Positions 1 to 64,000 of a DNA stretch of 64,000 nt are shown here, in pieces (positions within the stretch are counted from its first letter, which is position 1; every line of letters begins with the position of its first letter). Source of the DNA: Halogranum rubrum (GTDB lineage: Archaea > Halobacteriota > Halobacteria > Halobacteriales > Haloferacaceae); assembly GCF_900114455.1 (NCBI RefSeq), contig NZ_FOTC01000001.1, positions 372,001 through 436,000 on the forward strand, in the 5' to 3' direction. A program made the position numbers and the translations under genes. The notes beneath the pieces were generated by a model. It saw nothing but the letters and a program-made list of their open reading frames with translations, was not told where the DNA came from and did not search any database.

Positions 1-1303
1 CGCCACCGCCGCCACCACCGCCGCCACCGCCGCCACCGCCGCCGGCGTTACCGTCGTCAGTATCTGCTTCTGCAATGGTCACCTTTCCAGTGTTTGTCGA
101 GATCTCGTCGGTACTCTCTCCAGTTGCGTAGTGGACGTAGCGATAGGACCCAAGAGACCAATTCTCAAGTGTTTCAACCGTAATCTCAGTTGTTCCGTCC
201 TCTGAGGTGACCGTCGTCACGGACGCATCAATCGTACTTGAGTCGGTTGCTTCTGTCTCTGGTTTGTCGGTACCGACTTCATCAGCGAGAAGTCCAATGA
301 CGTCTTCTAGCTGGGATGAGCCACTGAAGCGGCCGTCATCGAACTCTTCGGCATCTGAAACCGAATCCGGGATGTTCGCGACGCCGTTGACACGTTCTAA
401 GGAATGTTCAACTGTGATCTGATCCGAAGAGATACTCCGGTCAATCTCTCCTTCAACGACGATGTTGAACTCCTGTGATTGGAGTTGCCCCTCGCGGTAG
501 AGCACGACCGTGTGGTTCACTTCGCCCTCGAGGTCAGTCTCAACCTCAAAAGTGAAGGAATCACCAGGCTGTCCTTTCTTCTCTACGTTAACTTGGGAGG
601 GTGCCTGTTGGACGACAGTAGCGTCCATGCCAATTACGCGAGTAGGTCCATCGACGACGAGGTCTCCCTCAGAGGTAGTGACGTCATTGGAGTTGTCGCT
701 CTGAACGAGAAAGAACACATAGTTGCCAGATTCACTCGGTGTGTAGCTGATTTCACTATTTTCTCCGTTGTCATCCAGCGAAATCGTGTCCGCAATCTCG
801 AAATAAGCGTCGTCGTTCGAATCTTCACTGACCAAATCCGATAACTCTGTCATTTTCATGTTGCCGAATCCCATTCCACTGGTTGCTTCTGGATTGAGAC
901 GAGCAACAAGCAGCTCAGCATCAGAGTTGCTGAATGCTTCTGTTCCCGCTCCAGTTCGGGTCTCGTATGAAAGTTGGATCGGCTCCCCTGCTGTATGAAC
1001 ACCCATAGCCCGCTTGTTAAGCGGAACCTCTCCGGTGTTCTCTGATAGCAAGTTCGCGTTGACCGATGGACCGACAATTGAGGTCGCTGCATTGCTATTT
1101 TGCACTCGGAGTGGGAGGACTGATCGCTTCCAGACTTTAACGTCTGATGACGTCTCGAAGAAATCATCATCATCCATTGCCTGCGGTACCGCTGAACTCT
1201 CTCCAGAAGAGAGTATGCTCCCGCTCACGGGAGCAGCCGTTGATAAGAGTAGTACAACAACTAGTGTTGCCACCCCTATCTGTTTGGAGCGTTGATGTGT
1301 CAC
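1..1303 (-). CDS. Secreted surface protein with poly-glycine linker (C-terminus outside window)
   Basis: The frame is open on the minus strand from a GTG at 1303 to the window edge, giving about 434 visible residues. The N-terminus (MTHQRSKQIGVATLVVVLLL...) is a classical Sec signal peptide ending near APVSG. A DDDD patch and an acidic, Ser/Thr-rich body with beta-sandwich character follow. Residues from about 421 onward are a run of at least 14 glycines that continues past position 1. Glycine linkers of this kind often precede a cell-surface anchoring domain in haloarchaea (for example PGF-pre-PGF/PGF-CTERM), but that end is not visible, so anchoring is only an inference. No enzyme motif was recognised. 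The gene diverges from the secreted protein at 1535. Confidence 0.75.
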   Translation of the reverse strand, partial: MTHQRSKQIGVATLVVVLLLSTAAPVSGSILSSGESSAVPQAMDDDDFFETSSDVKVWKRSVLPLRVQNSNAATSIVGPSVNANLLSENTGEVPLNKRAMGVHTAGEPIQLSYETRTGAGTEAFSNSDAELLVARLNPEATSGMGFGNMKMTELSDLVSEDSNDDAYFEIADTISLDDNGENSEISYTPSESGNYVFFLVQSDNSNDVTTSEGDLVVDGPTRVIGMDATVVQQAPSQVNVEKKGQPGDSFTFEVETDLEGEVNHTVVLYREGQLQSQEFNIVVEGEIDRSISSDQITVEHSLERVNGVANIPDSVSDAEEFDDGRFSGSSQLEDVIGLLADEVGTDKPETEATDSSTIDASVTTVTSEDGTTEITVETLENWSLGSYRYVHYATGESTDEISTNTGKVTIAEADTDDGNAGGGGGGGGGGGGGG

Positions 1304-1505
1304 ATTCAGATATCCACAAGCGAGACAAATAATTGTTCCGAGGGTTCAGTGGCTCATAATTACTGCGTGCCTCCTGTATTTCCTCCTTGGGATCCACTAG
1401 AAACGACCGACCATCGCAAGCAACCGGTCGGTGCAGATTCGATGAACATACTTGGCTTCCTTCATTGTCTATGGATATGTTTCTCTGTGCGAACTGTGAC
1501 AAGAA

Positions 1506-1512
1506 TTATTTA
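1506..1512 (+). promoter_or_regulatory. TATA box for the 1535 gene
   Basis: TTATTTA is centred 26 bases before the ATG at 1535. This is the spacing expected for a leaderless haloarchaeal transcript. Confidence 0.6.
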
Positions 1513-1534
1513 CCTCCCATTTGCTCACTTAGAC

Positions 1535-2527
1535 ATGGGACATCACCCCGCTCGTTCTCGCCTCGCACTTGTGGTCGCACTAGTACTGCTCTGTAGCACC
1601 CTTTCGTTTGGTGTCGCTGCACAGTCACAGTACTCACTCACGGTAGATGGTGGAATCGATACTCCAGATAAGACGGTCACTGTCGAAGGACAGTCGTTCG
1701 ACGTCTCTGAGACGGTGAGAGTCGAACCTGGCGACGAGATTGCTGTAGAGACGTCTGGACCGACTGACAAACAGTACCGTGTCAATCTACTAAACAAGAA
1801 AAACCAGATTGCCGCGTACAACAACACGCTCTCCGGTGAAGAGTCGTTCTCCTTCGAGACAGAAGGGTTGACCCCGGGTTCGTACGTCGTCGCAGTCTAC
1901 GGTGCTGATGGCAACTACAAGATGATTCAGCCGGTCGTAGTCTCTGGGTACGACGTGAGCACTGACGTCGATAACACGGTTGAAGAAGATTCAGAATCGA
2001 CGATTACTGTCGACGTCGAGCCAAAGCAAAACGCACCAGAGCTTGAGTCGGTCAAGGTCATGGTCTCCAACGACGATGACGACATCCGGACGCTGACTGC
2101 ATCGGAAACCGACGATGGAACGTACACCGCGACGACGACGTTCGAGACGTCCGGTGAATTCGATGTCTTCGCTACTGTTCGCGGCACGGATACGTTCAAC
2201 GGAGAGAAGGAAATCCTTGGAATCAGTGACGTGCAGTCAATCACTGTGGACGATGATTCGTCGGACTCTTCTGGCTCCGATGATTCATCCGGCGACTCCA
2301 ACACCGAAACGCCGACGATGACCACGACAGCGACGATGACGGCGACGCAGCCCGCAGAAACGACCGAACCCTCCGACGCGTCACCGACTGACTCACCCGA
2401 AACGACTGAGAGCGCTCAGACACCCGCACCGACGACAACGAATACGACGAGCCCGCTTCACGCCGTTCAGCTGCTCCTGTTCGTCCTCGTCGTTGTCGGG
2501 TCGGTGTACCAACTCCGGAACCAGTAA
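1535..2527 (+). CDS. Secreted protein with Thr-rich stalk and C-terminal membrane helix
   Basis: This is a 330-residue protein. The ATG at 1535 is preferred over upstream in-frame codons because a TATA box sits 26 bases before it and the signal peptide begins there (MGHHPARSRLALVVALVLL). The cut is likely after FGVAAQ. The middle (about residues 30-240) is acidic, beta-rich and Ig-like, with two repeats that look like macroglobulin or fibronectin strands. A Ser/Asp then Thr/Pro-rich stalk (about 245-300) is typical of an O-glycosylated spacer. A single helix near the end (VQLLLFVLVVVGSVY) and a short basic tail anchor it in the membrane. No catalytic motif is seen. It is probably an S-layer-associated surface protein of unknown role. 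Confidence 0.8.
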   Translation: MGHHPARSRLALVVALVLLCSTLSFGVAAQSQYSLTVDGGIDTPDKTVTVEGQSFDVSETVRVEPGDEIAVETSGPTDKQYRVNLLNKKNQIAAYNNTLSGEESFSFETEGLTPGSYVVAVYGADGNYKMIQPVVVSGYDVSTDVDNTVEEDSESTITVDVEPKQNAPELESVKVMVSNDDDDIRTLTASETDDGTYTATTTFETSGEFDVFATVRGTDTFNGEKEILGISDVQSITVDDDSSDSSGSDDSSGDSNTETPTMTTTATMTATQPAETTEPSDASPTDSPETTESAQTPAPTTTNTTSPLHAVQLLLFVLVVVGSVYQLRNQ

Positions 2528-2604
2528 CGTCTCTTCGTTCATCGCTTCGTTTTTCGCGAATGTAAGCACTCAGCTATGGCCTTCCCACGCGTATCTTTGG
2601 TACA

Positions 2605-3147
2605 ATGATGCCTTGGGGTCATGCTGCGGTCGGATACCTCTGCTTCACAATACTGTCTCGGCTGCGCTACCGGCGCTCCCCAACGGGAGCAGAAGTCGTC
2701 GCACTCGGCCTTGGCACACAGTTTCCGGACATCATCGACAAGCCGTTAGCGGCGATTGGTGTCCTTTCCTACGGACGTTCACTTGCACACTCACTACTCT
2801 CAATGGCGCTGTTGTTCACGGTGCTCTTCGTTTTGCTTCGTGGGTCTGACAATAGCCGTCTCCTGTTCCCGTTTGCAGTTGGAAACGTCTCACACGCGTT
2901 TGCCGATATTGGTGGTTCGCTACTCCAAGGGCAGCATTTCGGGACGACGTTTCTCGTGTGGCCGTTTTACTTCGAGACACCAGCGTATACTGTTCCAGCG
3001 TACTTCCAAAACGAGTACGTCCTCTTTGTATTCACGAACCAGAACGCACAATGGGGGCTCGCGCTCGTAGTCGCCCTACTCTGGCTGTTGGAAAGTGGTC
3101 CGCGTATCGGCCGAGAACTCCGCCTCAAACGGGTGGCGAAGCGGTAA
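2605..3147 (+). CDS. YdjM-like membrane-bound metal-dependent hydrolase family protein
   Basis: This is a 180-residue polytopic protein starting MMPWGHAAVGYL. The features resemble the YdjM/DUF457 family: an early His in the first helix (GHAAVGY), a DIIDKP motif near residue 42, a RSLAHSL motif near residue 60 and a later VSHAFAD motif near residue 97. Conserved His/Asp residues lie at membrane faces. Three or four hydrophobic helices are visible. The family is named as a predicted metal-dependent hydrolase but its substrate is not known. It stands alone between a surface protein and a transposon remnant. ATG codons at 2605 and 2608 are both possible starts. Confidence 0.75.
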   Translation: MMPWGHAAVGYLCFTILSRLRYRRSPTGAEVVALGLGTQFPDIIDKPLAAIGVLSYGRSLAHSLLSMALLFTVLFVLLRGSDNSRLLFPFAVGNVSHAFADIGGSLLQGQHFGTTFLVWPFYFETPAYTVPAYFQNEYVLFVFTNQNAQWGLALVVALLWLLESGPRIGRELRLKRVAKR

Positions 3148-3179
3148 GGTCGAGATGCGCACGCCTCTGTTATGATAGA

Positions 3180-3535
3180 GAGTCAAGCACATACCTCCGT
3201 CTTTAGGCGGAGGTCAAGCGACACTTAACTTCGTTTGTGACCACAATCTATTTGCTGTGGCGTAGTGTACCACAGTGTACTACTAAATCGGTGAGATGCC
3301 GTCCCCGAATCACAAGGGGTAGTTGACCATCGGTGGTTGACACGGCGATGACACGGATTCAGACGGGGCGTCTTTGACCGCGCCACAGCCCTATACAAGG
3401 GATTCAAAACGACAGTTCCCCCCGTATGTTGCGGGTTCCCTTTGAGTGCGGGTTGGAACCGAAGGACGACGGCTGTTCGAATCCTATGGTAGGATTTCAC
3501 GGTCTTTAGGCCGTGGAGGAGGTCAAGTCGTTCTA
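3180..3535. mobile_element. Remnant tails of IS200/IS605-type (TnpB-class) elements
   Basis: This gene-free stretch holds two hairpins of one design: stem 3194-3199/3208-3213 and stem 3498-3502/3511-3515. Both have a TCTTTAGG-type loop and are followed by GGTCAA or AGGTCAAG. That pattern resembles the right ends of haloarchaeal tnpB (IS1341-type) elements, where the 3' guide RNA (omega-RNA) lies. The 3360-3490 stretch between them also looks like such a tail. No tnpA or tnpB reading frame remains. The assignment rests on pattern memory, not an alignment. Confidence 0.5.
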
Positions 3536-3537
3536 GG

Positions 3538-4599
3538 CTACGAGCCACGCGCGGTGACGTTGACCCAGAGATGGACTTCACGATACGAGTTGTTCACCGT
3601 CGGGTCAGCTGGTGCGTCTCCCTTGTACAGTAGGTATGTCAGCCGGAGACGTTCGCCCGTCAGTTGTGGCGTGACATTGTGCTTTCGCTGCCAAGTCTCG
3701 TTTGCACCGAGCCGTGTTTGAAACTGTCGTAGCTCCTGTTGCTCAAGTACCTCTGTCGAGTTATTCTGTACTTGCACACGATGGAGCTCAGTAACGACGG
3801 TATAGTTGACAGCTTCGTGTTCGTGATTCCCGATACCGACGTAGAGCTGTTTGCTCTCACCTTGTGTGAACTCGGTTGGATAGTTGTCGGCAACGCGTTC
3901 GCCGTCGTCGGATTCGGTCAGCAGATACAACTCGGAGAACGATTCACCGTCTTTCGGAACCGTAGTCGCATAGCCAACACTTCCAGCAGCGAGTAACAAA
4001 CTCACTACGAGAACAACGTTGAGAACACCGTCTGTCTTCGACTGTGGCTCAAACAGCTCTCGCTTCCCAGCACCGATCCATGTGCGATACGGGACACTGA
4101 AGCGGTCCGCTGTCGGGACGCGTTGGCGCCGCGATGAGGCAACTGCTGCTGCGATGACAGTGAACCCACCAACCGAAGCCACGATTGGAAGCGTCCGAAT
4201 GCCCCACGGCGTGAAATTGAGGATGAGCCCGATGAGGGGAACGATCGCGATACTCGTCCCAAACGAGAGTGCCACACGTTCTAAGCCATCTATACCACCA
4301 CGAGACTCGACTGCACTAATCTCTTCTTCGGAGAGAGATTCCCCGGGCTCTGCAGCAATGGCGACGTTTTCGTCCGGCTCCTCACCTGCCTCTGGGAAGA
4401 GCGCAGCGATGAATGCATAGCCAGGAAGGAAGAGCACAAACGGGAGACCGATGATCACACGAAGGACCGAATCGTTGACGCCTGGAATGAAGACAGCACC
4501 TATTGTAAGGAGGACAAAAGCGATGACCGCTGCGAGATCTGCTGGGAGATGGCGAACGGCTGGTGGCAAGAGGAGCTGCCACGTCCCGCGGTCAGTCAT
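3538..4599 (-). CDS. DUF1616 family membrane protein
   Basis: This protein has 353 residues from the ATG at 4599. A TTG five codons upstream is less likely as the start. The N-terminus has two hydrophobic helices containing the DUF1616 signature region (IGLPFVLFLPGYAFIAALFP). A charged cytoplasmic loop, two more helices, a further helix near residue 195 and an extracellular domain of about 130 residues with several N-x-S/T sequons follow. DUF1616 proteins are common in archaea, often next to glycan or cell-envelope genes; their biochemistry is unknown. The stop codon sits only about 20 bases from the transposon tail at 3515, so insertion may have trimmed the downstream region. It is transcribed in the same direction as the DUF4129 protein upstream. 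Confidence 0.8.
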   Translation of the reverse strand: MTDRGTWQLLLPPAVRHLPADLAAVIAFVLLTIGAVFIPGVNDSVLRVIIGLPFVLFLPGYAFIAALFPEAGEEPDENVAIAAEPGESLSEEEISAVESRGGIDGLERVALSFGTSIAIVPLIGLILNFTPWGIRTLPIVASVGGFTVIAAAVASSRRQRVPTADRFSVPYRTWIGAGKRELFEPQSKTDGVLNVVLVVSLLLAAGSVGYATTVPKDGESFSELYLLTESDDGERVADNYPTEFTQGESKQLYVGIGNHEHEAVNYTVVTELHRVQVQNNSTEVLEQQELRQFQTRLGANETWQRKHNVTPQLTGERLRLTYLLYKGDAPADPTVNNSYREVHLWVNVTARGS

Positions 4600-4721
4600 A
4601 TAAATCCGAAACAAGTCCCGAGTGAAAAAGGAGTCGATTGAGACTATCTTTTTTCGAGGAGAGAACCTCGCCGTTCACCTACAGTTACGAACTGCGGTTC
4701 AGGGCGCTAAAGTCTCGTCCT

Positions 4722-6842
4722 TCAGTCGTCGTCACTCGACGAGCGTGTTTCTGACTCGAGAACGGTCGATGAGAGCGAAACCGCTTCGGATGCCTCATCA
4801 GGCGAGGGCGCGTCTCGACCGTACGTTGCGCGTTCGTATCGTTCGACGAACTCCCGTAGCGTGGTTGTATGCTCTCCAATCTGTGCTTGATACGCGCGAT
4901 ACAGTTCCCAGTGCGTCGCCGCCGAACTCAATCCGAGCGGTGCTGCAAACCGAGCTCGAAGTGCTTCATACGCCGCCTCGATTGCGGTTTTTGTCTCACC
5001 ACTCGCAACTCGTGTCTGTGCGAGTTCGAGCAGTGACTGATCCGCTTCCAGTGTGCTATCCGGTTGGTCTGGTGTTGTCGCGAACGTATCTTCCGTGTCC
5101 GTTGGCTGTGTTGGCTCTGCTGTAGTACGGCGAAGATAGAGAAGCCCACCGCCAGCGAGGAGCAACACCACAGCCAGCCCCCCACCGATCCAGTACAGCA
5201 CAGACGAATCGTCTCCCGGGAAGAACGTGTTGGCCACATCTCCATTGCCGGCGGTTGTGACAGTAACGAGGGTCTTGGCTCGAGTACTCGCTAGATTCGT
5301 TCTCTCACCAGTGTAGACCGCGGTAATCTGCACTGCAGTGGCCTCGCCAGAGAGTTGCTGTTTCGGAATCTGGAGCTGTGTGCGATAGCGACCTTCGGAG
5401 GCTGTTGTCGTCGTCCCAACGAGGGTGCCATCAACCACGAACTCGAGTTCGTGGCCGCTGAGCGGACGGCCATCTGCTGTTTGGAATTGCCCAGCGACAG
5501 TCACCGATCGACTCGAACTGTTGTTGGCGTCGACGGTAAGCGACGTCGGCGTCTCTTCGATCTGTATCGGTGTCGTTGCCGGCGTCGCAGTCACTGCTCT
5601 GTCTTGCCCGCTCAGCCGGACACGTAGTTCTTGAGAGCCGGCCGAAACATTTGCCGGGAGTGTCGTCTCGACTTGGAAGCCACCCTCAGACGTTGTTCGT
5701 GTCGTCGCAATCGGCGTCGAACCAACGGACACTATCAGTGGGGCGTCTGCGACGGCCACATCGTCGACGGCGACGCTCCCCGTGACGGTTAGTTCATCGC
5801 CGTATGCAACCGCTGTGGGCGACTCCGTGACTTGGAGTGTTGCGTCTGTTTGACTGACGGAGACGTCGACTGTCTCGTTCGCTCCGAGATAGATCGACGA
5901 GGCTTCCGGAACGTAGCGGACAGTGACGTTCTCTGTCGAGAGAGGGAGAACTGTTGGTCGGTAGGTAAGCGAGAACTCGCCGTCAGCGTCCGTCGTCGTT
6001 GTGACGTTGCGTCCGGCTGTCTCGAGCCGAATCGTCTGGTCGGCAAGCGCAGACCCGTCTTCGGTCGTCAACTGCCCACTTACCTGCAACGGCTCTCGAA
6101 ACGAGATCGTCGATGGCTCGGCGTCGACGGCCAACGTTGTGGGCGTGAACTCTTCTTCGAGAACCGATTGCTCCTGTGTAGAGATGTTCTGTTGAATTTC
6201 GTCGACCGATTCTTGGGCGTCGGTAAAGTCCGCCCCTGTCTGATTCGAGAGCGCCGTATACGACTCGTTGAGCTGTGTCGATTGGCGATTCGACCGCTGA
6301 GCAAGGGTATTGAGCTCACGGGCCAGTTCGCGAGCTCGCTGTTCGTTGCCGTTTTGTTTGGCCTCTTGATACTCGTCGTACGTTTGACGGAAGTTCTGGA
6401 CAGTGTCCGTATACCCTTGCTGGGTCTCTTGGGTCTCTTCGAATCGATCGGCCGTTCGCTCGTTGCCCGTGTCGCCGGCGACGTCGATGTACTTCTCCAG
6501 ATTCTTCGAATAGTCGTCGCCGACAAGCTGCCGTGCTTGTTCGTATTCGCCTTGATTTAATTGGATGCTGCTGTCTCCCAGTCGCTCTGCGAGGATGCGT
6601 GCGAGATAGGACTCGACGGCGTCGAGATTGCCGTCTTGGTTCGCTGAATCCGGGTTTTCGTGTTGAACGGTCGAATTGTTCTGTTGTTGGTAGACTCCGG
6701 ATTCGAGTGCAGTGGGCGCAGACGATGAAAGTGAGAGTGACGATGACGACCCCAGTGCGGCGGCAGGTGGTGCGCACAGCGAGATGAATACTACCGCTGT
6801 GAGTATCACCACCCGCCAGTTGGAGTTAGACCACGGGGTCAC
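4722..6842 (-). CDS. Membrane-anchored protein with Ig-like repeats and DUF4129 tail
   Basis: This protein has 706 residues from the GTG at 6842, chosen because a TATA box lies 25 bases upstream; an in-frame TTG at 6887 is less plausible. The order is: signal peptide; a Gln/Glu-rich helical or coiled-coil region (about 80-230); at least three carboxypeptidase-regulatory or Ig-like beta domains (about 240-540) with DGSALADQ- and DGRPLSGH-type turns; one membrane helix (about 560); and a cytoplasmic tail of about 140 residues resembling DUF4129 (ELAQTRVASGETKTAIEAAY). DUF4129 proteins commonly accompany MoxR-type ATPases and DUF58 proteins. The divergent neighbour is DUF58, so it probably belongs to that envelope module. 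Confidence 0.8.
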   Translation of the reverse strand: MTPWSNSNWRVVILTAVVFISLCAPPAAALGSSSSLSLSSSAPTALESGVYQQQNNSTVQHENPDSANQDGNLDAVESYLARILAERLGDSSIQLNQGEYEQARQLVGDDYSKNLEKYIDVAGDTGNERTADRFEETQETQQGYTDTVQNFRQTYDEYQEAKQNGNEQRARELARELNTLAQRSNRQSTQLNESYTALSNQTGADFTDAQESVDEIQQNISTQEQSVLEEEFTPTTLAVDAEPSTISFREPLQVSGQLTTEDGSALADQTIRLETAGRNVTTTTDADGEFSLTYRPTVLPLSTENVTVRYVPEASSIYLGANETVDVSVSQTDATLQVTESPTAVAYGDELTVTGSVAVDDVAVADAPLIVSVGSTPIATTRTTSEGGFQVETTLPANVSAGSQELRVRLSGQDRAVTATPATTPIQIEETPTSLTVDANNSSSRSVTVAGQFQTADGRPLSGHELEFVVDGTLVGTTTTASEGRYRTQLQIPKQQLSGEATAVQITAVYTGERTNLASTRAKTLVTVTTAGNGDVANTFFPGDDSSVLYWIGGGLAVVLLLAGGGLLYLRRTTAEPTQPTDTEDTFATTPDQPDSTLEADQSLLELAQTRVASGETKTAIEAAYEALRARFAAPLGLSSAATHWELYRAYQAQIGEHTTTLREFVERYERATYGRDAPSPDEASEAVSLSSTVLESETRSSSDDD

Positions 6843-6862
6843 ACCACAACGATATCGAGGAG

Positions 6863-6870
6863 TGCATAAA
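6863..6870 (-). promoter_or_regulatory. TATA box for the 6842 gene
   Basis: TTTATGCA on the minus strand is centred about 25 bases before the GTG at 6842. It decides that start. Confidence 0.55.
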
Positions 6871-6973
6871 GATACTTTCGTCTCCAACAGAGAGAAATTC
6901 GAACGAATTTACGACTATCGCAACCGAAAGATATGCGCAAGCTTCAACTGCATACCTCCGATTAGTTCGGACA

Positions 6974-8422
6974 ATGCACCCCTCACGCCGATATTGGGCA
7001 CTGGTTGGAGTTGGGGTGTTTTTTGTGCTGCTTGCGGTCGTCCTCGAACGACCGCTCGTACTCAGTGGTGCTGCCGGTATCGGTGCAGTGTTGGTCGTCT
7101 CTCAAGCAACTACCGTGAGTGCCTTCACGGACACAGACGACAGTCTCGACGTCGAGTATACGCTCTCGCAGTCTCGAGTCGCCGTCGACGACACGATGTT
7201 CGTAACGATGAGTGCACAGCGACCAACGGAAAGTGATGTCGCTGTCACGGTGACAGCCCAACCGCCACTCGCTGCCGATCCAATCGACGAATCCGAACGG
7301 CAACTGCGGCTTGCACCAGGAACGACGTCAGCAACCACGTCATTCGAGATGACGGTGCCGCTGGCTGGACGTGTGGAGCTTAGCGAGCCAACGGTTACGT
7401 TGGCCGACCGACAAGGACTCTTCAAAGAGACGTATCAACGTGGACCGACTGAGACGCTCACCGTCGAACCGCGGACACCACGCGATATTCACATCGGACA
7501 GGGTGGTGACCGGATGCTTGCTGCCTACGGTGACCACCCACAGAACCAGTCGGGTGCTGGTCTCACACCCGCTGGGCTTCGACAGTATCTCCCGGGTGAT
7601 GCACTCAATCGAATCGACTGGAAGGCCACCGCTCGACAAGCCTCTCCATATATTCGTGAGTTCGAAGTCGAAGCAGAGCGGACGACGTTACTGATTGTCG
7701 ACCAACGAGCAGCGATGGGCGTTGGCCCGACTGGGCGAACAATGCTCGATTTTACCCGTGAGGTTGGACTCGGTCTCGTCCAATCAGCGGCCGAATACAA
7801 CGATGCTCTCGGTCTTTACGGCGTCGGCGACGACGGACTGACTGTAACCCGTGCACCCACCGCAACGTCTGCGGGCTACCAACAGATTCGGCGAGCACTC
7901 CACGAACTCGAACCAACGCGACCAGAATCCCAATCACCTGACACAGAAACCACCGCTCATCCCGCTGCTGCTCGTCGTGCCTTACGGCTGCTCAGCATGG
8001 ACGACTCCGTACTCAGCGAACGCATCAGCCCATTTCTCGATGCCAGCGATGCCTACGTGCAACGGATCCAAGGCGACCCCTTATTTGAGGCAGTTCGTCG
8101 CGCACAGATGAATGAGGTTGGCCAGACGTGGACGATGATTCTCACCAACGATAGTAACAGAGACCAGCTTCGTGAGACGGCTCGTATCGCGTCGAAACGC
8201 GGGCACAGTGTACTCATCTTTCTCACCCCTGCAGTGTTGTTTGAGGAGAGGAGTCTGGCTACTCGGAGTGAGACCCACCAACGCTATGTCTCATTCGAAG
8301 AGTTCAGACGTGAGCTCCACGGCCTCCCCCGTGTAACCACGTTCGAGGTTGGCCCAAGTGAGCAGCTCAAGACCATTCTCAACAGCGAGTCAGTATCCCC
8401 ACCTTCGGAGTCCAGCTCATGA
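6974..8422 (+). CDS. DUF58 domain-containing membrane protein
   Basis: This is a 482-residue protein. Two hydrophobic N-terminal helices (about 8-50) are followed by a beta-rich extracellular part. The DUF58 core follows, with its hallmark YLPGDALNRIDWKATAR near residue 210 and the downstream von Willebrand A-like segment starting LLIVDQRAAMGVG. DUF58 proteins work with MoxR AAA ATPases, probably as adaptor or chaperone partners in maturing envelope complexes. It overlaps the next gene by four bases (ATGA), so a three-gene operon runs to 9794. The gene diverges from the DUF4129 protein. Confidence 0.9.
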   Translation: MHPSRRYWALVGVGVFFVLLAVVLERPLVLSGAAGIGAVLVVSQATTVSAFTDTDDSLDVEYTLSQSRVAVDDTMFVTMSAQRPTESDVAVTVTAQPPLAADPIDESERQLRLAPGTTSATTSFEMTVPLAGRVELSEPTVTLADRQGLFKETYQRGPTETLTVEPRTPRDIHIGQGGDRMLAAYGDHPQNQSGAGLTPAGLRQYLPGDALNRIDWKATARQASPYIREFEVEAERTTLLIVDQRAAMGVGPTGRTMLDFTREVGLGLVQSAAEYNDALGLYGVGDDGLTVTRAPTATSAGYQQIRRALHELEPTRPESQSPDTETTAHPAAARRALRLLSMDDSVLSERISPFLDASDAYVQRIQGDPLFEAVRRAQMNEVGQTWTMILTNDSNRDQLRETARIASKRGHSVLIFLTPAVLFEERSLATRSETHQRYVSFEEFRRELHGLPRVTTFEVGPSEQLKTILNSESVSPPSESSS

Positions 8423-8907
8423 AGACAGACTCCCACTCGGATGTACGTGGCCCAAGATCGTGGTCACGACCATCACTACTCGCACTCTGTGGGTTAGTAC
8501 TCACATCCATGGCTGCAGTGTGGCTCGCTGGGCCGATTGCACTCGTCTTTGTTGGGGTGCTTGGTCTCGGTGTGGTTGTGCTTTCATCACCGTTTGCATT
8601 TGCTCTCGGGCAGGTTCTTCTGCTTGGTCTACCGACCGACGGGGCAGTCATCGCGATTGTGATTGTTGAGTGTGGACTCTGCTGTATCCTCCTCTCGGAG
8701 TATTCACTGCTGGATAACTCGGGCCGGTACCAACTTGGAACCGTGATGGCGCTCGCCATCCTCGGTGGTATTGGTGTTGCAGCACTCGTCCTCAGCGAAC
8801 AGCTATGGGTCGTCGCCGCAGTATGGACTGCACTTATCGCGTTCGTTGCGTACGGACTGCACCGAGTGGAACTCGTACAACTCAATCTCGTTCGCCAAGA
8901 AACATGA
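8419..8907 (+). CDS. Small polytopic membrane protein in DUF58 operon
   Basis: This is a 162-residue protein with a basic N-terminus and about five hydrophobic helices (for example LLALCGLVLTSMAAVWLAG and LGTVMALAILGGIGVAALVL). Its start overlaps the DUF58 stop and its stop overlaps the next start, each by ATGA, which suggests translational coupling. I do not recognise a named domain. Position suggests an accessory membrane subunit of the MoxR-DUF58 module. Confidence 0.8.
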   Translation: MKTDSHSDVRGPRSWSRPSLLALCGLVLTSMAAVWLAGPIALVFVGVLGLGVVVLSSPFAFALGQVLLLGLPTDGAVIAIVIVECGLCCILLSEYSLLDNSGRYQLGTVMALAILGGIGVAALVLSEQLWVVAAVWTALIAFVAYGLHRVELVQLNLVRQET

Positions 8908-9794
8908 GCCAACAGCAACCTACTCAAAGCGACACAGGCACGGAGACGCAGACAGACCTCTCTGCGGAGAATCTCCGCGATGAACTGCAACTGCTTCAGG
9001 CCGAAAACAGCCGTCTTCGCGAACAGTACGTGAGGGCACGGCGCACTAGCTATCGGCGAAGTGCACTCGGCCTCGGTGCGATCGGAGCGGTTGCTGCAGC
9101 CGGTGCACTACTGTTCCCTGCCGCACAGACCGTCTTGTTCGCATTGGCAGGGATCGGCCTCTTTGCGGGGGTGTTAACGTACTATCTCACCCCGGAGCGA
9201 TTTATCGCAGCTGACGTTGGTGAGCGCATCTATCGAGCGCTTATGCGCAACGAAACGGCACTGATTCGTGAGCTTGGGTTGTCCGATACCCGCCTATATG
9301 TTTCACACGAGACAGAGACTGCTCGGCTGTTTATTCCCCAGCATGCAGAGTACGACATTCCCTCAGCTGATGCTCTCATGTCGACGCTCGTCATCACCGA
9401 AAACGAACGCGAGCGTGGCGTTGCGCTCACCCCAACCGGGCAGACGCTTTTCAACGAGTTCGAGCGAACCGTTTCTGGCCCCCTGGGATCAACACCCAGT
9501 GAGGTCAGCACGCAACTCACTGACGCACTCGTGAACGTCTTCGAGCTAGTTGATACGGCAACCGCAGACGTGGATCGCGAAGCGGGCCGGGCGACGGTGG
9601 CTGTGACTAACAGTGCCTATGAACTCGATAGCGGCGTCGACCATCCGGTTGGGTCGTTCCTTGCTGTTGGACTTGCAGTCGGGTTGGAAACTCCCATTGG
9701 GACTGAAGTAACACACAACCCAGAGGACACTACCAGTGCTGATTTCCGTGTCACATGCCGATGGAAGCCTGAAGCATCAGCCGATCAGAATTAA
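8904..9794 (+). CDS. Haloarchaeal coiled-coil membrane protein, last gene of DUF58 operon
   Basis: This is a 296-residue protein starting MSQQQPTQSDTG. Residues about 20-45 form a short coiled coil (LRDELQLLQAENSRLREQYV). Two adjacent membrane helices follow (about 53-100), then a soluble C-terminal domain of about 190 residues beginning TPERFIAADVGERIYRAL. The layout resembles conserved haloarchaeal proteins found beside DUF58 genes; no enzymatic motif is visible. The ATG overlaps the upstream stop by four bases. Confidence 0.8.
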   Translation: MSQQQPTQSDTGTETQTDLSAENLRDELQLLQAENSRLREQYVRARRTSYRRSALGLGAIGAVAAAGALLFPAAQTVLFALAGIGLFAGVLTYYLTPERFIAADVGERIYRALMRNETALIRELGLSDTRLYVSHETETARLFIPQHAEYDIPSADALMSTLVITENERERGVALTPTGQTLFNEFERTVSGPLGSTPSEVSTQLTDALVNVFELVDTATADVDREAGRATVAVTNSAYELDSGVDHPVGSFLAVGLAVGLETPIGTEVTHNPEDTTSADFRVTCRWKPEASADQN

Positions 9795-9847
9795 GAACGG
9801 TGAAGACCGTGGCTCGGGCGGTGACCGCCACGAACATGGGGTGCCCG

Positions 9848-10294
9848 CTAGGCTCCGTCGATCTCCTCGGCCAACCCGACGATGATGCCTTCGGGGCCGC
9901 GCACGAAGCAGAGGCGGTACACGTCTTCGTACTGGGCGACTTCGCCTACGAGTTCGGCTTCGTGAGAGTCGAGGCGGTCGAGGACTTCGTCGATGTTATC
10001 GACGGTGAACATGATACGGCGTATCCCCAGCGTGTTCACTGCCTGTCTCTCAAATCCATCGCAGGTGGCTTTGGGCGTGACGAACTTCGAGAGCTCGACG
10101 CGGCTGTGGCCATCGGGGGTCCGCATCATGACGATATTGCTCTGGACGTTCTCGAGGCCCACGACGCGATCCACCCACTCTCCCTCGACGCGTGTCTCGC
10201 CCTCCAACTCCATGCCGAGATCCGTAAAAAACGCCTTCACAGTTTCGAGGTCCTCGACCACGATGAGGACGTTGTCCATTCGCTTGATCGCCAT
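9848..10294 (-). CDS. VOC (glyoxalase/dioxygenase) superfamily protein
   Basis: This is a 148-residue protein with two beta-alpha-beta-beta-beta halves. The first starts AIKRMDNVLIVVEDLETVKAFF and the second starts near RRIMFTVDNIDEVLDRL. Candidate metal ligands include Glu and His residues, with the C-terminal FVRGPEGIIVGLAEE strand typical of lactoylglutathione-lyase-like proteins. The substrate cannot be told. It sits between the DUF58 operon and moxR but has its own spacing and slightly more GC-rich codons, so it may be unrelated to them. A long open frame on the other strand here is only its shadow. Confidence 0.85.
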   Translation of the reverse strand: MAIKRMDNVLIVVEDLETVKAFFTDLGMELEGETRVEGEWVDRVVGLENVQSNIVMMRTPDGHSRVELSKFVTPKATCDGFERQAVNTLGIRRIMFTVDNIDEVLDRLDSHEAELVGEVAQYEDVYRLCFVRGPEGIIVGLAEEIDGA

Positions 10295-10368
10295 AGTCCG
10301 AGAAAAATAGGTGCGGGATGCGAAAATAGGCTTCGCTGGCGGGGAGTTTCATCGCAATCTTAGATCGA

Positions 10369-10397
10369 CCCCGGCTAAGTCGAGCGGGGCTTTTTTT
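10369..10397 (+). terminator. Stem-loop followed by T-run
   Basis: CCCCG at 10369-10373 pairs with CGGGG at 10385-10389 and is followed by seven T. The T-run is on the plus strand, although both flanking genes are on the minus strand. It could stop read-through from the 6974-9794 operon, which would run antisense to the VOC gene. Confidence 0.4.
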
Positions 10398-10453
10398 GTA
10401 CACCCGTGAACTGATCGGAGGCACCTCGATTCTTCTGTGTGGTCTGTGAGGCA

Positions 10454-11428
10454 CTACCCGACTGTCGCTTCATCAGCATCGAGGTCCTGTTGTGGGATTG
10501 AGACGCTCCCAAGAATCTCGTTGACGATTTCTTTCCGTGAACGGCCACTGAGCTCCGCTTCGGTCCCAAGAATCAACCGATGGATAAGGACGTTTGGTGC
10601 CAGTGCTTTGACGTCATCCGGAGTAACGAAGTCACGACCACGAATCGCTGCCCGTGCTTTACCGGCGTTCAAGAACGCGAGTGACGCACGCGGCGAGGCA
10701 CCGTGTTCGACAGCTTCAGACTCTCGCGTCGCGGCGACGAGATCCAAGATGTACTCGTGGACCTTCTCGTCGACGTAAATCTCGTTAACGACCTCTCGTG
10801 CAGCGAGGAGGTCACCGGCCGTGACGACGCGTTCAATCGAATTGGGGCCAAGCGCTGGACTTGAATCGAATCGCTTGAGCATCTCTTTTTCTTCGGCACG
10901 CTGGGGAAGATCAACGACGTACTTGAGCTGGAAGCGGTCGCGTTGTGCTTCCGGCAGCTCGAACGTCCCTTCCTGCTCAATCGGGTTCTGCGTTGCAACG
11001 ACCATAAATGGCTTCGGGAGTTCCAGCGTATCTCCCTCGATCGTCACGTTCCCTTCCTGCATCGCCTCCAGCAGTGCACTCTGTGTCTTCGGCGTCGCCC
11101 GATTAATCTCGTCAGCTAAGACGAGGTTCGCGAAAACCGGGCCGCGTTGTAGTTCGAACTCGCCGAGATTCTCTCGATAGATGTGTGTTCCCGTAATGTC
11201 TGCAGGGAGCACGTCAGGCGTCATTTGGATACGTTGGTACTGGAGCCCGGTACTTCGTGCAAAGAGAGTCGCGATTGTCGTCTTCGCGACCCCCGGAACG
11301 CCTTCGAGCAAAGTGTGCCCACCAGTAAGCATAGAGATAGTCAGCCCTTCTATGATGTCTTCGTTGCCGATGAGGACCGTGCCAGCCTCTGCACGGATGG
11401 CCTCGAAGACTTCTTGGGGAGAACTCAT
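10454..11428 (-). CDS. MoxR family AAA+ ATPase
   Basis: This 324-residue protein has the length typical of the MoxR family. Walker A is GVPGVAKTT (about residues 44-52), Walker B is LVLADEINRA (about 104-113) and the sensor-1 region is VVATQNPIEQEGT. A C-terminal AAA lid ends LSGRSRKEIVNEIL. MoxR ATPases act as chaperones that insert cofactors or remodel complexes, usually with DUF58 partners. It is the last gene of a minus-strand run with the 91-residue membrane protein and DUF4350, and DUF58 lies about 2 kb away on the other strand. Confidence 0.93.
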   Translation of the reverse strand: MSSPQEVFEAIRAEAGTVLIGNEDIIEGLTISMLTGGHTLLEGVPGVAKTTIATLFARSTGLQYQRIQMTPDVLPADITGTHIYRENLGEFELQRGPVFANLVLADEINRATPKTQSALLEAMQEGNVTIEGDTLELPKPFMVVATQNPIEQEGTFELPEAQRDRFQLKYVVDLPQRAEEKEMLKRFDSSPALGPNSIERVVTAGDLLAAREVVNEIYVDEKVHEYILDLVAATRESEAVEHGASPRASLAFLNAGKARAAIRGRDFVTPDDVKALAPNVLIHRLILGTEAELSGRSRKEIVNEILGSVSIPQQDLDADEATVG

Positions 11429-11501
11429 TATTCGATTGCTCTGTCTACTGGACTAAAACACCTGCCATTCGCTATATCTGCGCGACATGTCGTCTTAAAT
11501 C

Positions 11502-12437
11502 TCAATCGTCTGGTTTAGCGCCGAACAGGTGCCGCACTCGTTGCGGTGGGCGAAGCCACACGATAATTGCTCCCAGACCCAGTGCGCCGAGAAGTACCTG
11601 TAAGAGCGGCGACTCACGGACAGTCAAGAGCCCGACAGCGAGTGGTGGCTGTTTGCCTGCATGTGAGTAATCCAGAAGGACACGCTCGTGTGCCCCAAAA
11701 AGATTCTGTGTGAACTGTTGATTTCCTGGGCGCTCAAGCATCGCATTGATGAACAGACTCGGGTCGCTGACGACGACAACGCGACCGTCGCCAACAGATT
11801 CTGTCGTGACGACAGGGTACTGTTGTAGCGATTCACTATCGTCCAGCTGCTCGTTGCGGTTAGCGTCAAGATACGAGAATTCCGAAGAGCGAACGAGGAC
11901 GTCTGCACCGTTCGGTTCAACAACCGTCCCGTGATTAATTGTGAGCTGACTCACGTTTGCCGTCAGTGAGTCGTTCGTTACGTTCGTCGCAATAGGCATC
12001 GCGGGAGATCGGTAGCTGTTGCGTTCATCACGGAGGGGTTGTCCTGTGACAGACGCGCTCGCACCGACTGTAGCCAACAAGTCGTTACTATGTGTACCAT
12101 AGTCCTCGGCGACGACGAGTGTTCCACCAGATTCGACAAACTGCTGGACGCGCTGCGTGTCCGTCGCGTTGTACCGTGTCTCGGGTGAGAGGACGACCGC
12201 TACTGTGCGGTTTGCGTCGGCTGTCTCGTATGCTGTCGTATTGAGTGCGATTTCGCTTTCAGTCCCAACTGCGTCTGCCTCTGCTTGGAGTCCGGAAGCG
12301 CCGTCCCACGCACTGTTGTACACACCGAACGCTGCTGTCGAAGTACTTGCCGCGACGATGATAGCAAGCGCGACAACGCCAATAAGCGAGACGAGTAGAA
12401 GGCGTGGATAGTCGTTCCGCAGTGAGCGCCAGTCCAT
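11502..12437 (-). CDS. DUF4350 domain-containing membrane protein
   Basis: This is a 311-residue protein from the ATG at 12437 (MDWRSLRNDYPRLLLV). An earlier in-frame codon would read through the upstream gene. It has an N-terminal signal-anchor helix, an extracellular DUF4350 domain with the VESGGTLVVAEDYG motif (about residue 115) and a GRVVVVSDPSLFINAML strand. A C-terminal helix (LLQVLLGALGLGAIIVWL) and a short basic tail follow. DUF4350 resembles class I glutamine-amidotransferase-like folds that may bind sugars. The start is one base after the stop of the 91-residue gene. DUF4350 genes regularly accompany moxR and DUF58. Confidence 0.88.
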   Translation of the reverse strand: MDWRSLRNDYPRLLLVSLIGVVALAIIVAASTSTAAFGVYNSAWDGASGLQAEADAVGTESEIALNTTAYETADANRTVAVVLSPETRYNATDTQRVQQFVESGGTLVVAEDYGTHSNDLLATVGASASVTGQPLRDERNSYRSPAMPIATNVTNDSLTANVSQLTINHGTVVEPNGADVLVRSSEFSYLDANRNEQLDDSESLQQYPVVTTESVGDGRVVVVSDPSLFINAMLERPGNQQFTQNLFGAHERVLLDYSHAGKQPPLAVGLLTVRESPLLQVLLGALGLGAIIVWLRPPQRVRHLFGAKPDD

Positions 12438-12438
12438 C

Positions 12439-12714
12439 TCAGAGCACCCCTTCTGGCAGTATTTCGAGGATGCGTCGGACGACGATATAGCCAAACACGG
12501 CTAAACCGAGACCGATAATCCACTTGAGTCGGGCTCGCCATGTCGGTGTCACGCTGAACGGGGCTGTCAGTTCGACGACGACGAGAAAGCCGATTAAACA
12601 GACGACGAAGAACAGCTCGAGAGTGAGTGCGTCGAGCAGTGCAAGCACAAGGAGTGCTGCAGTCATCCACGCAACCTGTGCGCGGATGAACCGCTCTCGA
12701 CGCGTCGTAACCAT
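12439..12714 (-). CDS. Small two- or three-helix membrane protein, first gene of moxR operon
   Basis: This 91-residue protein (MVTTRRERFIRAQVAWM) has two strong hydrophobic segments (about 15-50) and a third near residue 70 (WIIGLGLAVFGYIVV). The next gene starts one base after its stop, so it is co-transcribed with DUF4350 and moxR. No domain name is recognised; its constant place in this kind of cluster would suggest a membrane subunit. Confidence 0.75.
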   Translation of the reverse strand: MVTTRRERFIRAQVAWMTAALLVLALLDALTLELFFVVCLIGFLVVVELTAPFSVTPTWRARLKWIIGLGLAVFGYIVVRRILEILPEGVL

Positions 12715-12780
12715 GACGAGTAGTCAGAGATGTGGGCTTACTAAGCTACCGGACTGTCGTCGAAATCAAAGAGTGACGCC

Positions 12781-13197
12781 TCAGTTCAACGACGAGTTAG
12801 TCGGACCTTCGACGTACGTGATAATTTCTTCAATTGTCACAGAGCCAGTCGTCGAGAGATAGTAGCCTGACTGCCATACTCCTCGTTCGAAACGGGTTTC
12901 AAGATGGGGAAACTCTCCACGCAGTCGTCGTGAAGTAACTCCTTTGAGTGTCGTGAGAAACTCGTTGAGGTTGGTCGTCGGTGTCGCAGTGAACTGGAGA
13001 TACAGGTGGTCTGTAGCACCCTTCGTGAATTCGATAGTGACGTCGTATTGTGGGGCAACGGTTTCTGCCAACTCGTGGAACCGAGTAGAAACATCGTCGT
13101 CTAACAAATCTGCGTGCTGTTTCGTGATGAGTATGGCATGATACTCAAGCGAAAAGCGCAGGTGAGTGTCTGACCCGGGGGGACCTCGTTGTGACAT
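12781..13197 (-). CDS. Solo IS200/IS605-type TnpA-like protein with altered HUH motif
   Basis: This 138-residue protein is close to the usual length of Y1 transposases. The fold marks are present: LKGVTSRRLR (about residue 86) and a C-terminal helix EEIITYVEG holding the likely catalytic tyrosine. The HUH metal-binding site reads TDHLYLQF, so the second histidine is tyrosine. The N-terminus is also shorter than usual. No tnpB gene and no clear element ends flank it. It may be an inactive remnant or a co-opted single-strand DNA-binding protein. The frame itself is intact. Confidence 0.75.
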   Translation of the reverse strand: MSQRGPPGSDTHLRFSLEYHAILITKQHADLLDDDVSTRFHELAETVAPQYDVTIEFTKGATDHLYLQFTATPTTNLNEFLTTLKGVTSRRLRGEFPHLETRFERGVWQSGYYLSTTGSVTIEEIITYVEGPTNSSLN

Positions 13198-13419
13198 TCC
13201 GCCTCATACGTTCATGCTACTAGAATAAAATGTCTTCTATATTGAACTTATTACAAAATTATAGTTTTCTCAGCGTTTGCTGTGCGGGACTCACTTTGTG
13301 TAGCAGATTATCGAGAGAGAGCTGTCTCGCGATCGTGTGGTGCAGCCGATGAGGCGAGAATTGAGTCGTGAGGAGGTCAGCCGGTCAACCTCTCTTGTGG
13401 TCCGATGGAGAGACGGGTA

Positions 13420-13902
13420 TCAACAACCTCCGCCAAATTCAGGATTCATCTGTGCGGAATCGTACGTGAGGAGTCCATCATCAACTATCGAGTTATCACC
13501 ATCTTCAGGGAAAGTGAACACACCGTCAGAGGGTGTATCCCGATGGACGATTGCTGCGACAGTTAGGGGCTTGTCTGGGTACTCGTCCAGTTCGATTGGG
13601 AGACGCGAATAAGATCCTTCTGTGAGTGGGGCAGAAACACCGAGAACGGGTCCTTCAAGGATGGACGATGCATTGTGGAGCGCTACAAAGCCATCTTCTG
13701 GGAGCGTAGCTTCCGAGATGTAAACCGTGCCATTGTGTAGTGATTGATCTTCAATAGTGACTGCCGGTGCTTCTTCCGAGCTGGACGTATCTTGATCGGC
13801 AACAGCTGTGGTTGATCCAATGCCAACTGTAGCGACTACTGCGCCAAGAGTTTTGAGCGCTTGCCGTCTGGAGGGACGTATGCGAGCAGGGTCTGGTGTC
13901 AT
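13420..13902 (-). CDS. Tat-exported DUF7282-like protein
   Basis: This is a 160-residue protein. The N-terminus RPSRRQALKTLGAVVATVG is a twin-arginine signal, cut near AVADQ. The mature part has the haloarchaeal pattern VTIEDQSLHNGTVYISEATL...DGFVALHN, a small beta-domain repeated in many surface proteins (DUF7282-type), here as a single copy. The protein ends in FGGGC, with one terminal cysteine. It has no operon partner; the divergent neighbour is the GT2 gene at 14121. Its role is unknown. Confidence 0.75.
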   Translation of the reverse strand: MTPDPARIRPSRRQALKTLGAVVATVGIGSTTAVADQDTSSSEEAPAVTIEDQSLHNGTVYISEATLPEDGFVALHNASSILEGPVLGVSAPLTEGSYSRLPIELDEYPDKPLTVAAIVHRDTPSDGVFTFPEDGDNSIVDDGLLTYDSAQMNPEFGGGC

Positions 13903-14120
13903 GACGGATACAAATGTCTGCTTCTCATGTATGTACTTTTTGCCCTGGGATTATTATCACCATTTTGAGCGCTTCGAGCGCATATCTCGTCTTCAAGCGG
14001 GGTCACGCGGACAATAGCGAATATTGGAAAGAAACACCGATTCGTATACACTGATATACGACGATAAACTACGTATGAGACGTCTTCGATTAACGAGCGT
14101 TCTATCAAACTGAAATATAT

Positions 14121-14873
14121 ATGGGCTCGAATAGCACCGATACACACACATCTGACTCATTGCTCGTTCCAGAGCAGAGCTCCCGATCGCCGACACTCAG
14201 TGTCGTGTTGCCAACGTTGAACGAAGCACAAGGGATTGCCACGTGTATCACCAAAGTAAAGCGTGCAATCGCGACGCTCGGTGTCCAGGCGGAAATCATC
14301 GTGAGCGATAGCTCGAGCGACAGTACACCACGTATCGCAACTGAAATGGATGCGATTGTTGTGACACCAGATAAGCCAGGCTATGGGTCTGCGTGTCGCT
14401 ACGGGTTCGAGCGAAGCAGAGGAGACTATCTCGTGATGGGCGATGCAGATACGACCTATGACTTCGAAGAGATTCCTCCACTCGTGGACTGTGTGATGAG
14501 CGACAACGCAGACATCGTCCTTGGGAGTCGATTTGACGGAACCATCCTTCCAGGAGCGATGCCACCACTGCACAGGTATCTTGGCAATCCCTTGCTGACG
14601 AAACTCCTCACCTGCTGTTATGACCTCGAAGTCAGCGATGCACACAGTGGCCTTCGGGTTCTCTCTCGAGATGCCTATCAGACATTGCAACTCGACAGCA
14701 ATGGCATGGAGTTTGCCAGCGAGATGCTTATGGCTGCACAAGCTGAAGGGCTGCGGATTGAAGAGCTCCCAATCACCTATCATGAGCGCGTTGGTGAGGC
14801 AACACTGGAGAGTTTCTCTGATGGATGGCGTCATCTCAAGTACATCGTGAGCAATCGCTCGGAGTATCAGTGA
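14121..14873 (+). CDS. GT2 family glycosyltransferase (dolichol-phosphate sugar synthase-like)
   Basis: This is a 250-residue soluble GT-A enzyme. The nucleotide-binding start is LSVVLPTLNEAQGIATCI and the metal-binding motif is MGDADTTYDF (about residue 110). The acceptor region is SDAHSGLRVLSRDAYQTL, similar to the DPM1/AglJ group that loads sugar on polyprenyl phosphate. No C-terminal membrane helices are present. The stop codon overlaps the GTG start of the sulfatase-fold gene by four bases, so the two are almost certainly made together. An A/T-rich TATATAT abuts the ATG, so the true start could lie slightly downstream. Confidence 0.85.
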   Translation: MGSNSTDTHTSDSLLVPEQSSRSPTLSVVLPTLNEAQGIATCITKVKRAIATLGVQAEIIVSDSSSDSTPRIATEMDAIVVTPDKPGYGSACRYGFERSRGDYLVMGDADTTYDFEEIPPLVDCVMSDNADIVLGSRFDGTILPGAMPPLHRYLGNPLLTKLLTCCYDLEVSDAHSGLRVLSRDAYQTLQLDSNGMEFASEMLMAAQAEGLRIEELPITYHERVGEATLESFSDGWRHLKYIVSNRSEYQ

Positions 14874-16351
14874 CTACCCGACCGAACGTCGTCCTCCTCG
14901 TGTTGGATACCGCCCGAGCTGATTGTGTCGATACAGTTCAGCCAGCGGCTGTGACACCGAACATCGCTGCTATTGCAGAATCGGGGACTGCTTACACAGA
15001 AGCGTTCAGTAGCGCCCCATGGACAATGCCATCGCACGCGTCGCTTTTCACAGGCACCTACTCATCGACACACGGGGCCCATGCCGGTCATCGACGCCTC
15101 GGACCTGACCTCATCACACTACCAGCGGCATTCGCTGACCATGGCTATGAGACCGTCGCCGCCTCGAACAACGCGTGGATAAGCGACGCCTTCGGATTCG
15201 GTCGTGGTTTTGAGACCTTCTACCGGGGGTGGCAACTGGTTCAATCAGAGACGGATCTCGGCGAAGTCGGACTTACGAACAACGGGCGAGCGTTGTGGCT
15301 TCGGTTACTGCATCGACTGTTCGATGGGAATCCACTTACGAACACACTCAATGCAGCCTACGCCAAATTCCGGTTCAGCTCTCGAGGCGATAGCGGTGCT
15401 GCTCGAACAACTGAGTGGGTCCAAGAGTGGCTGCAGACCCGCTCACAGGATCGCCCGTTCTTCCTCTTTGGAAACTATCTGGAACCACACCTCGAGTATC
15501 AGCCGCCGAAATCCTATGCACAGCAGCATCTTCCAGACGACGTGTCATACGACGAAGCGATGGCTATCCCCCAGAATCCATGGCGCTATCTGACGAACCA
15601 ACTCTCGTTGTCCGAGCGTGACTTCGAGATTCTCCGAGGGCTCTACAAGGCAGAACTCTCCTATCTCGATTCCCACATCGGCGCACTCTGTGAGACCCTT
15701 CGCGCGACCGACCAGTGGGAGAACACACTGTTCGTCATCGTCGGTGATCACGGCGAGAATATCGGTGAACACGGATTGATGGACCACCAATACGGGCTTT
15801 TCGACACCCTCCTGCATGTCCCACTCGTCATCACGGGGGGGTCGTTTACCAACGGGGGACAACGGGATCAACTCGTCCAGTTGCTCGATGTAGTGCCGAC
15901 GCTGCTCGACGAGACAGATCTCGCTGCGCCTGCCTTGCGGGATCAACTGGCTGGGACGTCACTGCCCCACCCTTCCGAGCAAGGTCGGACGCACGTCTTT
16001 GCGGAGTACAAAGCACCCCAACCCACTCCAGAGACGATTGAACAGCGGGTTGGTGACCCACACGATGTGATGTCGACGTACGACAGAGCACTCCATGCAG
16101 TTCGGACCACCGAGCACAAACTCGTTCGAGACTCACGGGGAGAGACTGAGCTGTACGATGTGACTGACGGTGAGAGCGAACTGTCGTGTTCAAATCACCC
16201 GACGACGACGGCACAGCTTAACTCGAAACTTGAGCAGTGGCAGTCGTCGCTGGACTCTGCTGAATCGGCGACGCAGGTCAAACCTGATGAGAACACAGCA
16301 CAGATTTTAGACGCACTGGGGTATCTCCAAGTGGACTCTGACTCGAAGTGA
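14870..16351 (+). CDS. Sulfatase-fold (alkaline phosphatase superfamily) enzyme with Thr nucleophile
   Basis: This 493-residue protein starts at a GTG that overlaps the GT2 stop. Metal-site motifs are clear: VLLVLDTARADCVD near the start, VGDHGENIGEHG near residue 295 and a downstream DTLLHVPL segment. The position of the modified Cys/Ser of true sulfatases is Thr52 in APWTMPSHASLFTG. The enzyme may therefore use threonine directly, as phospho- and phosphoglycerol transferases do, rather than hydrolyse sulfate esters. No signal peptide or membrane helix was seen. It is coupled to a glycosyltransferase, so glycan modification is likely. Confidence 0.85.
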   Translation: MTTRPNVVLLVLDTARADCVDTVQPAAVTPNIAAIAESGTAYTEAFSSAPWTMPSHASLFTGTYSSTHGAHAGHRRLGPDLITLPAAFADHGYETVAASNNAWISDAFGFGRGFETFYRGWQLVQSETDLGEVGLTNNGRALWLRLLHRLFDGNPLTNTLNAAYAKFRFSSRGDSGAARTTEWVQEWLQTRSQDRPFFLFGNYLEPHLEYQPPKSYAQQHLPDDVSYDEAMAIPQNPWRYLTNQLSLSERDFEILRGLYKAELSYLDSHIGALCETLRATDQWENTLFVIVGDHGENIGEHGLMDHQYGLFDTLLHVPLVITGGSFTNGGQRDQLVQLLDVVPTLLDETDLAAPALRDQLAGTSLPHPSEQGRTHVFAEYKAPQPTPETIEQRVGDPHDVMSTYDRALHAVRTTEHKLVRDSRGETELYDVTDGESELSCSNHPTTTAQLNSKLEQWQSSLDSAESATQVKPDENTAQILDALGYLQVDSDSK

Positions 16352-16410
16352 TCCGTTCGCAGGGACAACTATTTCGTAGATACGCGATTCTGCTAAAATA
16401 ACGAGACAGT

Positions 16411-18135
16411 ATGCCGGGAGTATCTATTCGCCGTCGCGCAACGACGACGCCAGCTGTTGCCCTCTCATATCTGCTGGTAGTGTGCAGCATTGGCGCGCTT
16501 CGAATCGGGTCACTCCCGGTTGGGCCGTGGGAGGACATCTATACACAGCTCGCTGGGTTCTGGTTGTTTCTCTTTGCGGGTCACCTACTGATGCTGTGGG
16601 CCGTGCGCTGGCGACGGCTTGGGTGGGCGACCGTCTCGACGTTCACACTCATTGCAACGCTGGCTATCGTCAGTATGACGCTACAGTGGGGCTATCCGTT
16701 CGGACTCCACGACCCATGGGTCCATCTCGATACACTCACCACAGCCCAACTGAATCCGGTGAACAATCCCTATCCGCTCTTCCATGCACTCCTCCTCGCT
16801 GTGACAGCGCTCACCGAGCTTAGTAAGCAGCAGGTCCTCATGGGCGTGCCCATCATTGCTGTGAGTGCTGGCATCGGGTTTCTCTCCATGCTGATGCGAC
16901 GAATTCCCCTCTCGGCTGTCGCTGGACAGACACTCCTCATCGTGGGTGCTCCGGCATTGCTCCTCGGCGTCATCGCACGGCCATTCACCCTCGCGATGCC
17001 GTTCGTGTTGGTCATTTACTGGGTGGTCTATGCGTTTACTCCACGTCGGGCGATGGCGGTACTCGCTGTTGTCCTCACCTTTCCACTGCTGTGGCTCCAC
17101 CCCTTTGTTGCGTTCTGTGCACTCGTCATCATCACGACTGCCTTCGTCGCTCGTCTATTCTGGGTGGATGACCAGCAGTACAGACCGGGCTGGAAGCTCA
17201 CAGCCATGCTGTCTCTTTTGGCTGCTGCGTTCGTCGTCTATGTCGCCTTCGTCTCGTCGATTGGACAGCAGGTGATTGCGTCGATCATTGAAACGGTTGG
17301 CTCGCTGCAGACGCAATCGCCTCCAGCGGCCACAGACGGACCCACGCAGACGCAGCCATCCCTCTTCGCAAAGCTACTCACCCCACGGGGAGCGGTGGAA
17401 GCACTCGCTCGGTTAGCCTACGTCCTGTCGCTTGGGTTTGCAGCTGTCGTCTCACTGCTTCTTCCCTCGCCGTCGCGTCGGTTCTGGCACAACTCGCTGG
17501 TTGTCATGGTCGCTGGGTCGCTGATTGGGACGGCGCTCCTTGTGGGGGCAGTACTCTCAACGAAGGGGATTACAATCTATCGAGTCGTCCAAGTGGCTCC
17601 GCTGCTTGTCCTCCCGCTCGCAATCGGTGTATTTCGACAGTACTCGAAGCGACCCCATGAACTCCTCGCTGTCGGGTTTGCTGTCATGATTCTCATTGCG
17701 GGTCTCGGAACTGCATTTGGCTCTCCCGTGACTGGGAAGGCCACCTACTCGGCAACCGAGCCACAGGTTACAGGGGTGCAGTGGGTCGCACAGCACCGGA
17801 CAACAAACATCATCGGGACGTGGATGACGTTCTGGATCATCGAAGGCATGTATGGAAAGCCAGCGAGTTACCGCTGGTCTCCGGGCGACATGATTGGGAA
17901 GCAACGCTACGAAGAGCGTTCGGCGGCATATTCGTGGTTAGTAAACGATCAGGAACCAGATGCGCTCTATGTCGTCGATCGGGTCGAACGGACCCGTGCA
18001 CAGCTGGAAAAGCGAGAATCGAATCGTCGCCAGCCGCTCAACTGCCTGCACCAGTTTCGACAGTTCGGCAACCGTATCTACGACAATCGAGGCACGAGAG
18101 TGTATCTTCGAGGCGAGGCGTCGGTATGTACGTAG
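16411..18135 (+). CDS. Polytopic membrane protein of glycan locus
   Basis: This 574-residue protein has about 12 hydrophobic helices up to residue 440, then a soluble tail of about 130 residues containing a WSPGDMIGKQRYE segment. An early luminal-type motif is FGLHDPWVHLDTLTTAQLN, reminiscent of the acidic first-loop motif in GT-C transferases. The C-terminal soluble part also fits that layout, so a GT-C-like transferase or polymerase is the best guess. It is not convincing enough to name. It follows the GT2 and sulfatase-fold genes on the same strand. Confidence 0.75.
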   Translation: MPGVSIRRRATTTPAVALSYLLVVCSIGALRIGSLPVGPWEDIYTQLAGFWLFLFAGHLLMLWAVRWRRLGWATVSTFTLIATLAIVSMTLQWGYPFGLHDPWVHLDTLTTAQLNPVNNPYPLFHALLLAVTALTELSKQQVLMGVPIIAVSAGIGFLSMLMRRIPLSAVAGQTLLIVGAPALLLGVIARPFTLAMPFVLVIYWVVYAFTPRRAMAVLAVVLTFPLLWLHPFVAFCALVIITTAFVARLFWVDDQQYRPGWKLTAMLSLLAAAFVVYVAFVSSIGQQVIASIIETVGSLQTQSPPAATDGPTQTQPSLFAKLLTPRGAVEALARLAYVLSLGFAAVVSLLLPSPSRRFWHNSLVVMVAGSLIGTALLVGAVLSTKGITIYRVVQVAPLLVLPLAIGVFRQYSKRPHELLAVGFAVMILIAGLGTAFGSPVTGKATYSATEPQVTGVQWVAQHRTTNIIGTWMTFWIIEGMYGKPASYRWSPGDMIGKQRYEERSAAYSWLVNDQEPDALYVVDRVERTRAQLEKRESNRRQPLNCLHQFRQFGNRIYDNRGTRVYLRGEASVCT

Positions 18136-18139
18136 CGTA

Positions 18140-19291
18140 TCACGACGGCCGAGATGGTGATTTCTCTGCGAGTGTGCTGAAGAGTGCGTCTGCGCGCTGT
18201 TTGAAGCTCGAATACGAATGTGCCGCAGCGAGGGCACGACCACGTTCAGCCAATGGTTCGAGCCCAGCAGGGTCCGACAACGCTGTAGCGAGGGTCGTCG
18301 CCAATGCAGCTGCATCGTCGGATTCGAAGAGAAGACCGGTCTCTCCATCGACGACGTAATCGTGAATACCGGGCACATCCGCACCAACAACGGGTGTCCC
18401 CGAGGCTAGTGCCTCTAAGCCCGTCGTGACATAGCCCTCCAGAAGCGACGGCAACACGAAGACGAGTGCATCCCGGTACAAACGGTGTTTCTCTGTGGGG
18501 CTGACGAACCCACGGAATGACACGCGTTCAAGACCAAGCGTTCGTGCTGTCTCTTTGAGATAGTCTTCTTGTGGGCCAGTTCCTGCAATCGTCAGCGAAT
18601 GGTTCGGATACCGACGCTCGATCTCTTGCCACGCTGTGAGCAGTAACTGGGCGTTCTTCCGCTTGCTCAGTCGCCCGAGATACAGCACCTCCGTCGACTG
18701 CGGGTCGAACTGATAGCTGAATGCATCCAGTTCGACACAGGGGTTGAGCACGTGTGTCGCCGTGTGTCCGAGACGGTCACGAAGCGTCGCTTCGGTGCTT
18801 TCACCTGCACAAACGATTTCAGGCTGGTTGAGGTACGGGAGCGTCCGGTCGATTGCCTCGACAACACGACCCCTGAGTGGGCCGCTGAACCGACGTGCCG
18901 TCTCGAAGAATGCGGTATGCATGAAACAGGCATTCACCGTCTCAGATGGACACAAGAGATGGGCCGGATAGAAGGGAATATGAGAGATGTCGTCGAGGAT
19001 GACATCGAACGAGTACGCCTTCATTAGTCGGCGGAATTGCTGGAGACCGCGCACTGAGTGTAGCATTTTGGTGGTCGCTGTCGTTGGGGTCTGGTAGTCG
19101 AATGTATGGGCTGTGACGCCCGCTGGAGTCGAGAGTGAGCGATCGGCCGCTGGACAGAGAAGGTGTATCTCCCACCCCGTTGCGCCGAGCGCAGCAGCGA
19201 GATTCTCCATGAGATACGGCGCACCCCCATTGGGTTCGCCGACATAGAGTGGCGTATGCGACCGCAGCAAAACTCGAGAGTGAGTTACCAT
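18140..19291 (-). CDS. GT4 family glycosyltransferase
   Basis: This is a 383-residue protein from the ATG at 19291 (MVTHSRVLLRSHTPLYVGEPNG). The GT-B fold is shown by LYLGRLSKRKNAQLLL, the GFVSPTEKHRLYRDALVFVLPSLLEG region and the donor-site ExxxxxxxxG motif of LEALASGTPVVGADV. The acceptor is unknown. It converges on the membrane protein ending at 18135, with only four bases between them, and follows another GT4 gene 43 bases upstream, probably in one operon. Confidence 0.9.
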   Translation of the reverse strand: MVTHSRVLLRSHTPLYVGEPNGGAPYLMENLAAALGATGWEIHLLCPAADRSLSTPAGVTAHTFDYQTPTTATTKMLHSVRGLQQFRRLMKAYSFDVILDDISHIPFYPAHLLCPSETVNACFMHTAFFETARRFSGPLRGRVVEAIDRTLPYLNQPEIVCAGESTEATLRDRLGHTATHVLNPCVELDAFSYQFDPQSTEVLYLGRLSKRKNAQLLLTAWQEIERRYPNHSLTIAGTGPQEDYLKETARTLGLERVSFRGFVSPTEKHRLYRDALVFVLPSLLEGYVTTGLEALASGTPVVGADVPGIHDYVVDGETGLLFESDDAAALATTLATALSDPAGLEPLAERGRALAAAHSYSSFKQRADALFSTLAEKSPSRPS

Positions 19292-19334
19292 CGATGCGCC
19301 TCTATTGGAGAGGTCACGTTGTTTGGAAGGTCTC

Positions 19335-20504
19335 TCATCGATGAGTGTTTTTCTCGAGGGTCGATTCGTAGACGTCCAGCACTGACGAGGCTCGTTGTGC
19401 CCAGCCGTAACCGTTCGACGTAATCGCTTCCCGTGCTTGTGAGCCCATCTGCTGTGTGTGGTCGTCGTTCTTGAGGAGCGTCGTGAGTGCAGTCGAAATA
19501 GCGGACGCGTTCGGCTCGACGAGGAGCCCGGTTCGCTCGTGGTCAATGACCGTCGGCACGTCTGCAACAGGCGTCATGACCGGTGGAATCCCACTCGCCA
19601 TTGCCTCGAGTAACGTCAACGGCAATCCCTCTGTGAGCGATGGCCGACAGAAGATATCTGCGTGTCGCATCTTTCTGGCCACACTATCGACGACGCCATG
19701 GAACTGCACTCGATCAGCAATTCCTAACCGAACCGATTGCTGTTCTAACTCGGCGCGCAACGGGCCGGTCCCGACAAACGAGGCTACGGTATCGGAATGT
19801 GACTCGAAGACGGCTGGAAGCGCCTCTAGAAGTCGATCCGGTCCTTTGTTCTCGACAAGTCGGCCCACAAAGAGAATTCGCGGGTGCTCGCTGTGAGTTC
19901 GATTAGAAGGGGGCCGGAATGTGTTCGTATCGACGGCGTTCGGGACAGTCGTAATCTTCGCCGGGGAAACACCGAGACGACGGGCGTGTGCCGTTGCAGA
20001 CTCACTCACGCCGATGAGTGTATCTGCCCATGAGCAAAGTGACCGTCCCAGTGTTCGTTCGAGTGAGCGGGCTGTGACACCGCCGATCCCGTTCAACTCC
20101 GAGAGTGAGCCGAGATGGACTGTGAGTATTCGAGATGCCTTCGGAGCCCATCCGGCTGTTGCTGCGACTGCTGTGAGGTAACTCGTAAAGAAGAATCGAT
20201 TGTGGACATGGATGACGTCCGGACGATGAGTTTTGATCACACGGCGAAGTTCACCGAGTGCAGTAACTGAGATACGCGCTTGCAACCCTATTGTGTCAGT
20301 CAAGTCTGTGGCTGAAATCCGGTGGAGGGTGATATTCTCGTGCGTAAACGGCGAGACAGCTTGGTCGTTGGTTAGTGCGAACACGACGACGTCGACACCA
20401 CGGCTGGCGAGATGTGAGGCAAGCTCTGTGACGACAGTCTCAGTACCCCCACCGGGAGGCAGATAATCCGTACAGAGCAGTACGGTGAGGTTCTCTGAGT
20501 CCAT
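19335..20504 (-). CDS. GT4 family glycosyltransferase
   Basis: This 389-residue enzyme of typical length has the N-terminal PPGGGTETVVTELASHLASR acceptor-side motif and IHVHNRFFFTS. The nucleotide-sugar side shows ILFVGRLVENKGPDRLLEA, RPSLTEGLPLTLLEAMASG and a final VLDVYESTLEK. It is the first gene of a two-gene minus-strand operon with the GT4 at 18140. The sugar and acceptor are not predictable. Confidence 0.9.
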   Translation of the reverse strand: MDSENLTVLLCTDYLPPGGGTETVVTELASHLASRGVDVVVFALTNDQAVSPFTHENITLHRISATDLTDTIGLQARISVTALGELRRVIKTHRPDVIHVHNRFFFTSYLTAVAATAGWAPKASRILTVHLGSLSELNGIGGVTARSLERTLGRSLCSWADTLIGVSESATAHARRLGVSPAKITTVPNAVDTNTFRPPSNRTHSEHPRILFVGRLVENKGPDRLLEALPAVFESHSDTVASFVGTGPLRAELEQQSVRLGIADRVQFHGVVDSVARKMRHADIFCRPSLTEGLPLTLLEAMASGIPPVMTPVADVPTVIDHERTGLLVEPNASAISTALTTLLKNDDHTQQMGSQAREAITSNGYGWAQRASSVLDVYESTLEKNTHR

Positions 20505-20771
20505 TTACTGCTCCTCCATCGCTGTCTCTGCTGGCCAGCCTAAGCAACCGATGGCCCCGCTTCGAAACTGACTATGAGTCCATTGGTTCGGACGTCCCGT
20601 ACATGCCTGTGTCGTACCGCGCTGAGTACGTGGAGTCCGCGAAGAGTCGACAGAGACCACGAGAGTCACTTTCTCTGACTGGTCTGTAAATCTACTGTAG
20701 CATACGCTGCTGTCCCGTGAGCGCCTTGCTCTCTATTTCCTTCTCGTTCATATTTAGACAGACAGTCAGCA
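20505..20771. other. Intergenic, no gene seen
   Basis: This is the upstream region shared by a minus-strand GT4 and the heparinase-like gene. I see no open frame with coding character and no repeat; only the TATA box at its right end is notable. Confidence 0.5.
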
Positions 20772-20780
20772 TTTTTATAC
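20772..20780 (+). promoter_or_regulatory. Strong TATA box for heparinase-like gene
   Basis: TTTTTATAC is centred about 28 bases before the ATG at 20805, so the mRNA should be leaderless. Confidence 0.65.
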
Positions 20781-20804
20781 AGTTCAAGAACAAACAAAGA
20801 CGTA

Positions 20805-23800
20805 ATGTCCCCGAATGACGACGAGCCCACCGATAGTGGTGCATCCAATTTTCTGGACCCCCTCGGTCCTCGCTTCGGACGGCGCACGTTTCTGAAGGGA
20901 ACAGGTATTGGAATCATGGGGACGCTCCTCTCTGGGACCGCTGCTGGAGACGACTCCGCTCGAAAAACCCGCGCGAGTTTCTACACTGACGAGAAGCGGC
21001 AGGCTGCTCGCGAGAACATCGAGACCTACAGCTGGGCGGCATCGGCTCGGAATCGTGCAGTGAACAAAGCAGAGACCATCATCGAAGAGTATACTCTCGA
21101 TGAATTGTGGCACTATGTCGGCTCCCAACACATCCCTCGGGCATCCTATCTTGCCAATGGGGATGCGGGCTACTATCCATGGTCAAGCGAATGGGAAGTG
21201 AAATCCCCTGTCTCCGGGGTGGCGTATGCAGCACAGCCCGGTCAACAGTGGAAGATTACGAACGGAGAGTACACGCTCCCAACAAACGACTTCGAGGCAT
21301 ATCGACAAAGCGGTCGTGACGAAACCGGGCAGTTCGACCCCGAACGAGCCGATGATTCCTTGCTCGTCAACGAAGAACACCCCGAGATGGGACCCCAGTG
21401 GGGCGTCGACGACGGGCTCGGCTGGGTCGACGAAGCGGGTGATTTGGGATCTCCAGGGCAACAGTGGGTCCCCGTTGCGTGGGCGCACCACTGGTATGGT
21501 GTCTACGGGGTTCGCTCACTAATCGACTCTCTCGCGCAGGCATATCTGTTCACAGAAGACGAGCGGTATGCACGTGCGGCAGCCGTCCTGCTCGACCGAC
21601 TCGCTGACGTGTATCCGGAGATGAGTCTCCAAGAGACGGTCTACTTCGACGAAGGGGGATACACAGAGTGGAACGGATTCCCAAACAAATCTCACGGGGG
21701 GACTGGGAAAGGAAAACAGGTCGGGTCGATTTGGGAATCCTACTGGGTCAAAGCGGTCATGAAAGCCTACGACGCGATCTTCCCGGCACTTGACGCTGAC
21801 GTGACGCTCTCGACGTTCCTGCAGGCGAAGGCAACCGAATTCCCTGGCCTCTCGACAAAGGAAACGATGGTCGACACTCGAACAAACATCGAGGAGGGAT
21901 TCATCAAGCAGATGCTTCCGGGAGTCAAGCAAGCACAAATTCGTGGGAACTTCGGGAGCCACCAACAGACACTCGCGTTATCAGCGGTTATCCAAGACGA
22001 TTCAGATGGCTACACTGACGAGACCCTCGAATTCCTTTCTCGAGCAGGTGAATTGATAGAAGAGGACGACGGAACCCCATACGGACATTGGTATCTCACC
22101 GGTGGTGGAATCCTCGCTCGGCTTCTCTCAGACTTTGACCGCGATGGGTTCCCGAACGAAGAGAGTGTCCACTACAATTCACTCGTCGTGAGTGGCGTGC
22201 AATCAACCGCTGATACCTTGAACGGGTACACTGGGGCCCCGAACTTGGATCTATACCAAACCCCGATTTTCAAACGAACATTTGAGACACAATCTCGGTT
22301 GACCTTTCTCAACCAGTATGTCCCACGGCTTGGTGATACCTCGGGGGCGGGGCAACCTGGCTTTGAGGATATGATCGATCCGGATGACCTCGTTCGTGCC
22401 TACCAAGCAAACAACAACGAGGAACTCATCAAATGGACGTATCTCCGAAATGGAAATTCGACGAGTGGCCTCCGTGGAACTATCTTCGAAACAAATCCAG
22501 AGGTCGTCAGTGAGCGTATCGAGACAGCGCTTGAGGCATCCGGACCGCTCGAACTCGACAGCACCCAGCTTGCTGGCTTTGGGTTTACTGCACTCCGATC
22601 GGGGTCGGTTACGCAAGGGACCGGACGAGGCGTTTGGACCTACTACGGGCGCAATGCGTTCGGGCCGGACGCCGGTTATGGGACGAGCCATACCCATCGC
22701 GACGCGCTCAATATCGGACTCTTCGGGCATGGATTGAACCTTTCACCGGATCTTGGGTACCCCGAAGACACGGGCAACTGGCCGAAGCGATGGAACTGGA
22801 CCTCAAATACCATCAGTCACAATACGGTCGTTGTCAACGAACGCCAACAAGATAGACAGTGGATTGGCATACCTGAATGGTTCGACCACACTGATCGCGT
22901 CCAGTTGTCTGCTATCGAAGCAGATGAAGCATACGACGAGGCGAAACGGTATCACCGGACCACTGCACAGATTACCGTAGACGAGGAGAACTCCTACGTC
23001 ACTGATTTCTTCCACATCTACGGTGGTGAGGACCATCACTTCAGTTTCCACGGGCCAGCTGTACCAGCCGACCAGTTCGAATACGAACTCCGAGATGAAG
23101 TCTCTGAGCTCACCATTCGAGCAGGGGCGGGTGGAATCGGTGTCTCTCCTGACGCTGCCACTGCAGGAGAATGGTCGACGCGCATCTTCGACCCATCCAG
23201 CAACACACACGAGTGGCGCGGACTGACCCTACCCACCGAGAGCAGCGACGTCGATGTGCAACTGGATATCAACTCGGCGGTCACGGGGGAGCAAGACTAC
23301 TGGCATCACGTCCAAGCCGTGTATCTGGGTCAGGACACCGATGGACGGCACGTCTGTGCCGGTGTTGGGAACCAAGGCGCTGAACAAGACCCGCGCATTG
23401 GACTGTATTATCCCGAGTCGAATACGTGGGACTCCTCCGACACGATGGATGATTGGGAGAAACGAACCTGGTACTCGCTTTCGGTCTCCACACGTGGGTC
23501 AACGGTCGACATCACCCTCCAAACAACCGACGGAACAGTCCATGCAAGTGGCACCTACACCCTCCCGAGCGAGACCGACCAACGAGTCGGGATTTTCGGT
23601 GGGGTTGGGGAAGGACAGACCGGTGAGCTCTACTTTGACGCGTTTATCTTGAACGGGACTCCCAGAGAGTTCCTTCGCACTGATCTCGTCGAACAATCAG
23701 CCGTCTCGACGCGATATCTAAATCTCACAGAGCAAGACTCCGGCACCTATGCTGGTCCAGACATCCCAAAACCGGACTACGGGGAAGACACGCAATACAA

Positions 23801-24704
23801 CAACGACGTGGGCAATGGGTTCAACTATCTGTACGATGTGGAGCGAGAAGCAGATCCCAATTGGCGGTTCAGTGTCGAATGGGACAGCCGAGACCATTGG
23901 GGCGTACGAACGGCCACTGACGAAGATGTGAAATTGCGGCTGACGATGCTCACGAAGTGTGACGACGTCGCTATTGCTAATGGCAACCCGCCACAGCGGT
24001 GGAACAACCCAGAGACACTCAAGTATCTCATCGCGCATCGGAACCCCGAAGGACACGGATCGCTGTTCCGGTCAGTAATCGAGTCATATGAAGGAGAACG
24101 GTTCATCGAGCATGCGACTGGAATCCCAGTCGACAGTGCAGACCACACTGCCCGCGCAGTGCGTGTCCAACTCAAAAACGGCCGGACAGACTACATCGCC
24201 AGTGCGACCGTCCGCCCCGGTGATGACGTCTCAGAACATACCGTCGACGACGTCTTCACCTTTGATGGAGCATTCGCGGTCTATTCAACGGATGCTGAGG
24301 GGACCCACGAGCATGCTTACTTGCTCGATGGGACGACGTTAGAAGTCGACGGTGAGCGGCTGATCGAACAACGTCCGCGTATCGAAGGAGTCGTCGAAGA
24401 CTTCACTCGGGATCTCTCGCTCGATAACGAACTGCAGGTCCGAATCACCAACGGCCCGGTCGATACCCAACTTATGGAGACCACGGTAGGGTCATGGGTA
24501 TATGCTGATGCCGTCGACGACCGGAATGGCGCCTACGAGATTGTCGGTGTCGATAACGTCACTTCGACTAGTGCAACGCTCAAACTCGGCGATCAGACAA
24601 CGGTCAAAGAGTATCGTGACCCGAGTGACCTCAACGCTGGCTACGAGTACATCCTCGAAGAGAATGGCGAGTTTGTTATCCCTCTCAGTACTGAATTCGA
24701 GTAG
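20805..24704 (+). CDS. Tat-exported heparinase II/III-like polysaccharide lyase, 1299 residues
   Basis: A Tat signal (FGRRTFLKGTGIGIMGTLLSG) marks export in folded form. Residues about 60-600 form an alpha-helical toroid-like region as in alginate- and heparinase-type lyases (for example WVPVAWAHHWYGVYGVRSLI). The heparinase II/III beta domain starts near residue 610 and holds the GTSHTHRDALNIGLFGHG motif (about 625-642), with His residues that fit the catalytic or metal site. A segment of about 150 residues (about 808-955: QLDINSAVTGEQDYWHHV to YFDAFILNG) looks like an inserted LamG or jelly-roll domain, and the lyase beta sheets resume after it. The length is roughly twice that of ordinary family members. 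It probably cleaves uronate-containing surface or environmental polysaccharide outside the cell. It lies between glycosyltransferase genes and a membrane protein. Confidence 0.85.
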   Translation: MSPNDDEPTDSGASNFLDPLGPRFGRRTFLKGTGIGIMGTLLSGTAAGDDSARKTRASFYTDEKRQAARENIETYSWAASARNRAVNKAETIIEEYTLDELWHYVGSQHIPRASYLANGDAGYYPWSSEWEVKSPVSGVAYAAQPGQQWKITNGEYTLPTNDFEAYRQSGRDETGQFDPERADDSLLVNEEHPEMGPQWGVDDGLGWVDEAGDLGSPGQQWVPVAWAHHWYGVYGVRSLIDSLAQAYLFTEDERYARAAAVLLDRLADVYPEMSLQETVYFDEGGYTEWNGFPNKSHGGTGKGKQVGSIWESYWVKAVMKAYDAIFPALDADVTLSTFLQAKATEFPGLSTKETMVDTRTNIEEGFIKQMLPGVKQAQIRGNFGSHQQTLALSAVIQDDSDGYTDETLEFLSRAGELIEEDDGTPYGHWYLTGGGILARLLSDFDRDGFPNEESVHYNSLVVSGVQSTADTLNGYTGAPNLDLYQTPIFKRTFETQSRLTFLNQYVPRLGDTSGAGQPGFEDMIDPDDLVRAYQANNNEELIKWTYLRNGNSTSGLRGTIFETNPEVVSERIETALEASGPLELDSTQLAGFGFTALRSGSVTQGTGRGVWTYYGRNAFGPDAGYGTSHTHRDALNIGLFGHGLNLSPDLGYPEDTGNWPKRWNWTSNTISHNTVVVNERQQDRQWIGIPEWFDHTDRVQLSAIEADEAYDEAKRYHRTTAQITVDEENSYVTDFFHIYGGEDHHFSFHGPAVPADQFEYELRDEVSELTIRAGAGGIGVSPDAATAGEWSTRIFDPSSNTHEWRGLTLPTESSDVDVQLDINSAVTGEQDYWHHVQAVYLGQDTDGRHVCAGVGNQGAEQDPRIGLYYPESNTWDSSDTMDDWEKRTWYSLSVSTRGSTVDITLQTTDGTVHASGTYTLPSETDQRVGIFGGVGEGQTGELYFDAFILNGTPREFLRTDLVEQSAVSTRYLNLTEQDSGTYAGPDIPKPDYGEDTQYNNDVGNGFNYLYDVEREADPNWRFSVEWDSRDHWGVRTATDEDVKLRLTMLTKCDDVAIANGNPPQRWNNPETLKYLIAHRNPEGHGSLFRSVIESYEGERFIEHATGIPVDSADHTARAVRVQLKNGRTDYIASATVRPGDDVSEHTVDDVFTFDGAFAVYSTDAEGTHEHAYLLDGTTLEVDGERLIEQRPRIEGVVEDFTRDLSLDNELQVRITNGPVDTQLMETTVGSWVYADAVDDRNGAYEIVGVDNVTSTSATLKLGDQTTVKEYRDPSDLNAGYEYILEENGEFVIPLSTEFE

Positions 24705-24736
24705 TAGGGAACTCTTCACTTCCACTGTTGAGTGAA

Positions 24737-26017
24737 CTATAATCCGATGAAAAGTGGCCATGCAAGGACGCAGACCCACATTACGAGTCCAACTTTCGTT
24801 GACTGGGACCACGGGTTCTCGACTGTCTGATTCGATGCGCTCGCTGCAACGAATCCGATGACCCCGAGCACCACGAGCCGATGCAAGACGACCGCAATCG
24901 GTAACACCTCGATCCCGATCGATTGGTAATCAAGGACGAAGCCAAGTCCTAATCCAAGAATCGCGATTCCAGCCCAGTCGAATGGTTCACCGCCATGAGA
25001 GAAGAGAATAGTAACGACCGGAATCCCGACAGCAAAAACGAGATAGCCCATCCCAGCGACGAGTTTTACCGGGACGTTCGGAACCGTCGTCTCGGCGAGA
25101 ATACTAGCGCTTCGGACGATAAGTGGTAACGATAACAGCGACACCAACAAGAGCGCACTCCGTTGGTGAACCTCATCGGAGAACCCTTCCGATACTTGTT
25201 CAACTGTCGTCTGCCAGTTGTTTCGCCCTTGGATGGATCCAAAGAGCAGCAGTCCAGCTGAGAGCATACCCACGGTGGAGAGCGGCCGCAGATCAATAAC
25301 TGATGCCCAGCCGTCAGCGTCGGAGGCGCCACCGTTCGCAAACCGTTCACGGCTGATGTCGGCAGTGTACGACGCACCGAGATATTCCGTTTCGAGATGA
25401 TGCTGCGCTATTGATAACGACCCAACCGTGTGTCGAAGCCGAAACCAGTCCCAATGTTCGTGATGCGCCTGAATCGCCGTCCACCGCGCACCCTCGCTAC
25501 CCCCTTCATAGAGACGGAGATGGTGGCGTGAACCGAAGTACGTCCCGTCGTGAAGCTGGGCTGTCTCGGTCATCCAGCCCCCTGCGGGGCCAGGTGCTGC
25601 AATATAGGTGTATCGCGTCGCACCAGTCGTGTCACGCCACCTGATGTCTCCTCCGTTGACCACGACGGGCTCGCTTTCATCACCGATTCCTTGCCAGTCG
25701 TTGGTCATTGGTTCTAACTCTTTGTCCCCGTGGCCACTGAGCTGTGTGATTACGCGTGAACTTTCACCGCGAACAACGGCGTTGATTGGCAATGTGAGTG
25801 ACTCAAATGACTGCTGTCGACTGGTGAACGGCCAGAGTTTCACATCGCTCTCTTCGGAGACGGAGACGAGTTTTACGTCGTCTGGTCCCTTCATGTCCAT
25901 CTCTTCTGCGGAATGGGGTGCAACGAGACTTGGGTCGACGGTGAGAAGGACAAGAAGAACGATTACAGTACTGACCACAGCTAATCGACGACGGGAGTGA
26001 GGACGCGAGCCGTGCAT
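24737..26017 (-). CDS. Haloarchaeal membrane protein with large external domain
   Basis: This 426-residue protein has an N-terminal signal-anchor (RRRLAVVSTVIVLLVLL) and an external domain of about 200 residues that is rich in His and Trp (for example AIQAHHEHWDWFRLRHT). The C-terminal half has six or so membrane helices. The layout fits a family of uncharacterised haloarchaeal envelope proteins; I recognise no catalytic motif. It is convergent with the heparinase-like gene (32 bases between stops), so any link is through the neighbourhood only. Confidence 0.7.
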   Translation of the reverse strand: MHGSRPHSRRRLAVVSTVIVLLVLLTVDPSLVAPHSAEEMDMKGPDDVKLVSVSEESDVKLWPFTSRQQSFESLTLPINAVVRGESSRVITQLSGHGDKELEPMTNDWQGIGDESEPVVVNGGDIRWRDTTGATRYTYIAAPGPAGGWMTETAQLHDGTYFGSRHHLRLYEGGSEGARWTAIQAHHEHWDWFRLRHTVGSLSIAQHHLETEYLGASYTADISRERFANGGASDADGWASVIDLRPLSTVGMLSAGLLLFGSIQGRNNWQTTVEQVSEGFSDEVHQRSALLLVSLLSLPLIVRSASILAETTVPNVPVKLVAGMGYLVFAVGIPVVTILFSHGGEPFDWAGIAILGLGLGFVLDYQSIGIEVLPIAVVLHRLVVLGVIGFVAASASNQTVENPWSQSTKVGLVMWVCVLAWPLFIGL

Positions 26018-26074
26018 CTCTATGTCAACATTCGGTTCTAAAATTATTAATTTAACTACAAATATACACTACAT

Positions 26075-26196
26075 CTCCATACTCAAGGAGCGACCGAAGG
26101 GAGCGAGTAGGGAGGGGATACAGCGGCGTCATCGAAACAGGAAGCTCACCACTCAAGTACGAGTCATACGACGAGCGGTAGGGTGGGGTAGTTCAC
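26075..26196. mobile_element. Short remnant of IS200/IS605-type element end
   Basis: CTCCATACTC (26075-26084) pairs with GAGTAGGGAG (26105-26114). A second tail ends GGGTGGGGTAGTTCAC at 26196. The same kind of tail, ending GTAGTTTAC, closes the 441-bp element at 62577. No protein-coding part is left. It is probably two decayed right ends of TnpB-class elements in tandem. Confidence 0.45.
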
Positions 26197-26293
26197 CAGA
26201 CACATCTGTGTGCTTGTTGTACTTTTCCAGAAATTCTCGAATAACGTATGAATATGCCTTTGTAGGCGCTGATTACTTACCATACTTGGTTGC

Positions 26294-26440
26294 ATGAGTG
26301 TTCTCATGCCAAGAACTGCGTACTGTTCCTTCTGTGACCAAGAACAGGATGTCGTCGCTACAGTCCCCTGGCAGTCGGATTCATGTGCGACATGTGGAAA
26401 CGACATTGAGAAGTCAACACAGTCAGCGACCGAAACGTGA
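26294..26440 (+). CDS. Small zinc-finger protein with two CxxC motifs
   Basis: This 48-residue frame (44 if the second ATG at 26306 is used) holds two CxxC pairs, CSFC and CATC, 26 residues apart, with an acidic Thr-rich tail. Haloarchaea encode many such tiny zinc-binding proteins, some affecting motility, biofilm and stress. It lies alone between a transposon remnant and the tail of the histidine-kinase gene on the other strand, and its stop is 28 bases before that gene's end. Conserved Cys spacing and position argue for a real gene despite its size. Confidence 0.65.
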   Translation: MSVLMPRTAYCSFCDQEQDVVATVPWQSDSCATCGNDIEKSTQSATET

Positions 26441-26467
26441 GCTTGTGTGGGCCATGCCACTGAGGAC

Positions 26468-29400
26468 TCAGTTCTTCGGGATTGCTTCTACGATGAATTC
26501 GAAGCGTGCTCCACCACTTGCACTCTCTGTCACCTGCAGGTCCCATCCATGCGCGCGCACAATCGCCGCGACGATAGCGAGGCCAAACCCGGTTCCGGAA
26601 CCTAACGAAACGCCGTGTTTGAGTACCTCCTCGCGCTGGTCGACAGGGATACCAGTGCCATCGTCTTCAACGTAGAATCCCTGCTCGACCGAGAGTGGAC
26701 CGACTGTAATTGTGACGTCCTCACCACCATGTTCAATGGCATTTCCATAGAGATTCTCAAAGAGCTGTGTCACACGACTCCTATCGCCCATAACAATTGG
26801 AAGGCTCTCACCAATGTGCACCGTCGCAGTGTCTGTCTCCACGAACGTCCAAGCCTCGCGTGCTGCTTCGGCCACAGCAATTTCGTCCCCCTCAGTGACG
26901 GTTGTTCCCCGCTGTGCTAGCGTCAAAAGGTTCTCAAGTAGTTGGCTGATTCGGTCATGTGCTCTTTCAACTCTCTCGAAATGTGCTGGTTCAGGGTCTT
27001 CTTTGGCAATCTCCAGAAAGCCTTCAGCGACGCTCAATGGACTTCGAAGGTCATGTGAAACCCCATGGGCAAACTCGGTCAGCCGGTCATTTTGTTCTCG
27101 AAGCGTTGCTTCACGCTCAGCGCGCACCATCGCCGCTTTTACTGACGCCCCCAAAATCCGAAAGAGATCAACCTCTCGGTCAGAGAACTCTTTGTATTGG
27201 TTCGATCCAGTCATCAAGATTCCATAGTGGCCAAGTGGGACGATGATTTCACTGCGAATCGCTGTATCAGGATTGTATCGCGCTGTGTGCTGAGTAACGT
27301 CGTCATACACACGCACGTCTCCTGACACAAACACCTCCCACGCAAGCCCCTCACCAGCTGCAAACGCTGGGGCATGACCGAGGGTTTCGAGGGAAGACTC
27401 ACATTGTGCAACCGGAACCAACGCGTGCTGTGTCCGATCGTACTTCCAGAGCCCGGTCATATCCAATTCTAAGACACGGTCTGAAGCAGCCACAGCAATT
27501 TCTCCGATCTCGTCGAGTGAAGATGCAACAGTCAGCTGCTGTGCTGTCTGCTGTAACGCTCGCAACTGCCGCTCGTGGGTTTTCTGCGCAGAGATGTCCT
27601 CAATGACGACAATGATACTACTTACAGTCCCATCAGGCCCTTCGATTGGTGCTGTCGATAAGAGTATATCTAGTTCAGTGCCATCTTTCGTCTGGCGAGT
27701 AAGTTCTTCTCCGTAGATTCGCTTCCCAGCCAAGGCCTGATCCCGATGTTTCATGAACGTCTCAACTTCTGCGTTCGAAGCGGACGGAACAAGCTCCCCA
27801 ACGACCTCATCCGCAGTCCATCCAAATATTTCCTCGGCACCTCGGTTCCATCGTACGATGGTTCCTTCTGGATCAATTTCGAAAATCGCGGATGGTGCGG
27901 CTTCGATAAGCGACTCTAGTCGTGTGTTTGTCTCCTTGAGCTGTTGTTGATCCTGTTCTCGCGTCAACTCGGCACCGATCAACTCTGAAAGTAGCTTGAC
28001 GAAGGTCCGTTCGGCCTCATAAAACTCCTGCACCGGTGACGCGACACTTGCGAATGAGAGCGTCCCATAGCGTTCGTCATTGACCGAGAGAGGGACACCA
28101 ATGTAGGATGCAGGTTCAAACGTATTCGTCTCGGGGGTGAGTTGATGCCCCGAATTTTCAGCTGTCTCTACAAATGAGTAGACATCGTTGCGAGCGAGCA
28201 CCTCTGCACAGGGAGTTGTCGCAAGGTCAAATTGATCCCCCACAGCAATCGCTGTCGTTGGTGCGTGGACTGCACGGACGCGATACTCAGTCTCTTCGAC
28301 GGCTGAGACGAGCCCAACTTCGAGATTCAGCGTATCGCACCCGAGTGCAAGCATTCGAGATAATTGTGTTGCTGTCGTGGCCTCAGTGTCCGCCATTATC
28401 TCCTGTAGCACTCGAAGTGCGTCTCGTTCAGCCTTCAGTTGGTCGCGGGTTTCGTGTTGTTCTGTGATGTCACGGGCGACGACAAGTGTCTCAGTTGGGG
28501 ATTTTACACACGACTTCAGTCGCACATCGAAATGCCGGGTACCGAATGCTGTCTCAAAGTCGATCTGAAGGTCTGCATCGGAGAATACTGCACTCTCGCT
28601 GTCGCCGGGTGTCTCACGCACCTCAGAGACAGCTGTCTGGAACGCATCAACTGCTTCATCTGCCACTAGTCCCTCGATGAGGTCAGCGAGCGTTCGTCCC
28701 TCTAGTGCAGCTGGATTCGAGTGGCCAGCGATCCGAGCGGCTGTCGGATTCGCAAACTGGATCTCGTATGTTTCGTCGATTACGAAGACGGCGTCGTGAA
28801 TATTGTCGAGGATGGCTTTTGCTCGGGTGAGACTCTGCGTTTGCTCTTGTTTGGCCGTCCGGCGCCAAAAGACCGTGAGGCCATTGCCATCGGGAAAGAC
28901 ATGGGACTCGATCCAAGAGTCGAATGGAGGGCCAACGTATGAGTCGCCCGAGACAGCAGTAGCACTGGACATTGCATCTCGGTAGACCGCTTCAAGCTCA
29001 GAGCCAACCAGTGAGGGAAACGCCTCCCAGAGATCCTGTCCAATGAGCTCTGACTGAGTGGCACTAAGCCCGTCTGCCATCGTTTGATTGACGTACTGAA
29101 TCTGCCACTCACTGTCGACCGCATAGATGCCATCTGTGGCCCGATCTACCATCTGCTCAAACTGTCCGAAAGTCGCCTTCGTCCGCTGTTTTTGGCGAGC
29201 AGTCTCAACCAGCGTCTGAATCCGCACCGAAAGTCGAGCGGCAAAGTGCTCTATCGGTAAAATCGAAACATGGTCTATCAGTTCACCGGTCGGGATCTGC
29301 TGTTGCTGGTTGTCAAAATCGAGTACGTAGATGATGGGACAATAGCGGTTGTCAACACTGTCCAGTAGTTCGCCTTTGAGTTCATCCGAGAGTGATGGAC

Positions 29401-29608
29401 CGACAACAACGCAGTCAACTGCAGACGTAGCGAGAACGTGCTGTGCTGTCGAGATCTTTTCAGCAACAGTCAGCTCAATGTGGTCGCTGACAGCCGCCAG
29501 GAGCGTCTGGACCCTTTGTGCGGACTCTTGGTCCCCGCTCACATACAGAGCACGTATTGGGGGTCTGTCATCACTACGTTCCGGATCCATATATTCCACT
29601 CTATTCAT
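26468..29608 (-). CDS. Soluble multi-sensor histidine kinase (REC-like/PAS/PAS/GAF/PAS/GAF/HisKA/HATPase)
   Basis: This is a 1046-residue protein without membrane helices. Order: a receiver-like domain (about 15-130) that lacks the phospho-accepting Asp (sequence DCVVVGPSLSDEL); PAS (about 145-260); PAS (about 265-390); GAF (about 400-545); PAS (about 560-680); GAF (about 690-840); HisKA with EFAHGVSHDLRSPLSVAEGF (His near 853); and HATPase with N-box NLYGNAIEHG and G-boxes DDGTGIP and GSGTGFGLAI. The signals are probably small ligands, redox or light sensed in the cytoplasm. No response regulator is adjacent, as is common for haloarchaeal kinases. ATG codons at 29608 and 29590 are both possible. 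Confidence 0.9.
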   Translation of the reverse strand: MNRVEYMDPERSDDRPPIRALYVSGDQESAQRVQTLLAAVSDHIELTVAEKISTAQHVLATSAVDCVVVGPSLSDELKGELLDSVDNRYCPIIYVLDFDNQQQQIPTGELIDHVSILPIEHFAARLSVRIQTLVETARQKQRTKATFGQFEQMVDRATDGIYAVDSEWQIQYVNQTMADGLSATQSELIGQDLWEAFPSLVGSELEAVYRDAMSSATAVSGDSYVGPPFDSWIESHVFPDGNGLTVFWRRTAKQEQTQSLTRAKAILDNIHDAVFVIDETYEIQFANPTAARIAGHSNPAALEGRTLADLIEGLVADEAVDAFQTAVSEVRETPGDSESAVFSDADLQIDFETAFGTRHFDVRLKSCVKSPTETLVVARDITEQHETRDQLKAERDALRVLQEIMADTEATTATQLSRMLALGCDTLNLEVGLVSAVEETEYRVRAVHAPTTAIAVGDQFDLATTPCAEVLARNDVYSFVETAENSGHQLTPETNTFEPASYIGVPLSVNDERYGTLSFASVASPVQEFYEAERTFVKLLSELIGAELTREQDQQQLKETNTRLESLIEAAPSAIFEIDPEGTIVRWNRGAEEIFGWTADEVVGELVPSASNAEVETFMKHRDQALAGKRIYGEELTRQTKDGTELDILLSTAPIEGPDGTVSSIIVVIEDISAQKTHERQLRALQQTAQQLTVASSLDEIGEIAVAASDRVLELDMTGLWKYDRTQHALVPVAQCESSLETLGHAPAFAAGEGLAWEVFVSGDVRVYDDVTQHTARYNPDTAIRSEIIVPLGHYGILMTGSNQYKEFSDREVDLFRILGASVKAAMVRAEREATLREQNDRLTEFAHGVSHDLRSPLSVAEGFLEIAKEDPEPAHFERVERAHDRISQLLENLLTLAQRGTTVTEGDEIAVAEAAREAWTFVETDTATVHIGESLPIVMGDRSRVTQLFENLYGNAIEHGGEDVTITVGPLSVEQGFYVEDDGTGIPVDQREEVLKHGVSLGSGTGFGLAIVAAIVRAHGWDLQVTESASGGARFEFIVEAIPKN

Positions 29609-29980
29609 TCAGGATGTTTAACTATTCTCCTAAAACAGATTGTTTGTTAACCACACTACGTTTGGTGGTTTTTCAGCTGAAGAGATGTCTGAGTTAGCGC
29701 AGTGACCTTCACTGATGGAGGGCAGATTCTGTACTCAACTTCCCCACCGAAGACCGAACTCCTCAAAGAATATGTTGAGATACAATCACACTGGATCTCT
29801 CACATAAATGTTTCTGGGCACATGATTACTATACACCAGTTACAATACTAGTATTGGCAAGTATTGCTCAAGGGATACATACCAAACACTGCTATACTGC
29901 CTCATAAATTTTGCCCTGAAATATGCAGATAGATACACACCTCATAATCGAATAATAAACGATTCACACTTCGAGATGCG
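29609..29980. other. A/T-rich intergenic region with one repeat
   Basis: No coding frame with haloarchaeal codon use is visible. The stretch is A/T-rich and contains the palindromic repeat copy at 29838-29870. It separates glmS from the histidine kinase, both on the minus strand. Confidence 0.5.
29838..29870 (+). repeat. 33-bp repeat, copy A (downstream of glmS)
   Basis: This copy matches 28 of 33 bases of copy B at 33132-33164, in the same orientation. It contains the perfect 14-base palindrome CAATACTAGTATTG and then GCAA-gta-TTGC. The two copies bracket the glmU-glmS operon. Confidence 0.6.
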
Positions 29981-31774
29981 TCACTCTACAGTCACGCTTT
30001 TGGCAAGATTCCGCGGCTTATCGATCGATCGACCCAGTCGATTGGCCATGTGGTACGCCACAAGCTGCAGTTGGACGTTCGCGAGTAGCGGTGCCATCTG
30101 TTCGTGTGTCTCGGGGATTTCGAGGACAGCATCCGCATAGCGCGCTGCGTCCGATTGGCCATCAGTAACGACGACGACGGGCGCATCGCGTGCTTCGACC
30201 TCTTTGATGTTGCTGATGGTCTTGTGAGCATTCTCGCCGTTGCCAGTGACGACCGCAAACACCGGTGTGTGCTCTGTGACGAGTGCAAGTGGGCCGTGTT
30301 TTAACTCGCCTGCGGCAAACCCCTCGGCATGCTCGTAGGTGATCTCCTTGAACTTCAGGGCGCCCTCTAAAGCGACTGGGAAATGTGTGCCACGGCCGAT
30401 GAAGAAAAACGCGTTTGACTCAAGGAAGTCATCGACAACTGCTTCAGCGTTCGAATTATCCAAGATTGCTTGCACATTGCTCGGGAGGTCTCGAAGTGCC
30501 CCAATGAGCTCACGGTCAGCCGTCTCCTCAAGCAGGTTCTCGACGAGGAGGGTTGCACCGATTAGTTGCGAGGAGAACGTCTTGGTGGCGGCGACGCCGA
30601 TCTCGGGACCGGCGCGAATGTAGAGGACGTGATCGCACTCTCGAGCCGCACTACTGCCGACGACGTTTGTGAGTGCCAGCGTTTCGGCCCCACGAGAGTT
30701 CGCATCTCTAAGTGCACTCATCGTGTCTGCAGTCTCCCCGCTTTGCGTGATTCCGACGACGAGGGTATCGTCCGGAATGGGTGGGTTGGCAGTCGCATAT
30801 TCACTTGCGAGATAGGCGGTAGCAGGGATGCCCCCATCACGAAGCAAGGCTGCTGCATACATGGCTGCATGATAAGAGGTTCCACAGGCGACGAACTGAA
30901 CCGAGCGTGGCGTTTCGAGATCAGTGAGTTCCTCGACAGTAATGTGTCCGGCGAGCTCGTCGACGCGCCCGCTGAGACACTGGCGGAGGGACGTGGGTTG
31001 CTCGTGAATCTCCTTGAGCATGAAGTGGTCATACCCGCTCTTCCCTGTCTGTTCGGCACTCCACTCAACAGTCTTGACGTCTTTCTCGACTCTGTGGCCA
31101 TCCTTGCTGACGATGTAGTCGTCTTCGGTGAGCGTGACGAACTCTCCATCGTCAAGATAGACGACATCACGCGTGTACTCCAAGAAGGCTGGGACGTCCG
31201 AGGCGAGGTAATAGCCCTCTTCGCCAATGCCCAAGACGAGTGGTGAATCTTCGCGAGCCGCGAAAATCGCGTCCTCACCTTCGATGACACAGGCAAGGGC
31301 GTAGGACCCTTCAAGACGGTCGACCGCTCGCTGGAAGGCACGCTCGGGGTCGTCGCCGGCTTTGAGGTTCTTCGCGACTAAGTGCGGGACGACTTCGGAG
31401 TCAGTATCACTCGAGAAGATAACGCCCTCTGTCTGCAGTTCATCGCGCAGTTCTTGGTAGTTCTCGATGATGCCGTTGTGGACAACAGCCACCGAATTGG
31501 ACTCGTCCGTGTGTGGGTGGGAATTGCGGTCCGAAGGTGGGCCGTGGGTACTCCAACGGGTGTGACCGATACCGACACTGCCACTGAATGATTTCGTAGA
31601 GACAGCCTTCTCGAGAGCCTCGAGTTCGCCTTCGCGTTTCTCAATTTGGAGCGAACCATTCCCGACGGCAATCCCCGCAGAATCGTAGCCACGGTATTCG
31701 AGCGTTGAGAGCCCCGCCATGAGAACCTCAGAGGGATCACCGCGCGAACCAACATAGCCGATGATGCCACACAT
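29981..31774 (-). CDS. glmS: Glutamine--fructose-6-phosphate aminotransferase (isomerizing)
   Basis: This 597-residue cytoplasmic enzyme makes glucosamine-6-phosphate, the first step to UDP-N-acetyl sugars. The start is MCGIIGYVG, giving the N-terminal Cys nucleophile of class II amidotransferases. The glutaminase half shows GHTRWSTHG (about residue 70) and VVHNGIIENY. Two SIS domains follow: VACGTSYHAAMYAA and GITQSGETADTM, then FIGRGTHFPVALEGALKFKEI. The C-terminus reads RNLAKSVTVE as usual. Its ATG overlaps the glmU stop by one base, so the two genes form an operon supplying amino sugars to the glycan locus. An in-frame extension upstream into glmU is not real. Confidence 0.95.
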   Translation of the reverse strand: MCGIIGYVGSRGDPSEVLMAGLSTLEYRGYDSAGIAVGNGSLQIEKREGELEALEKAVSTKSFSGSVGIGHTRWSTHGPPSDRNSHPHTDESNSVAVVHNGIIENYQELRDELQTEGVIFSSDTDSEVVPHLVAKNLKAGDDPERAFQRAVDRLEGSYALACVIEGEDAIFAAREDSPLVLGIGEEGYYLASDVPAFLEYTRDVVYLDDGEFVTLTEDDYIVSKDGHRVEKDVKTVEWSAEQTGKSGYDHFMLKEIHEQPTSLRQCLSGRVDELAGHITVEELTDLETPRSVQFVACGTSYHAAMYAAALLRDGGIPATAYLASEYATANPPIPDDTLVVGITQSGETADTMSALRDANSRGAETLALTNVVGSSAARECDHVLYIRAGPEIGVAATKTFSSQLIGATLLVENLLEETADRELIGALRDLPSNVQAILDNSNAEAVVDDFLESNAFFFIGRGTHFPVALEGALKFKEITYEHAEGFAAGELKHGPLALVTEHTPVFAVVTGNGENAHKTISNIKEVEARDAPVVVVTDGQSDAARYADAVLEIPETHEQMAPLLANVQLQLVAYHMANRLGRSIDKPRNLAKSVTVE

Positions 31775-32970
31775 CAGTTGGACACCTCCGCGTCTTCGCC
31801 AATATTCGTCTTCACACGACTGCCGGGATGGATTGTCGCATTCGGTCCAATGAGCACGCCTGAAGTGAGAGTTGTCCCTCCACCGAGATGGGTACGGTCG
31901 GCGACGACACCGCCGAGTGAGACGTCTTCGTGGACCGTCGTGTTGATTCGGACGTCGGCGGTGCCGCCAGGAATCGTCGTGCCTGCATCGATCGAGACAC
32001 CTTGCCCAGTGACGCATTCGACGAGCGTTGCGTTCGGACCGATTCGAGTGTCGTCGTCGACGACTGACGTGGAGACGACCGCTCCCGCGTCGATAGAGAC
32101 GTTCTGTCCGATTGCTGTATCAGGACCGACGACTGCTTGTGGGCCAATGACGCTGTCGGCGCCGACCACAACTGGGCCATGAAGTGTCGCATCGTCGTGG
32201 ACGATGGCATCCTCATTGACGTACACGTTCTCATCAACGACGGGGGCGGCGATTGACCCTGGTCTGACGAGCAGCGTTTTAGCCAGGGAGATGAGGTCCC
32301 ACGGATACGTTGCATCACGCCAGATCCCCTCTGTCCTGACGCCCCGTACAAGCTCATTCTGTTCGATGAGGTTGCTGAGGGTGTCTGTGAGCGACAATTC
32401 ACCATCAAACCGTGCTGTGTCCTCAACCTCAGCGAAAAACGAGGGTGCGAAGGCATAGATACCCGCATTGAGTAGCCGGTACTCACTTGAGTGTGGTTTC
32501 TCGACGAGTTCGATGATGTGGTCGTCCTGCATGCGGACGCCTCCGTATTGCGGGGCGTCGTCGCTCTCGACGACCGCGAGTGTCGCCACATCCGCCACTG
32601 AGTGGGCGTCGACAACCTCCGAGACCGTGTGATGACTGATGAGTTGGTCACCGTTGACGACGAGGAAATCCGCGTCGATTGCACTCTCAGCTTGCAGAAG
32701 GGCGTGGCCACTCCCGAGTTGTTTGTGCTGGTGGTGATACGTGAGGCTGTGACCGCGGTAGGTCGCTCCGAAGTAATCTTGCACACGCTCGTGTTTGTAC
32801 CCGACGACGAGATGGAGGTCGGTGATGCCGGCGTCGATAATCGCATCAAGGACGTGTTCGAGGATCGGGCGACCAGCCGCCGGGAGCATCGGCTTCGGGC
32901 GGTGCTTCGTGAGCGGTCGAAGCCGCTGTCCTTCGCCCGCTGCGAGCACGACGGCGGATGTGACGTTCAT
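31774..32970 (-). CDS. glmU: Bifunctional sugar-1-phosphate nucleotidylyltransferase/acetyltransferase (GlmU-type)
   Basis: This is a 398-residue enzyme. The N-terminal nucleotidyltransferase shows VVLAAGEGQRLRPLTKHRPK (about 7-26) and the DFLVVNGDQLI metal site near residue 105. The C-terminal part (about 250-398) is a left-handed beta helix of hexapeptide repeats (for example VVGADSVIGPQAVVGPDTAI), typical of acetyltransferases. It should turn glucosamine-1-phosphate into UDP-GlcNAc, though a related glucose-1-phosphate nucleotidyltransferase role is possible in archaea. It is the first gene of the glmU-glmS operon. Confidence 0.88.
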   Translation of the reverse strand: MNVTSAVVLAAGEGQRLRPLTKHRPKPMLPAAGRPILEHVLDAIIDAGITDLHLVVGYKHERVQDYFGATYRGHSLTYHHQHKQLGSGHALLQAESAIDADFLVVNGDQLISHHTVSEVVDAHSVADVATLAVVESDDAPQYGGVRMQDDHIIELVEKPHSSEYRLLNAGIYAFAPSFFAEVEDTARFDGELSLTDTLSNLIEQNELVRGVRTEGIWRDATYPWDLISLAKTLLVRPGSIAAPVVDENVYVNEDAIVHDDATLHGPVVVGADSVIGPQAVVGPDTAIGQNVSIDAGAVVSTSVVDDDTRIGPNATLVECVTGQGVSIDAGTTIPGGTADVRINTTVHEDVSLGGVVADRTHLGGGTTLTSGVLIGPNATIHPGSRVKTNIGEDAEVSN

Positions 32971-33131
32971 GTAACAACCCTGTCCAGACTACTACTACAA
33001 TATTTCTGTCCCACAGGAAATAGTCTGGAAATATTGATTGTTTGTGGCGGGCTGTTCATATTTGTTCTAGTTATACAAATGGCGAAGTAATCCGCATCCA
33101 CCGCTCATAATAGAGAGTCCCAAGAAATTGG

Positions 33132-33164
33132 AGTTACAACACTAGTGGTGGCAAATATTGCACA
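33132..33164 (+). repeat. 33-bp repeat, copy B (upstream of glmU)
   Basis: This is a direct repeat of 29838-29870 with five mismatches. It holds an imperfect form of the ACTAGT-centred palindrome followed by GCAAATATTGC. It lies 162 bases upstream of the glmU start. Confidence 0.6.
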
Positions 33165-33237
33165 TTCAGAATCTACGTGTTTGTGTAGTCTCTCCAAATA
33201 TAGTTGTTCTGGAGGATACATTGACCTCTACTCAGAA

Positions 33238-33330
33238 TGCGGAGTTGGGGATAGGGTCGTCGACGCCGAATCGGCGATTGAGGGTATTGATCTGAGCGGG
33301 GCGGTCGTCGGCGCAGACACGAAACTGTGA
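33238..33330 (+). pseudogene. C-terminal fragment resembling a sugar-nucleotidyltransferase beta-helix
   Basis: Thirty codons with haloarchaeal GC-rich third positions end at a TGA (33328-33330). The protein reads VVDAESAIEGIDLSGAVVGA before DTKL, the hexapeptide-turn pattern that ends long RmlA/AglF-type glucose-1-phosphate thymidylyltransferases. Nothing upstream continues the domain, so it looks like the stump of a lost sugar-activation gene. The call is from pattern only. Confidence 0.35.
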
Positions 33331-33480
33331 CAGCACTAGGTACTCTCTTTTCAGAGTCTCGAAAACAGGTAGTGCAAGAAGACAGAACTCAGATTCATGA
33401 CTAGAGAATCAAGAGTGCGAGGATTGGGTGTACTCCTACACCACTAGTGCTATCGACGACTCGAAACTCCTGCAACGAGG

Positions 33481-34413
33481 TTACTGAACCGGAGCCAGTT
33501 CCTCATGTTTGTGCTCGACGAGAGCCTTGAGACCCTCCTCAAGTGAGAGCGTCGGCTCGTAGCCCAATCCTGTGCGAGCTTTCGAAAGATCAGCGAGGCT
33601 GCGGTCGATATCTCCTGTTCGGCCTTCAGTGTGAACGATTTCAGAGTCAGAGTCAGTTACGTCGCGAATCGTCTCTGCTAGCTCACGAATGCTTACCTCG
33701 CTCCCAGTACCAACGTTGTACGCCTCACCGACGTGCTCTGTGGTTGCGGCTTTCAGGTTTGCCTGCACGACATCGTCAATGTGGACGAAATCACGAGTTT
33801 GAGAGCCATCTCCGTGAACCGTAATCGGCTCGTTGTTGAGTGCTTGTTTGAGGAAGATACTGATTACACCACTGTAGTCACCAGCTGTCTGTCGAGGTCC
33901 ATAGATGTTGAAATAGCGGAGGGGGACTGCTTCGACGTCGTAGAGGTTACTGTAGACTCGAGCATGGTGATCCAGACACATCTTGTCGATACCATACGGG
34001 GACGATGGTTTCTTCGATTCCGATTCGGGTGTCGGGATCTCTTCGGCATCGCCGTAAATCGCTGTGCTGGAGGCGAGCACAATCCGAGCGTCGACGTCCC
34101 GTGCATACTCCAAGGCGTTAATTGTCCCAGTGACGTTGACTGCATTCGAACGCTCGGGTTCTTCGATAGATTGAGGGACGCTGACGAGTGCCGCCTCGTG
34201 GAAAATGATGTCTGCAGGAGGACACTGGTCGAATGCATTCGCGTTCCGAATATCGTCGTCGATTACGGTAACCTCATTAGGGAGGTTCGAACGCTTTCCA
34301 GTTGAGAAATTATCCAGAACGTAGACATCGTTTTGCTCAACAAGTGCATCCGCGAGGTGACTTCCCACGAAGCCGGCACCACCAGTAATGAGCACTGTTT
34401 TGCCGTGTATCAT
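33481..34413 (-). CDS. NAD-dependent sugar epimerase/dehydratase (UDP-glucose 4-epimerase-like)
   Basis: This is a 310-residue extended short-chain dehydrogenase. The NAD-binding motif is LITGGAGFVGSHLADAL (residues 8-24). Catalytic residues appear as SSTAIYG and SSPYGIDKM (Tyr near 139, Lys four residues later). Substrate-side motifs are RYFNIYGPRQ, DGSQTRDFVHIDDVV and YNVGTGSEVSI. This fits UDP-hexose or UDP-hexuronate epimerases that feed glycan synthesis; the exact sugar is not predictable. It is on the minus strand, divergent from the GT2 at 34607. Confidence 0.9.
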   Translation of the reverse strand: MIHGKTVLITGGAGFVGSHLADALVEQNDVYVLDNFSTGKRSNLPNEVTVIDDDIRNANAFDQCPPADIIFHEAALVSVPQSIEEPERSNAVNVTGTINALEYARDVDARIVLASSTAIYGDAEEIPTPESESKKPSSPYGIDKMCLDHHARVYSNLYDVEAVPLRYFNIYGPRQTAGDYSGVISIFLKQALNNEPITVHGDGSQTRDFVHIDDVVQANLKAATTEHVGEAYNVGTGSEVSIRELAETIRDVTDSDSEIVHTEGRTGDIDRSLADLSKARTGLGYEPTLSLEEGLKALVEHKHEELAPVQ

Positions 34414-34576
34414 GTTAGGATATAGTCACTGATGAGAACATATATAACCTCGGATTTAAGAGATATTCGGCACCGAACAGAACAGTTCCATGAGAGAATA
34501 ATGGTTATTTCCTCGTATTCAGCAGTCGTGGTACGGGCATTCGTCTTGTGGCTTCGAACTGTCCATCAAGAAAATG

Positions 34577-34583
34577 TTTTATC
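34577..34583 (+). promoter_or_regulatory. TATA box for the 34607 gene
   Basis: TTTTATC is centred 27 bases before ATG 34607. This makes the upstream ATG at 34574 unlikely as the start. Confidence 0.5.
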
Positions 34584-34606
34584 GGTCGAACAAGTTGGGC
34601 CAACTA

Positions 34607-35923
34607 ATGGAACGGGTGATGAGCTTGGAACGTTCACAATCACAACAGGAGGTGGTAGAAAACCCTGCAATCGGTATCGTCGCAACCGAATCGAACAGCG
34701 ATGTCATTGCTCGCACGATTCTGCGGGCACGAGAACACGCACAGCAAGTATTCGTCGCCCACGACGGCGATACCGATCTCGAGGCGGTACAGTTCGCCGA
34801 ACAGCTTGATGCGAATATTGTTCGACCACACGAACCAGGGATTGGTTCGGACGAGTTTCGAGCAGAACTTGCGGCGGGTGCACGTGCACATTCACATCCT
34901 GGAATTATCCTTGCACCAGCGAACGGTGAACGAGTCGATTTCGAGCGAAGCCTTGAGAAACTCGACGAGGACACCTTCGCAGTTGATGCAACCCTCGAGT
35001 CATCGTACGACTCCGACGATGGCGTCTCATCAACGCTCGTCGCGATCCCGGCATATAACGAGGGCAAGGCGATTGCCGATGTCGTGACGACGGCAAAGCA
35101 GTACGCTACTGAAGTTGTTGTCGTCGACGACGCGAGTTCAGATGGTACCGCAGAGCGAGCACGTGAGGCTGGAGCGACGATTATCCAACACGCAGACAAT
35201 CGTGGCTATGGCGGCGCGCTCAAAACTTCGTTTAATGCCGCGGAGCGTCGTAACGCAAGCCACCTCGTGATCCTTGATGGAGACGGACAGCACGACGGAC
35301 ACGATATTCCCAAACTCGTCGAGACCCAACAGGAGACGGGTGCAGAGGTTGTTATCGGCAGTAGATTTGCAGAGGGCTCAGAGACGGAGATTCCCCTGTA
35401 TCGACGCTTTGGTCTCTGGGTCGTTAATCAGTTGACCAATCTGAGTATGGGTGTTGTTCGACCTCGCTCTCGTGTCGCTGATACACAGAGCGGGTTTCGA
35501 GCCTACAACCGCGATGCGATTAACTCGCTGGCAGCAGACGAGACTGTCGGTGATCACATGAGCGCCAGTACGGATATCCTCTATCACGCTCATAATCATA
35601 ACTACGAGATTGAGGAAGTGGGGACGACGATTTCCTACGACGTCGAGGATGCGAGTACGCATAACCCGATCTCGCACGGGCTTTCGCTAGTCGGGAACAT
35701 CCTCAAGACGATTGAGCATGAACGACCAGTTACTGTCTTGGGTATTCCGGGGTTCATCAGCTCGTTCGTCGGGTTGGGATTCGGATATGCAACCTTCTCA
35801 AACTACATTAACACGGGCATCTTCCCACTGGGTCTTGCGGTTACTGCGAGTTTCTTCACCTTGGTTGGGATCTTCGCTTGCTTCACCGCAATTATTCTTC
35901 ATTCGCTGAACACTCATCTGTAA
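34607..35923 (+). CDS. Membrane GT2 glycosyltransferase with extra N-terminal domain
   Basis: This protein has 438 residues from ATG 34607. The first 135 or so residues form a small Rossmann-like domain (GIVATESNSDVIARTILRA) that is not part of the catalytic core. The GT-A core follows: VAIPAYNEGKAIADVV, VVVVDDASSDGT and metal motif ILDGDGQHDG, with the acceptor region DTQSGFRAYNRDAI. Two C-terminal helices (about 375-430) anchor it. This is the shape of polyprenyl-phosphate-sugar synthases such as AglD/GtrB. The product would be a lipid-linked donor for surface glycosylation. Confidence 0.9.
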   Translation: MERVMSLERSQSQQEVVENPAIGIVATESNSDVIARTILRAREHAQQVFVAHDGDTDLEAVQFAEQLDANIVRPHEPGIGSDEFRAELAAGARAHSHPGIILAPANGERVDFERSLEKLDEDTFAVDATLESSYDSDDGVSSTLVAIPAYNEGKAIADVVTTAKQYATEVVVVDDASSDGTAERAREAGATIIQHADNRGYGGALKTSFNAAERRNASHLVILDGDGQHDGHDIPKLVETQQETGAEVVIGSRFAEGSETEIPLYRRFGLWVVNQLTNLSMGVVRPRSRVADTQSGFRAYNRDAINSLAADETVGDHMSASTDILYHAHNHNYEIEEVGTTISYDVEDASTHNPISHGLSLVGNILKTIEHERPVTVLGIPGFISSFVGLGFGYATFSNYINTGIFPLGLAVTASFFTLVGIFACFTAIILHSLNTHL

Positions 35924-36061
35924 GTCGTCGTTTGGTTTTCGTGATGGGTTGAACTGAATCTGAACTAAGCTGTCAGCGCCGCGTGTGCGAACTGTAATAT
36001 GGACACGTCGTTGGCATAGTTGTCTTGTGAATGATTGTCGCTCGTGTAATTCATGGGACCA

Positions 36062-36069
36062 CTTTTACC
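36062..36069 (+). promoter_or_regulatory. TATA box for the 36093 gene
   Basis: CTTTTACC is centred about 28 bases before ATG 36093. Confidence 0.45.
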
Positions 36070-36092
36070 GGAGTAATCTGCTACATTCGTGT

Positions 36093-37013
36093 ATGCAAAA
36101 CAGCCGCGTTCTTGTGACCGGTGGTGCCGGGTTCATCGGCTCGAATCTCGCGAATGCGCTTGCTGAACAGAATGATGTCATCGCTGTCGACGATGGCTAT
36201 CTCGGAACGCCTGAGAATCTCGAAGAGAATGTGAGGTTTGTTGAGGCAAGCGTGCTTGAAGAGGACCTACCCACTGATGTTGACGTTGTGTTCCATCTTG
36301 CGGCGCTTTCCTCCTACGCAATGCATGAAGAAGATCCAACAAAAGGAGCTCGTGTGAATGTTGAAGGCTTCGTCAACACTGTTGATCAGGCTCGACAGGA
36401 CGGATGTGACACGGTTGTGTACGCGACGACGTCGTCCATCTATGGGAACCGGACTGAGCCCTCGCCAGAGTCCATGGATGTGAAAGCACGAACGGGCTAC
36501 GAAGCGTCCAAGTTGGCTCGCGAACGCTATGGTGAATATTTCCACAACCACTACGACATGTCGATGGCCGGGATGCGCTTTTTCTCGGTGTATCAGGGCT
36601 ATGGTGGCGCTGAGGAACATAAAGGCGAATATGCGAACATCATCGCGCAGTTCGCAGATGACTTAGCGAATGGTGAGTCTCCGGAGATTTACGGTGATGG
36701 AACCCAGACACGGGACTTCACGCACGTCGACGACATTGTCCGTGGGTTAATTGCGGCTGCTGAGGAGGAGCTGAACGGCGTCTACAATCTCGGAACGGGC
36801 AACAGCTACGACTTCAATACGGTTGTTGAGCTGCTGAACGACGAACTTGGGACCGAAATTGAGCCAACACATATCGAGAACCCGATTCGAGACGATATCT
36901 ACGTCCACGACACCATGGCCGATATCTCAAATATTACTGAGAAGACAGGGTGGGAACCACAGATTAGGTTTAAACAAGGAGTCGAAAGAGTCTGTCAGCA
37001 ATATCAAACGTGA
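36093..37013 (+). CDS. NAD-dependent sugar epimerase/dehydratase
   Basis: This protein has 306 residues from ATG 36093 (MQNSRVLVTGGAGFIGSNLA). NAD-binding GGAGFIG, TTSSIYG and the Tyr-Lys pair in ARTGYEASKL (about 136-140) are intact. GDGTQTRDFTHVDDIV and YNLGTGNSYDF are also present. It is a paralogue of the enzyme at 33481, with clear differences in the substrate loops, so it probably acts on a different UDP- or dTDP-sugar. It is the last GC-rich gene before the A/T-rich glycosyltransferase island. Confidence 0.9.
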   Translation: MQNSRVLVTGGAGFIGSNLANALAEQNDVIAVDDGYLGTPENLEENVRFVEASVLEEDLPTDVDVVFHLAALSSYAMHEEDPTKGARVNVEGFVNTVDQARQDGCDTVVYATTSSIYGNRTEPSPESMDVKARTGYEASKLARERYGEYFHNHYDMSMAGMRFFSVYQGYGGAEEHKGEYANIIAQFADDLANGESPEIYGDGTQTRDFTHVDDIVRGLIAAAEEELNGVYNLGTGNSYDFNTVVELLNDELGTEIEPTHIENPIRDDIYVHDTMADISNITEKTGWEPQIRFKQGVERVCQQYQT

Positions 37014-37030
37014 AATAATCTTCAAAATGG

Positions 37031-38146
37031 TCATATTTCGTCAGCTGTCCCGATAAACTCTCTAGACATCTGATGAATGTCCATAGGATTGTCTCCGTTG
37101 CTATTGTCATCTGTTGTGACAAGCTCTGAATTTATTATTCTTTGAATAACTTCAGCTAACCTATCTGGGTCATCCGGTGGGACAACATTTTCTTCAGGAA
37201 TGAGCATTTTACTTCCAGCCGCCGTTGTAGTAACCACTGGCAAGTTTCGAGACAGCGCTTCGTTTACTACAAGACCCCATGGTTCATGTCGAGACGGTAA
37301 TATAAATAGATCCGATCTGTCGTAGTATTCCCATTTTTGATCACCCCGGACATAGCCTACAAACTTTATTTGTGGAACCAAAGCTGCCTGGTCTCGGAGT
37401 GTCTCATTGAGAGGACCGTCGCCAGCAATGAATAACTCAACTTCATTTTCTTCAAAGCTTCTAACAGCCTCAATTAGAGTACCGATTCCTTTTTCTTCAA
37501 TAAATCTACCCACAAATAGAATAGTGGGTTTTTCGCTTGAAGGCTTAGGGTCCAACTTCTTCACCTTTGGATTTTCAGGTCCCAAGCACTCCCGGGGCAT
37601 TACTTGTGGAGTTATACTAACCTTTTCGCTATTTATACCTCTTGCTCTTGTATATTCTTTGGCGAGTTCAGATAGACCCACTACCTTATCCGCTACCTGG
37701 AACAGTGTTTTCTCATATATGTTTATCATACTATCAAAGTGGAATTTAGAAACCATCTTACTTCTATTGCTTAGATTAGAGCTCCAGTCTGTATCTATTA
37801 ATTCACTCCAAATAACTAGATTAGCGTCAGTAAGAAATATTATTGGAAGACTCATCAAATTGTTAATAATCATGTCTCTCCCCATATTTAATACAATTGT
37901 GTCATAATCTTTTTTCAGAAGATGATATGGTAGAGTATAATTAAAGAGAGCCCCAAAGAGCTCTATATTTGGTAAAAATGTTGCTGTATGGTTTTTAGGA
38001 TCGTAGGTCGTGTCCCAGTCTCGCTCAGGAGAGGAACGCTGACAATAGTAGACATCTAAGGAAGCTTCCTCTCCAATCGCATCAAAGACGGGTGTGCGGT
38101 ACGGTGCAACTAAGTTATGAACTAGCGCCACGGATTCTTCGGTCAT
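37031..38146 (-). CDS. GT4 family glycosyltransferase
   Basis: This 371-residue enzyme has the N-terminal VALVHNLVAPYRTPVFDAI, as in capsule-type transferases that start at a reducing-end sugar. ILFVGRFIEEKGIGTLIEA, then LPSRHEPWGLVVNEALSRN (donor-site Glu), place it in GT4. Codons are clearly more A/T-rich than in the flanking genes. It begins eight bases after the stop of the sulfatase-fold gene, as part of a five-gene minus-strand run (43198 down to 37031). Confidence 0.88.
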   Translation of the reverse strand: MTEESVALVHNLVAPYRTPVFDAIGEEASLDVYYCQRSSPERDWDTTYDPKNHTATFLPNIELFGALFNYTLPYHLLKKDYDTIVLNMGRDMIINNLMSLPIIFLTDANLVIWSELIDTDWSSNLSNRSKMVSKFHFDSMINIYEKTLFQVADKVVGLSELAKEYTRARGINSEKVSITPQVMPRECLGPENPKVKKLDPKPSSEKPTILFVGRFIEEKGIGTLIEAVRSFEENEVELFIAGDGPLNETLRDQAALVPQIKFVGYVRGDQKWEYYDRSDLFILPSRHEPWGLVVNEALSRNLPVVTTTAAGSKMLIPEENVVPPDDPDRLAEVIQRIINSELVTTDDNSNGDNPMDIHQMSREFIGTADEI

Positions 38147-38154
38147 ATTTGTAT

Positions 38155-39495
38155 TTAGGCGTATCCAAGTTTTTCAAGTTGAGTCTTTACATCCTCACTC
38201 ACCGACTCGTTTTCAGTTACGGTTCGGTGCTCAATCTGAGCGGCTGCCTTCCGGAGATACTGTTTTGGATTCTCTATTTTAGAGTTAGGTCCGGTTTGAA
38301 TGTCTCCATCGCTTGATTCATAGATATAACCATTATTTTCTGTATAGAGCCCATATTTCCAGTTGGAAAGTTCATCTAGTTCGAGTTCGTCTATTCCTTG
38401 TTCAACAAATTGGTCTCGCATCCAAGGAGTGAATCCATGAAACTCGGTCAGAAATTCCTGTTTAGAATCTAATTCTAGAAGATTCCGTCCTCGAGAGTCA
38501 AGTTCGGTATCGGATAGTTCTCCGATAGTCTTATGAACGTCAAGAATACTCACAGGATGACTGATCTCTTTATTATCTGTATTAGGTCCCGAAACCACTA
38601 AAGGAATATGAGTAAGTTCCGGGAACAAGCCATAACAATGATCGTAGAGATCGTATTCACCAAGTAGCTCGCCGTGGTCTGACAGTGTCAATATAAAATC
38701 AAATTCGTCTTCAAGAAGCGAATAGAGGTTTCTGAATTCGTCTGATAGATAGCGAACTGAATCCCGGTATGCAGTTTGAACTTGTTGTTTGTTTGGTGGA
38801 CTGCCCGTAGTTTTCGAAGGAATACGCCAAGGTTCTGTATTGACTTGTTCCTCTATTGTACGGTATTCTTCAGGTGGTCGATAAGGAACGTGTGCATCCA
38901 TCAGGTTGATGAATACAAATGAAGGTGCTGTAAAGTCCTCATTTTTCAAGTACTGTTGTACCGTTCTTACACCCCCCTTGGAGTAGTCTTGGCGAAATTC
39001 CTGAAAACCAGTTTTTAATGACTCTAACGTTGAGACATCTGGCGAAAAGCACTCTTTAATAGCTTTTATATAAATTTCCCCCCGACTCCCGTTAACTTCT
39101 GACAAAAATTTTGTCCAGTTCACTGCGTTTGAATTTGGGAATTTAAGATCGTCTGGAGATATATCAATATCAAACCCACGGCCCCAGCCACCCCATTGAG
39201 AAACGTTTAAATTTGCAGAATATTTGTGTGTGGAATATCCATTTGAAGAGAGTTCTTCTGCAAGTGTTGGCTCTTTACAATCTAATTGGACGGATTGGCT
39301 ATGAACACCCACTTCGCTTGGATATTTACCAGTAAAAAGCGAGGCATGGGCAGGGACAGTCCAGTGAGAGGTAGTATATGCGTTTTTGAACTTACATCCC
39401 GGAAGCCAATTAAAGTATTTTGTGAAAAAATCGTATCGAAGTGTATCCAATACTACTACTGCAATATTTGGTTTCCCGCTCATCATCTTGACCAT
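38155..39495 (-). CDS. Sulfatase-fold enzyme with Thr nucleophile, second copy
   Basis: This is a 446-residue member of the alkaline phosphatase superfamily. NIAVVVLDTLRYDFF gives the first metal Asp (Asp17), SHWTVPAHASLFTG carries Thr46 where sulfatases have Cys or Ser, and LTLSDHGELLGEYDLYDHC gives the second metal cluster. As with the 14870 protein, threonine suggests a phospho- or phosphoglycerol-transferase-like reaction. ATG codons at 39495, 39486 and 39483 are possible starts. Low GC and its place between GT4 genes suggest glycan decoration, inferred from context. Confidence 0.85.
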   Translation of the reverse strand: MVKMMSGKPNIAVVVLDTLRYDFFTKYFNWLPGCKFKNAYTTSHWTVPAHASLFTGKYPSEVGVHSQSVQLDCKEPTLAEELSSNGYSTHKYSANLNVSQWGGWGRGFDIDISPDDLKFPNSNAVNWTKFLSEVNGSRGEIYIKAIKECFSPDVSTLESLKTGFQEFRQDYSKGGVRTVQQYLKNEDFTAPSFVFINLMDAHVPYRPPEEYRTIEEQVNTEPWRIPSKTTGSPPNKQQVQTAYRDSVRYLSDEFRNLYSLLEDEFDFILTLSDHGELLGEYDLYDHCYGLFPELTHIPLVVSGPNTDNKEISHPVSILDVHKTIGELSDTELDSRGRNLLELDSKQEFLTEFHGFTPWMRDQFVEQGIDELELDELSNWKYGLYTENNGYIYESSDGDIQTGPNSKIENPKQYLRKAAAQIEHRTVTENESVSEDVKTQLEKLGYA

Positions 39496-39583
39496 CTGAT
39501 ATTCTTGTATAAAACTACTTTGCTTTTCTAAGAAGATATATAGTACTCTCCGTCAACTAAACAGTGCTATTCTATCGTAGGCT

Positions 39584-40786
39584 TCATCTCAGAATATCTT
39601 CGTAGATCGAGATTATCTCGTCGATATGATTGCTAATACAGTATGACTTAGTTTCTTCTACCTGTGTTTGGATTTCGTCATAGGGGAGAGAGGCGGCCCG
39701 TTCAAGAGCACCTTGTAATGAATCAACATCATTTGGCGCAAATAGAATTCCAGTCTCGCCATCAGTAATAAGTTCGGGTATGCCACCGATATTCGCACCA
39801 ATTACAGGTGTACCGCGATTATAACTTTCATAAATAACCATCGGAGAATTGTCGTACCACCGAGAAGGAACCACCGTGAAATGAGACGCAGCGTAGGCAT
39901 CTTGGAGTTCTTCGTCATCAACGAACCCATGAAAAGTAATGCGTGGCTCATCGGATGCGAGGTCCTCAAGCTTAGATGATTCTGGACCCTTCCCGTAGAT
40001 ATTCAAATGAAGGTTTTCTAAAGAGGATTTCCGCACTGCCTTAATGAGAATATCAATTCCTTTCTGGTGAGTGTGTTGTCCAGCAAACATAAGCTGTAGT
40101 TGATCTGAATTGGAAGGTCGACTTGAGACTGAATCGGTAGATTTAGACGAAATCCCTAGTGGTACACGAGAGCACGGAACAGTTGAATAAACTCCCTCTG
40201 AGTGATGTTTCTCAAGGACAAACTGAGAAGGAGACACTACATAATCAAGATGAGGCTCTACTAGTTGTCGGTAGATTTTCTGGTAGGGTTTCATTCCTAT
40301 CCCTGGGTCCGAAATCTTTTCTCCATCAAAGAGATTCGTTCGCACATGAAGAGCCTCGTAATCGTGTAGAGTGTGAACAACCGGGATCTCATGACTGGAG
40401 ACTGCTGCAAATACTGATGGAGAAAGACCACTATGGTTATGTATGTGAACTATATCTGGGGATATCTGGCACAGTTTTTTCTTCACAAGTAGATATACAT
40501 GAGGATTCCAGATGTCTACTACATGTTGGATTGGTTTCTTCCAAGCTGAAACAGATTGGTGTTCAATAGGGGAGTAAGCATTCAAAGGAGTAAATCGATA
40601 GACTGTTGCCCCACCAAGTTCGGATTCCTCAAAGGAAAAATAGGTTCCTCCACTAGAGGAGCGTGTAGTAATGACACTCACATCATGGCCTCGGTTGACA
40701 AGTTCGTTTACATCAGCTTTTGCATGCTTTTCAGCACCACCTACAACTTCTGGAGGAAAGAGGTTTGAGATGACGCAGATGTCCAT
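39584..40786 (-). CDS. GT4 family glycosyltransferase
   Basis: This 400-residue protein starts MDICVISNLFPPEVVGGAEK, the typical acceptor-side GGAE motif. The donor half shows LMFAGQHTHQKGIDILIKA, VVPSRWYDNSPMVIYESYN (donor Glu) and IGGIPELITDGETGILF. Its ATG follows the stop of the gene at 40787 with no gap. The region is A/T-rich. Confidence 0.9.
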   Translation of the reverse strand: MDICVISNLFPPEVVGGAEKHAKADVNELVNRGHDVSVITTRSSSGGTYFSFEESELGGATVYRFTPLNAYSPIEHQSVSAWKKPIQHVVDIWNPHVYLLVKKKLCQISPDIVHIHNHSGLSPSVFAAVSSHEIPVVHTLHDYEALHVRTNLFDGEKISDPGIGMKPYQKIYRQLVEPHLDYVVSPSQFVLEKHHSEGVYSTVPCSRVPLGISSKSTDSVSSRPSNSDQLQLMFAGQHTHQKGIDILIKAVRKSSLENLHLNIYGKGPESSKLEDLASDEPRITFHGFVDDEELQDAYAASHFTVVPSRWYDNSPMVIYESYNRGTPVIGANIGGIPELITDGETGILFAPNDVDSLQGALERAASLPYDEIQTQVEETKSYCISNHIDEIISIYEDILR

Positions 40787-41953
40787 TTATTTTGCCTCCT
40801 TCTCAACAAGATTTTGATAGACTTCTTCCATCTTTTTGCTTTGTCTCCTCCACGAGTAATTTTCAGCACAGAATGTGTGCCCTCTTTCATTAACCGAGCG
40901 TTGGTGATTAATAACGGATCGGATACCAGCTGCTAATGCTTCTGGGTCGTGACGATTAACGACTTCGCCTAAGTTAGCCGCACGAACATCATCGGCAACT
41001 CCAACAACATCAGTCGTAACTACTGGTGTCCCACAAGCAAGAGCTTCCAACAGAACTAACCCAAACCCTTCCTGATCAGAAGAGAGTGATGGAAGAGCAA
41101 AAACGTCTGACGAGCTATAAATTGCAGGCAGTTCCTCATCTGGGATGTAACCCTTGAAATTCACGCTATTCTCGATCCCCAATTTTGCAGCTATCTTTTC
41201 ATATTTTGATCGTGCTTCGCCATCACCGCCAACTATTAATTGAACGCTCCGGCCATCATGTTCATTCAATAACTTTATTGCCTGAAGAAGAACGTCTAAT
41301 CCTTTGTAATCGTGAGACCTATTTAACACACTCAAGAAGAAAATCGTTGGAGTATCGGGGTTAATCCCGTGAGAACGTTGCGACTCTTGAGATAGAGACT
41401 GGGGCTGAAATCGCTCAATATCCACTCCATTACCAACCACAGTTATCTTGTCCTTGTATTGACTCAGCTGTTTAGATGATTCAATATAATTTTCTTGTGT
41501 GATGATTATTTGATCCGCCGAACGTAGAGTTGCTCGGAGAACTGTAGAGTTGTATGCTTGGGATATGTAATCTGCAATTCCGTCGCCGATAATGTCGTTA
41601 TGATAAGTTATTACCGTCGGCGTATTAGTGAGTTCACCAACTAGGGTAGAGATGTCCGCTGACCAGGGTGTAGGGAGGTGAGTATGGAGGATGTCTGCGT
41701 TTTTAACTTCCTGTAAAAGGGCAACTGGCAGCATAGGCGTTAGCTCCGTGTATGCAATCTGTCCGACGCTAGTCAGGCGTCGAGTAGTGATTCCACCGGG
41801 AAAATCATCGATATGTTCCTCACTCGGGTGATTAGGACAGACAACTTTAGATGTATGTCCCAATTCTGAAAGGCGTTTAGATAAGTCGTGGACATATGTT
41901 TCGACTCCTCCGGTATGGGGATAAAAACGACCAGGTGTCTGAATGATTTTCAT
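40787..41953 (-). CDS. GT4 family glycosyltransferase
   Basis: This 388-residue protein starts at ATG 41953 (MKIIQTPGRFYPHTGGVETY). A GTG three codons upstream is less likely because a weak GGTG ribosome-binding site precedes the ATG. Motifs: LHTHLPTPWSADI, FFLSVLNRSHDYKGLDVLL and SSDQEGFGLVLLEALACGTP. It lies 19 bases after the upstream GT4 and directly abuts the downstream one, so it is an internal operon gene. Confidence 0.9.
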   Translation of the reverse strand: MKIIQTPGRFYPHTGGVETYVHDLSKRLSELGHTSKVVCPNHPSEEHIDDFPGGITTRRLTSVGQIAYTELTPMLPVALLQEVKNADILHTHLPTPWSADISTLVGELTNTPTVITYHNDIIGDGIADYISQAYNSTVLRATLRSADQIIITQENYIESSKQLSQYKDKITVVGNGVDIERFQPQSLSQESQRSHGINPDTPTIFFLSVLNRSHDYKGLDVLLQAIKLLNEHDGRSVQLIVGGDGEARSKYEKIAAKLGIENSVNFKGYIPDEELPAIYSSSDVFALPSLSSDQEGFGLVLLEALACGTPVVTTDVVGVADDVRAANLGEVVNRHDPEALAAGIRSVINHQRSVNERGHTFCAENYSWRRQSKKMEEVYQNLVEKEAK

Positions 41954-41971
41954 GGATGTCACACCTTAGAA

Positions 41972-43198
41972 TCAATATTTATATCTGTCGCTTTCTTCCT
42001 TCACTAATTTTTTGTAGACTGACTCGGATTTTATAGCCACCTTATCCCAGGAATAATTTTTAGCTACCTTTTGCCCTCTTAAGGATAGCTGAGCTTGTTT
42101 CGTTTCGTCGTCATATATCCTACTTAGGCTACTTGCAAAGGAAGATGAACAATCTGCGTCTACAAATTCAACAGATGACGACGGAATCCAACTCCGAAAA
42201 ATTGGGAGATCATTTGCAACAACTGGGATCCCCGCAGCCAGTGCTTCCAATACTACAATCCCAAACCCTTCCTGTCTAGAAGGCGAAACAAAGACGTCCG
42301 ATTGCTTTAGAAGTCCAGCTTTGGTTGATTCTTCGACGTATCCAAGAAATTCAACATTATCCTCAATGTTCAGTAGTTGACATTTCTCGATATACTGATC
42401 TCTTTTTGGACCTTTTCCTGCAATTGCAAGCGTAGCGTCTGGGCACTTAGTCACAACCTCAGCGAATGAATCTAGTAAGCGATCTATTCCTTTTCTGTGT
42501 ACTAAGCGAGATATTGCCACAAAGTCGTACTTCAGATCATCCGAATATACTGGATTCGTAGCATATTCGTCGAGGTGAATACCATTCGGAATAACGGTGA
42601 CCGGTGAGCGAACACCAAAATCTTTGAGCTCCTGTTTTGTAACTTCATTTGGGACAACCACAGCATCGTAAATCCCTATACGAAGTGAGTTCTGAGCTAT
42701 TAATTGAATTAACCCAATTATTGGGTTGTATTTGCGCAACGCAGTTTGGTCATGGAATTCGTGGACAATCGCAGTCGCTGGTATGCCGAGGATGGGAGCA
42801 ATTAGACCAGCCAGTGACGGGTGGGGTGTTAGATTATCTATAGCAATATCAGTCTCTTTTATACCACCATCTAATAAGTATACAAGTGAAAAAAGAGCAA
42901 AAAGAGAGCGAGAAAGGTAGAAATACGCCGATTCAAATCGTGCGAGCCAGTCTGGCACGGTCTTTATCGTCCGTACTGTTACCCCTTCATCACGACGAAC
43001 TGGTGGGAGATTTGGGTCTGATCGACCACAGACAAGCGTCACATTATGACCCTCTTGAGCGAGAAAAGTTGCTTCCTCCCACATTCGCACCTCACCACCA
43101 CCAGCAGCATCTGTCGATGGATCTTCATTATTAAAATAAGTGATAGCGAGCGATTCCGACTCTGGGTCAACTGACGAAGTAGTGCTTTGACTTCTCAT
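41972..43198 (-). CDS. GT4 family glycosyltransferase, first gene of A/T-rich operon
   Basis: This is a 408-residue enzyme. The N-terminal DAAGGGEVRMWEEATFLAQ forms the acceptor-side loop. The donor side has FVAISRLVHRKGIDRLLDS and SPSRQEGFGIVVLEALAAG. There is a hydrophobic stretch near residue 95 (FYLSRSLFALFSLVYLL) that may contact the membrane. It is the 5' gene of the five-gene minus-strand run. Upstream lie 280 A/T-rich bases without a recognisable gene and then a decayed IS5. Confidence 0.88.
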   Translation of the reverse strand: MRSQSTTSSVDPESESLAITYFNNEDPSTDAAGGGEVRMWEEATFLAQEGHNVTLVCGRSDPNLPPVRRDEGVTVRTIKTVPDWLARFESAYFYLSRSLFALFSLVYLLDGGIKETDIAIDNLTPHPSLAGLIAPILGIPATAIVHEFHDQTALRKYNPIIGLIQLIAQNSLRIGIYDAVVVPNEVTKQELKDFGVRSPVTVIPNGIHLDEYATNPVYSDDLKYDFVAISRLVHRKGIDRLLDSFAEVVTKCPDATLAIAGKGPKRDQYIEKCQLLNIEDNVEFLGYVEESTKAGLLKQSDVFVSPSRQEGFGIVVLEALAAGIPVVANDLPIFRSWIPSSSVEFVDADCSSSFASSLSRIYDDETKQAQLSLRGQKVAKNYSWDKVAIKSESVYKKLVKEESDRYKY

Positions 43199-43478
43199 TA
43201 GAAAATTTCTTTCTGGTTTGGGTTATGAATAAATCTGTGGCTACGGTGAAGCAAGTTATTCTTCTGTTCTGACTGCCGAGAATCATTTTGAAACATACAC
43301 CAACTGACCCTTATTTGTGCGCAGAGAATCTATTCTCAAATACTTTTCTATCAAAACCACTGTTCAGCAACTTGATGTCGTATATTTGCTTTTCTGTAGA
43401 AGATTGTTGATACAGCTCAGCTGCCGCTCTGGAACCACGGAGGGAAACGACACGAATGATTCCGCTGGATCTGTCTTA

Positions 43479-44397
43479 TTTAGACGCGGAAGAACACTAG
43501 TATGAGACCTTAACGGCTTGCTTGATGTTTCTGACGGCGGACTTTAGGACGAGCTCTCTGAACTGTCCAAACCACGTTCTATCCCGCAACGTCTCACCAA
43601 GCCGATGATTCAACGCGAAGAAAATCGACTCGACGAGTGACCGGCGGTGATAGATTTCCTTATGATGTCGAGCGTTGTGCGCCATATCTAGTGGATAGAA
43701 CTCACGATGTTTGATTACCGGACGAACCCCAGCGTCCCTGAGTTCGTGGCGTAGAGCATCCCAATCGTAGCCTTTGCCCGCGACGATCGTGTTGAGTCGC
43801 TGGAAATTTCTCGTCAGCACTTGCCTGCCGATCGGGGTGTCGTGTGGCTGTTTCATCGAGCAATGAATGTCGAGAATCGCCGTCGAATCGCAGTCAACGA
43901 GTGCCGTGGTTTTGATATCGTCAAAGTTGTAGCCGATGCGAATCACGTAGTGCCGACTGGCTTTGTGTCGCTGGAAGCCAGTCGCGTCAATTGCTTGGAC
44001 TTCGCCGAACTCGTGGAGAGAAGCGGACGACTGCAGCAGGACGCGTCAGATACGCATTTCAAGGTCTTGCTTCCTCGTGCACACGGTAGTGAAGTCGGGA
44101 AGCTCATCCACCGCAAGTCCGAGTTTAGCGGTGATTCGAGGCATCTCGTGGAGGATATCGAGCAACCGCCGGTACGGTTGGTCGAGGTACTCACGAAGAC
44201 AGTGAATCGCGACAATGACCCAGTCAGCGTAGCCACACGACCCTTCTACAGCGGCGGCTGAGGCTCACCAATGACCGCTTTTTGAGATAAATCGACACAA
44301 TTGTCCGTGAAGCGGGCGAGTTGGGTGGGCATACTCAACTCATTCCCGCTTCATTCACTCATAATCCTCGGCAGCCTGCCTCTCGCTAGCGTCTAAA
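43479..44397 (-). mobile_element. Decayed IS5-family element
   Basis: The 919-bp element is bounded by TTTAGACGC (43479-43487) and its inverted copy GCGTCTAAA (44389-44397). It carries one transposase pseudogene. No convincing target duplication is visible. Confidence 0.65.
43497..44260 (-). pseudogene. IS5-family transposase, broken by a stop and missing its N-terminus
   Basis: The minus-strand frame reads CGYADWVIVAIHCLREYLDQ, then DELPDF, EVQAIDATGFQRHKASRHY, VDCDSTAILDIHCSMKQ, VAGKGYDWDALRHELRDAG and VESIFFALNHRLGETLRDRT, the DDE pattern of haloarchaeal IS5 transposases. An in-frame TGA at 44046-44048 replaces the expected Trp before RVLLQSSASLHEFG. A further stop lies upstream, where the natural start should be. 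The C-terminal 150 residues remain open. Confidence 0.8.
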
Positions 44398-44677
44398 CAC
44401 GGCCCGCTGGATGCATTTAGCACGAAATTGCTCACAGTAGACCTGCTGGAACAGGTTCGCTGGTGTGACGGTGGCTCTCGCCACACCGAGGCATCTCAAA
44501 GACAAACTGACACAGTATCTCGGTGCTTTCCAGCTACACAGCGAACGCTTCAGAAAACCCGGTTGAGAAGCACTCAAAAAACGCTGATAAGCGACTCTCC
44601 AAAATCAACAATATGCTACTATGAGCGTTTGAGTATAGATAAGTTGATTAGATAGGGCTAAAGTAACATTCTCAAAG
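44398..44677. other. Intergenic, no gene recognised
   Basis: A short plus-strand frame with some helical character is present, but I cannot match it to any family. It lies between the IS5 end and the 44678 gene. Confidence 0.4.
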
Positions 44678-45592
44678 ATGAATCCTATCAAGATACTCGA
44701 GAAGTTGAAAGGTGCGAAATACCACGAGATCGCGACTACTATCAACTCACGCTTCTATGGTAGGATTGGTGCTGACACATCAGTAGATGTGATGGCCGAA
44801 GACTGGGATAGCCTTGTCATTCTGGATGCGTGTCGGTATGATATGATGGTTGATCTGGCTCCTTCTAACTGGAATGTACAGTCACGCCGGTCTCCAGGTA
44901 GCGACTCTTCTGAATTCATAGAACGCTCATATGTTGGTCGCGAACTCCACGATGTCGTCTATGTGACATCAAATCCTCATGCAACTAACATCCCGGAGGG
45001 AACTTTCCATGCCGTTGAGTATCTTCTCGACGAATTTTGGGATTCAGACTACCAAACTGTGATGCCGGACACAATGGTGGAACAAACTCTCAAATCCCAT
45101 CAGAAGTACCCTAACAAACGAATTATTTCACACTGGATGCAGCCGCACTTCCCATTCATCAGTGACTTTGGGCAGAAACTTCGGACCACAGGCATCGGCG
45201 AAAAAAGCAACAAGGCAGAATATAGTGAGGCACCACATCCTTGGGTTGCGCTCATGGAGGGTGAAGATATCGAGTCTGATGATGTAGTCCGAGCATATAT
45301 CGAGAATCTTCGAGAGGCGATGGGACCGCTCCGTGAGCTAATCGACAAAATGCCTGGCAAGACGATAGTGACCGCCGATCATGCGAATCTAACCGGCGAA
45401 CTTACTCTTCCCGTTCCGCTCCGGACGTATGGGCACCCCTCCAATTTCCACAAGAAAGAACTCGTCACTATCCCCTGGATTGAATTTGAAAGTGACTCAA
45501 GGCGAGACATTCGGTCTGACGAACCACAAACGACGGCCGACCTTTCAGATGATGTGGTATCTGACCGCTTGGAGAGTCTGGGCTACGTCTAA
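44678..45592 (+). CDS. Alkaline phosphatase superfamily (sulfatase-like) protein of glycan locus
   Basis: This 304-residue protein is shorter than the two other sulfatase-fold proteins. The first metal motif is LVILDACRYDMMVD (about 50-63). The nucleophile region is RRSPGSDSSEFIERS, with Ser/Thr rather than Cys. The second metal motif is TIVTADHANLTGE, followed by RTYGHPSNFH. Such proteins recur beside flippases and glycosyltransferases in haloarchaeal surface-glycan loci. The flippase gene starts three bases after its stop, so they are co-expressed. Confidence 0.75.
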   Translation: MNPIKILEKLKGAKYHEIATTINSRFYGRIGADTSVDVMAEDWDSLVILDACRYDMMVDLAPSNWNVQSRRSPGSDSSEFIERSYVGRELHDVVYVTSNPHATNIPEGTFHAVEYLLDEFWDSDYQTVMPDTMVEQTLKSHQKYPNKRIISHWMQPHFPFISDFGQKLRTTGIGEKSNKAEYSEAPHPWVALMEGEDIESDDVVRAYIENLREAMGPLRELIDKMPGKTIVTADHANLTGELTLPVPLRTYGHPSNFHKKELVTIPWIEFESDSRRDIRSDEPQTTADLSDDVVSDRLESLGYV

Positions 45593-45595
45593 CAG

Positions 45596-47125
45596 ATGTC
45601 AGATGACAACGCTGCCCAGACTATTTTCAGCGGCGCTGCAATCGTCGTTATCGGGTTGCTCATCAGTGCTGTCGTCGGCTTCGGGATTCGGTTGGTTGTG
45701 GCACGCAGTCTGTCCACTACTGACTACGGTCAGTTTGCGTTGGGACGAAGTCTCCTTCTGAGCCTTGGCATCTTCACCGTTATGGGTCTGCATGACGGTC
45801 TCGGACGATACCTCCCGCGGACCTCGTCCGCGAACGAGGAACGTGGGTACATTGTCTCGGCGGTGACGATGGCACTGGGCGTCTCGCTGACGGTGGCTAC
45901 CGTCGGCATCATATTCGCCAATCAAATCGCCATGTTACTCAACCAGCCCGACGCAGCGACTATGCTCCGAGTGTTCCTTATTGGCCTTCCAGGACTGGCG
46001 GCTGTGCGCTTGGCGATGGGTGGGATGCAAGGCAACGAACGTGCCTTCCCTCGCATCTTCATGGAGCAGATTACGCTCCCGCTCTCGCAGTTGGGGTTAG
46101 CCGCTCTAACAATATGGCTCGGCGTCGAGGCATGGCTCATCGGACTCGGGGTTTCCGCAGGCTACCTCATCGCCGGTGCGTTCGGTCTCGGGTGGCTACT
46201 GTACCGAACGAATCTCGCCGACCGTGCGATCGTTCCAGAGTTAAAATACAGGACACTGCTGGCGTTCTCACTTCCTCTCGTCCTCTCGGGGATGATGTTC
46301 CAAGTGCTCACCCGGATGGACATCTTCCTGCTGAGTTACTTCACGGGCGACTCGGGGCTGGTCGGGACGTACGACGTCGTCTACCCACTCGCAACACAAC
46401 TCACACTGTTGCTCACTGCCGCGGGTTTCCTGACGATGCCCGTCTTATCGCGGCTTGACAACGAGGGAGATCACCGAACGATGCGTGAGACCTACTCGCT
46501 CATCACGAAGTGGATTCTCCTGGTCACGCTCCCTGTCGCGGGCGTGTTCATCGCCTTCCCCGATACGATTATCCGCTACACGTTCGGGGCAAAGTACCTC
46601 TCGGGCGCAGTCGCGTTGCAGATTCTCGCGCTGGGATTCGTCACACACACTATTGTCGGCCCTAACGGAAACGTCCTCAAGGCTCTCGGCAAGCCCCGCT
46701 TGCTACTGGTGTGCACGGTTGTGACGGCGGCTATAAACACCGTGTTGAACGTTCTGCTCATTCCACGATATCAGTTGATTGGGGCGGCTCTCGCGACAAC
46801 CCTCAGCTATGGGGTGTTCAATTTCACCGTGAGTGGGATGCTATACCGCGAAGCACGACTGCTCCCGCTCTCACGGCGAACACTCGCAGTGGGGGCGGTC
46901 GGCGCAGGCACATTCGTGGGAGTGTATCTTTCGACCAAGTGGCTGGCGGTCGACGGCTGGCAGGCAATATTGACCGTTTGTTTGCTGTTTGCACCAGTCT
47001 ATTTGACTTCCTTACTGCTGTTTGGAGTCACAGAAGCGGAGATTGACTTACTCAACCAAGTCGAGAAGTCAATCGGGCGAGACCTTGGATTTGTCAGACG
47101 ACCGCTTGAGCGAGTCACACGGTGA
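45596..47125 (+). CDS. Polysaccharide flippase, Wzx/AglR type (MOP superfamily)
   Basis: This 509-residue protein has about 14 membrane helices, the usual number for the family. The beginning (IFSGAAIVVIGLLISAVVGFG and VVARSLSTTDYGQFALGRS) is characteristic of oligosaccharide flippases, as is FGAKYLSGAVALQILALGF near the tenth helix. It should move lipid-linked glycan from the cytoplasmic to the outer face of the membrane. It is coupled to the upstream sulfatase-like gene. GC content is high again here, unlike the island at 37-43 kb. Confidence 0.9.
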   Translation: MSDDNAAQTIFSGAAIVVIGLLISAVVGFGIRLVVARSLSTTDYGQFALGRSLLLSLGIFTVMGLHDGLGRYLPRTSSANEERGYIVSAVTMALGVSLTVATVGIIFANQIAMLLNQPDAATMLRVFLIGLPGLAAVRLAMGGMQGNERAFPRIFMEQITLPLSQLGLAALTIWLGVEAWLIGLGVSAGYLIAGAFGLGWLLYRTNLADRAIVPELKYRTLLAFSLPLVLSGMMFQVLTRMDIFLLSYFTGDSGLVGTYDVVYPLATQLTLLLTAAGFLTMPVLSRLDNEGDHRTMRETYSLITKWILLVTLPVAGVFIAFPDTIIRYTFGAKYLSGAVALQILALGFVTHTIVGPNGNVLKALGKPRLLLVCTVVTAAINTVLNVLLIPRYQLIGAALATTLSYGVFNFTVSGMLYREARLLPLSRRTLAVGAVGAGTFVGVYLSTKWLAVDGWQAILTVCLLFAPVYLTSLLLFGVTEAEIDLLNQVEKSIGRDLGFVRRPLERVTR

Positions 47126-47584
47126 ATAGAGGTATGAACAATACACTGGGAATATCTGGCGACGCACCGCCGAGGCGGACGTCTCCTCTGAGAGTGGTCG
47201 TTCAAGGAGTTCATCGACATGATCTGACGGGCAACGTGGACGACCCTTGCTATACATCGGGCCGTCCCCGTAAACCGACCACCGGACGACCGGTTTAACC
47301 GGTAATCACTGACCAGGCTAGCCTTCGGCAGGAGTGGTGCCGCTGTCGGCGGCAGCCGCCGTCGACAGCGACAGCGCTCCTTCGGTTCATCCAAGATTCT
47401 ATCGTTGAGGTCTTCAGTGCAACCGCTCCACCACAGAACTCAGGCTTCAGAAACAGCTAGCCGAGGGTGCTTTGTGAGATATTGATGCTGTAATTACCAT
47501 TAAAACAAGCACTGGCTTTTTGACCTCTATTCTTCTTATTATACTCTCTATGATCATTCTATCTGTTGGTTCTGAGTTGGTTCC
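47126..47584. other. Gene-poor gap with an inverted repeat
   Basis: No reliable gene is visible. CCGGTT-T-AACCGG lies at 47290-47302 as a compact inverted repeat. A GC-rich stretch at 47140-47220 has codon-like periodicity and reads EWSFKEFIDMI in one frame before stops, which suggests a decayed gene I cannot name. Confidence 0.4.
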
Positions 47585-47592
47585 TTATAAAG
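47585..47592 (+). promoter_or_regulatory. TATA box for the 47616 gene
   Basis: TTATAAAG is centred 28 bases before ATG 47616. This supports that start over earlier in-frame codons. Confidence 0.6.
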
Positions 47593-47615
47593 ACTGTTCA
47601 AACAAAACCTATATC

Positions 47616-49442
47616 ATGGCGCGTACAAGGTTGTCGATAGTGACTGGTAGTTCTTATCTAAACAAGACTTCAAAACTCGTGGCGACGCTTGGGTTCTTGG
47701 GTATTTCGTTGTCTGTGATTTCCGCCCGACTTAGACCAACAACGGGCTATGAAACAAATATCTATTTAGATGCAGGGGTAATCTTTTGGATTGGGTTAGT
47801 ATTCGTATTGCTCTCTGCAGTATGGTTATTATTCTACTCTAATCATCCCAGTGTTGGGGCGTTTTTTGCACTCTGTGCGCCGATACTCATCGCAGGGATA
47901 CCTATTTTTAGAGGCATGGAATATGTCGGCTATTTTGACGCAATGGTGCATCTCGGCTGGGTTCAAGATCTCATCGCTGGCGAGCAAATCTTATCTTGGA
48001 CTCTTTATCCTGCATACCCCATTCTGGTACTAGCTTGGACTCGTGTTCTGGAGGTTTCACCTCAATATGCACTTTTGTTAACAGTTTCTGTTGGCTATCT
48101 TGTGTACGCAACAAGTACAATCTCTATCTCAAAACGGCTTGTGAACGCAAATATTCCAATACGAGGTGTGTACTTTTTGCCCATGCTATTTTTGCCAATT
48201 ATTCCAATAAATCTCCCGCGGTTGGCGCCTCTACCGACTGTTTTCGGCCTATTATTTGGGAGTTCAATCGTCCTCTATGGGATGATTCACACACAATCTG
48301 TGTCAAACAAACATGCTCCTGGTCTGCTTGTATTGCTAATTGCGTTGTCTCTCATACATCCACAGCAAGCACTCGTTGGATTCGGCCTACTTGCGGGCAT
48401 TGCAACCGTATGGGGGCACCGATCCACACGCAGGTATTCAATTATATTTGCTGCTGCAATTTTCTTAACTTGGTTTTTGCTCGGTCGTCCGGGGTTTATT
48501 GGCGCGACACAGAGCTTAGTAGGTGCGATTGTGACTACATCAAGTACCACTGTTGGCCCTGGTGCAGGAGCGACCACCGCGCTTGGGGCACTCGGAGGTA
48601 GCCTAGTCGAGATTGGTGTCAAAGTGCTCGGCGTGTCGGTGGTTGTTGCAATAGTTGCCCTCACAACACTCAAGACGGATGTTTTGCCAGTTATTTTGAA
48701 CAATCAGGACCCCTACAAGAGGCTGATAACCGGCATAGCAATCGGATTGATCCCCACATTTGGACTGTTTGCAGTGACTCTTGTTGTAGAGGGAGACCTC
48801 GCCCAGGCACTCCGATACGTCGGCGTGATGTTGGCCTATGGAGGCTGTCTAGCTATTGTTCAACTCGCCCGATTTAGGCAATGGGCAAATGAGCGAATCT
48901 CAAAGCGTCATCTAAGAGTGATTGGAACTATTGTCGTTGTAATTGCAATAGTCGTCAGCGTACCCGTCGCTTACAAATCTCCGTATATGTATAAGCCCTC
49001 ACCAGAAAACAGCGAGTCGCAGTTTAAAGGCTACGAAACTGCATTTAAGTACCAATCAGAGCGGCCGATGGTATCCACTGCAACAAATGTATATCGTTAT
49101 CAGACAGCCATCTACGGCGCGTCAAGATCGAGATACGGCCATGGCGGTGTGCGGCCCATCTCTTCGAGAGTTAATCCTCCGGACATATCAAAAAATAGCG
49201 GCGGATTTTTTAAGTCTTATGTGCCAAACCATTACCGTAATCTCTCATCAGTGTTACCAGAATCAAGCTATCTCGTTGTGACCGAATATGCTCGGGGCCG
49301 GCACGTTGAATTGTATCAGGGTCTTCGGTATTCGAAGTCCGATTTCGACTCGTTAGAACGCCACGACAAAGTCGTCTCTACTGGAGAGTTTGAGCTATAT
49401 CTCGTTGATACACATAATTCTACGTCACGTCGGTCTATCTGA
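47616..49442 (+). CDS. Polytopic membrane protein of glycan locus, GT-C-like layout
   Basis: This protein has 608 residues from ATG 47616. Roughly 11 to 13 hydrophobic helices (to about residue 460) are followed by a soluble tail of about 140 residues (for example VVTEYARGRHVELYQGLRYS). A loop after the third helix reads GMEYVGYFDAMVHLGWVQDL, similar in place and acidity to the HDPWVHLDTL loop of the 16411 protein. Both may be GT-C-type transferases or glycan polymerases, but no family can be assigned with certainty. Confidence 0.75.
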   Translation: MARTRLSIVTGSSYLNKTSKLVATLGFLGISLSVISARLRPTTGYETNIYLDAGVIFWIGLVFVLLSAVWLLFYSNHPSVGAFFALCAPILIAGIPIFRGMEYVGYFDAMVHLGWVQDLIAGEQILSWTLYPAYPILVLAWTRVLEVSPQYALLLTVSVGYLVYATSTISISKRLVNANIPIRGVYFLPMLFLPIIPINLPRLAPLPTVFGLLFGSSIVLYGMIHTQSVSNKHAPGLLVLLIALSLIHPQQALVGFGLLAGIATVWGHRSTRRYSIIFAAAIFLTWFLLGRPGFIGATQSLVGAIVTTSSTTVGPGAGATTALGALGGSLVEIGVKVLGVSVVVAIVALTTLKTDVLPVILNNQDPYKRLITGIAIGLIPTFGLFAVTLVVEGDLAQALRYVGVMLAYGGCLAIVQLARFRQWANERISKRHLRVIGTIVVVIAIVVSVPVAYKSPYMYKPSPENSESQFKGYETAFKYQSERPMVSTATNVYRYQTAIYGASRSRYGHGGVRPISSRVNPPDISKNSGGFFKSYVPNHYRNLSSVLPESSYLVVTEYARGRHVELYQGLRYSKSDFDSLERHDKVVSTGEFELYLVDTHNSTSRRSI

Positions 49443-49555
49443 TTGTAGTTACCGGTAACGGTGCTAGATATACCCGAATTTTATTCTCCTGTAACAGATT
49501 AATTCAAAATTGACAAGGTTATCCCATGGACAGTATGAGGAGATAGAAGTCGGGT

Positions 49556-50280
49556 GGCACTGTCTAGTAACCACATGAGCTGGCGTTCGACCGTCGAGTG
49601 ACTGATGCGGTCGTTGAAAATTAGAGTAATGGACTAATACTGCAAGCCACTGGCGGACGCTCAGTCGACTACCTGCCCATATGTTGGGGAACTGTCAGCT
49701 CTCATCTTGAATGTGTGAACCATTTTTCCCATCTGGTTCCGCTCTGTGTAGTTGACCCGACCGTTTACTCCTAATCGAGAGGAGGCAGTCCCCGAAAGCA
49801 TCGGCCAGAAACACCGCGTCTGAGCAGTCGTGTTTCTTGCAGACTCCGTGTAGAAACGTAGCTGCCGGACCAGTCCCGCGACGTTCGAACAACGCAACGT
49901 CAAGAATTACTTTTGTGTCGAGGCCTATTGCAGCGTACAACCAAGACCGCTTGCCGTTGATTTTGACAGCTGTCTCGTCAACCGGGACCCGCCTCGGCTG
50001 CGCCGTCGGCGGGTCTATAAAGATGTCAGCCAGCCGACGTACCTGCTGGAAGATCGCTTGGAACGAGGGTTCTACGCCGAGGAGACGGAGAATCGATTCT
50101 GTCTCTCTGATTGAAAGACCGGCAGCATGGAGCCGGACGGCGAACGCCCTAAGGGGCGCCGCCGTCCGCTCGCGCCGCCAACATTCAAGCGTAGCGGTGT
50201 CTAAGCTCTCTGTGAGCAGGTTTGAGAGTAGCATGAATCACTAGCTCTTCGACCTGCTCGTTCCTTATCTAGACAGTGCC
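49556..50280 (-). mobile_element. Decayed IS6-family element
   Basis: The 725-bp element has perfect 12-base terminal inverted repeats: GGCACTGTCTAG at 49556-49567 and CTAGACAGTGCC at 50269-50280. That is the size of haloarchaeal IS6 (ISH15/ISH29-type) elements. The adjoining 8-mers do not match, so no target duplication is evident. Confidence 0.8.
49570..50234 (-). pseudogene. IS6-family transposase with several frameshifts
   Basis: The frame starts at 50234 (MLLSNLLTESLDTATLECW) and keeps the first catalytic Asp in VPVDETAVKINGKRSWLYAA. Near 49800 the reading shifts: LADAF in one frame is followed by SRLGVNGRVNYTERN in another. A third frame further down carries VRQWLAVLVHY and QRPHQSLDGRTP. 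The family is unmistakable but the gene cannot make active transposase. Confidence 0.85.
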
Positions 50281-50493
50281 CTCTGTTTGGGTTCCTGCTG
50301 GGGTGACCAATTAGTCTCGGCCACAAAAAGTAGTGAAGAGCCTGGAAAATAGAGCGGTGGAGAGAATGAATCAACACATAGCCGTCAAAGAATGGTCTTG
50401 ATGTGTTCTAATCGCCTTCCGATGACCTCCATCTTTGTGTCACGTAATATCTATCTAAAATAGAAATTTAATGGGGAAACAGCTCTTTTCGGT

Positions 50494-50691
50494 TCAATCT
50501 ACCCTACACTTGTGGAGTTCAATCCGTTCTGGAAGTCCTACTTTACCACACGCCGGACATTCAATGAGCGGTGTCGAAGAGAGCTCTGCACACGATTCCA
50601 GTGCAGCATGCAGATGCGCTTGCACGTCAGGATCGTCAGTCCGCGAGAGCGCTTGTGAGAGATGCATCTGTAGCTCCTCGCGAGCGCTCAT
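50494..50691 (-). CDS. Small zinc-finger protein (65 residues)
   Basis: The N-terminal two thirds is helical and acidic (MSAREELQMHLSQALSR). The end carries CPACGKVGLPERIELHKC, a CxxC...HxC zinc knuckle. It could be a regulator or a DNA- or protein-binding helper. It lies 115 bases downstream of the Mrr-like nuclease gene on the same strand and may be its partner; that link is an inference from position. Confidence 0.7.
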   Translation of the reverse strand: MSAREELQMHLSQALSRTDDPDVQAHLHAALESCAELSSTPLIECPACGKVGLPERIELHKCRVD

Positions 50692-50806
50692 TGGTGATTC
50701 TCCTGTAGATAACGACGAATGTTCTGTACGATAGAACTCAAGGGGCTCTGCGAAATAAATCGAGTTAACAAACGGAGATGCAGATTCGGGTGAGGTATCC
50801 TCAAAA

Positions 50807-51724
50807 TCATATATCCTCCTTCGGTTTCTCGATATCGGCTGTTGCCAACATCCCCAAGAGCATATCGCCGTTTACCAATTGTACAAGTCCATTGCTCGCT
50901 TTCTCACTCTTTCGTGCTGAAGGTGAAAATTCAGACGTTGTAACGACAATAGCTTGGTCCGCACGAAACTGCGGAATGGTACCGATCGTTCGTTGTACCA
51001 CTCGACTCGTAACTTGACTAGAGGGCCGGTTCCGTTTCGTCTGAATGACAACCCGCTGCTCTTCTGCTGTTGCAATTACGTCAACCCCATCGTCTCCGCT
51101 CCGTTTAGTTACGGTTGTTTTGTACCCTAGTTCATCCCATAGCCTTGCGACGAGATGTTCAAATTGTCGTGGATGAAGTGTAAGTAACGTCTCAAGCTTC
51201 CAAAATCTACTATCGGAGGTCGGAGGAGAAAGTAGCTCTCCAGAAGGTAACTGAGAAAGAGCTTGTTCACCAAAGCTAGACTCGGTGCTGAAGATTTCTG
51301 AAACCGAGTACGTGCTTGGAATATGTACGTGAAGACAGTGCTTGCTTTGACCAGTGGTAGCCGTATCCGTTAGCCACACAGCCTCGCCCCCGATTTCAGC
51401 GAGCTTGTCCAGTGTACGATGAACTTGACGGTAAGAGAGCTGTTGATCACAGGCCTGTTCGAGCTTTCTTTTTAGTTTTTGTGTCGATTCCAGGCGTAGA
51501 ACGACCCCATCCGAATCACGAATTGACGTCCCCCACTTGGGGAAACTAACTGCCAGTTCATGAGCTCGGTAATATACGGCATAGGTTTGATTAGTGACGG
51601 CTGAGGGCCCGTACCGAATAAATCGAGATAGTCGCTCAAGCGAACGGACAACATCGGTTTGAGGGGGCGAACGATTCAGTTGTTTATCATCAGTTTCATC
51701 ACTGATGCGAGTGCTATCTTTCAT
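50807..51724 (-). CDS. Mrr-type restriction endonuclease-like protein
   Basis: This protein has about 305 residues from ATG 51724; a GTG at 51778 is also possible. The N-terminal part (about 20-150) is helical with winged-helix features. The C-terminal Mrr_cat domain is clear: FEHLVARLWDELGYKTTVTK, then GDDGVDVIA and VVIQTKRNR, the D-QxK nuclease core, and VQRTIGTIPQFRADQAIVVT. Mrr proteins cut modified or foreign DNA. It lies in a gene-poor stretch with a winged-helix regulator and IS debris, so it may be a remnant of a defence or mobile island. Confidence 0.8.
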   Translation of the reverse strand: MKDSTRISDETDDKQLNRSPPQTDVVRSLERLSRFIRYGPSAVTNQTYAVYYRAHELAVSFPKWGTSIRDSDGVVLRLESTQKLKRKLEQACDQQLSYRQVHRTLDKLAEIGGEAVWLTDTATTGQSKHCLHVHIPSTYSVSEIFSTESSFGEQALSQLPSGELLSPPTSDSRFWKLETLLTLHPRQFEHLVARLWDELGYKTTVTKRSGDDGVDVIATAEEQRVVIQTKRNRPSSQVTSRVVQRTIGTIPQFRADQAIVVTTSEFSPSARKSEKASNGLVQLVNGDMLLGMLATADIEKPKEDI

Positions 51725-51889
51725 TGCCTTGGTGTTCCTGAGGCACTGGTCGCGTGTCCTCGCACGCGGCCATTTCACTGGCTAAGTACCTCATCAAACA
51801 GTTGGTATCACAATATCATATAGTTTGGGATACAAACTTGAGATTGAAATTGAAGAATTACAAGAGCGCCAAAACGATAGATACACACG

Positions 51890-52132
51890 ATGACGCTGGA
51901 CACAGGAGACCTCAATGAGATTGATGTAGCCCTTTTAGAGATACTTCAAGAGGGACGTATTACACCACGCCTTGCACAGAAATTAATTGTTGAAAAAGGA
52001 ATCAGAAAGTCACTTACGTCACAATACGTTGGCCAACGACTCAAGCGTCTCGAAGAACATGGGTACACCGAGAATTTACTAAATACTGGAGTATATGAGT
52101 TAAACGAAGATCCGAGATCAGATTCGAAATAA
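51890..52132 (+). CDS. Winged-helix regulator, PhiH1-repressor-like
   Basis: This 80-residue protein (MTLDTGDLNEIDVALLEIL) has the order helix, RITPRLAQKLIVEKG, recognition helix SQYVGQRLKRLEEHGY and a short wing. That is the layout of the small haloarchaeal winged-helix proteins related to the PhiH1 phage repressor. It diverges from the Mrr-like gene, 165 bases away, and may control it. Confidence 0.7.
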   Translation: MTLDTGDLNEIDVALLEILQEGRITPRLAQKLIVEKGIRKSLTSQYVGQRLKRLEEHGYTENLLNTGVYELNEDPRSDSK

Positions 52133-52299
52133 CGATTTCATTATGGATCTTGTTGGTCTACACGTACTCGTACAACGTCAGAACTGAGTCAGAAAACCAT
52201 CACTGACGCAGAAACCCGAAGCTCTGCTGACGCCATCACAAAAGAGTGCGTTTACCGAAAGAGTCGGGACTGCTGGCGCTCGTACTGAGACGGTAGTCG

Positions 52300-52575
52300 A
52301 TGCCGAACAGATTCTCTAGAGCTGAAAAGTGGCGCGAAGCTCTCCTACCCATCGCACTCCACGACGGCGACGTCGGACTCTTGGCCAGACAGGTCGTCGT
52401 CAGTGGGCTCTTCCTCGCGTTCGGTGTCGCGCTGTACCGTAACTGGAACATGATTGGGACCTGGACGGACGACCAACACACACAGCGTCGCATGCGGTTC
52501 CAGCGGATCGCGAGTGCCAGCTGTCGTCGTCGTGCCCGTCCCCGCAGCGTCGGGTCAATTTGGCTTGGAAAGTGA
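52300..52575 (+). pseudogene. Possible truncated membrane protein
   Basis: Codons have the GC-rich third positions of haloarchaeal genes. The protein has one hydrophobic segment (LLARQVVVSGLFLAFGVAL) and then a basic, low-quality tail. No family is recognised. The surroundings (52133-52740) hold no better candidate, so this may be a remnant. Confidence 0.3.
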
Positions 52576-52742
52576 GAGTTGTTCAAGGATAACTCCATAG
52601 TTTGCAGACTAATGCTGCTGTAGCCAATCTGGATATTAACCAACAACGTCCACGACATCGACGGTCTGTTGGTTAAGATACATCGAATCTACCAATTGGT
52701 TTGACGGACTGTGTGAGAATCGCCGCGGCGAACATGACTGAC

Positions 52743-52898
52743 TCAGCGGAAGTATAGAACCAAGACAATCAAGAAGAACAGCGCGAATGGGACGGCCCCG
52801 AGAACAGCCTCAGTCGGGCCAATTAGCAAGACAACTGCCGACATGGCCACGAACTCGAGCGCCACCAACACACTGGCTACTGTTGCTGGACGCGCCAT
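52743..52898 (-). CDS. 51-residue two-helix membrane protein
   Basis: A complete frame from ATG 52898 to TGA 52743-52745 reads MARPATVASVLVALEFVAMS and ends VLYFR. It forms two hydrophobic helices joined by a GPTEAVLG turn. Clean start and stop and coding-type codon use support a real small gene; its function is unknown. Confidence 0.55.
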   Translation of the reverse strand: MARPATVASVLVALEFVAMSAVVLLIGPTEAVLGAVPFALFFLIVLVLYFR

Positions 52899-52919
52899 TG
52901 GTTCGAATACCGCATCAGT

Positions 52920-53174
52920 TGCAGTTGGTTCTTTTGCATACTCACGACTGAGAGCGGAAGTTGGACCGAAGCAGCAGGACTAGAGACGAACTTCGGTGGG
53001 CAAGGCCGGAAAGTAACTGCCGAGCAGTTCCGAGCCGAACTCCGACGGCTCGCAGACGAACTGGGTCGGCGACCAACGGCCAAGGAGATGAACAAACAAG
53101 GCAACTACTCGGTGCCAACCTATATTCGGGTGTTCAGCTCGTGGACAGCAGCCTGCGAAGAATGTCTTAAGTGA
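52920..53174 (+). pseudogene. Fragment with homing-endonuclease-associated repeat
   Basis: The frame ending at TGA 53172 reads SWTEAAGLETNFGG, then LRRLADELGRRPTAKEMNKQ, YSVPTYIRVFSSW and AACEECLK. This is the DELGRxPTxxEMN...SxxTYxRxFGSW pattern of the helical repeat found with HNH and homing endonucleases. One full repeat and the end of an earlier one remain. No start codon or nuclease domain is visible. Confidence 0.5.
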
Positions 53175-53723
53175 GGACACCGAAGAGAGCCCACGAAGAC
53201 CGACACAATTCCAGTGTCGTGAACTCACAACCAGTATTTCGACAGCTTCTCGTTTGAGCAGATGGTCAATGTTGGCGACGCGAATGAGAGAACGGTACTG
53301 CTCCGACTCAACAATCTCTGTCTAATCTTAAGCACGCACAGACATTCATCTTCGACTCCTCTGACAGCTCCGAACCACAACTCAACGTTGGACCTAGAAC
53401 ATCTCCAAACCCTGTATGAGTAGTCTTCTCCGTGGAAATCTGACGACTGTCATGTGGGACTAACGAAGAAACTCACCAGAAAACAAACACAAATTCGGAT
53501 AGACATATCGAAGAAAATATAATGGGCCACAGGAGAATACCGAGTGCGATATCGACGTAATCTCTGCCCGGGGTTATGCTGTATCGCAACCAAAGAAATC
53601 CCACCCTCTCTCCCAATCCCAGGGTGGGGTGTCTTTCCTCAACAATTCTGTCTCATCGAAGAGCGTAGTCAGAGTCACCGACTACACACAAACCATTTAG
53701 CAGACACTTCCAAAGAGAGACTG
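53175..53723. other. Gene-free stretch with one hairpin
   Basis: No reading frame with coding character is seen. CCCACCCT (53600-53607) pairs with AGGGTGGG (53621-53628) and is followed by a pyrimidine-rich run on the plus strand. It could be a terminator or part of a leader for the lipoprotein gene. Confidence 0.4.
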
Positions 53724-54197
53724 ATGCCCTCCAGACGGACCGTTCTTACAGCAGGCGTCGCTGCGCTCACAACCGGCGTCGCCGGCTGTAGTCGCTCGAC
53801 GACACCGACGTCTGTGTCGACTACCCTGGACCACCCATGGCCCACCGCAGGACACGATCCGGGTGGAACTGGACACGCCGCCGCTGGTCCAACGAACCCC
53901 GATGTCGAATGGACATGGAGTCGAGAGTCGGTTTCACCACCGTTTTACAAGCGGTACAAGGCGAGTTCCTCGGGGTCAAGCCCCGAGGCAGTTCACGGCT
54001 TTCTGAGCACACCCGTCGTTGGAAACGGACTAGTGTATGTCGCAGGGATGATTTGGGACTACGGCGACGCCGACGATTTTACCAGCCAGCTACTTGCGTT
54101 GGACATTGACGGCGGATCGACGAGCTGGAAACAGACCTTCGACGACGGCGCGAGTGGAACCTTCGTCGAACGTGGGGGCCGTAAAGCCCGCCGCTGA
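53724..54197 (+). pseudogene. Truncated Tat lipoprotein with PQQ-like beta-propeller
   Basis: A twin-Arg signal with lipobox (SRRTVLTAGVAALTTG, cut before the Cys in GCSRS) starts the protein. A Thr/Ser linker follows, then WPTAGHDPGGTGHAAAGPTN and TPVVGNGLVYVAG, the first blade of a PQQ/WD40-type propeller. Only about 157 residues remain instead of about 400. The last dozen (FVERGGRKARR) do not fit the family, which points to a deletion or frameshift near 54165. Confidence 0.65.
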
Positions 54198-54248
54198 AGA
54201 CGCACTGGTGCGTAGTAGTGGGCTCACCGATGGCTCACCGAGAACAGA

Positions 54249-55088
54249 CTACGCCGTCAATACCGCACGGGCAGCGAACACGAGGTTCTCTTTGCGTTCT
54301 CTGATGCGTCTGTAGAAATAGGACATCCACTTATCACCATACGGAATATACTGGTTGACCTCGTAACCGGCTTGCGCAAGCTCACGTTGGGCATCCTCGC
54401 GAACGCCCATCAACATCTGAATCTCGAAGTCCGTCCCGTGGACTTCGTGGAGGTCTTTGGCGTACTCGATCATCTCGGGGTCGTGACTGCCGACGGCGAT
54501 GCCTCCATCAAAGTGCTCGAACATATACTCGAGATACTGTTTGTACGCCTGGTTCACGTGCGCTTTCTGTTTGTAAGCGACCGCAGATGGTTCATCGTAG
54601 GCACCTTTCACGAGTCGAACCTTGCCAGGAACGTCGGCGAGTCGTGGGAGATCCTCTGCGGTGCGCTTGAGGTTCGCTTGGATACAGAGGCCAACATCAC
54701 CGTCGTACTGCGTTGCGAATTTCGTGTATGCGTCGAGTGTCACATCGGTTGTCGTCCGATCTTCCATATCTACCCAGACAAAGACGTCGTGTTCATCAGC
54801 ATGGTCGATAATACGGCCAAGGTTGGCGGTGAACACGTCGTCGCCCGCATCAAGCCCAATCTGTGACGGTTTGACCGAAATACAGGCTTTCAATTCAGTC
54901 GTTCCGATTTGCGTGATAAGATCAAGGTAGGCGCTCACGTCTTCTTCCGCTGCCGCTTGTGTCTCATAGTGCTCTCCGAGGAGATTCAGTATACCACCGA
55001 TGCCGTCGCGGTTGAGCTTGGCTACGTGATCGAGGGACTCGGTTGCTGTCTCTGCAGCAACGAACCGACTCGCAATAGGTGGGATCAT
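54249..55088 (-). CDS. Proline dehydrogenase (FAD-dependent)
   Basis: This 279-residue monofunctional PRODH is of the archaeal/Gram-positive length. The TIM-barrel motifs are visible: VSVKPSQIGLD-like (here ISVKPSQIGL, about residue 70), VWVDMEDRTTTDVTL, VRLVKGAYDEPSAVAY and FEIQMLMGVRED, ending YIPYGDKWMSYFYRRIRER, the flavin- and proline-binding end. It oxidises L-proline to pyrroline-5-carboxylate and passes electrons to quinone. The aldehyde dehydrogenase at 60336 would complete conversion to glutamate. Confidence 0.93.
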   Translation of the reverse strand: MIPPIASRFVAAETATESLDHVAKLNRDGIGGILNLLGEHYETQAAAEEDVSAYLDLITQIGTTELKACISVKPSQIGLDAGDDVFTANLGRIIDHADEHDVFVWVDMEDRTTTDVTLDAYTKFATQYDGDVGLCIQANLKRTAEDLPRLADVPGKVRLVKGAYDEPSAVAYKQKAHVNQAYKQYLEYMFEHFDGGIAVGSHDPEMIEYAKDLHEVHGTDFEIQMLMGVREDAQRELAQAGYEVNQYIPYGDKWMSYFYRRIRERKENLVFAARAVLTA

Positions 55089-55248
55089 CTCTTTTAAGAA
55101 CGAGGCATAGATGGACCTAAATCAATCACCTACCAAATATTGCAAGCATAAGGGTGGGGAAATAATCTTGCTTACTCGTGGACGCCGTTAGCTATTCGCT
55201 CTGTATGCACCACTATGGTTGCCGACACCGACCATAGGAGGGGACAGG

Positions 55249-55254
55249 TATAAT
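55249..55254 (+). promoter_or_regulatory. TATA box for NSS transporter operon
   Basis: TATAAT lies 36 bases before ATG 55288, predicting a leader of roughly ten bases. Confidence 0.5.
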
Positions 55255-55287
55255 TGCCTCCTTCCAAGTGGTTTGAGTGACATTATC

Positions 55288-56754
55288 ATGGGTGACTCAG
55301 AGGCAAGAACGGCAAGAGAAGAATGGGGAAGTCGATTTGGCTTTCTGATGGCGATGCTCGGGGCCATGGTCGGTGCGGGGAACATCTGGCGGATGCCATT
55401 CACCACGGGCGAGAACGGTGGTGGCGCGTTCCTCATCGCATACGTCCTGTTGTTGTACCTCATTGCAGTCCCCGGGTTGATGGCCGAGACGATGATCGGT
55501 CGGTACACGAACAACGGGGTTATTGGGGCATTCAGAGAGATCGTTGGGAGCAAACGTGGCCAGGGACTCGGACTCGTCGTCCTCATCGTCAACGTGGCGT
55601 TAATGTCCTACTACGCACCCATCATCGGGTGGGCGCTGTACTATGCTGGCCACTCCATGTTGATGACGTTCACACAGCCTGGATTCGAACCACAAGCGTT
55701 CTGGGACGGATTCATCTCTAACCCAGCGCTCGTCATCGGGATGCACACACTCACGATGGCGGGGCTCGCTGGCGTTCTTGTCTTCGGGATTCGTCGTGGC
55801 ATCGAGCGTGTCGTCAAGTGGATGATTCCGCTTCTCGTCGTCGCATTGTTGGCAGTCGCGATTCGGGGGGTGACACTGCCCGGGGGGATGGAGGGCCTCG
55901 CGTTCGTTTTCACTCCCAATTGGGATTATCTCACGCGTGGGAGTACGTGGGTTGCGGCACTCAGTCAGGCACTTTTCTCGACCGGACTGGGATGGGGAAT
56001 CGCGCTCACCTATGGGAGTTACCTCAGTCGCTATGACGACGTCCCGCTCGGTGGGGGACTGTTCACTGCCATTGGAAACACGAGTATCGGACTACTGGCC
56101 GTCTTCGCGACGTTCCCTGTCGTCTTTGCGTTCGGTCTTGAGCCGAGCGCTGGGTCGAACCTGCTTTTCATCTCACTTGCAGAAGTCTTCCCAGAACTCG
56201 CCGGTGGCTTCCTGTGGGCAATCGTGTTCTTCGTGTCGTTTTTCTTCGCGACGTTCACCTCCGGGCTCGGTATTACGGAGGTCGGCGTGACGACCGTCTC
56301 TGAGGAAACACGGCTTTCTCGAAGCAAGTCGGTGATTGCAGTCTGTGGCGCAATCTGGCTGCTCGGGCTGCCGAGTGCGTACTCGTCGTCGTTCCTCGGC
56401 CAGATGGACTTCATGTTTGGCAGCTTCGGGCTCCCGTTGGCGACGCTGTCAATCATCGCACTTGTCGCTTGGAAGTTCGGTCCCGAGCGTGCTCGCGTCA
56501 TTGACCTGAATCGGAACGCCGGCATCTACGTCGGTAAATGGTGGAATCCGGTCGTTAAATACGTCATCCCCGTTGTGATGGTGTTCATCCTTGGCTACGG
56601 TGTCGTCAGCAGTATCGGCACGGAAAACCAGACGCTGATGATACTCGGTGTTGCGCTGATGGCCGGGCTCGTCGTCGTCAGTACCGTTGTGATGGGTGCG
56701 ATCGGCAATGCACCTGAAGCGACGTCAGAAACGGTTCCCGAGGGAGGTGACTAA
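55288..56754 (+). CDS. Sodium-dependent NSS-family amino acid transporter
   Basis: This protein has 488 residues from ATG 55288 (MGDSEARTAREEWGSRFGFL). The NSS signature MVGAGNIWRMPFTTGENGGG in helix 1 (about 30-49) carries the sodium- and substrate-binding unwound region. About 12 helices follow, with the SQALFSTGLGWGIALTYGSY segment as helix 6. It should bring in an amino acid or derivative with sodium. Neighbouring catabolic genes suggest proline, hydroxyproline or an N-methyl derivative. It is followed by a small membrane partner. Confidence 0.93.
   Translation: MGDSEARTAREEWGSRFGFLMAMLGAMVGAGNIWRMPFTTGENGGGAFLIAYVLLLYLIAVPGLMAETMIGRYTNNGVIGAFREIVGSKRGQGLGLVVLIVNVALMSYYAPIIGWALYYAGHSMLMTFTQPGFEPQAFWDGFISNPALVIGMHTLTMAGLAGVLVFGIRRGIERVVKWMIPLLVVALLAVAIRGVTLPGGMEGLAFVFTPNWDYLTRGSTWVAALSQALFSTGLGWGIALTYGSYLSRYDDVPLGGGLFTAIGNTSIGLLAVFATFPVVFAFGLEPSAGSNLLFISLAEVFPELAGGFLWAIVFFVSFFFATFTSGLGITEVGVTTVSEETRLSRSKSVIAVCGAIWLLGLPSAYSSSFLGQMDFMFGSFGLPLATLSIIALVAWKFGPERARVIDLNRNAGIYVGKWWNPVVKYVIPVVMVFILGYGVVSSIGTENQTLMILGVALMAGLVVVSTVVMGAIGNAPEATSETVPEGGD
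56742..56750 (+). promoter_or_regulatory. Strong Shine-Dalgarno for the 56756 gene
   Basis: GGGAGGTGA lies five bases before ATG 56756, inside the end of the transporter gene. Strong ribosome sites are unusual among the mostly leaderless genes here and show that this gene is translated internally in an operon. Confidence 0.7.
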
Positions 56755-56755
56755 A

Positions 56756-57079
56756 ATGGCACTCACAGCCGTCGCGTGGATGTCGATGCTGCTCGCAATC
56801 ATCCTGTTACCTGGTGTTGCGATTGTCGTTCTCGTGAAATCGATGCGCTCAGAGGAACGAAAACTTGAGCTCCTGCAAGAACAAGGGAGTATCGACAGTT
56901 ACTCACCACGTGCGCTCACTGAACTCCGTGAGTGGGTTCAAGCGAATCCAAACGATCCCTATGCGTCGATTGCCAGAGAGCGACACAACGAATGTGTGCG
57001 GACGCTCAAAGACATCGACGAACCGTACTACGAGTGGTCTGCTGAGGAGATCGAGCAACTCGAAGAACTCCAACCATGA
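56756..57079 (+). CDS. NSS transporter small subunit-like protein with soluble extension
   Basis: This 107-residue protein has one N-terminal membrane helix (WMSMLLAIILLPGVAIVVLV) followed by a charged soluble part (about 30-107) with LTELREWVQANPNDPYAS and a final EIEQLEELQP. Bacterial NSS (MetS-type) transporters often have a tiny one-helix partner in the same place; this one carries an added domain of about 75 residues. Start codon, strong ribosome site and ATGA overlap with the next gene define it well. Confidence 0.75.
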   Translation: MALTAVAWMSMLLAIILLPGVAIVVLVKSMRSEERKLELLQEQGSIDSYSPRALTELREWVQANPNDPYASIARERHNECVRTLKDIDEPYYEWSAEEIEQLEELQP

Positions 57080-58101
57080 ACACCAAGCGATGCATCGACG
57101 AAATCGACACAGACGCGTCGTTCACGACAGTCGACACCCACACCGAGGGAGAGCCGACGCGTATCGTCCTTGATGGACTCGACACATCGGGACTAACGGG
57201 TGACAGTGTTCGCGAAAAGCGTGATACATTCGCCGACACTCACGATTGGGTTCGCGAGCTGTTGATGAAAGAGCCGCGTGGTCACGACGATATGTTCGGT
57301 GCAGTGCTCGTCGACTCACAGCACGACGCTGCCGACCTCGGCGTCTTCTTCATGGACAGCCAGGGCTATTTGGATATGTGTGGTCACGGGACCATTGGTG
57401 TCGTCTCCGCGCTTCTCGAGTTAGGCCAGCTGTCTCCAGAACCGTCCATTCACGTCGAGACTCCTGCTGGTATCGTCGAAGCACGGCCACAGTATGCTGA
57501 GACCGGTGTCGATAGCGTTACCATCCAAAATGTCCAGTCGTTCGTCTACGAGAAGGTGCGAGTCGACGTCTCCTTCCGTGAAACACCGTTGGACGTCGAC
57601 ATCGTCTATGCAGGGAATTTCTTCGCGATGGTCGACAGCGAGCAACTCGACGTGCCGGTCGAGACCGCTCACACGGACGAGTTCGTCGAGTGGGGTCTCG
57701 AAATCCGGGATGCCGTCAACGACGAACTGGATATCGTCCATCCCCTGACTGGCGATCCTGGCACGGTTACGATCACGGAAATCTATGGCTCGCCGACAAA
57801 CGTCGACCGGAGTATCGTTGTCTTCGGTGATGGGCAAGTCGATCGGTCACCGTGTGGTACCGGCACGTGTGCAAAAATGACCCTGCTTCACGATGCCGGA
57901 GTACTCGACATCGAAGAACCGTATCTCCACGAAAGTATCGTCGGAACACAGTTCGAGGGCCGACTGATAGCAACTGAAGAACGCGACGGTATTACGGTGA
58001 CCACGCCGCTCATCACGGGCAGTGCTCGAATCACAGGACAGCACACGTTCGTCAAAGACCCGAAAGATTCGATAACGGGCTTCAGTATCTCCTCGCGCTG
58101 A
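57076..58101 (+). CDS. Proline racemase / hydroxyproline epimerase family enzyme
   Basis: This is a 341-residue protein. Both catalytic cysteines of racemases are present: Cys102 in YLDMCGHGTIG and Cys260 in DRSPCGTGTCAKM. Trans-3-hydroxyproline dehydratases of the same family lack the second. The N-terminal TVDTHTEGEPTRIVL is the usual substrate-site region. The likely reaction is D/L interconversion of proline or 4-hydroxyproline. It overlaps the small-subunit gene by four bases, so uptake and racemisation are co-expressed. Confidence 0.9.
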   Translation: MNTKRCIDEIDTDASFTTVDTHTEGEPTRIVLDGLDTSGLTGDSVREKRDTFADTHDWVRELLMKEPRGHDDMFGAVLVDSQHDAADLGVFFMDSQGYLDMCGHGTIGVVSALLELGQLSPEPSIHVETPAGIVEARPQYAETGVDSVTIQNVQSFVYEKVRVDVSFRETPLDVDIVYAGNFFAMVDSEQLDVPVETAHTDEFVEWGLEIRDAVNDELDIVHPLTGDPGTVTITEIYGSPTNVDRSIVVFGDGQVDRSPCGTGTCAKMTLLHDAGVLDIEEPYLHESIVGTQFEGRLIATEERDGITVTTPLITGSARITGQHTFVKDPKDSITGFSISSR

Positions 58102-58134
58102 GTGAAACCTCAGTCACTCACCTCGATCCTCAGT

Positions 58135-59286
58135 TCAAAATCGATCGCAAGCAAAGCGATCTATTGGATGGTCGGTCTCCCCCTCAACTGCTAAGTCGGC
58201 AAGAATCTCGCCAACGACACTCGAGAACTTGAATCCGTGTCCGCTGAACCCACAGGCGACGACGACATTGTCGTACGTGGGGTGGTGATCGATGATGAAT
58301 TCTTTGTCGGGCGTATTCGTGTACAAGCAGGTCGACAGTGCCATCGAGGGGCCATTCGCAGATGAAAGGCCCTGGGCCACCCACTCTCGGAGGGCGGCTT
58401 CGTCTTTGTTTCGAGGTTCGCGTGCCATCTCGTCTGGATCGACATCTTCTCCAAAGTGATAGTGTTTCCCGACTTTCACGCCCGGCACGTGGAACTGCGG
58501 GAAGCCGTAATAGAGGTCGTCCTCGTCGCGTTCGACGATATAGACGGGGAACGACTCGGGCTGAAAGTTTCTCGGAGTCGTCGGCTGGAACCAGCCGAGC
58601 ACCTGCCGCTGTGGTTGAAGTACGTCAGCGAGTTCAGGCAGCATTGTTGGTGCCCACGCTCCTGCGGCGACAACTAACTTCTCGGCCGTGTAGGTATCTC
58701 GATCCGTTACGACGCGCACCAACTCATCGGTGGCTTCCCAATCAGTTACCCGCTCGCGAGCGTGGATTGTTCCACCCTCGCGATGGGTCGCATTGACGTG
58801 CGCGACGATGCATTGCTCTGACCACAGCAAGCCACCCTCCGATTGGTACACGCCTACGAAATCATCGGGAAGGTCGAACCCCGGGAATCGCTCGTTGACT
58901 TCGGCTGCATCCAACCCTTCGTATTCGAGACTGTGGGTCTGACATGCCTCTTTGGCACCAGTAACGGTCTCTGAATCTGGACGGCCGAGCGCGAGCGATC
59001 CGTGGCTGTAGAGCAATTGCTGGTCGTGTTGTCTTTCGAGGTCTCTCCAAAGCTCGTAGGCCCGCTCAAGTAAGGGCACATAGTCGGGATGCTCGTGGTA
59101 CGCTTTTCGGATAATACGGGTCACGCCGTGTGAAGACCCCATCGTGTGTGGAATGTCGTATCGTTCGAGACCAAGGACGTCAACACCTCGTGACGCTAGA
59201 TAATGCGTTGCGGCGCTTCCCATCCCTCCAACACCGACGACGATTACGTCGTACTCTGCATGGTTTGCGGAGTCGTGTTTGGTCAT
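58135..59286 (-). CDS. FAD-dependent amine oxidase of the monomeric sarcosine oxidase family
   Basis: This is a 383-residue protein. FAD-binding Rossmann motif VIVVGVGGMGSAATHYLASRG (about 14-34, long form), then RIIRKAYHEHPDYVPL as in MSOX/SolA. Cys near residue 319 in STCLYTNTPDKEFIID is the residue that binds FAD covalently in this family, and CGFSGHGFK closes the site. Known family substrates are sarcosine, N-methyltryptophan, pipecolate and L-proline-type amines. In this island it may act on N-methylproline or a D-/hydroxy-proline; the substrate is an inference. Confidence 0.9.
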   Translation of the reverse strand: MTKHDSANHAEYDVIVVGVGGMGSAATHYLASRGVDVLGLERYDIPHTMGSSHGVTRIIRKAYHEHPDYVPLLERAYELWRDLERQHDQQLLYSHGSLALGRPDSETVTGAKEACQTHSLEYEGLDAAEVNERFPGFDLPDDFVGVYQSEGGLLWSEQCIVAHVNATHREGGTIHARERVTDWEATDELVRVVTDRDTYTAEKLVVAAGAWAPTMLPELADVLQPQRQVLGWFQPTTPRNFQPESFPVYIVERDEDDLYYGFPQFHVPGVKVGKHYHFGEDVDPDEMAREPRNKDEAALREWVAQGLSSANGPSMALSTCLYTNTPDKEFIIDHHPTYDNVVVACGFSGHGFKFSSVVGEILADLAVEGETDHPIDRFACDRF

Positions 59287-59404
59287 GACGACACCATTGA
59301 ATCAAACTCCCCTGAAGTTAGGGGTGCGAACGATCCTTTTGACAGAGATGCAACGCAGCCCTGAAGACTAGCACCGATTGTTGCTGTCAACAACCCAGAA
59401 TCGC

Positions 59405-60133
59405 TCACTCATATTGGTTCAGGAGCTTCGCTTCTGCCTTCCTGAGATGCTCGAGTAACGTTGTCTTCGAGATGTCCAACTCGTCGGCGAGTTCGCGAGT
59501 AGTGGTCTCTCTCGGCCACGCGTAGTAGTTGTGCTCGCACGCGAGTTCGAACACTTCGCGCTGTCGATTCGAGAGTTTATCCTGTTGATGTTCAATCTGA
59601 TTCGTCGTGTTCGAGATCGACGCAACCTTGGTCACCTCGATTTCAGCGCCCTTCTCGTCTTCCAATGCAGCGAGCCGTTCTTCGAGTTCGTCACGTTGAT
59701 TGGTGTCGATGAGGGGCCAGTACTCCCACCCGTTGTCGACCCGCACTGGGGCGTCATGAACGAACCCATACGCAAGCAGTGAGTCGGTCATACTGTTCTC
59801 GGGATTATACTCGACCATGATTTCACGAGTCGTATTCCCGGCGTTCGAGACATTTTTATCGAACTCATGACGTGGACTCAGCTCCGATACCGAATCGGTC
59901 AACCGGGACTCTCTCGTCCTCTCGATGAACTCGTCGATCTGATCGACCTGATCAGCGTAGACCGTAAAATGACCCGTCACCGTGTCTGCAGGTTTGTTGT
60001 ACACGGTGTGTGCAATCATACCCGCATCCGTCGAATCAGTCACTTCGAGCGTCCAACAGTCGGGATGCCAGATTTTGAGTGTGAGTCGAGTTGTTCCGGT
60101 GACTCCGCTCTGATGGGCATCGACTTTCGACAT
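59405..60133 (-). CDS. HTH-10 (Bat-type) transcriptional regulator
   Basis: This is a 242-residue protein. The C-terminal HTH-10 domain is complete: KLSNRQREVFELACEHNYYA, PRETTTRELADELDISKTTL, LEHLRKAEAKLL. The N-terminal 170 residues form the haloarchaeal Bat-like sensory domain (LTLKIWHPDCWTLEVTD) that probably binds a small effector. It sits between the oxidase and the divergent aldehyde dehydrogenase, so it is the natural regulator of this catabolic island, perhaps responding to proline. Confidence 0.9.
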   Translation of the reverse strand: MSKVDAHQSGVTGTTRLTLKIWHPDCWTLEVTDSTDAGMIAHTVYNKPADTVTGHFTVYADQVDQIDEFIERTRESRLTDSVSELSPRHEFDKNVSNAGNTTREIMVEYNPENSMTDSLLAYGFVHDAPVRVDNGWEYWPLIDTNQRDELEERLAALEDEKGAEIEVTKVASISNTTNQIEHQQDKLSNRQREVFELACEHNYYAWPRETTTRELADELDISKTTLLEHLRKAEAKLLNQYE

Positions 60134-60156
60134 GTTTTATCATCCTGCTTTGGTCC

Positions 60157-60164
60157 CATATAAA
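60157..60164 (-). promoter_or_regulatory. TATA box for HTH-10 regulator
   Basis: TTTATATG on the minus strand is centred 27 bases before ATG 60133. An inverted repeat GGGG-TCGAT-CCCC (60182-60194) lies just upstream and could be an operator. Confidence 0.55.
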
Positions 60165-60304
60165 CACTGCCTCCCATAGTCGGGGTCGATCCCCCTATTC
60201 ACGTAACTACATACTCTGAACCCAGCGAGAACAGCTTCTCGAACCATACAGATTGTCAATCCAGAGACAATAGCACTCTCGCGGCCCACCATGGGAGGGA
60301 ATCG

Positions 60305-60310
60305 TTATTA
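60305..60310 (+). promoter_or_regulatory. TATA box for aldehyde dehydrogenase
   Basis: TTATTA is centred about 28 bases before ATG 60336. Confidence 0.5.
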
Positions 60311-60335
60311 CAGGCTCGTGGTCCCAGAGTGACGC

Positions 60336-61871
60336 ATGTCTTCCCAGCAAACCGAGCAGACGTACAAACACTACATCGGTGGCGAGTGGACAAGCGGTGA
60401 CGGGACAGAGACGTTCGAGAGTACGAACCCAGCAACGGGTGAGGTACTCGGTGAATTCAGCCGCGGCACCGAGAGCGACATCGACGCCGCACTCGCCGAG
60501 GCCGACGACGCCGAAGAAGAGTGGCGCGAACTGTCGCACATCGACCGCGCAGAGTACCTCTGGGACATCTACCACGAACTTCGTGAGCGCACCGACGAAC
60601 TCGCCGAAGTCGTCACCAAAGAGTGCGGCAAAGAGATTTCGGAGGGTCGTGCGGACGTCATCGAAGCGTACCACATGGTCGAGTGGGCCGCAGCCGATGC
60701 TCGCCACCCGAAGGGCGACGTCGTTCCGAGCGAGATTCCAAGCAAGGACGCGTACATGCGCCGCAAGCCACGCGGCGTCGTCGGCTGTATCACGCCGTGG
60801 AACTTCCCAGTCGCCATTCCCTTTTGGCACATGGCCGTCGCACTCGTCGAGGGTAATACGGTTGTCTGGAAGCCCGCCGAACAGACGCCGTGGTGTGGTC
60901 AGATCATCGCCGAGATGTTCGAGGAGGCAGGCATCCCCGACGGCGTGTTCAACATGGTCCAAGGCTTCGGCGACGTCGGCGCCTCTATTGTCGAAGACGA
61001 GCGTGTCGACACCGTCCTCTTTACGGGGAGTGCAGAGGTTGGCCACGAGGTCGCCGAGAAGGTCGCTCAACAACCCGGCAAACTCGCCGCCTGTGAGATG
61101 GGCGGGAAGAACAACGTCGTCATCACCGAAGAAGCGGACCTCGACGTTGCCGTCCACTCGGCGCTCATGAGTTCGTTCAAGACGACCGGCCAGCGCTGTG
61201 TCTCTTCTGAGCGACTGGTCGTCCACGAAGACGTCTACGACGAGTTCAAAGCGCGCTTCGTCGAACTCGCCGAGAACGTCTCGGTTGGTGACCCTCTTGA
61301 AGAGGACACCTTCATGGGACCGCTCATCGAGGCCGACCACAAAGAGAAGGTCACGAAGTACAACCAACTGGCGAAAGACGAGGACGTGAACGTGCTCGTC
61401 GACCGCACCGAGTTAGCCGACGACGAGATTCCTGAGGGTCACGAAGCGGGCCACTGGGTTGGGCCGTTCGTCTACGAGGCCGACGCGTGGGAGGACCTGC
61501 GTTGTACCCACGAGGAAGTGTTCGGCCCCCACGTTGCGCTACTGAAGTACTCCGGTGATATCGAGGAGGGCGTTGCCATCCAGAACGATACCGACTACGG
61601 GCTGGCTGGTGCTATCATCTCCGAGAACTACCGCCAGATCAACTACTTCCGCGATAACGCTGAGGTTGGTCTCGCCTACGGCAATCTCCCGTGCATTGGT
61701 GCAGAGGTTCATCTGCCGTTCGGCGGCGTCAAGAAGTCCGGCAACGGCTACCCCTCCGCGCGTGAAGTCATCGAAGCTGTGACCGAGCGCACTGCGTGGA
61801 CGTTGAACAACTCGAAGGACATCCAGATGGCCCAAGGGCTCTCTGCAGACATCAAGACGAGGTCCGAATAA
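60336..61871 (+). CDS. NAD(P)-dependent aldehyde dehydrogenase (P5C or 2-oxoglutarate semialdehyde dehydrogenase-like)
   Basis: This 511-residue protein has all the family marks: ITPWNFPVAIPFWHMAVAL (cofactor site), VLFTGSAEVGHEVAEK, CEMGGKNNVVI (catalytic Glu), TTGQRCVSSERL (catalytic Cys288), EEVFGPHVALLKY and PFGGVKKSGNGYPSAREV. With proline dehydrogenase and racemase nearby, oxidation of glutamate semialdehyde to glutamate, or of 2-oxoglutarate semialdehyde from hydroxyproline, is likely. Codons are very GC-rich, as in highly expressed haloarchaeal genes. Confidence 0.92.
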   Translation: MSSQQTEQTYKHYIGGEWTSGDGTETFESTNPATGEVLGEFSRGTESDIDAALAEADDAEEEWRELSHIDRAEYLWDIYHELRERTDELAEVVTKECGKEISEGRADVIEAYHMVEWAAADARHPKGDVVPSEIPSKDAYMRRKPRGVVGCITPWNFPVAIPFWHMAVALVEGNTVVWKPAEQTPWCGQIIAEMFEEAGIPDGVFNMVQGFGDVGASIVEDERVDTVLFTGSAEVGHEVAEKVAQQPGKLAACEMGGKNNVVITEEADLDVAVHSALMSSFKTTGQRCVSSERLVVHEDVYDEFKARFVELAENVSVGDPLEEDTFMGPLIEADHKEKVTKYNQLAKDEDVNVLVDRTELADDEIPEGHEAGHWVGPFVYEADAWEDLRCTHEEVFGPHVALLKYSGDIEEGVAIQNDTDYGLAGAIISENYRQINYFRDNAEVGLAYGNLPCIGAEVHLPFGGVKKSGNGYPSAREVIEAVTERTAWTLNNSKDIQMAQGLSADIKTRSE

Positions 61872-62001
61872 TTCGCAGTATACCCAATCCATGCATCCGC
61901 ACTAGTGACGGGCAGAGTTCGAAGTGGACCAATTCTCGTGGGGGGTATACGGACGTCGACGGGTCAGAAAGACAGAATCTCTCAACCGACTGGATTCGAA
62001 T

Positions 62002-62052
62002 TAGCCTATTTTGAAATAGCCTATTTTGGATTAGCCTATTTCAAAATAGGCT
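62002..62052 (+). repeat. Three 15-bp tandem repeats plus inverted arm (candidate operator)
   Basis: TAGCCTATTT starts at 62002, 62017 and 62032, an exact 15-base step. The first copy, AGCCTATTTTGAAATA (62003-62018), is perfectly inverted at 62037-62052. The block lies directly upstream of the TATA box of the ATPase gene, where a repressor could bind. It could also form a strong hairpin ending the aldehyde dehydrogenase transcript. Confidence 0.7.
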
Positions 62053-62061
62053 GCTCGGAAG

Positions 62062-62068
62062 TATTATA
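62062..62068 (+). promoter_or_regulatory. TATA box for the ATPase gene
   Basis: TATTATA is centred 27 bases before ATG 62092, immediately after the repeat block. Confidence 0.55.
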
Positions 62069-62091
62069 CTGATATCCAAACACTGGACTGT

Positions 62092-63924
62092 ATGGACCGC
62101 TTCGTGGACCGGGAGAGCGAACTCTCGCGGCTTCAGCACGCGGTAGCGCGGAGCCTCCTTCCTCAACGAGCGTCGAAGACGCGAGTAGGGAGGAGAGGAA
62201 GCGCGTTCGCATAGGGTTAATACACTCCGCGACGTACCCCGTGTCACTGTCACCCTCGCACAAGTCGGGGACGATAGAAGCCACCAGTAAACTGGCTTCT
62301 GTGGTGCGATTCCAACGCACCCTATACTCGGGGACGCACGCCTTTGCGTGCAACCACCGAGAATTAAATCGACGGGACAATCCACACAACGGGTCTGATA
62401 AGTGTGGGTCGCAGCAACAACTCCGACCTGCTGCCCATTCTGTGGACGGTAAGAGGAAGTCGGGCCGTGTCCATGCACGGGGCACAGGGTACAATCGCGG
62501 TGCGGGAAAAGCCCTGTCCTCAAGGAGTGACCGACCGTCGCAAGGCGGGAGGGAGCGAGTAGGGCAGGGTAGTTTACGATTGCTACGACTCAGATGACGC
62601 CGAGATGATCATCATCTTCGGTCGTCGTCGCCTTGGCAAGACCGAACTGGTTCGACAGTCGCTGTCAGACCGTGACGACACTGTACTGTACCAAGCGACC
62701 GAGACGACGCCGCAGGTGCAACTGGACGAGTTTGTTGATGTCGCCTCAGAGTCGTTTCCTGGAATCAGCCGAATCAAAGCGGAGTGGGAATCACTCCTCG
62801 GGTACCTTACAGAGCAGGATGCGATTGTCGTGCTCGACGAGTTCCCGTATCTCATCGACGCCGATGGAAGTCTCCCCTCTGTCATCCAGCGACTGTGGGA
62901 TCAAGAGCTCAGAGACACCGCGGCGACGCTCATCTTGATCGGTTCGTCAATCAGTATGATGGAAGAGGCGACACTGCTCGGGAACAGCCCGCTGTACGGT
63001 CGATTCACCGAAAAAATTGATCTCCAACAACTAGATTTCGATGCTGCATGCGAGTTCTTCCCAGACACCTATACACCTGAAGAACAGGTACTTGTGTGGA
63101 GTGTGTTCGGCGGCACGCCATACTATCTTGACAGCATCGCACGTGACTCGGATCTCGGAACGGTCATCCAACAGTCGCTTCTCTCACAGCAGGGATTTCT
63201 TCACAACGAACCCGAGTACGTCCTCCGCACGGAACTGACGGAACCAAATCGATACTTTGCTATCCTGAAAGCAATTGCCGCCGGGAATACGACCTCCAAC
63301 GAGATTGCGCAGACAATCGGAATCGATGGGAAGCAGATTTCGACATACACGCAGAAGCTAGCGCGGCTCAGATTGATCGAACGTGAGGTCCCAGTCACCG
63401 AGGACAAGACAAAATCACGTCGGGGTCGATACCGGATTCTCGACCCGCTGTTTCGCTTCTGGTTCCGATTTGTCTACGGGAACGAAGACCGGTATGACCG
63501 ACTGGGCAGCGCTGCCTACGAGGCCGTTATTGAACCGGAGCTGGCCGATTTCGTGAGCCAAGAGTTCGAGATACTTTGTCAAGACGCCCTCCCTGAGCTG
63601 TATCCTGCGGAGACGTTCGTCGATATCGGCCGGTGGTGGTACCACGAGCACGAAGTCGATGTGATCGGGCTGACGAACAATGGCACAATGGTCACAGGCG
63701 AGTGCAAGTTCACGAATTCCTCGCTCGATTACAGCGCGCTTGCGTCGCTCGAAACCCACACCGACGAGATTCGATGGTCACCAAGCGGTGAGCCAGTAAC
63801 GCATGAATATGCGCTTTTTGCCCGAAATGGGTTCACGGAGTCGGTACGAGAGGCTGCCGCCGACCGCGACGACCTTCAGTTATTCGACCTCACCAAGGTC
63901 GTTGAGAGCGTCTCAATGGTGTGA
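62092..63924 (+). pseudogene. Archaeal ATPase with DUF234 domain, interrupted after codon 15
   Basis: The start MDRFVDRESELSRLQ (62092-62136) matches the N-terminus of this family. The protein resumes at 62578 with DCYDSDDAEM and the P-loop IIIFGRRRLGKTEL. Walker B-like IVVLDEFPYLIDADG, sensor ILIGSSISMM, GGTPYYLDSIA and a winged-helix region follow. A C-terminal DUF234 nuclease-like domain includes FVDIGRWWYHEHEVDVIGL and TGECKF. The 441-bp element between is a multiple of three but contains TAG at 62212. An internal ATG at 62605 could still give a 439-residue protein with its P-loop, lacking the first 25 or so residues. Confidence 0.8.
62137..62577. mobile_element. 441-bp non-autonomous element with structured ends, IS200/IS605-like
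   Basis: The borders follow from the host gene: LQ on the left and DCYDSDD on the right. Near the left end CTCCTTCCT (62155-62163) pairs with AGGGAGGAG (62187-62195). Near the right end CCCTGTCCT (62512-62520) pairs with AGGGCAGGG (62561-62569), and the element ends GTAGTTTAC. Each stem has one G-T pair. There is no transposase frame and no target duplication, as for IS200/IS605-type insertions. The same tail type occurs at 26075-26196. Confidence 0.6.
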
Positions 63925-64000
63925 GGTGAAGTGGTGTCTTGTTGAGGCGGGGCTTCCTGCTTCGACGACGCGCTTCGTGGACCTGAATGAGTGTCCGTAG
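63913..64000 (-). pseudogene. C-terminal tail of a TnpB (IS200/IS605 accessory) protein at window edge
   Basis: The frame enters from beyond 64000 and ends at TGA 63913-63915. It reads RSTKRVVEAGSPASTRH near the end; RVVEAGSP is the hallmark C-terminus of haloarchaeal TnpB proteins. It overlaps the last 12 bases of the ATPase gene on the opposite strand. Whether the rest is intact cannot be seen. Confidence 0.5.

Follow-up and report, generated by a model that had tools for sequence, protein, structure and literature searches.

The window, a stretch of 64,000 nucleotides from Halogranum rubrum, carries three genes for sulfatase-fold proteins, here called p1, p2 and p3. The p1 gene (14870..16351, plus strand) is preceded by a GT2 glycosyltransferase gene (14121..14873, plus strand) that overlaps its start, and is followed on its 3' side by the gene of a protein with 13 hydrophobic segments and no Pfam or NCBIfam match (16411..18135, plus strand). 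The glycosyltransferase matches Pfam Glycos_transf_2 and resembles AglJ or a dolichyl-phosphate hexosyltransferase, with NCBIfam matches below the cut-offs. Two starts are possible for p1, ATG at 14825 or GTG at 14870. The latter shares bases with the stop of the glycosyltransferase gene before it and agrees with the starts of relatives. The Thr at the nucleophile position (codon 15023-15025, within WTMPSHASLFTG) is residue 67 counted from the ATG and residue 52 counted from the GTG. Its motif is TMPSH, and in the AlphaFold model a helix begins exactly at Thr67 (pLDDT 83.9). p1 matches PF00884 with E 3e-37 and also Pfam Phosphodiest with E 9.5e-14. Its fold comparison is led, over the whole length, by S1 sulfatases with Z of about 40, with 6HHM (Z 40.4) tied with the top, and by sequence it is closest to sulfatases as well (4uph, E 6e-24), the LtaS-like 3lxq reaching only E 1e-5. 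Asp28, Asp308 and His309 are conserved at the places of the superfamily metal ligands, together with His222 and His321.

p2 (38155..39495, minus strand) and four GT4-type ORFs form a run on one strand. One of these ORFs (37031..38146, minus strand; NCBIfam matches below cut-off) lies 8 bases downstream, and the other three follow one another upstream (39584..43198, same strand as p2), their GT4 assignment coming from our own models and not from Pfam. The protein passes PF00884, and its Thr46 (codon 39358-39360, minus strand) lies in WTVPAHASLFTG with the motif TVPAH. In a phmmer alignment Thr46 falls on Ser54 of 7pth, by its title a C54S mutant of a choline sulfatase, and p2 His50 falls on Arg58.

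p3 (44678..45592, plus strand) is followed by a polysaccharide flippase gene (45596..47125, plus strand; Pfam Polysacc_synt_3) that starts 4 bases past its last base, and a gene beside the flippase (47520-49442) encodes a large protein without Pfam or NCBIfam match. p3 itself matches nothing in Pfam or NCBIfam. A profile comparison nevertheless joins its family to that of p1, though solely over the C-terminal part (probability 99, E 6e-19), in an alignment that pairs the Asp-His and two further His of each and stops short of the nucleophile. The fold of p3 is of the same class as that of p1, with a list headed by EptA/MCR phosphoethanolamine transferases (Z 15.3 versus at most 13.9 for sulfatases). 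Asp50, Asp234 and His235 are conserved at the places of the superfamily metal ligands, and His157 and His253 are conserved in addition; the Asp and His residues at these places in p1 and p3 are putative metal ligands, by their role in the superfamily. The probable nucleophile is Ser77 (codon 44906-44908, local sequence SSEF), in a column that holds Ser in 37 and Thr in 4 of 41 family rows. Ser72 is almost equally conserved (Ser 40, Thr 1 in the 41 family rows), but we prefer Ser77 on the basis of the census alignment and of the AlphaFold model, in which a helix begins exactly there (pLDDT 89.5).

An earlier note on this DNA had read Thr52 in p1 and Thr46 in p2 in place of the formylglycine Cys/Ser, and Ser/Thr in p3. 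The first two are borne out by the motifs, by the alignment of p2 to 7pth and by the helix start of p1, and the third agrees with Ser77. The coupling to glycosyltransferases or a flippase that the note described is likewise found, as a GT2 gene at p1, the GT4 run at p2 and the flippase at p3.

Nucleophile column and signature residues

All 139 PF00884-matching ORFs of 19 genomes of the order, 18 of which had matches, were aligned in a census. The nucleophile column holds Thr in 97 ORFs, Ser in 22, Cys in 16, a gap in 2, and Gly and Asn in one each; the Gly row, the Asn row and one Ser row are iPGM-like. Thr at this column is the common state and no oddity of the three loci, and the idea that it marks an unusual subgroup was rejected, Thr being the majority state. 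Thr or Ser in 119 of the 139 census ORFs is not chance. As early as 2016 it was pointed out that 30 of the 59 PF00884 seed sequences carry Thr (PMC5066984).

The two types differ beyond the nucleophile. Arg at +4 is present in 16/16 Cys-type and 0/119 Thr/Ser-type census ORFs. A second alignment, made of 131 census rows together with p3 and 9 further relatives, has 15 Cys and 126 Thr/Ser rows; in it His321 (p1 numbering) is found in 123 of the 126 Thr/Ser rows versus 2 of the 15 Cys rows, while His222 is common to both (125/126 and 15/15). A C-terminal LxxLGY tail is carried by 114/126 Thr/Ser rows and 0/15 Cys rows, and by 1 of 761 ORFs of random regions, which are mechanical ORFs and in many cases not genes. 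In a tree built without the motif columns the Cys versus Thr/Ser state requires 3 changes, compared to at least 12 in 200 shuffles, and with the motif columns kept it requires 1; the trees are quick searches that leave out three iPGM-like rows and five fragments. FGE (PF03781) is matched in 17/117 genomes and PF00884 in 113/117. Of the 12 genomes with Cys-type ORFs, 10 are absent from the 17 FGE-matching genomes, assuming that both draws are identical. In the window genome one sulfatase-like gene is split into two overlapping ORFs, possibly through a frameshift (G000:C6:735794-737192, L190).

p1, p2 and p3 fall in three separate clades, p1 and p2 both outside the Agl31-like Ser clade, and the single group proposed in the earlier note is not recovered. 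Its restriction to haloarchaea does not hold either: 50 of the 246 genomes searched in the phylum have a match to the p3 family, of which 41 belong to the order and 9 do not, these 9 matching at E 1e-8 or better and 5 of them below 1e-50, and the Thr of the Pfam seeds points the same way. A scan of viral contigs using p3 gave no relative. In two places a widespread Thr-type protein (VAPAPWTLPVH) adjoins a p3-family match with internal stops (L221:4884-6560 with G007:C14:24190-25095; L256:4458-6035 with G024:C1:260768-261703); such matches may be copies that stop short of the LGY tail.

Glycosyltransferase neighbourhoods

Neighbours were sought within 5 kb by GT2 and GT4 models built from the window proteins and their matches, after removal of the three iPGM-like rows and of two fragments that lack the column. 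Of the Thr/Ser-type genes 83 of 118 have a GT2 or GT4 gene as neighbour, against 2 of 16 among the Cys-type (Fisher p 1e-5); the neighbour counts are not independent, and four regions contain both types. When regions are counted once, the figures are 52/84 for the Thr/Ser-type and 2/16 for the Cys-type (p 3e-4). Random 11-kb regions contain a GT in 4 of 40 cases (p 2e-8 versus the Thr/Ser-type), from which the Cys-type regions are no different. One of the two Cys-type neighbours, in genome G014, looks to us like a trehalose-phosphate synthase. By clade, a GT lies within 5 kb in 7/11 cases for p1, 4/7 for p2 and 7/9 for the Agl30/p3 type.

A strict rule that Thr means a glycan cluster was rejected. 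The Thr-type set defined by the motif GNWTPFSFP has a GT neighbour in 0/10 cases and yet the LGY tail in 10/10, so that a glycan role cannot be predicted from Thr alone. The tail does not separate the contexts (72 tailed genes with GT and 32 without; 11 tail-less with and 3 without). The link to glycan loci thus holds for the Thr/Ser class in general and not for each of its members.

Several loci in other genomes bring these genes together. In Halegenticoccus tardaugens (L103) a p1-like gene occurs together with GT4, GT2, an Agl30-like gene and a flippase, and in Haladaptatus pallidirubidus (L117) the closest named relatives of p2 and p3 among the matches listed lie less than 3 kb apart, with GT4, GT2, an Agl30-like gene and a flippase. 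Two genomes have a Cys-type sulfatase gene that shares 4 bases with a p1-like Thr-type gene (L232:4665-7585, L278:4665-7552).

Comparison with Agl30, Agl31 and VNG1063H

Agl30 (VNG1056C) and Agl31 (VNG1057C) of Halobacterium salinarum have been named sulfotransferases and placed in the alkaline-phosphatase-like superfamily. Deletion of either lowers N-glycan sulfation, and on heterologous expression each sulfates the Haloferax volcanii glycan; Agl30 was located in the membrane fraction, and the best structural match reported for Agl31 is 6HHM (PMC11980604). The main text of that paper does not contain the words threonine, formylglycine, PAPS, nucleophile, active site or catalytic. Deletion of VNG1063H, which lies in the same N-glycan cluster, leaves N-glycan sulfation as in the parent (PMC11980604). 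Elsewhere among haloarchaea, a motility transposon insertion was found in the sulfatase gene hvo_0069 (PMC5198076), and a sulfatase gene is part of a putative Halorubrum N-glycosylation pathway (PMC6137143).

We compared the three Halobacterium proteins only through peptides translated from the published primers (PMC11980604), which do not cover the nucleophile. The VNG1056C primers encode DFGHLDM, ITDRTV and the end HLEDLGYL, and near-identical peptides occur in p3-family proteins of four loci (L064, L063, L057 and L058). p3 groups with Agl30-like proteins including those of L057 and L064 (13 rows, SH-aLRT 98), its closest rows being the G021 and G026 copies (support 70), and its sequence identity to the Agl30-orthologue rows is 25 to 28 percent. 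By these peptides and this grouping, Agl30 is to be counted in the family of p3. The VNG1057C primers give the end LEELGYT, the tail of the Thr/Ser class; for their short peptides the best match in a single protein is only 6/12 letters. The window genome has a second pair at G000:C16:107408-109857 (L183), where an Agl31-like-clade Ser-type gene adjoins an Agl30-family gene, as VNG1057C does VNG1056C.

VNG1063H, whose primers encode VHYFQPH and KELGYIE, is probably also a p3-family member. The motif H[YFW].QPH is carried by 37 of 41 p3-family rows. Among the 139 census rows it occurs in 9, every one of them in the Agl30/p3 clade, and among the 761 ORFs of random regions in 1. Since this likely family member has no detected role in sulfation, membership is no guarantee of role, and p3 may be nearer to VNG1063H in kind.

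Proposed sulfuryl transfer, its rivals and the donor

The explanation we favour, with no better than even confidence, is that p1, p2 and p3 are alkaline-phosphatase-superfamily group transferases, probably cytoplasmic, which would decorate lipid-carrier-linked glycans, most likely with sulfate, as Agl30 and Agl31 do. In this reading the donor would be soluble, and its sulfuryl (or phosphoryl) group would be bound by the Thr or Ser as a covalent ester before being handed to a hydroxyl of the sugar. Sulfate leaves a formylglycine diol spontaneously but would not leave a Thr/Ser ester, which favours transfer over hydrolysis. Agl30 and Agl31 resemble the window proteins in the sulfatase/alkaline-phosphatase fold, the setting in a glycan gene cluster and the LxxLGY C-terminus, with p3 inside the Agl30 family, but p1 and p2 belong to other Thr-type clades. 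From the FGly-dependent S1 sulfatases and phosphonate monoester hydrolases (SpAS2, 6HHM, choline sulfatase), with which p1 shares the whole-length fold, the Asp/His of the metal site and the conserved His222, the window proteins differ by Thr or Ser in place of Cys, by the missing Arg at +4 and by His321, where Cys-types mostly differ. The C/S-x-P-x-R signature of S1 sulfatases is absent from p1, p2 and p3, while the hydroxyl nucleophile and the Asp-His pair of EptA/LtaS-type enzymes are present in the sequences of all three. No PF00685-type sulfotransferase domain was matched in p1, p2 or p3 at E 0.001. The proposal of the earlier note, transferases acting on lipid-linked glycans and not sulfatases, thus stands in part: the hydroxyl nucleophile, the lack of the Arg, the glycan context and the kinship of p3 to Agl30 speak for it, and the GNWTPFSFP set without GT and VNG1063H (PMC11980604) speak against it.

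That the three proteins are ordinary sulfatases, with Thr tolerated or converted to a carbonyl, is very improbable. Their Pfam and fold matches point to sulfatases and the window genome has one FGE homologue, but Arg at +4 is confined to the Cys-type ORFs of the census, FGE is matched in far fewer of the 117 genomes than PF00884, and oxidation of Thr would yield a ketone, formylglycine from Thr never having been demonstrated (PMC5066984). We also consider it unlikely that p1, p2 and p3 are hydrolases, phosphodiesterase- or phosphatase-like, which trim or recycle glycan intermediates in a neighbourhood of mere glycan metabolism. Thr-nucleophile phosphodiesterases (NPP) are known in the superfamily, and this precedent, the Phosphodiest match of p1 and the Cys-type sulfatase gene overlapped by p1-like genes in two genomes count for hydrolysis. 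Agl30 and Agl31 nevertheless add sulfate, in Haloferax volcanii included (PMC11980604), and the kinship of p3 to Agl30 argues in the same direction.

That the three proteins provide glycans or lipids not with sulfate but with a phosphorus group of the phosphoethanolamine, phosphoglycerol or phospho-sugar kind, as EptA and LtaS do, is possible, if somewhat doubtful, and we rate it less likely than sulfo-transfer. EptA and LtaS are anchored in the membrane and act outside the cell, and EptA/MCR enzymes have Thr as the nucleophile, Asp-His metal ligands and a further two His. p1, p2 and p3 resemble this pattern in their residues, p1 and p3 also in the hydroxyl nucleophile at a helix start, and the lead of EptA/MCR structures in the fold list of p3 counts on the same side, as do VNG1063H and its unchanged N-glycan sulfation (PMC11980604) and the window genome, which has no clear match to the sulfate-activating enzymes considered below. 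However, the sequence match to EptA/MCR and LtaS is weak, p1 standing closer to sulfatases than to LtaS, and Agl30, of the family of p3, was found to sulfate glycans by mass spectrometry (PMC11980604). The window proteins may also differ from the anchored enzymes in hydropathy, with highest 19-residue values of 1.14 (p1), 0.95 (p2) and 0.77 (p3) and no strongly hydrophobic segment or multi-span anchor, although this measure gives at most 1.19 for Agl30 orthologues too, despite the membrane-fraction location of Agl30 (PMC11980604).

For sulfo-transfer the donor has to be considered. An APS kinase match was taken as clear only below E 1e-40, which 6 of 117 genomes reach, the next match being at 1e-6. 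At E 0.001, 113/117 genomes have a match and 112 pass the Pfam cut-off, but the matches beyond the 6 are mostly partial P-loop matches, and the Haloferax volcanii control passes the cut-off as well. That of the window genome is over the cut-off with 24.3 bits and 53/152 positions; the G094 match (E 1e-6) extends over the greater part of the model and could be genuine. Sat is matched in 3/117 genomes, and CysD gives weak matches in 111/117 and passes its cut-off in 0/117. The weak CysD-like match is often a protein of ~325 aa (e.g. G000:C8:564721-564882), far below the cut-off. By HMM, the window genome has no clear APS kinase, Sat or CysD match, though a diverged enzyme is possible, and neither has any of the 8 genomes of the draw in genus g44, taken as Halobacterium, in part for an 83% S-layer peptide match in G064. 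A PAPS donor is therefore doubtful and sulfation in Halogranum rubrum is not assured. A literature search on haloarchaeal sulfate donors gave nothing on point, the parts of PMC11665356 consulted included. Because most haloarchaeal genomes searched have no clear APS kinase, Sat or CysD although the Halobacterium glycan is sulfated, we tentatively raise a broader and rather doubtful idea, namely that the LGY-tailed Thr/Ser-nucleophile sulfatase-fold proteins may be a large archaeal sulfotransferase superfamily in which the enzyme forms a sulfo-Thr/Ser intermediate and draws its sulfuryl group from a donor that is not PAPS.

The open-licence literature yielded no paper joining a Thr nucleophile, the sulfatase fold and sulfotransferase function. 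For the relatives Agl30 and Agl31 the idea of sulfuryl transfer is largely in print (PMC11980604), and what is added here is the split by residue, the C-terminal tail and the gap in donor enzymes. Most genomes searched show no clear sign of the usual PAPS route, and so the sulfuryl donor of archaeal glycan sulfation becomes a directly testable question. Thr/Ser-types exceed Cys-types about 7:1 in the census, although the Pfam family bears the name Sulfatase. The split between Cys with Arg at +4 on the one side and Thr/Ser with His321 and the LGY tail on the other would re-label most haloarchaeal members of this family as candidate transferases, and the Cys versus Thr/Ser state would hint at which genomes modify their surface glycans.

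What the first reader, a model, noticed from the sequence alone, without database searches (positions are those of the whole stretch)
62002..62068. Three-step 15-bp iteron with a perfect inverted arm just before the ATPase promoter
Three TAGCCTATTT copies sit at exactly 15-base spacing, and the first copy is inverted 16/16 at the end of the block. The TATA box follows ten bases later. This looks like an operator for cooperative binding, perhaps autoregulation by an ATPase/DUF234 protein or an unseen repressor. It is not explained by the coding features.
Basis: partly seen in the sequence, partly recalled or inferred. Interest (0 to 1): 0.6.

Follow-up and report, generated by a model that had tools for sequence, protein, structure and literature searches.

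The report
Self-operator of an archaeal defence-candidate ATPase
The repeats are a landing strip of four or five two-fold-symmetric DNA sites, 15 bases apart, in front of an archaeal ATPase gene; dozens of related genes carry the same layout with different letters that change in step with the ATPase's own DNA-binding helix, so the protein most likely controls its own gene, although this particular gene copy is broken by a small mobile element.

Summary
TAGCCTATTT occurs at 62002, 62017 and 62032, and a 16/16 inverted arm ends the block. The inverted arm needs no separate explanation: each 15-bp unit is itself a dyad (AATAGnCTATT). Four units (61999-62056) run in register into the TATA box (62062-62068), whose centre falls on the fifth register.

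The layout is conserved upstream of ATPase_2-wHTH-DUF234 genes across haloarchaea. In 96 homologues the upstream autocorrelation is 0.545 at lag 15, against 0.267 shuffled, and 15 is the best lag in 87. The letters differ by subfamily (AATAGnCTATT, AATATnATATT, ACTATTATAGT, AATACCCTATT, GATTTCnGAAATC) and follow the wHTH recognition helix. wHTH divergence predicts operator divergence with the rest of the protein controlled (partial r 0.48); the converse is 0.06. Paralogues in one genome carry different operators. No other gene is consistently linked.

Best reading: a private operator bound by the ATPase's own winged helix, giving autoregulation, probably repression. In the window the gene is interrupted by a 441-bp IS605/TnpB-type mini-element (62136-62576). 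The protein matches PDC-S27, an unvalidated antiviral candidate. Binding and sign of regulation are untested.

The parts
61999..62011 (+). operator dyad 1, AATTAGCCTATTT
62014..62026 (+). operator dyad 2, AAATAGCCTATTT
62029..62041 (+). operator dyad 3, GATTAGCCTATTT
   Evidence: in register with dyads 1-3 and with the -48 position of relatives
62059..62071 (+). fifth register, AAGTATTATACTG: contains the TATA box TATTATA (62062-62068); AGTATTATACT is a perfect dyad
   Evidence: palindrome signal at -27 also above background in 49 relatives
62092..62135 (+). true 5' end of the ATPase gene (MDRFVDRESELSRL...), start codon 62092, probably leaderless
   Evidence: comparison with relatives' N-termini
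62136..62576 (+). 441-bp miniature IS200/IS605 (TnpB-type) element inserted after TTCA; brings an in-frame TAG; its 3' end resembles Rfam DUF3800-X (62509-62570, below cut-off)
62577..63924 (+). remaining ATPase gene: ATPase_2 domain, wHTH, DUF234; the ORF listed from 62605 is the truncated remainder
63217..63429 (+). winged helix-turn-helix (residues 205-275 of the ORF from 62605)
   Evidence: (MarR_2), AlphaFold model of L035
63313..63354 (+). recognition-helix segment IGIDGKQISTYTQK (residues 237-250), the segment that co-varies with the operator
63658..63708 (+). D...ExK motif (VDVIGL...GECK) of a PD-(D/E)XK-type fold in the C-terminal region
   Evidence: invariant D376, E390, K392 in L035 numbering; beta-beta-beta-alpha-beta order in the model; literature PMC12988326

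Best explanation
The block is the operator of the ATPase gene. It consists of tandem 11-13 bp dyads at 15-bp centre-to-centre spacing, phased through the TATA box, and is bound by dimers of the ATPase through its own winged helix. Binding side by side toward the TATA box would let the protein limit its own transcription by hindering TFB/TBP. Shown: the array, its conservation and fixed position, its private sequence per subfamily, and its co-variation with the wHTH. Inferred: that the ATPase binds it, that binding is cooperative, and that the effect is repression (I put repression at about 0.65 given autoregulation; activation from an upstream site is the other option). In the window the system is probably inactive, because the gene carries an insertion with an in-frame stop; the operator remains.
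For: Lag-15 autocorrelation of 0.545 in 96 homologues against 0.267 shuffled and 0.263 in a farther upstream control stretch; best lag 15 in 87 of 96. Local test: 93.5 of 96 at lag 15 in the close set, about 15 of 22 in distant haloarchaeal paralogues. Position is fixed relative to the start codon. Recognition helix and operator go together: GIDGKQIST with AATAGnCTATT (43 loci), GI(D/E)YNQLS(T/K) with (A/G)TATnATA(C/T), GIESTNTSY with ACTATTATAGT, GIDSDQISH with AATACCCTATT, GVESGSLST with GATTTCnGAAATC. Unbiased scan of 12-residue windows: the recognition helix has the highest raw correlation (0.851) among the listed windows and the second highest partial (0.391); most of the best 15 windows lie in residues 202-271. 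wHTH given rest 0.478; rest given wHTH 0.061; best equal-size block elsewhere 0.331. Several genomes carry paralogues with different operators, e.g. Halarchaeum acidiphilum L075/L078 versus L086/L089, Halorubrum lipolyticum L054 versus L097, G017 with three classes. In the window's genome the array occurs once. No other gene is consistently linked within 3 kb. The model shows an HTH with helices 238-249, 255-262, 266-278 and a wing.
Against: No binding or expression data. Operator classes largely follow clades, so the correlation is partly shared ancestry. On 18 representatives below 75% identity, wHTH given rest falls to 0.346 and a segment near Walker B (74-88) gives the best 12-residue window. 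Six arrays without an ATPase gene were seen in 119 genomes, which may be relics or targets of something else. An array upstream of the TATA box could also serve an activator.
Confidence: 0.75

Rival explanations
1. A separate host regulator, not the ATPase, binds the array.
For: Archaeal genomes encode many wHTH regulators; the location next to the TATA box fits any regulator. Six arrays lack a nearby ATPase gene.
Against: One genome can hold three or more different array types, each with its own ATPase subfamily; the array letters follow the ATPase wHTH; no regulator gene is linked; the site is single-copy in the window's genome.
Confidence: 0.13
2. The array is the nuclease's target or a loading/partition site (iteron-like) rather than a transcriptional operator.
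For: Tandem sites; Foldseek matches to Orc1/Cdc6 and MuB-type ATPases; one array without ATPase sits about 400 bp upstream of a ParA gene (L214, L215).
Against: Position is locked to the promoter and start codon of one gene type, through the TATA register; no replication or partition gene accompanies it in the homologues.
Confidence: 0.08
3. The block is the terminator of the aldehyde dehydrogenase gene.
For: It lies downstream of that gene and can form hairpins.
Against: The gene ends at 61871, 127 bases away; the same block precedes ATPase genes with unrelated upstream neighbours.
Confidence: 0.01
4. Chance or a mobile-element repeat.
For: A mobile mini-element lies 80 bp downstream.
Against: 0 of 60 shuffles; relatives have the array without the element.
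Confidence: 0.01

Closest known systems
PDC-S27 (ATPase fused to a PD-(D/E)XK-type domain, single-gene antiviral candidate; ATPase_2 + DUF234 in Pfam)
   Same: Relatives match PADLOC PDC-S27 models at 1e-44 to 1e-49; same domain combination as described in PMC12988326.
   Different: I found no description of an operator or of the internal wHTH as its reader; the window copy is broken.
Controller (C) proteins and C-boxes of restriction-modification systems (own knowledge)
   Same: Tandem dyads next to the promoter of a defence gene, self-controlled.
   Different: C proteins are small separate HTH regulators; here the effector itself carries the wHTH, and there are up to five 15-bp registers.
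Plasmid iterons (own knowledge)
   Same: Direct repeats at constant spacing.
   Different: No replication initiator gene; units are dyads; location is a promoter.
STAND/Orc-type ATPases with wHTH (MalT, Orc1/Cdc6, archaeal 2qen and 2fna)
   Same: Fold of ATPase plus winged helix.
   Different: 2qen/2fna sequence matches do not reach the C-terminal domain; no operator data known to me.

Membership tests
PDC-S27 / ATPase_2-DUF234 proteins | ATPase_2 domain with Walker A and B | tested here: met
   Pfam PF01637 above cut-off in window ORF and relatives; G30-K36 and D102-E103 invariant
PDC-S27 / ATPase_2-DUF234 proteins | DUF234 and a C-terminal D...ExK motif | tested here: met
   PF03008 above cut-off; D376, E390, K392 invariant
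PDC-S27 / ATPase_2-DUF234 proteins | PADLOC PDC-S27 model match | tested here: met
   three intact relatives; the interrupted window copy was not scanned with PADLOC
PDC-S27 / ATPase_2-DUF234 proteins | intact reading frame in the window | tested here: not met
   441-bp insert with in-frame TAG
PDC-S27 / ATPase_2-DUF234 proteins | antiviral activity | not testable with these tools
   unvalidated according to PMC12988326
Autoregulatory operator | repeated dyads adjacent to the promoter, conserved with the gene | tested here: met
Autoregulatory operator | operator sequence co-varies with the gene product's DNA-binding helix | tested here: met
   weaker on 18 thinned representatives
Autoregulatory operator | protein binds it and changes transcription | not testable with these tools
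   needs experiment
Plasmid iterons | linked replication initiator gene | tested here: not met
   no recurrent Rep-type neighbour
IS200/IS605 (TnpB) miniature element (the insert) | both ends shared with a full TnpB element | tested here: met
   L130 holds left-end match, TnpB gene and right-end match in order
DUF3800-X RNA (RF02984) | score above Rfam gathering threshold | tested here: not met
   26.9 bits against 38.2

The most novel reading that the evidence does not exclude
The promoter array is more than an operator: it holds the ATPase-nuclease in a resting oligomer on its own promoter, in register with the TATA box, so that disturbance of host transcription (for example by a virus) releases or over-produces the effector. 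Private operators would then keep several paralogues in one cell independent.
Probability: 0.12. Interest if true: 0.8.

Novelty: new variant of a known kind. Interest (0 to 1): 0.55.

Why it matters
PDC-S27-type ATPases are reported as abundant, experimentally unvalidated antiviral candidates in archaea (PMC12988326). The arrays predict that haloarchaeal members are sequence-specific DNA binders that control their own genes, give a readable correspondence between recognition helix and site for about six classes, and offer a direct handle (array-reporter, gel shift) on when and how these proteins act.

Tried and rejected
Viral trans-operators: exact paired-site scans of IMG/VR gave 12 contigs, GC 0.28-0.44, none with an ATPase gene; rejected as unrelated. 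Terminator of the dehydrogenase: rejected. A linked regulator gene: none; the most frequent neighbours are a SWIM-type protein in 10 of 80 loci and an upstream short protein in 5. An RNA element covering the array: Rfam hit only inside the insert, below cut-off. Methanogen relatives: the 15-bp lag is best in only about 5 of 20, so family-wide conservation outside haloarchaea is suggestive, not shown. A paper search for the site sequence found nothing relevant among those listed. The phase-free unit finder chose a shifted phase for a few loci (L103, L079), handled by a neighbour-guided second pass.

Full report
Observation. The three TAGCCTATTT copies at 62002, 62017 and 62032 and the 16/16 inverted arm are exactly there. 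None of 60 dinucleotide shuffles of the window gave three equally spaced exact 10-mers. The units are dyads, AATAGnCTATT, so the inverted arm is simply another copy with G instead of C in the middle. Four units, 61999-62056, lie at 15-bp steps. The TATA box centre (62065) falls on the fifth step, and AGTATTATACT there is a perfect dyad.

Gene. The ATPase does not start at 62605 as the ORF list suggests. Relatives begin M-x-x-F-V-(D/N)-R, and the window has this at 62092 (MDRFVDRESELSRL). The TATA box is about 27 bases upstream of that ATG, so the message is probably leaderless (inference). After TTCA at 62132-62135 a 441-bp insert follows; the flanks read on in the frame of the relatives (H-D-C-Y-D; sequence reading). 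The insert shares about 70% identity and both ends with copies elsewhere. Its two ends flank a TnpB gene in locus L130, so it is a miniature IS200/IS605-type element. It introduces an in-frame TAG, so the window copy is broken. In a congener (G001, L028) the same gene with the same operator is broken differently, by an internal deletion.

Conservation. In 96 upstream regions the mean autocorrelation at lag 15 is 0.545, against 0.267 for shuffles and 0.263 for a stretch farther upstream; lag 15 is best in 87. Among 22 more distant haloarchaeal genes lag 15 is best in about 15; among 20 methanogen-side genes in about 5, with clear cases L157, L159 and L160 where the units lie between TATA and ATG.

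Private sequences. The half-sites fall into classes: AATAGnCTATT, (A/G)TATnATA(C/T), ACTATTATAGT, AATACCCTATT, GATTTCnGAAATC, and a GATTnnnnnAATC singleton. Each class goes with its own recognition-helix motif. The AlphaFold model of relative L035 (mean pLDDT 85) places that motif in the third helix of an HTH followed by a wing. An unbiased scan of all 12-residue windows of 108 proteins put the recognition helix first by raw correlation among the listed windows (0.851) and second by partial correlation (0.391), after a segment near Walker B (0.397); 13 of the top 15 windows are in the wHTH region. With the rest of the protein controlled, wHTH distance correlates with operator distance at 0.478; with wHTH controlled, the rest gives 0.061. 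On 18 thinned representatives the wHTH effect is 0.346 but the localisation to the helix is lost. Shared ancestry therefore contributes, and I treat this as strong but not conclusive.

Who binds. Different classes coexist in one genome: Halarchaeum acidiphilum (L075, L078 versus L086, L089), Halorubrum lipolyticum (L054, L097), Halorubrum persicum (L061, L103), G017 (L005, L135, L138) and G038 (L017, L139, L141, L143). No other gene is consistently near the ATPase. In the window's genome the paired site occurs only here, apart from one 2-mismatch match elsewhere. In 119 genomes of the family the paired site with up to 2 mismatches gave 92 matches against 19 for the reversed-pattern control (my sums of the columns). 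Of 30 loci fetched, 22 have ATPase sequence within 1.5 kb; of the other 8, two look like chance and six are arrays without the gene. One of those (L204) shares upstream sequence with ATPase loci by eye and looks like a relic.

Function of the protein. Relatives match ATPase_2 and DUF234, PADLOC PDC-S27, and have an invariant D...E-x-K. Fold matches are 2qen, 2fna, then Orc1/Cdc6 and STAND ATPases. PMC12988326 describes PDC-S27 as an ATPase fused to a PD-(D/E)-X-K domain, abundant in archaea, with most such candidates experimentally unvalidated.

Mechanism. Shown: array, register, conservation, class-specific sequence, co-variation. Inferred: dimer binding by the ATPase's wHTH, cooperative filling of neighbouring dyads, and interference with TFB/TBP because the register runs through the TATA box. 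In other clades the dyads lie between TATA and start codon, which also suits repression. An activating role is not excluded.

Verdict. It is a new variant of a known kind: a self-operator, here apparently read by the effector ATPase itself.

Noticed in passing
window 62136-62576: Miniature IS200/IS605 TnpB-type element interrupting the ATPase gene; its right end resembles the DUF3800-X RNA family below threshold (26.9 bits).
   Followed up: partly
L028 1160-1945 (G001:C35): In a congeneric genome the same ATPase gene, with intact operator, has an internal deletion; the gene seems to be lost repeatedly in this genus.
   Followed up: partly
L214 and L215 around 1530-1595: A 15-bp TAGGCTA array about 400 bp upstream of a ParA-type gene, without an ATPase gene, in two species.
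   Followed up: partly
L216 2393-2440, L217 2093-2125, L218 2402-2435: Arrays of the same type upstream of a wHTH protein gene, in L216 and L217 followed by a nucleotidyltransferase-like gene, in one genus, again without the ATPase.
   Followed up: no
L219 2800-2840: Array near an ethanolamine ammonia-lyase-like gene (by eye), no ATPase.
   Followed up: no
L091, L092, L094, L095, L096, L100, L103 downstream of the ATPase: A SWIM-type zinc-finger-like protein follows the ATPase in the YNQLS class.
   Followed up: no
L151 (G000:C6:541132-542427, minus strand): A 39% identical paralogue in the window's genome has a long dyad-like stretch (CTAGATTATCATAATCTAG) directly before its start codon.
   Followed up: no
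L157, L159, L160 (methanogen-side genomes): Units ATACTCTAAAGTATG at 15-bp spacing lie between TATA box and start codon, not upstream of TATA.
   Followed up: partly
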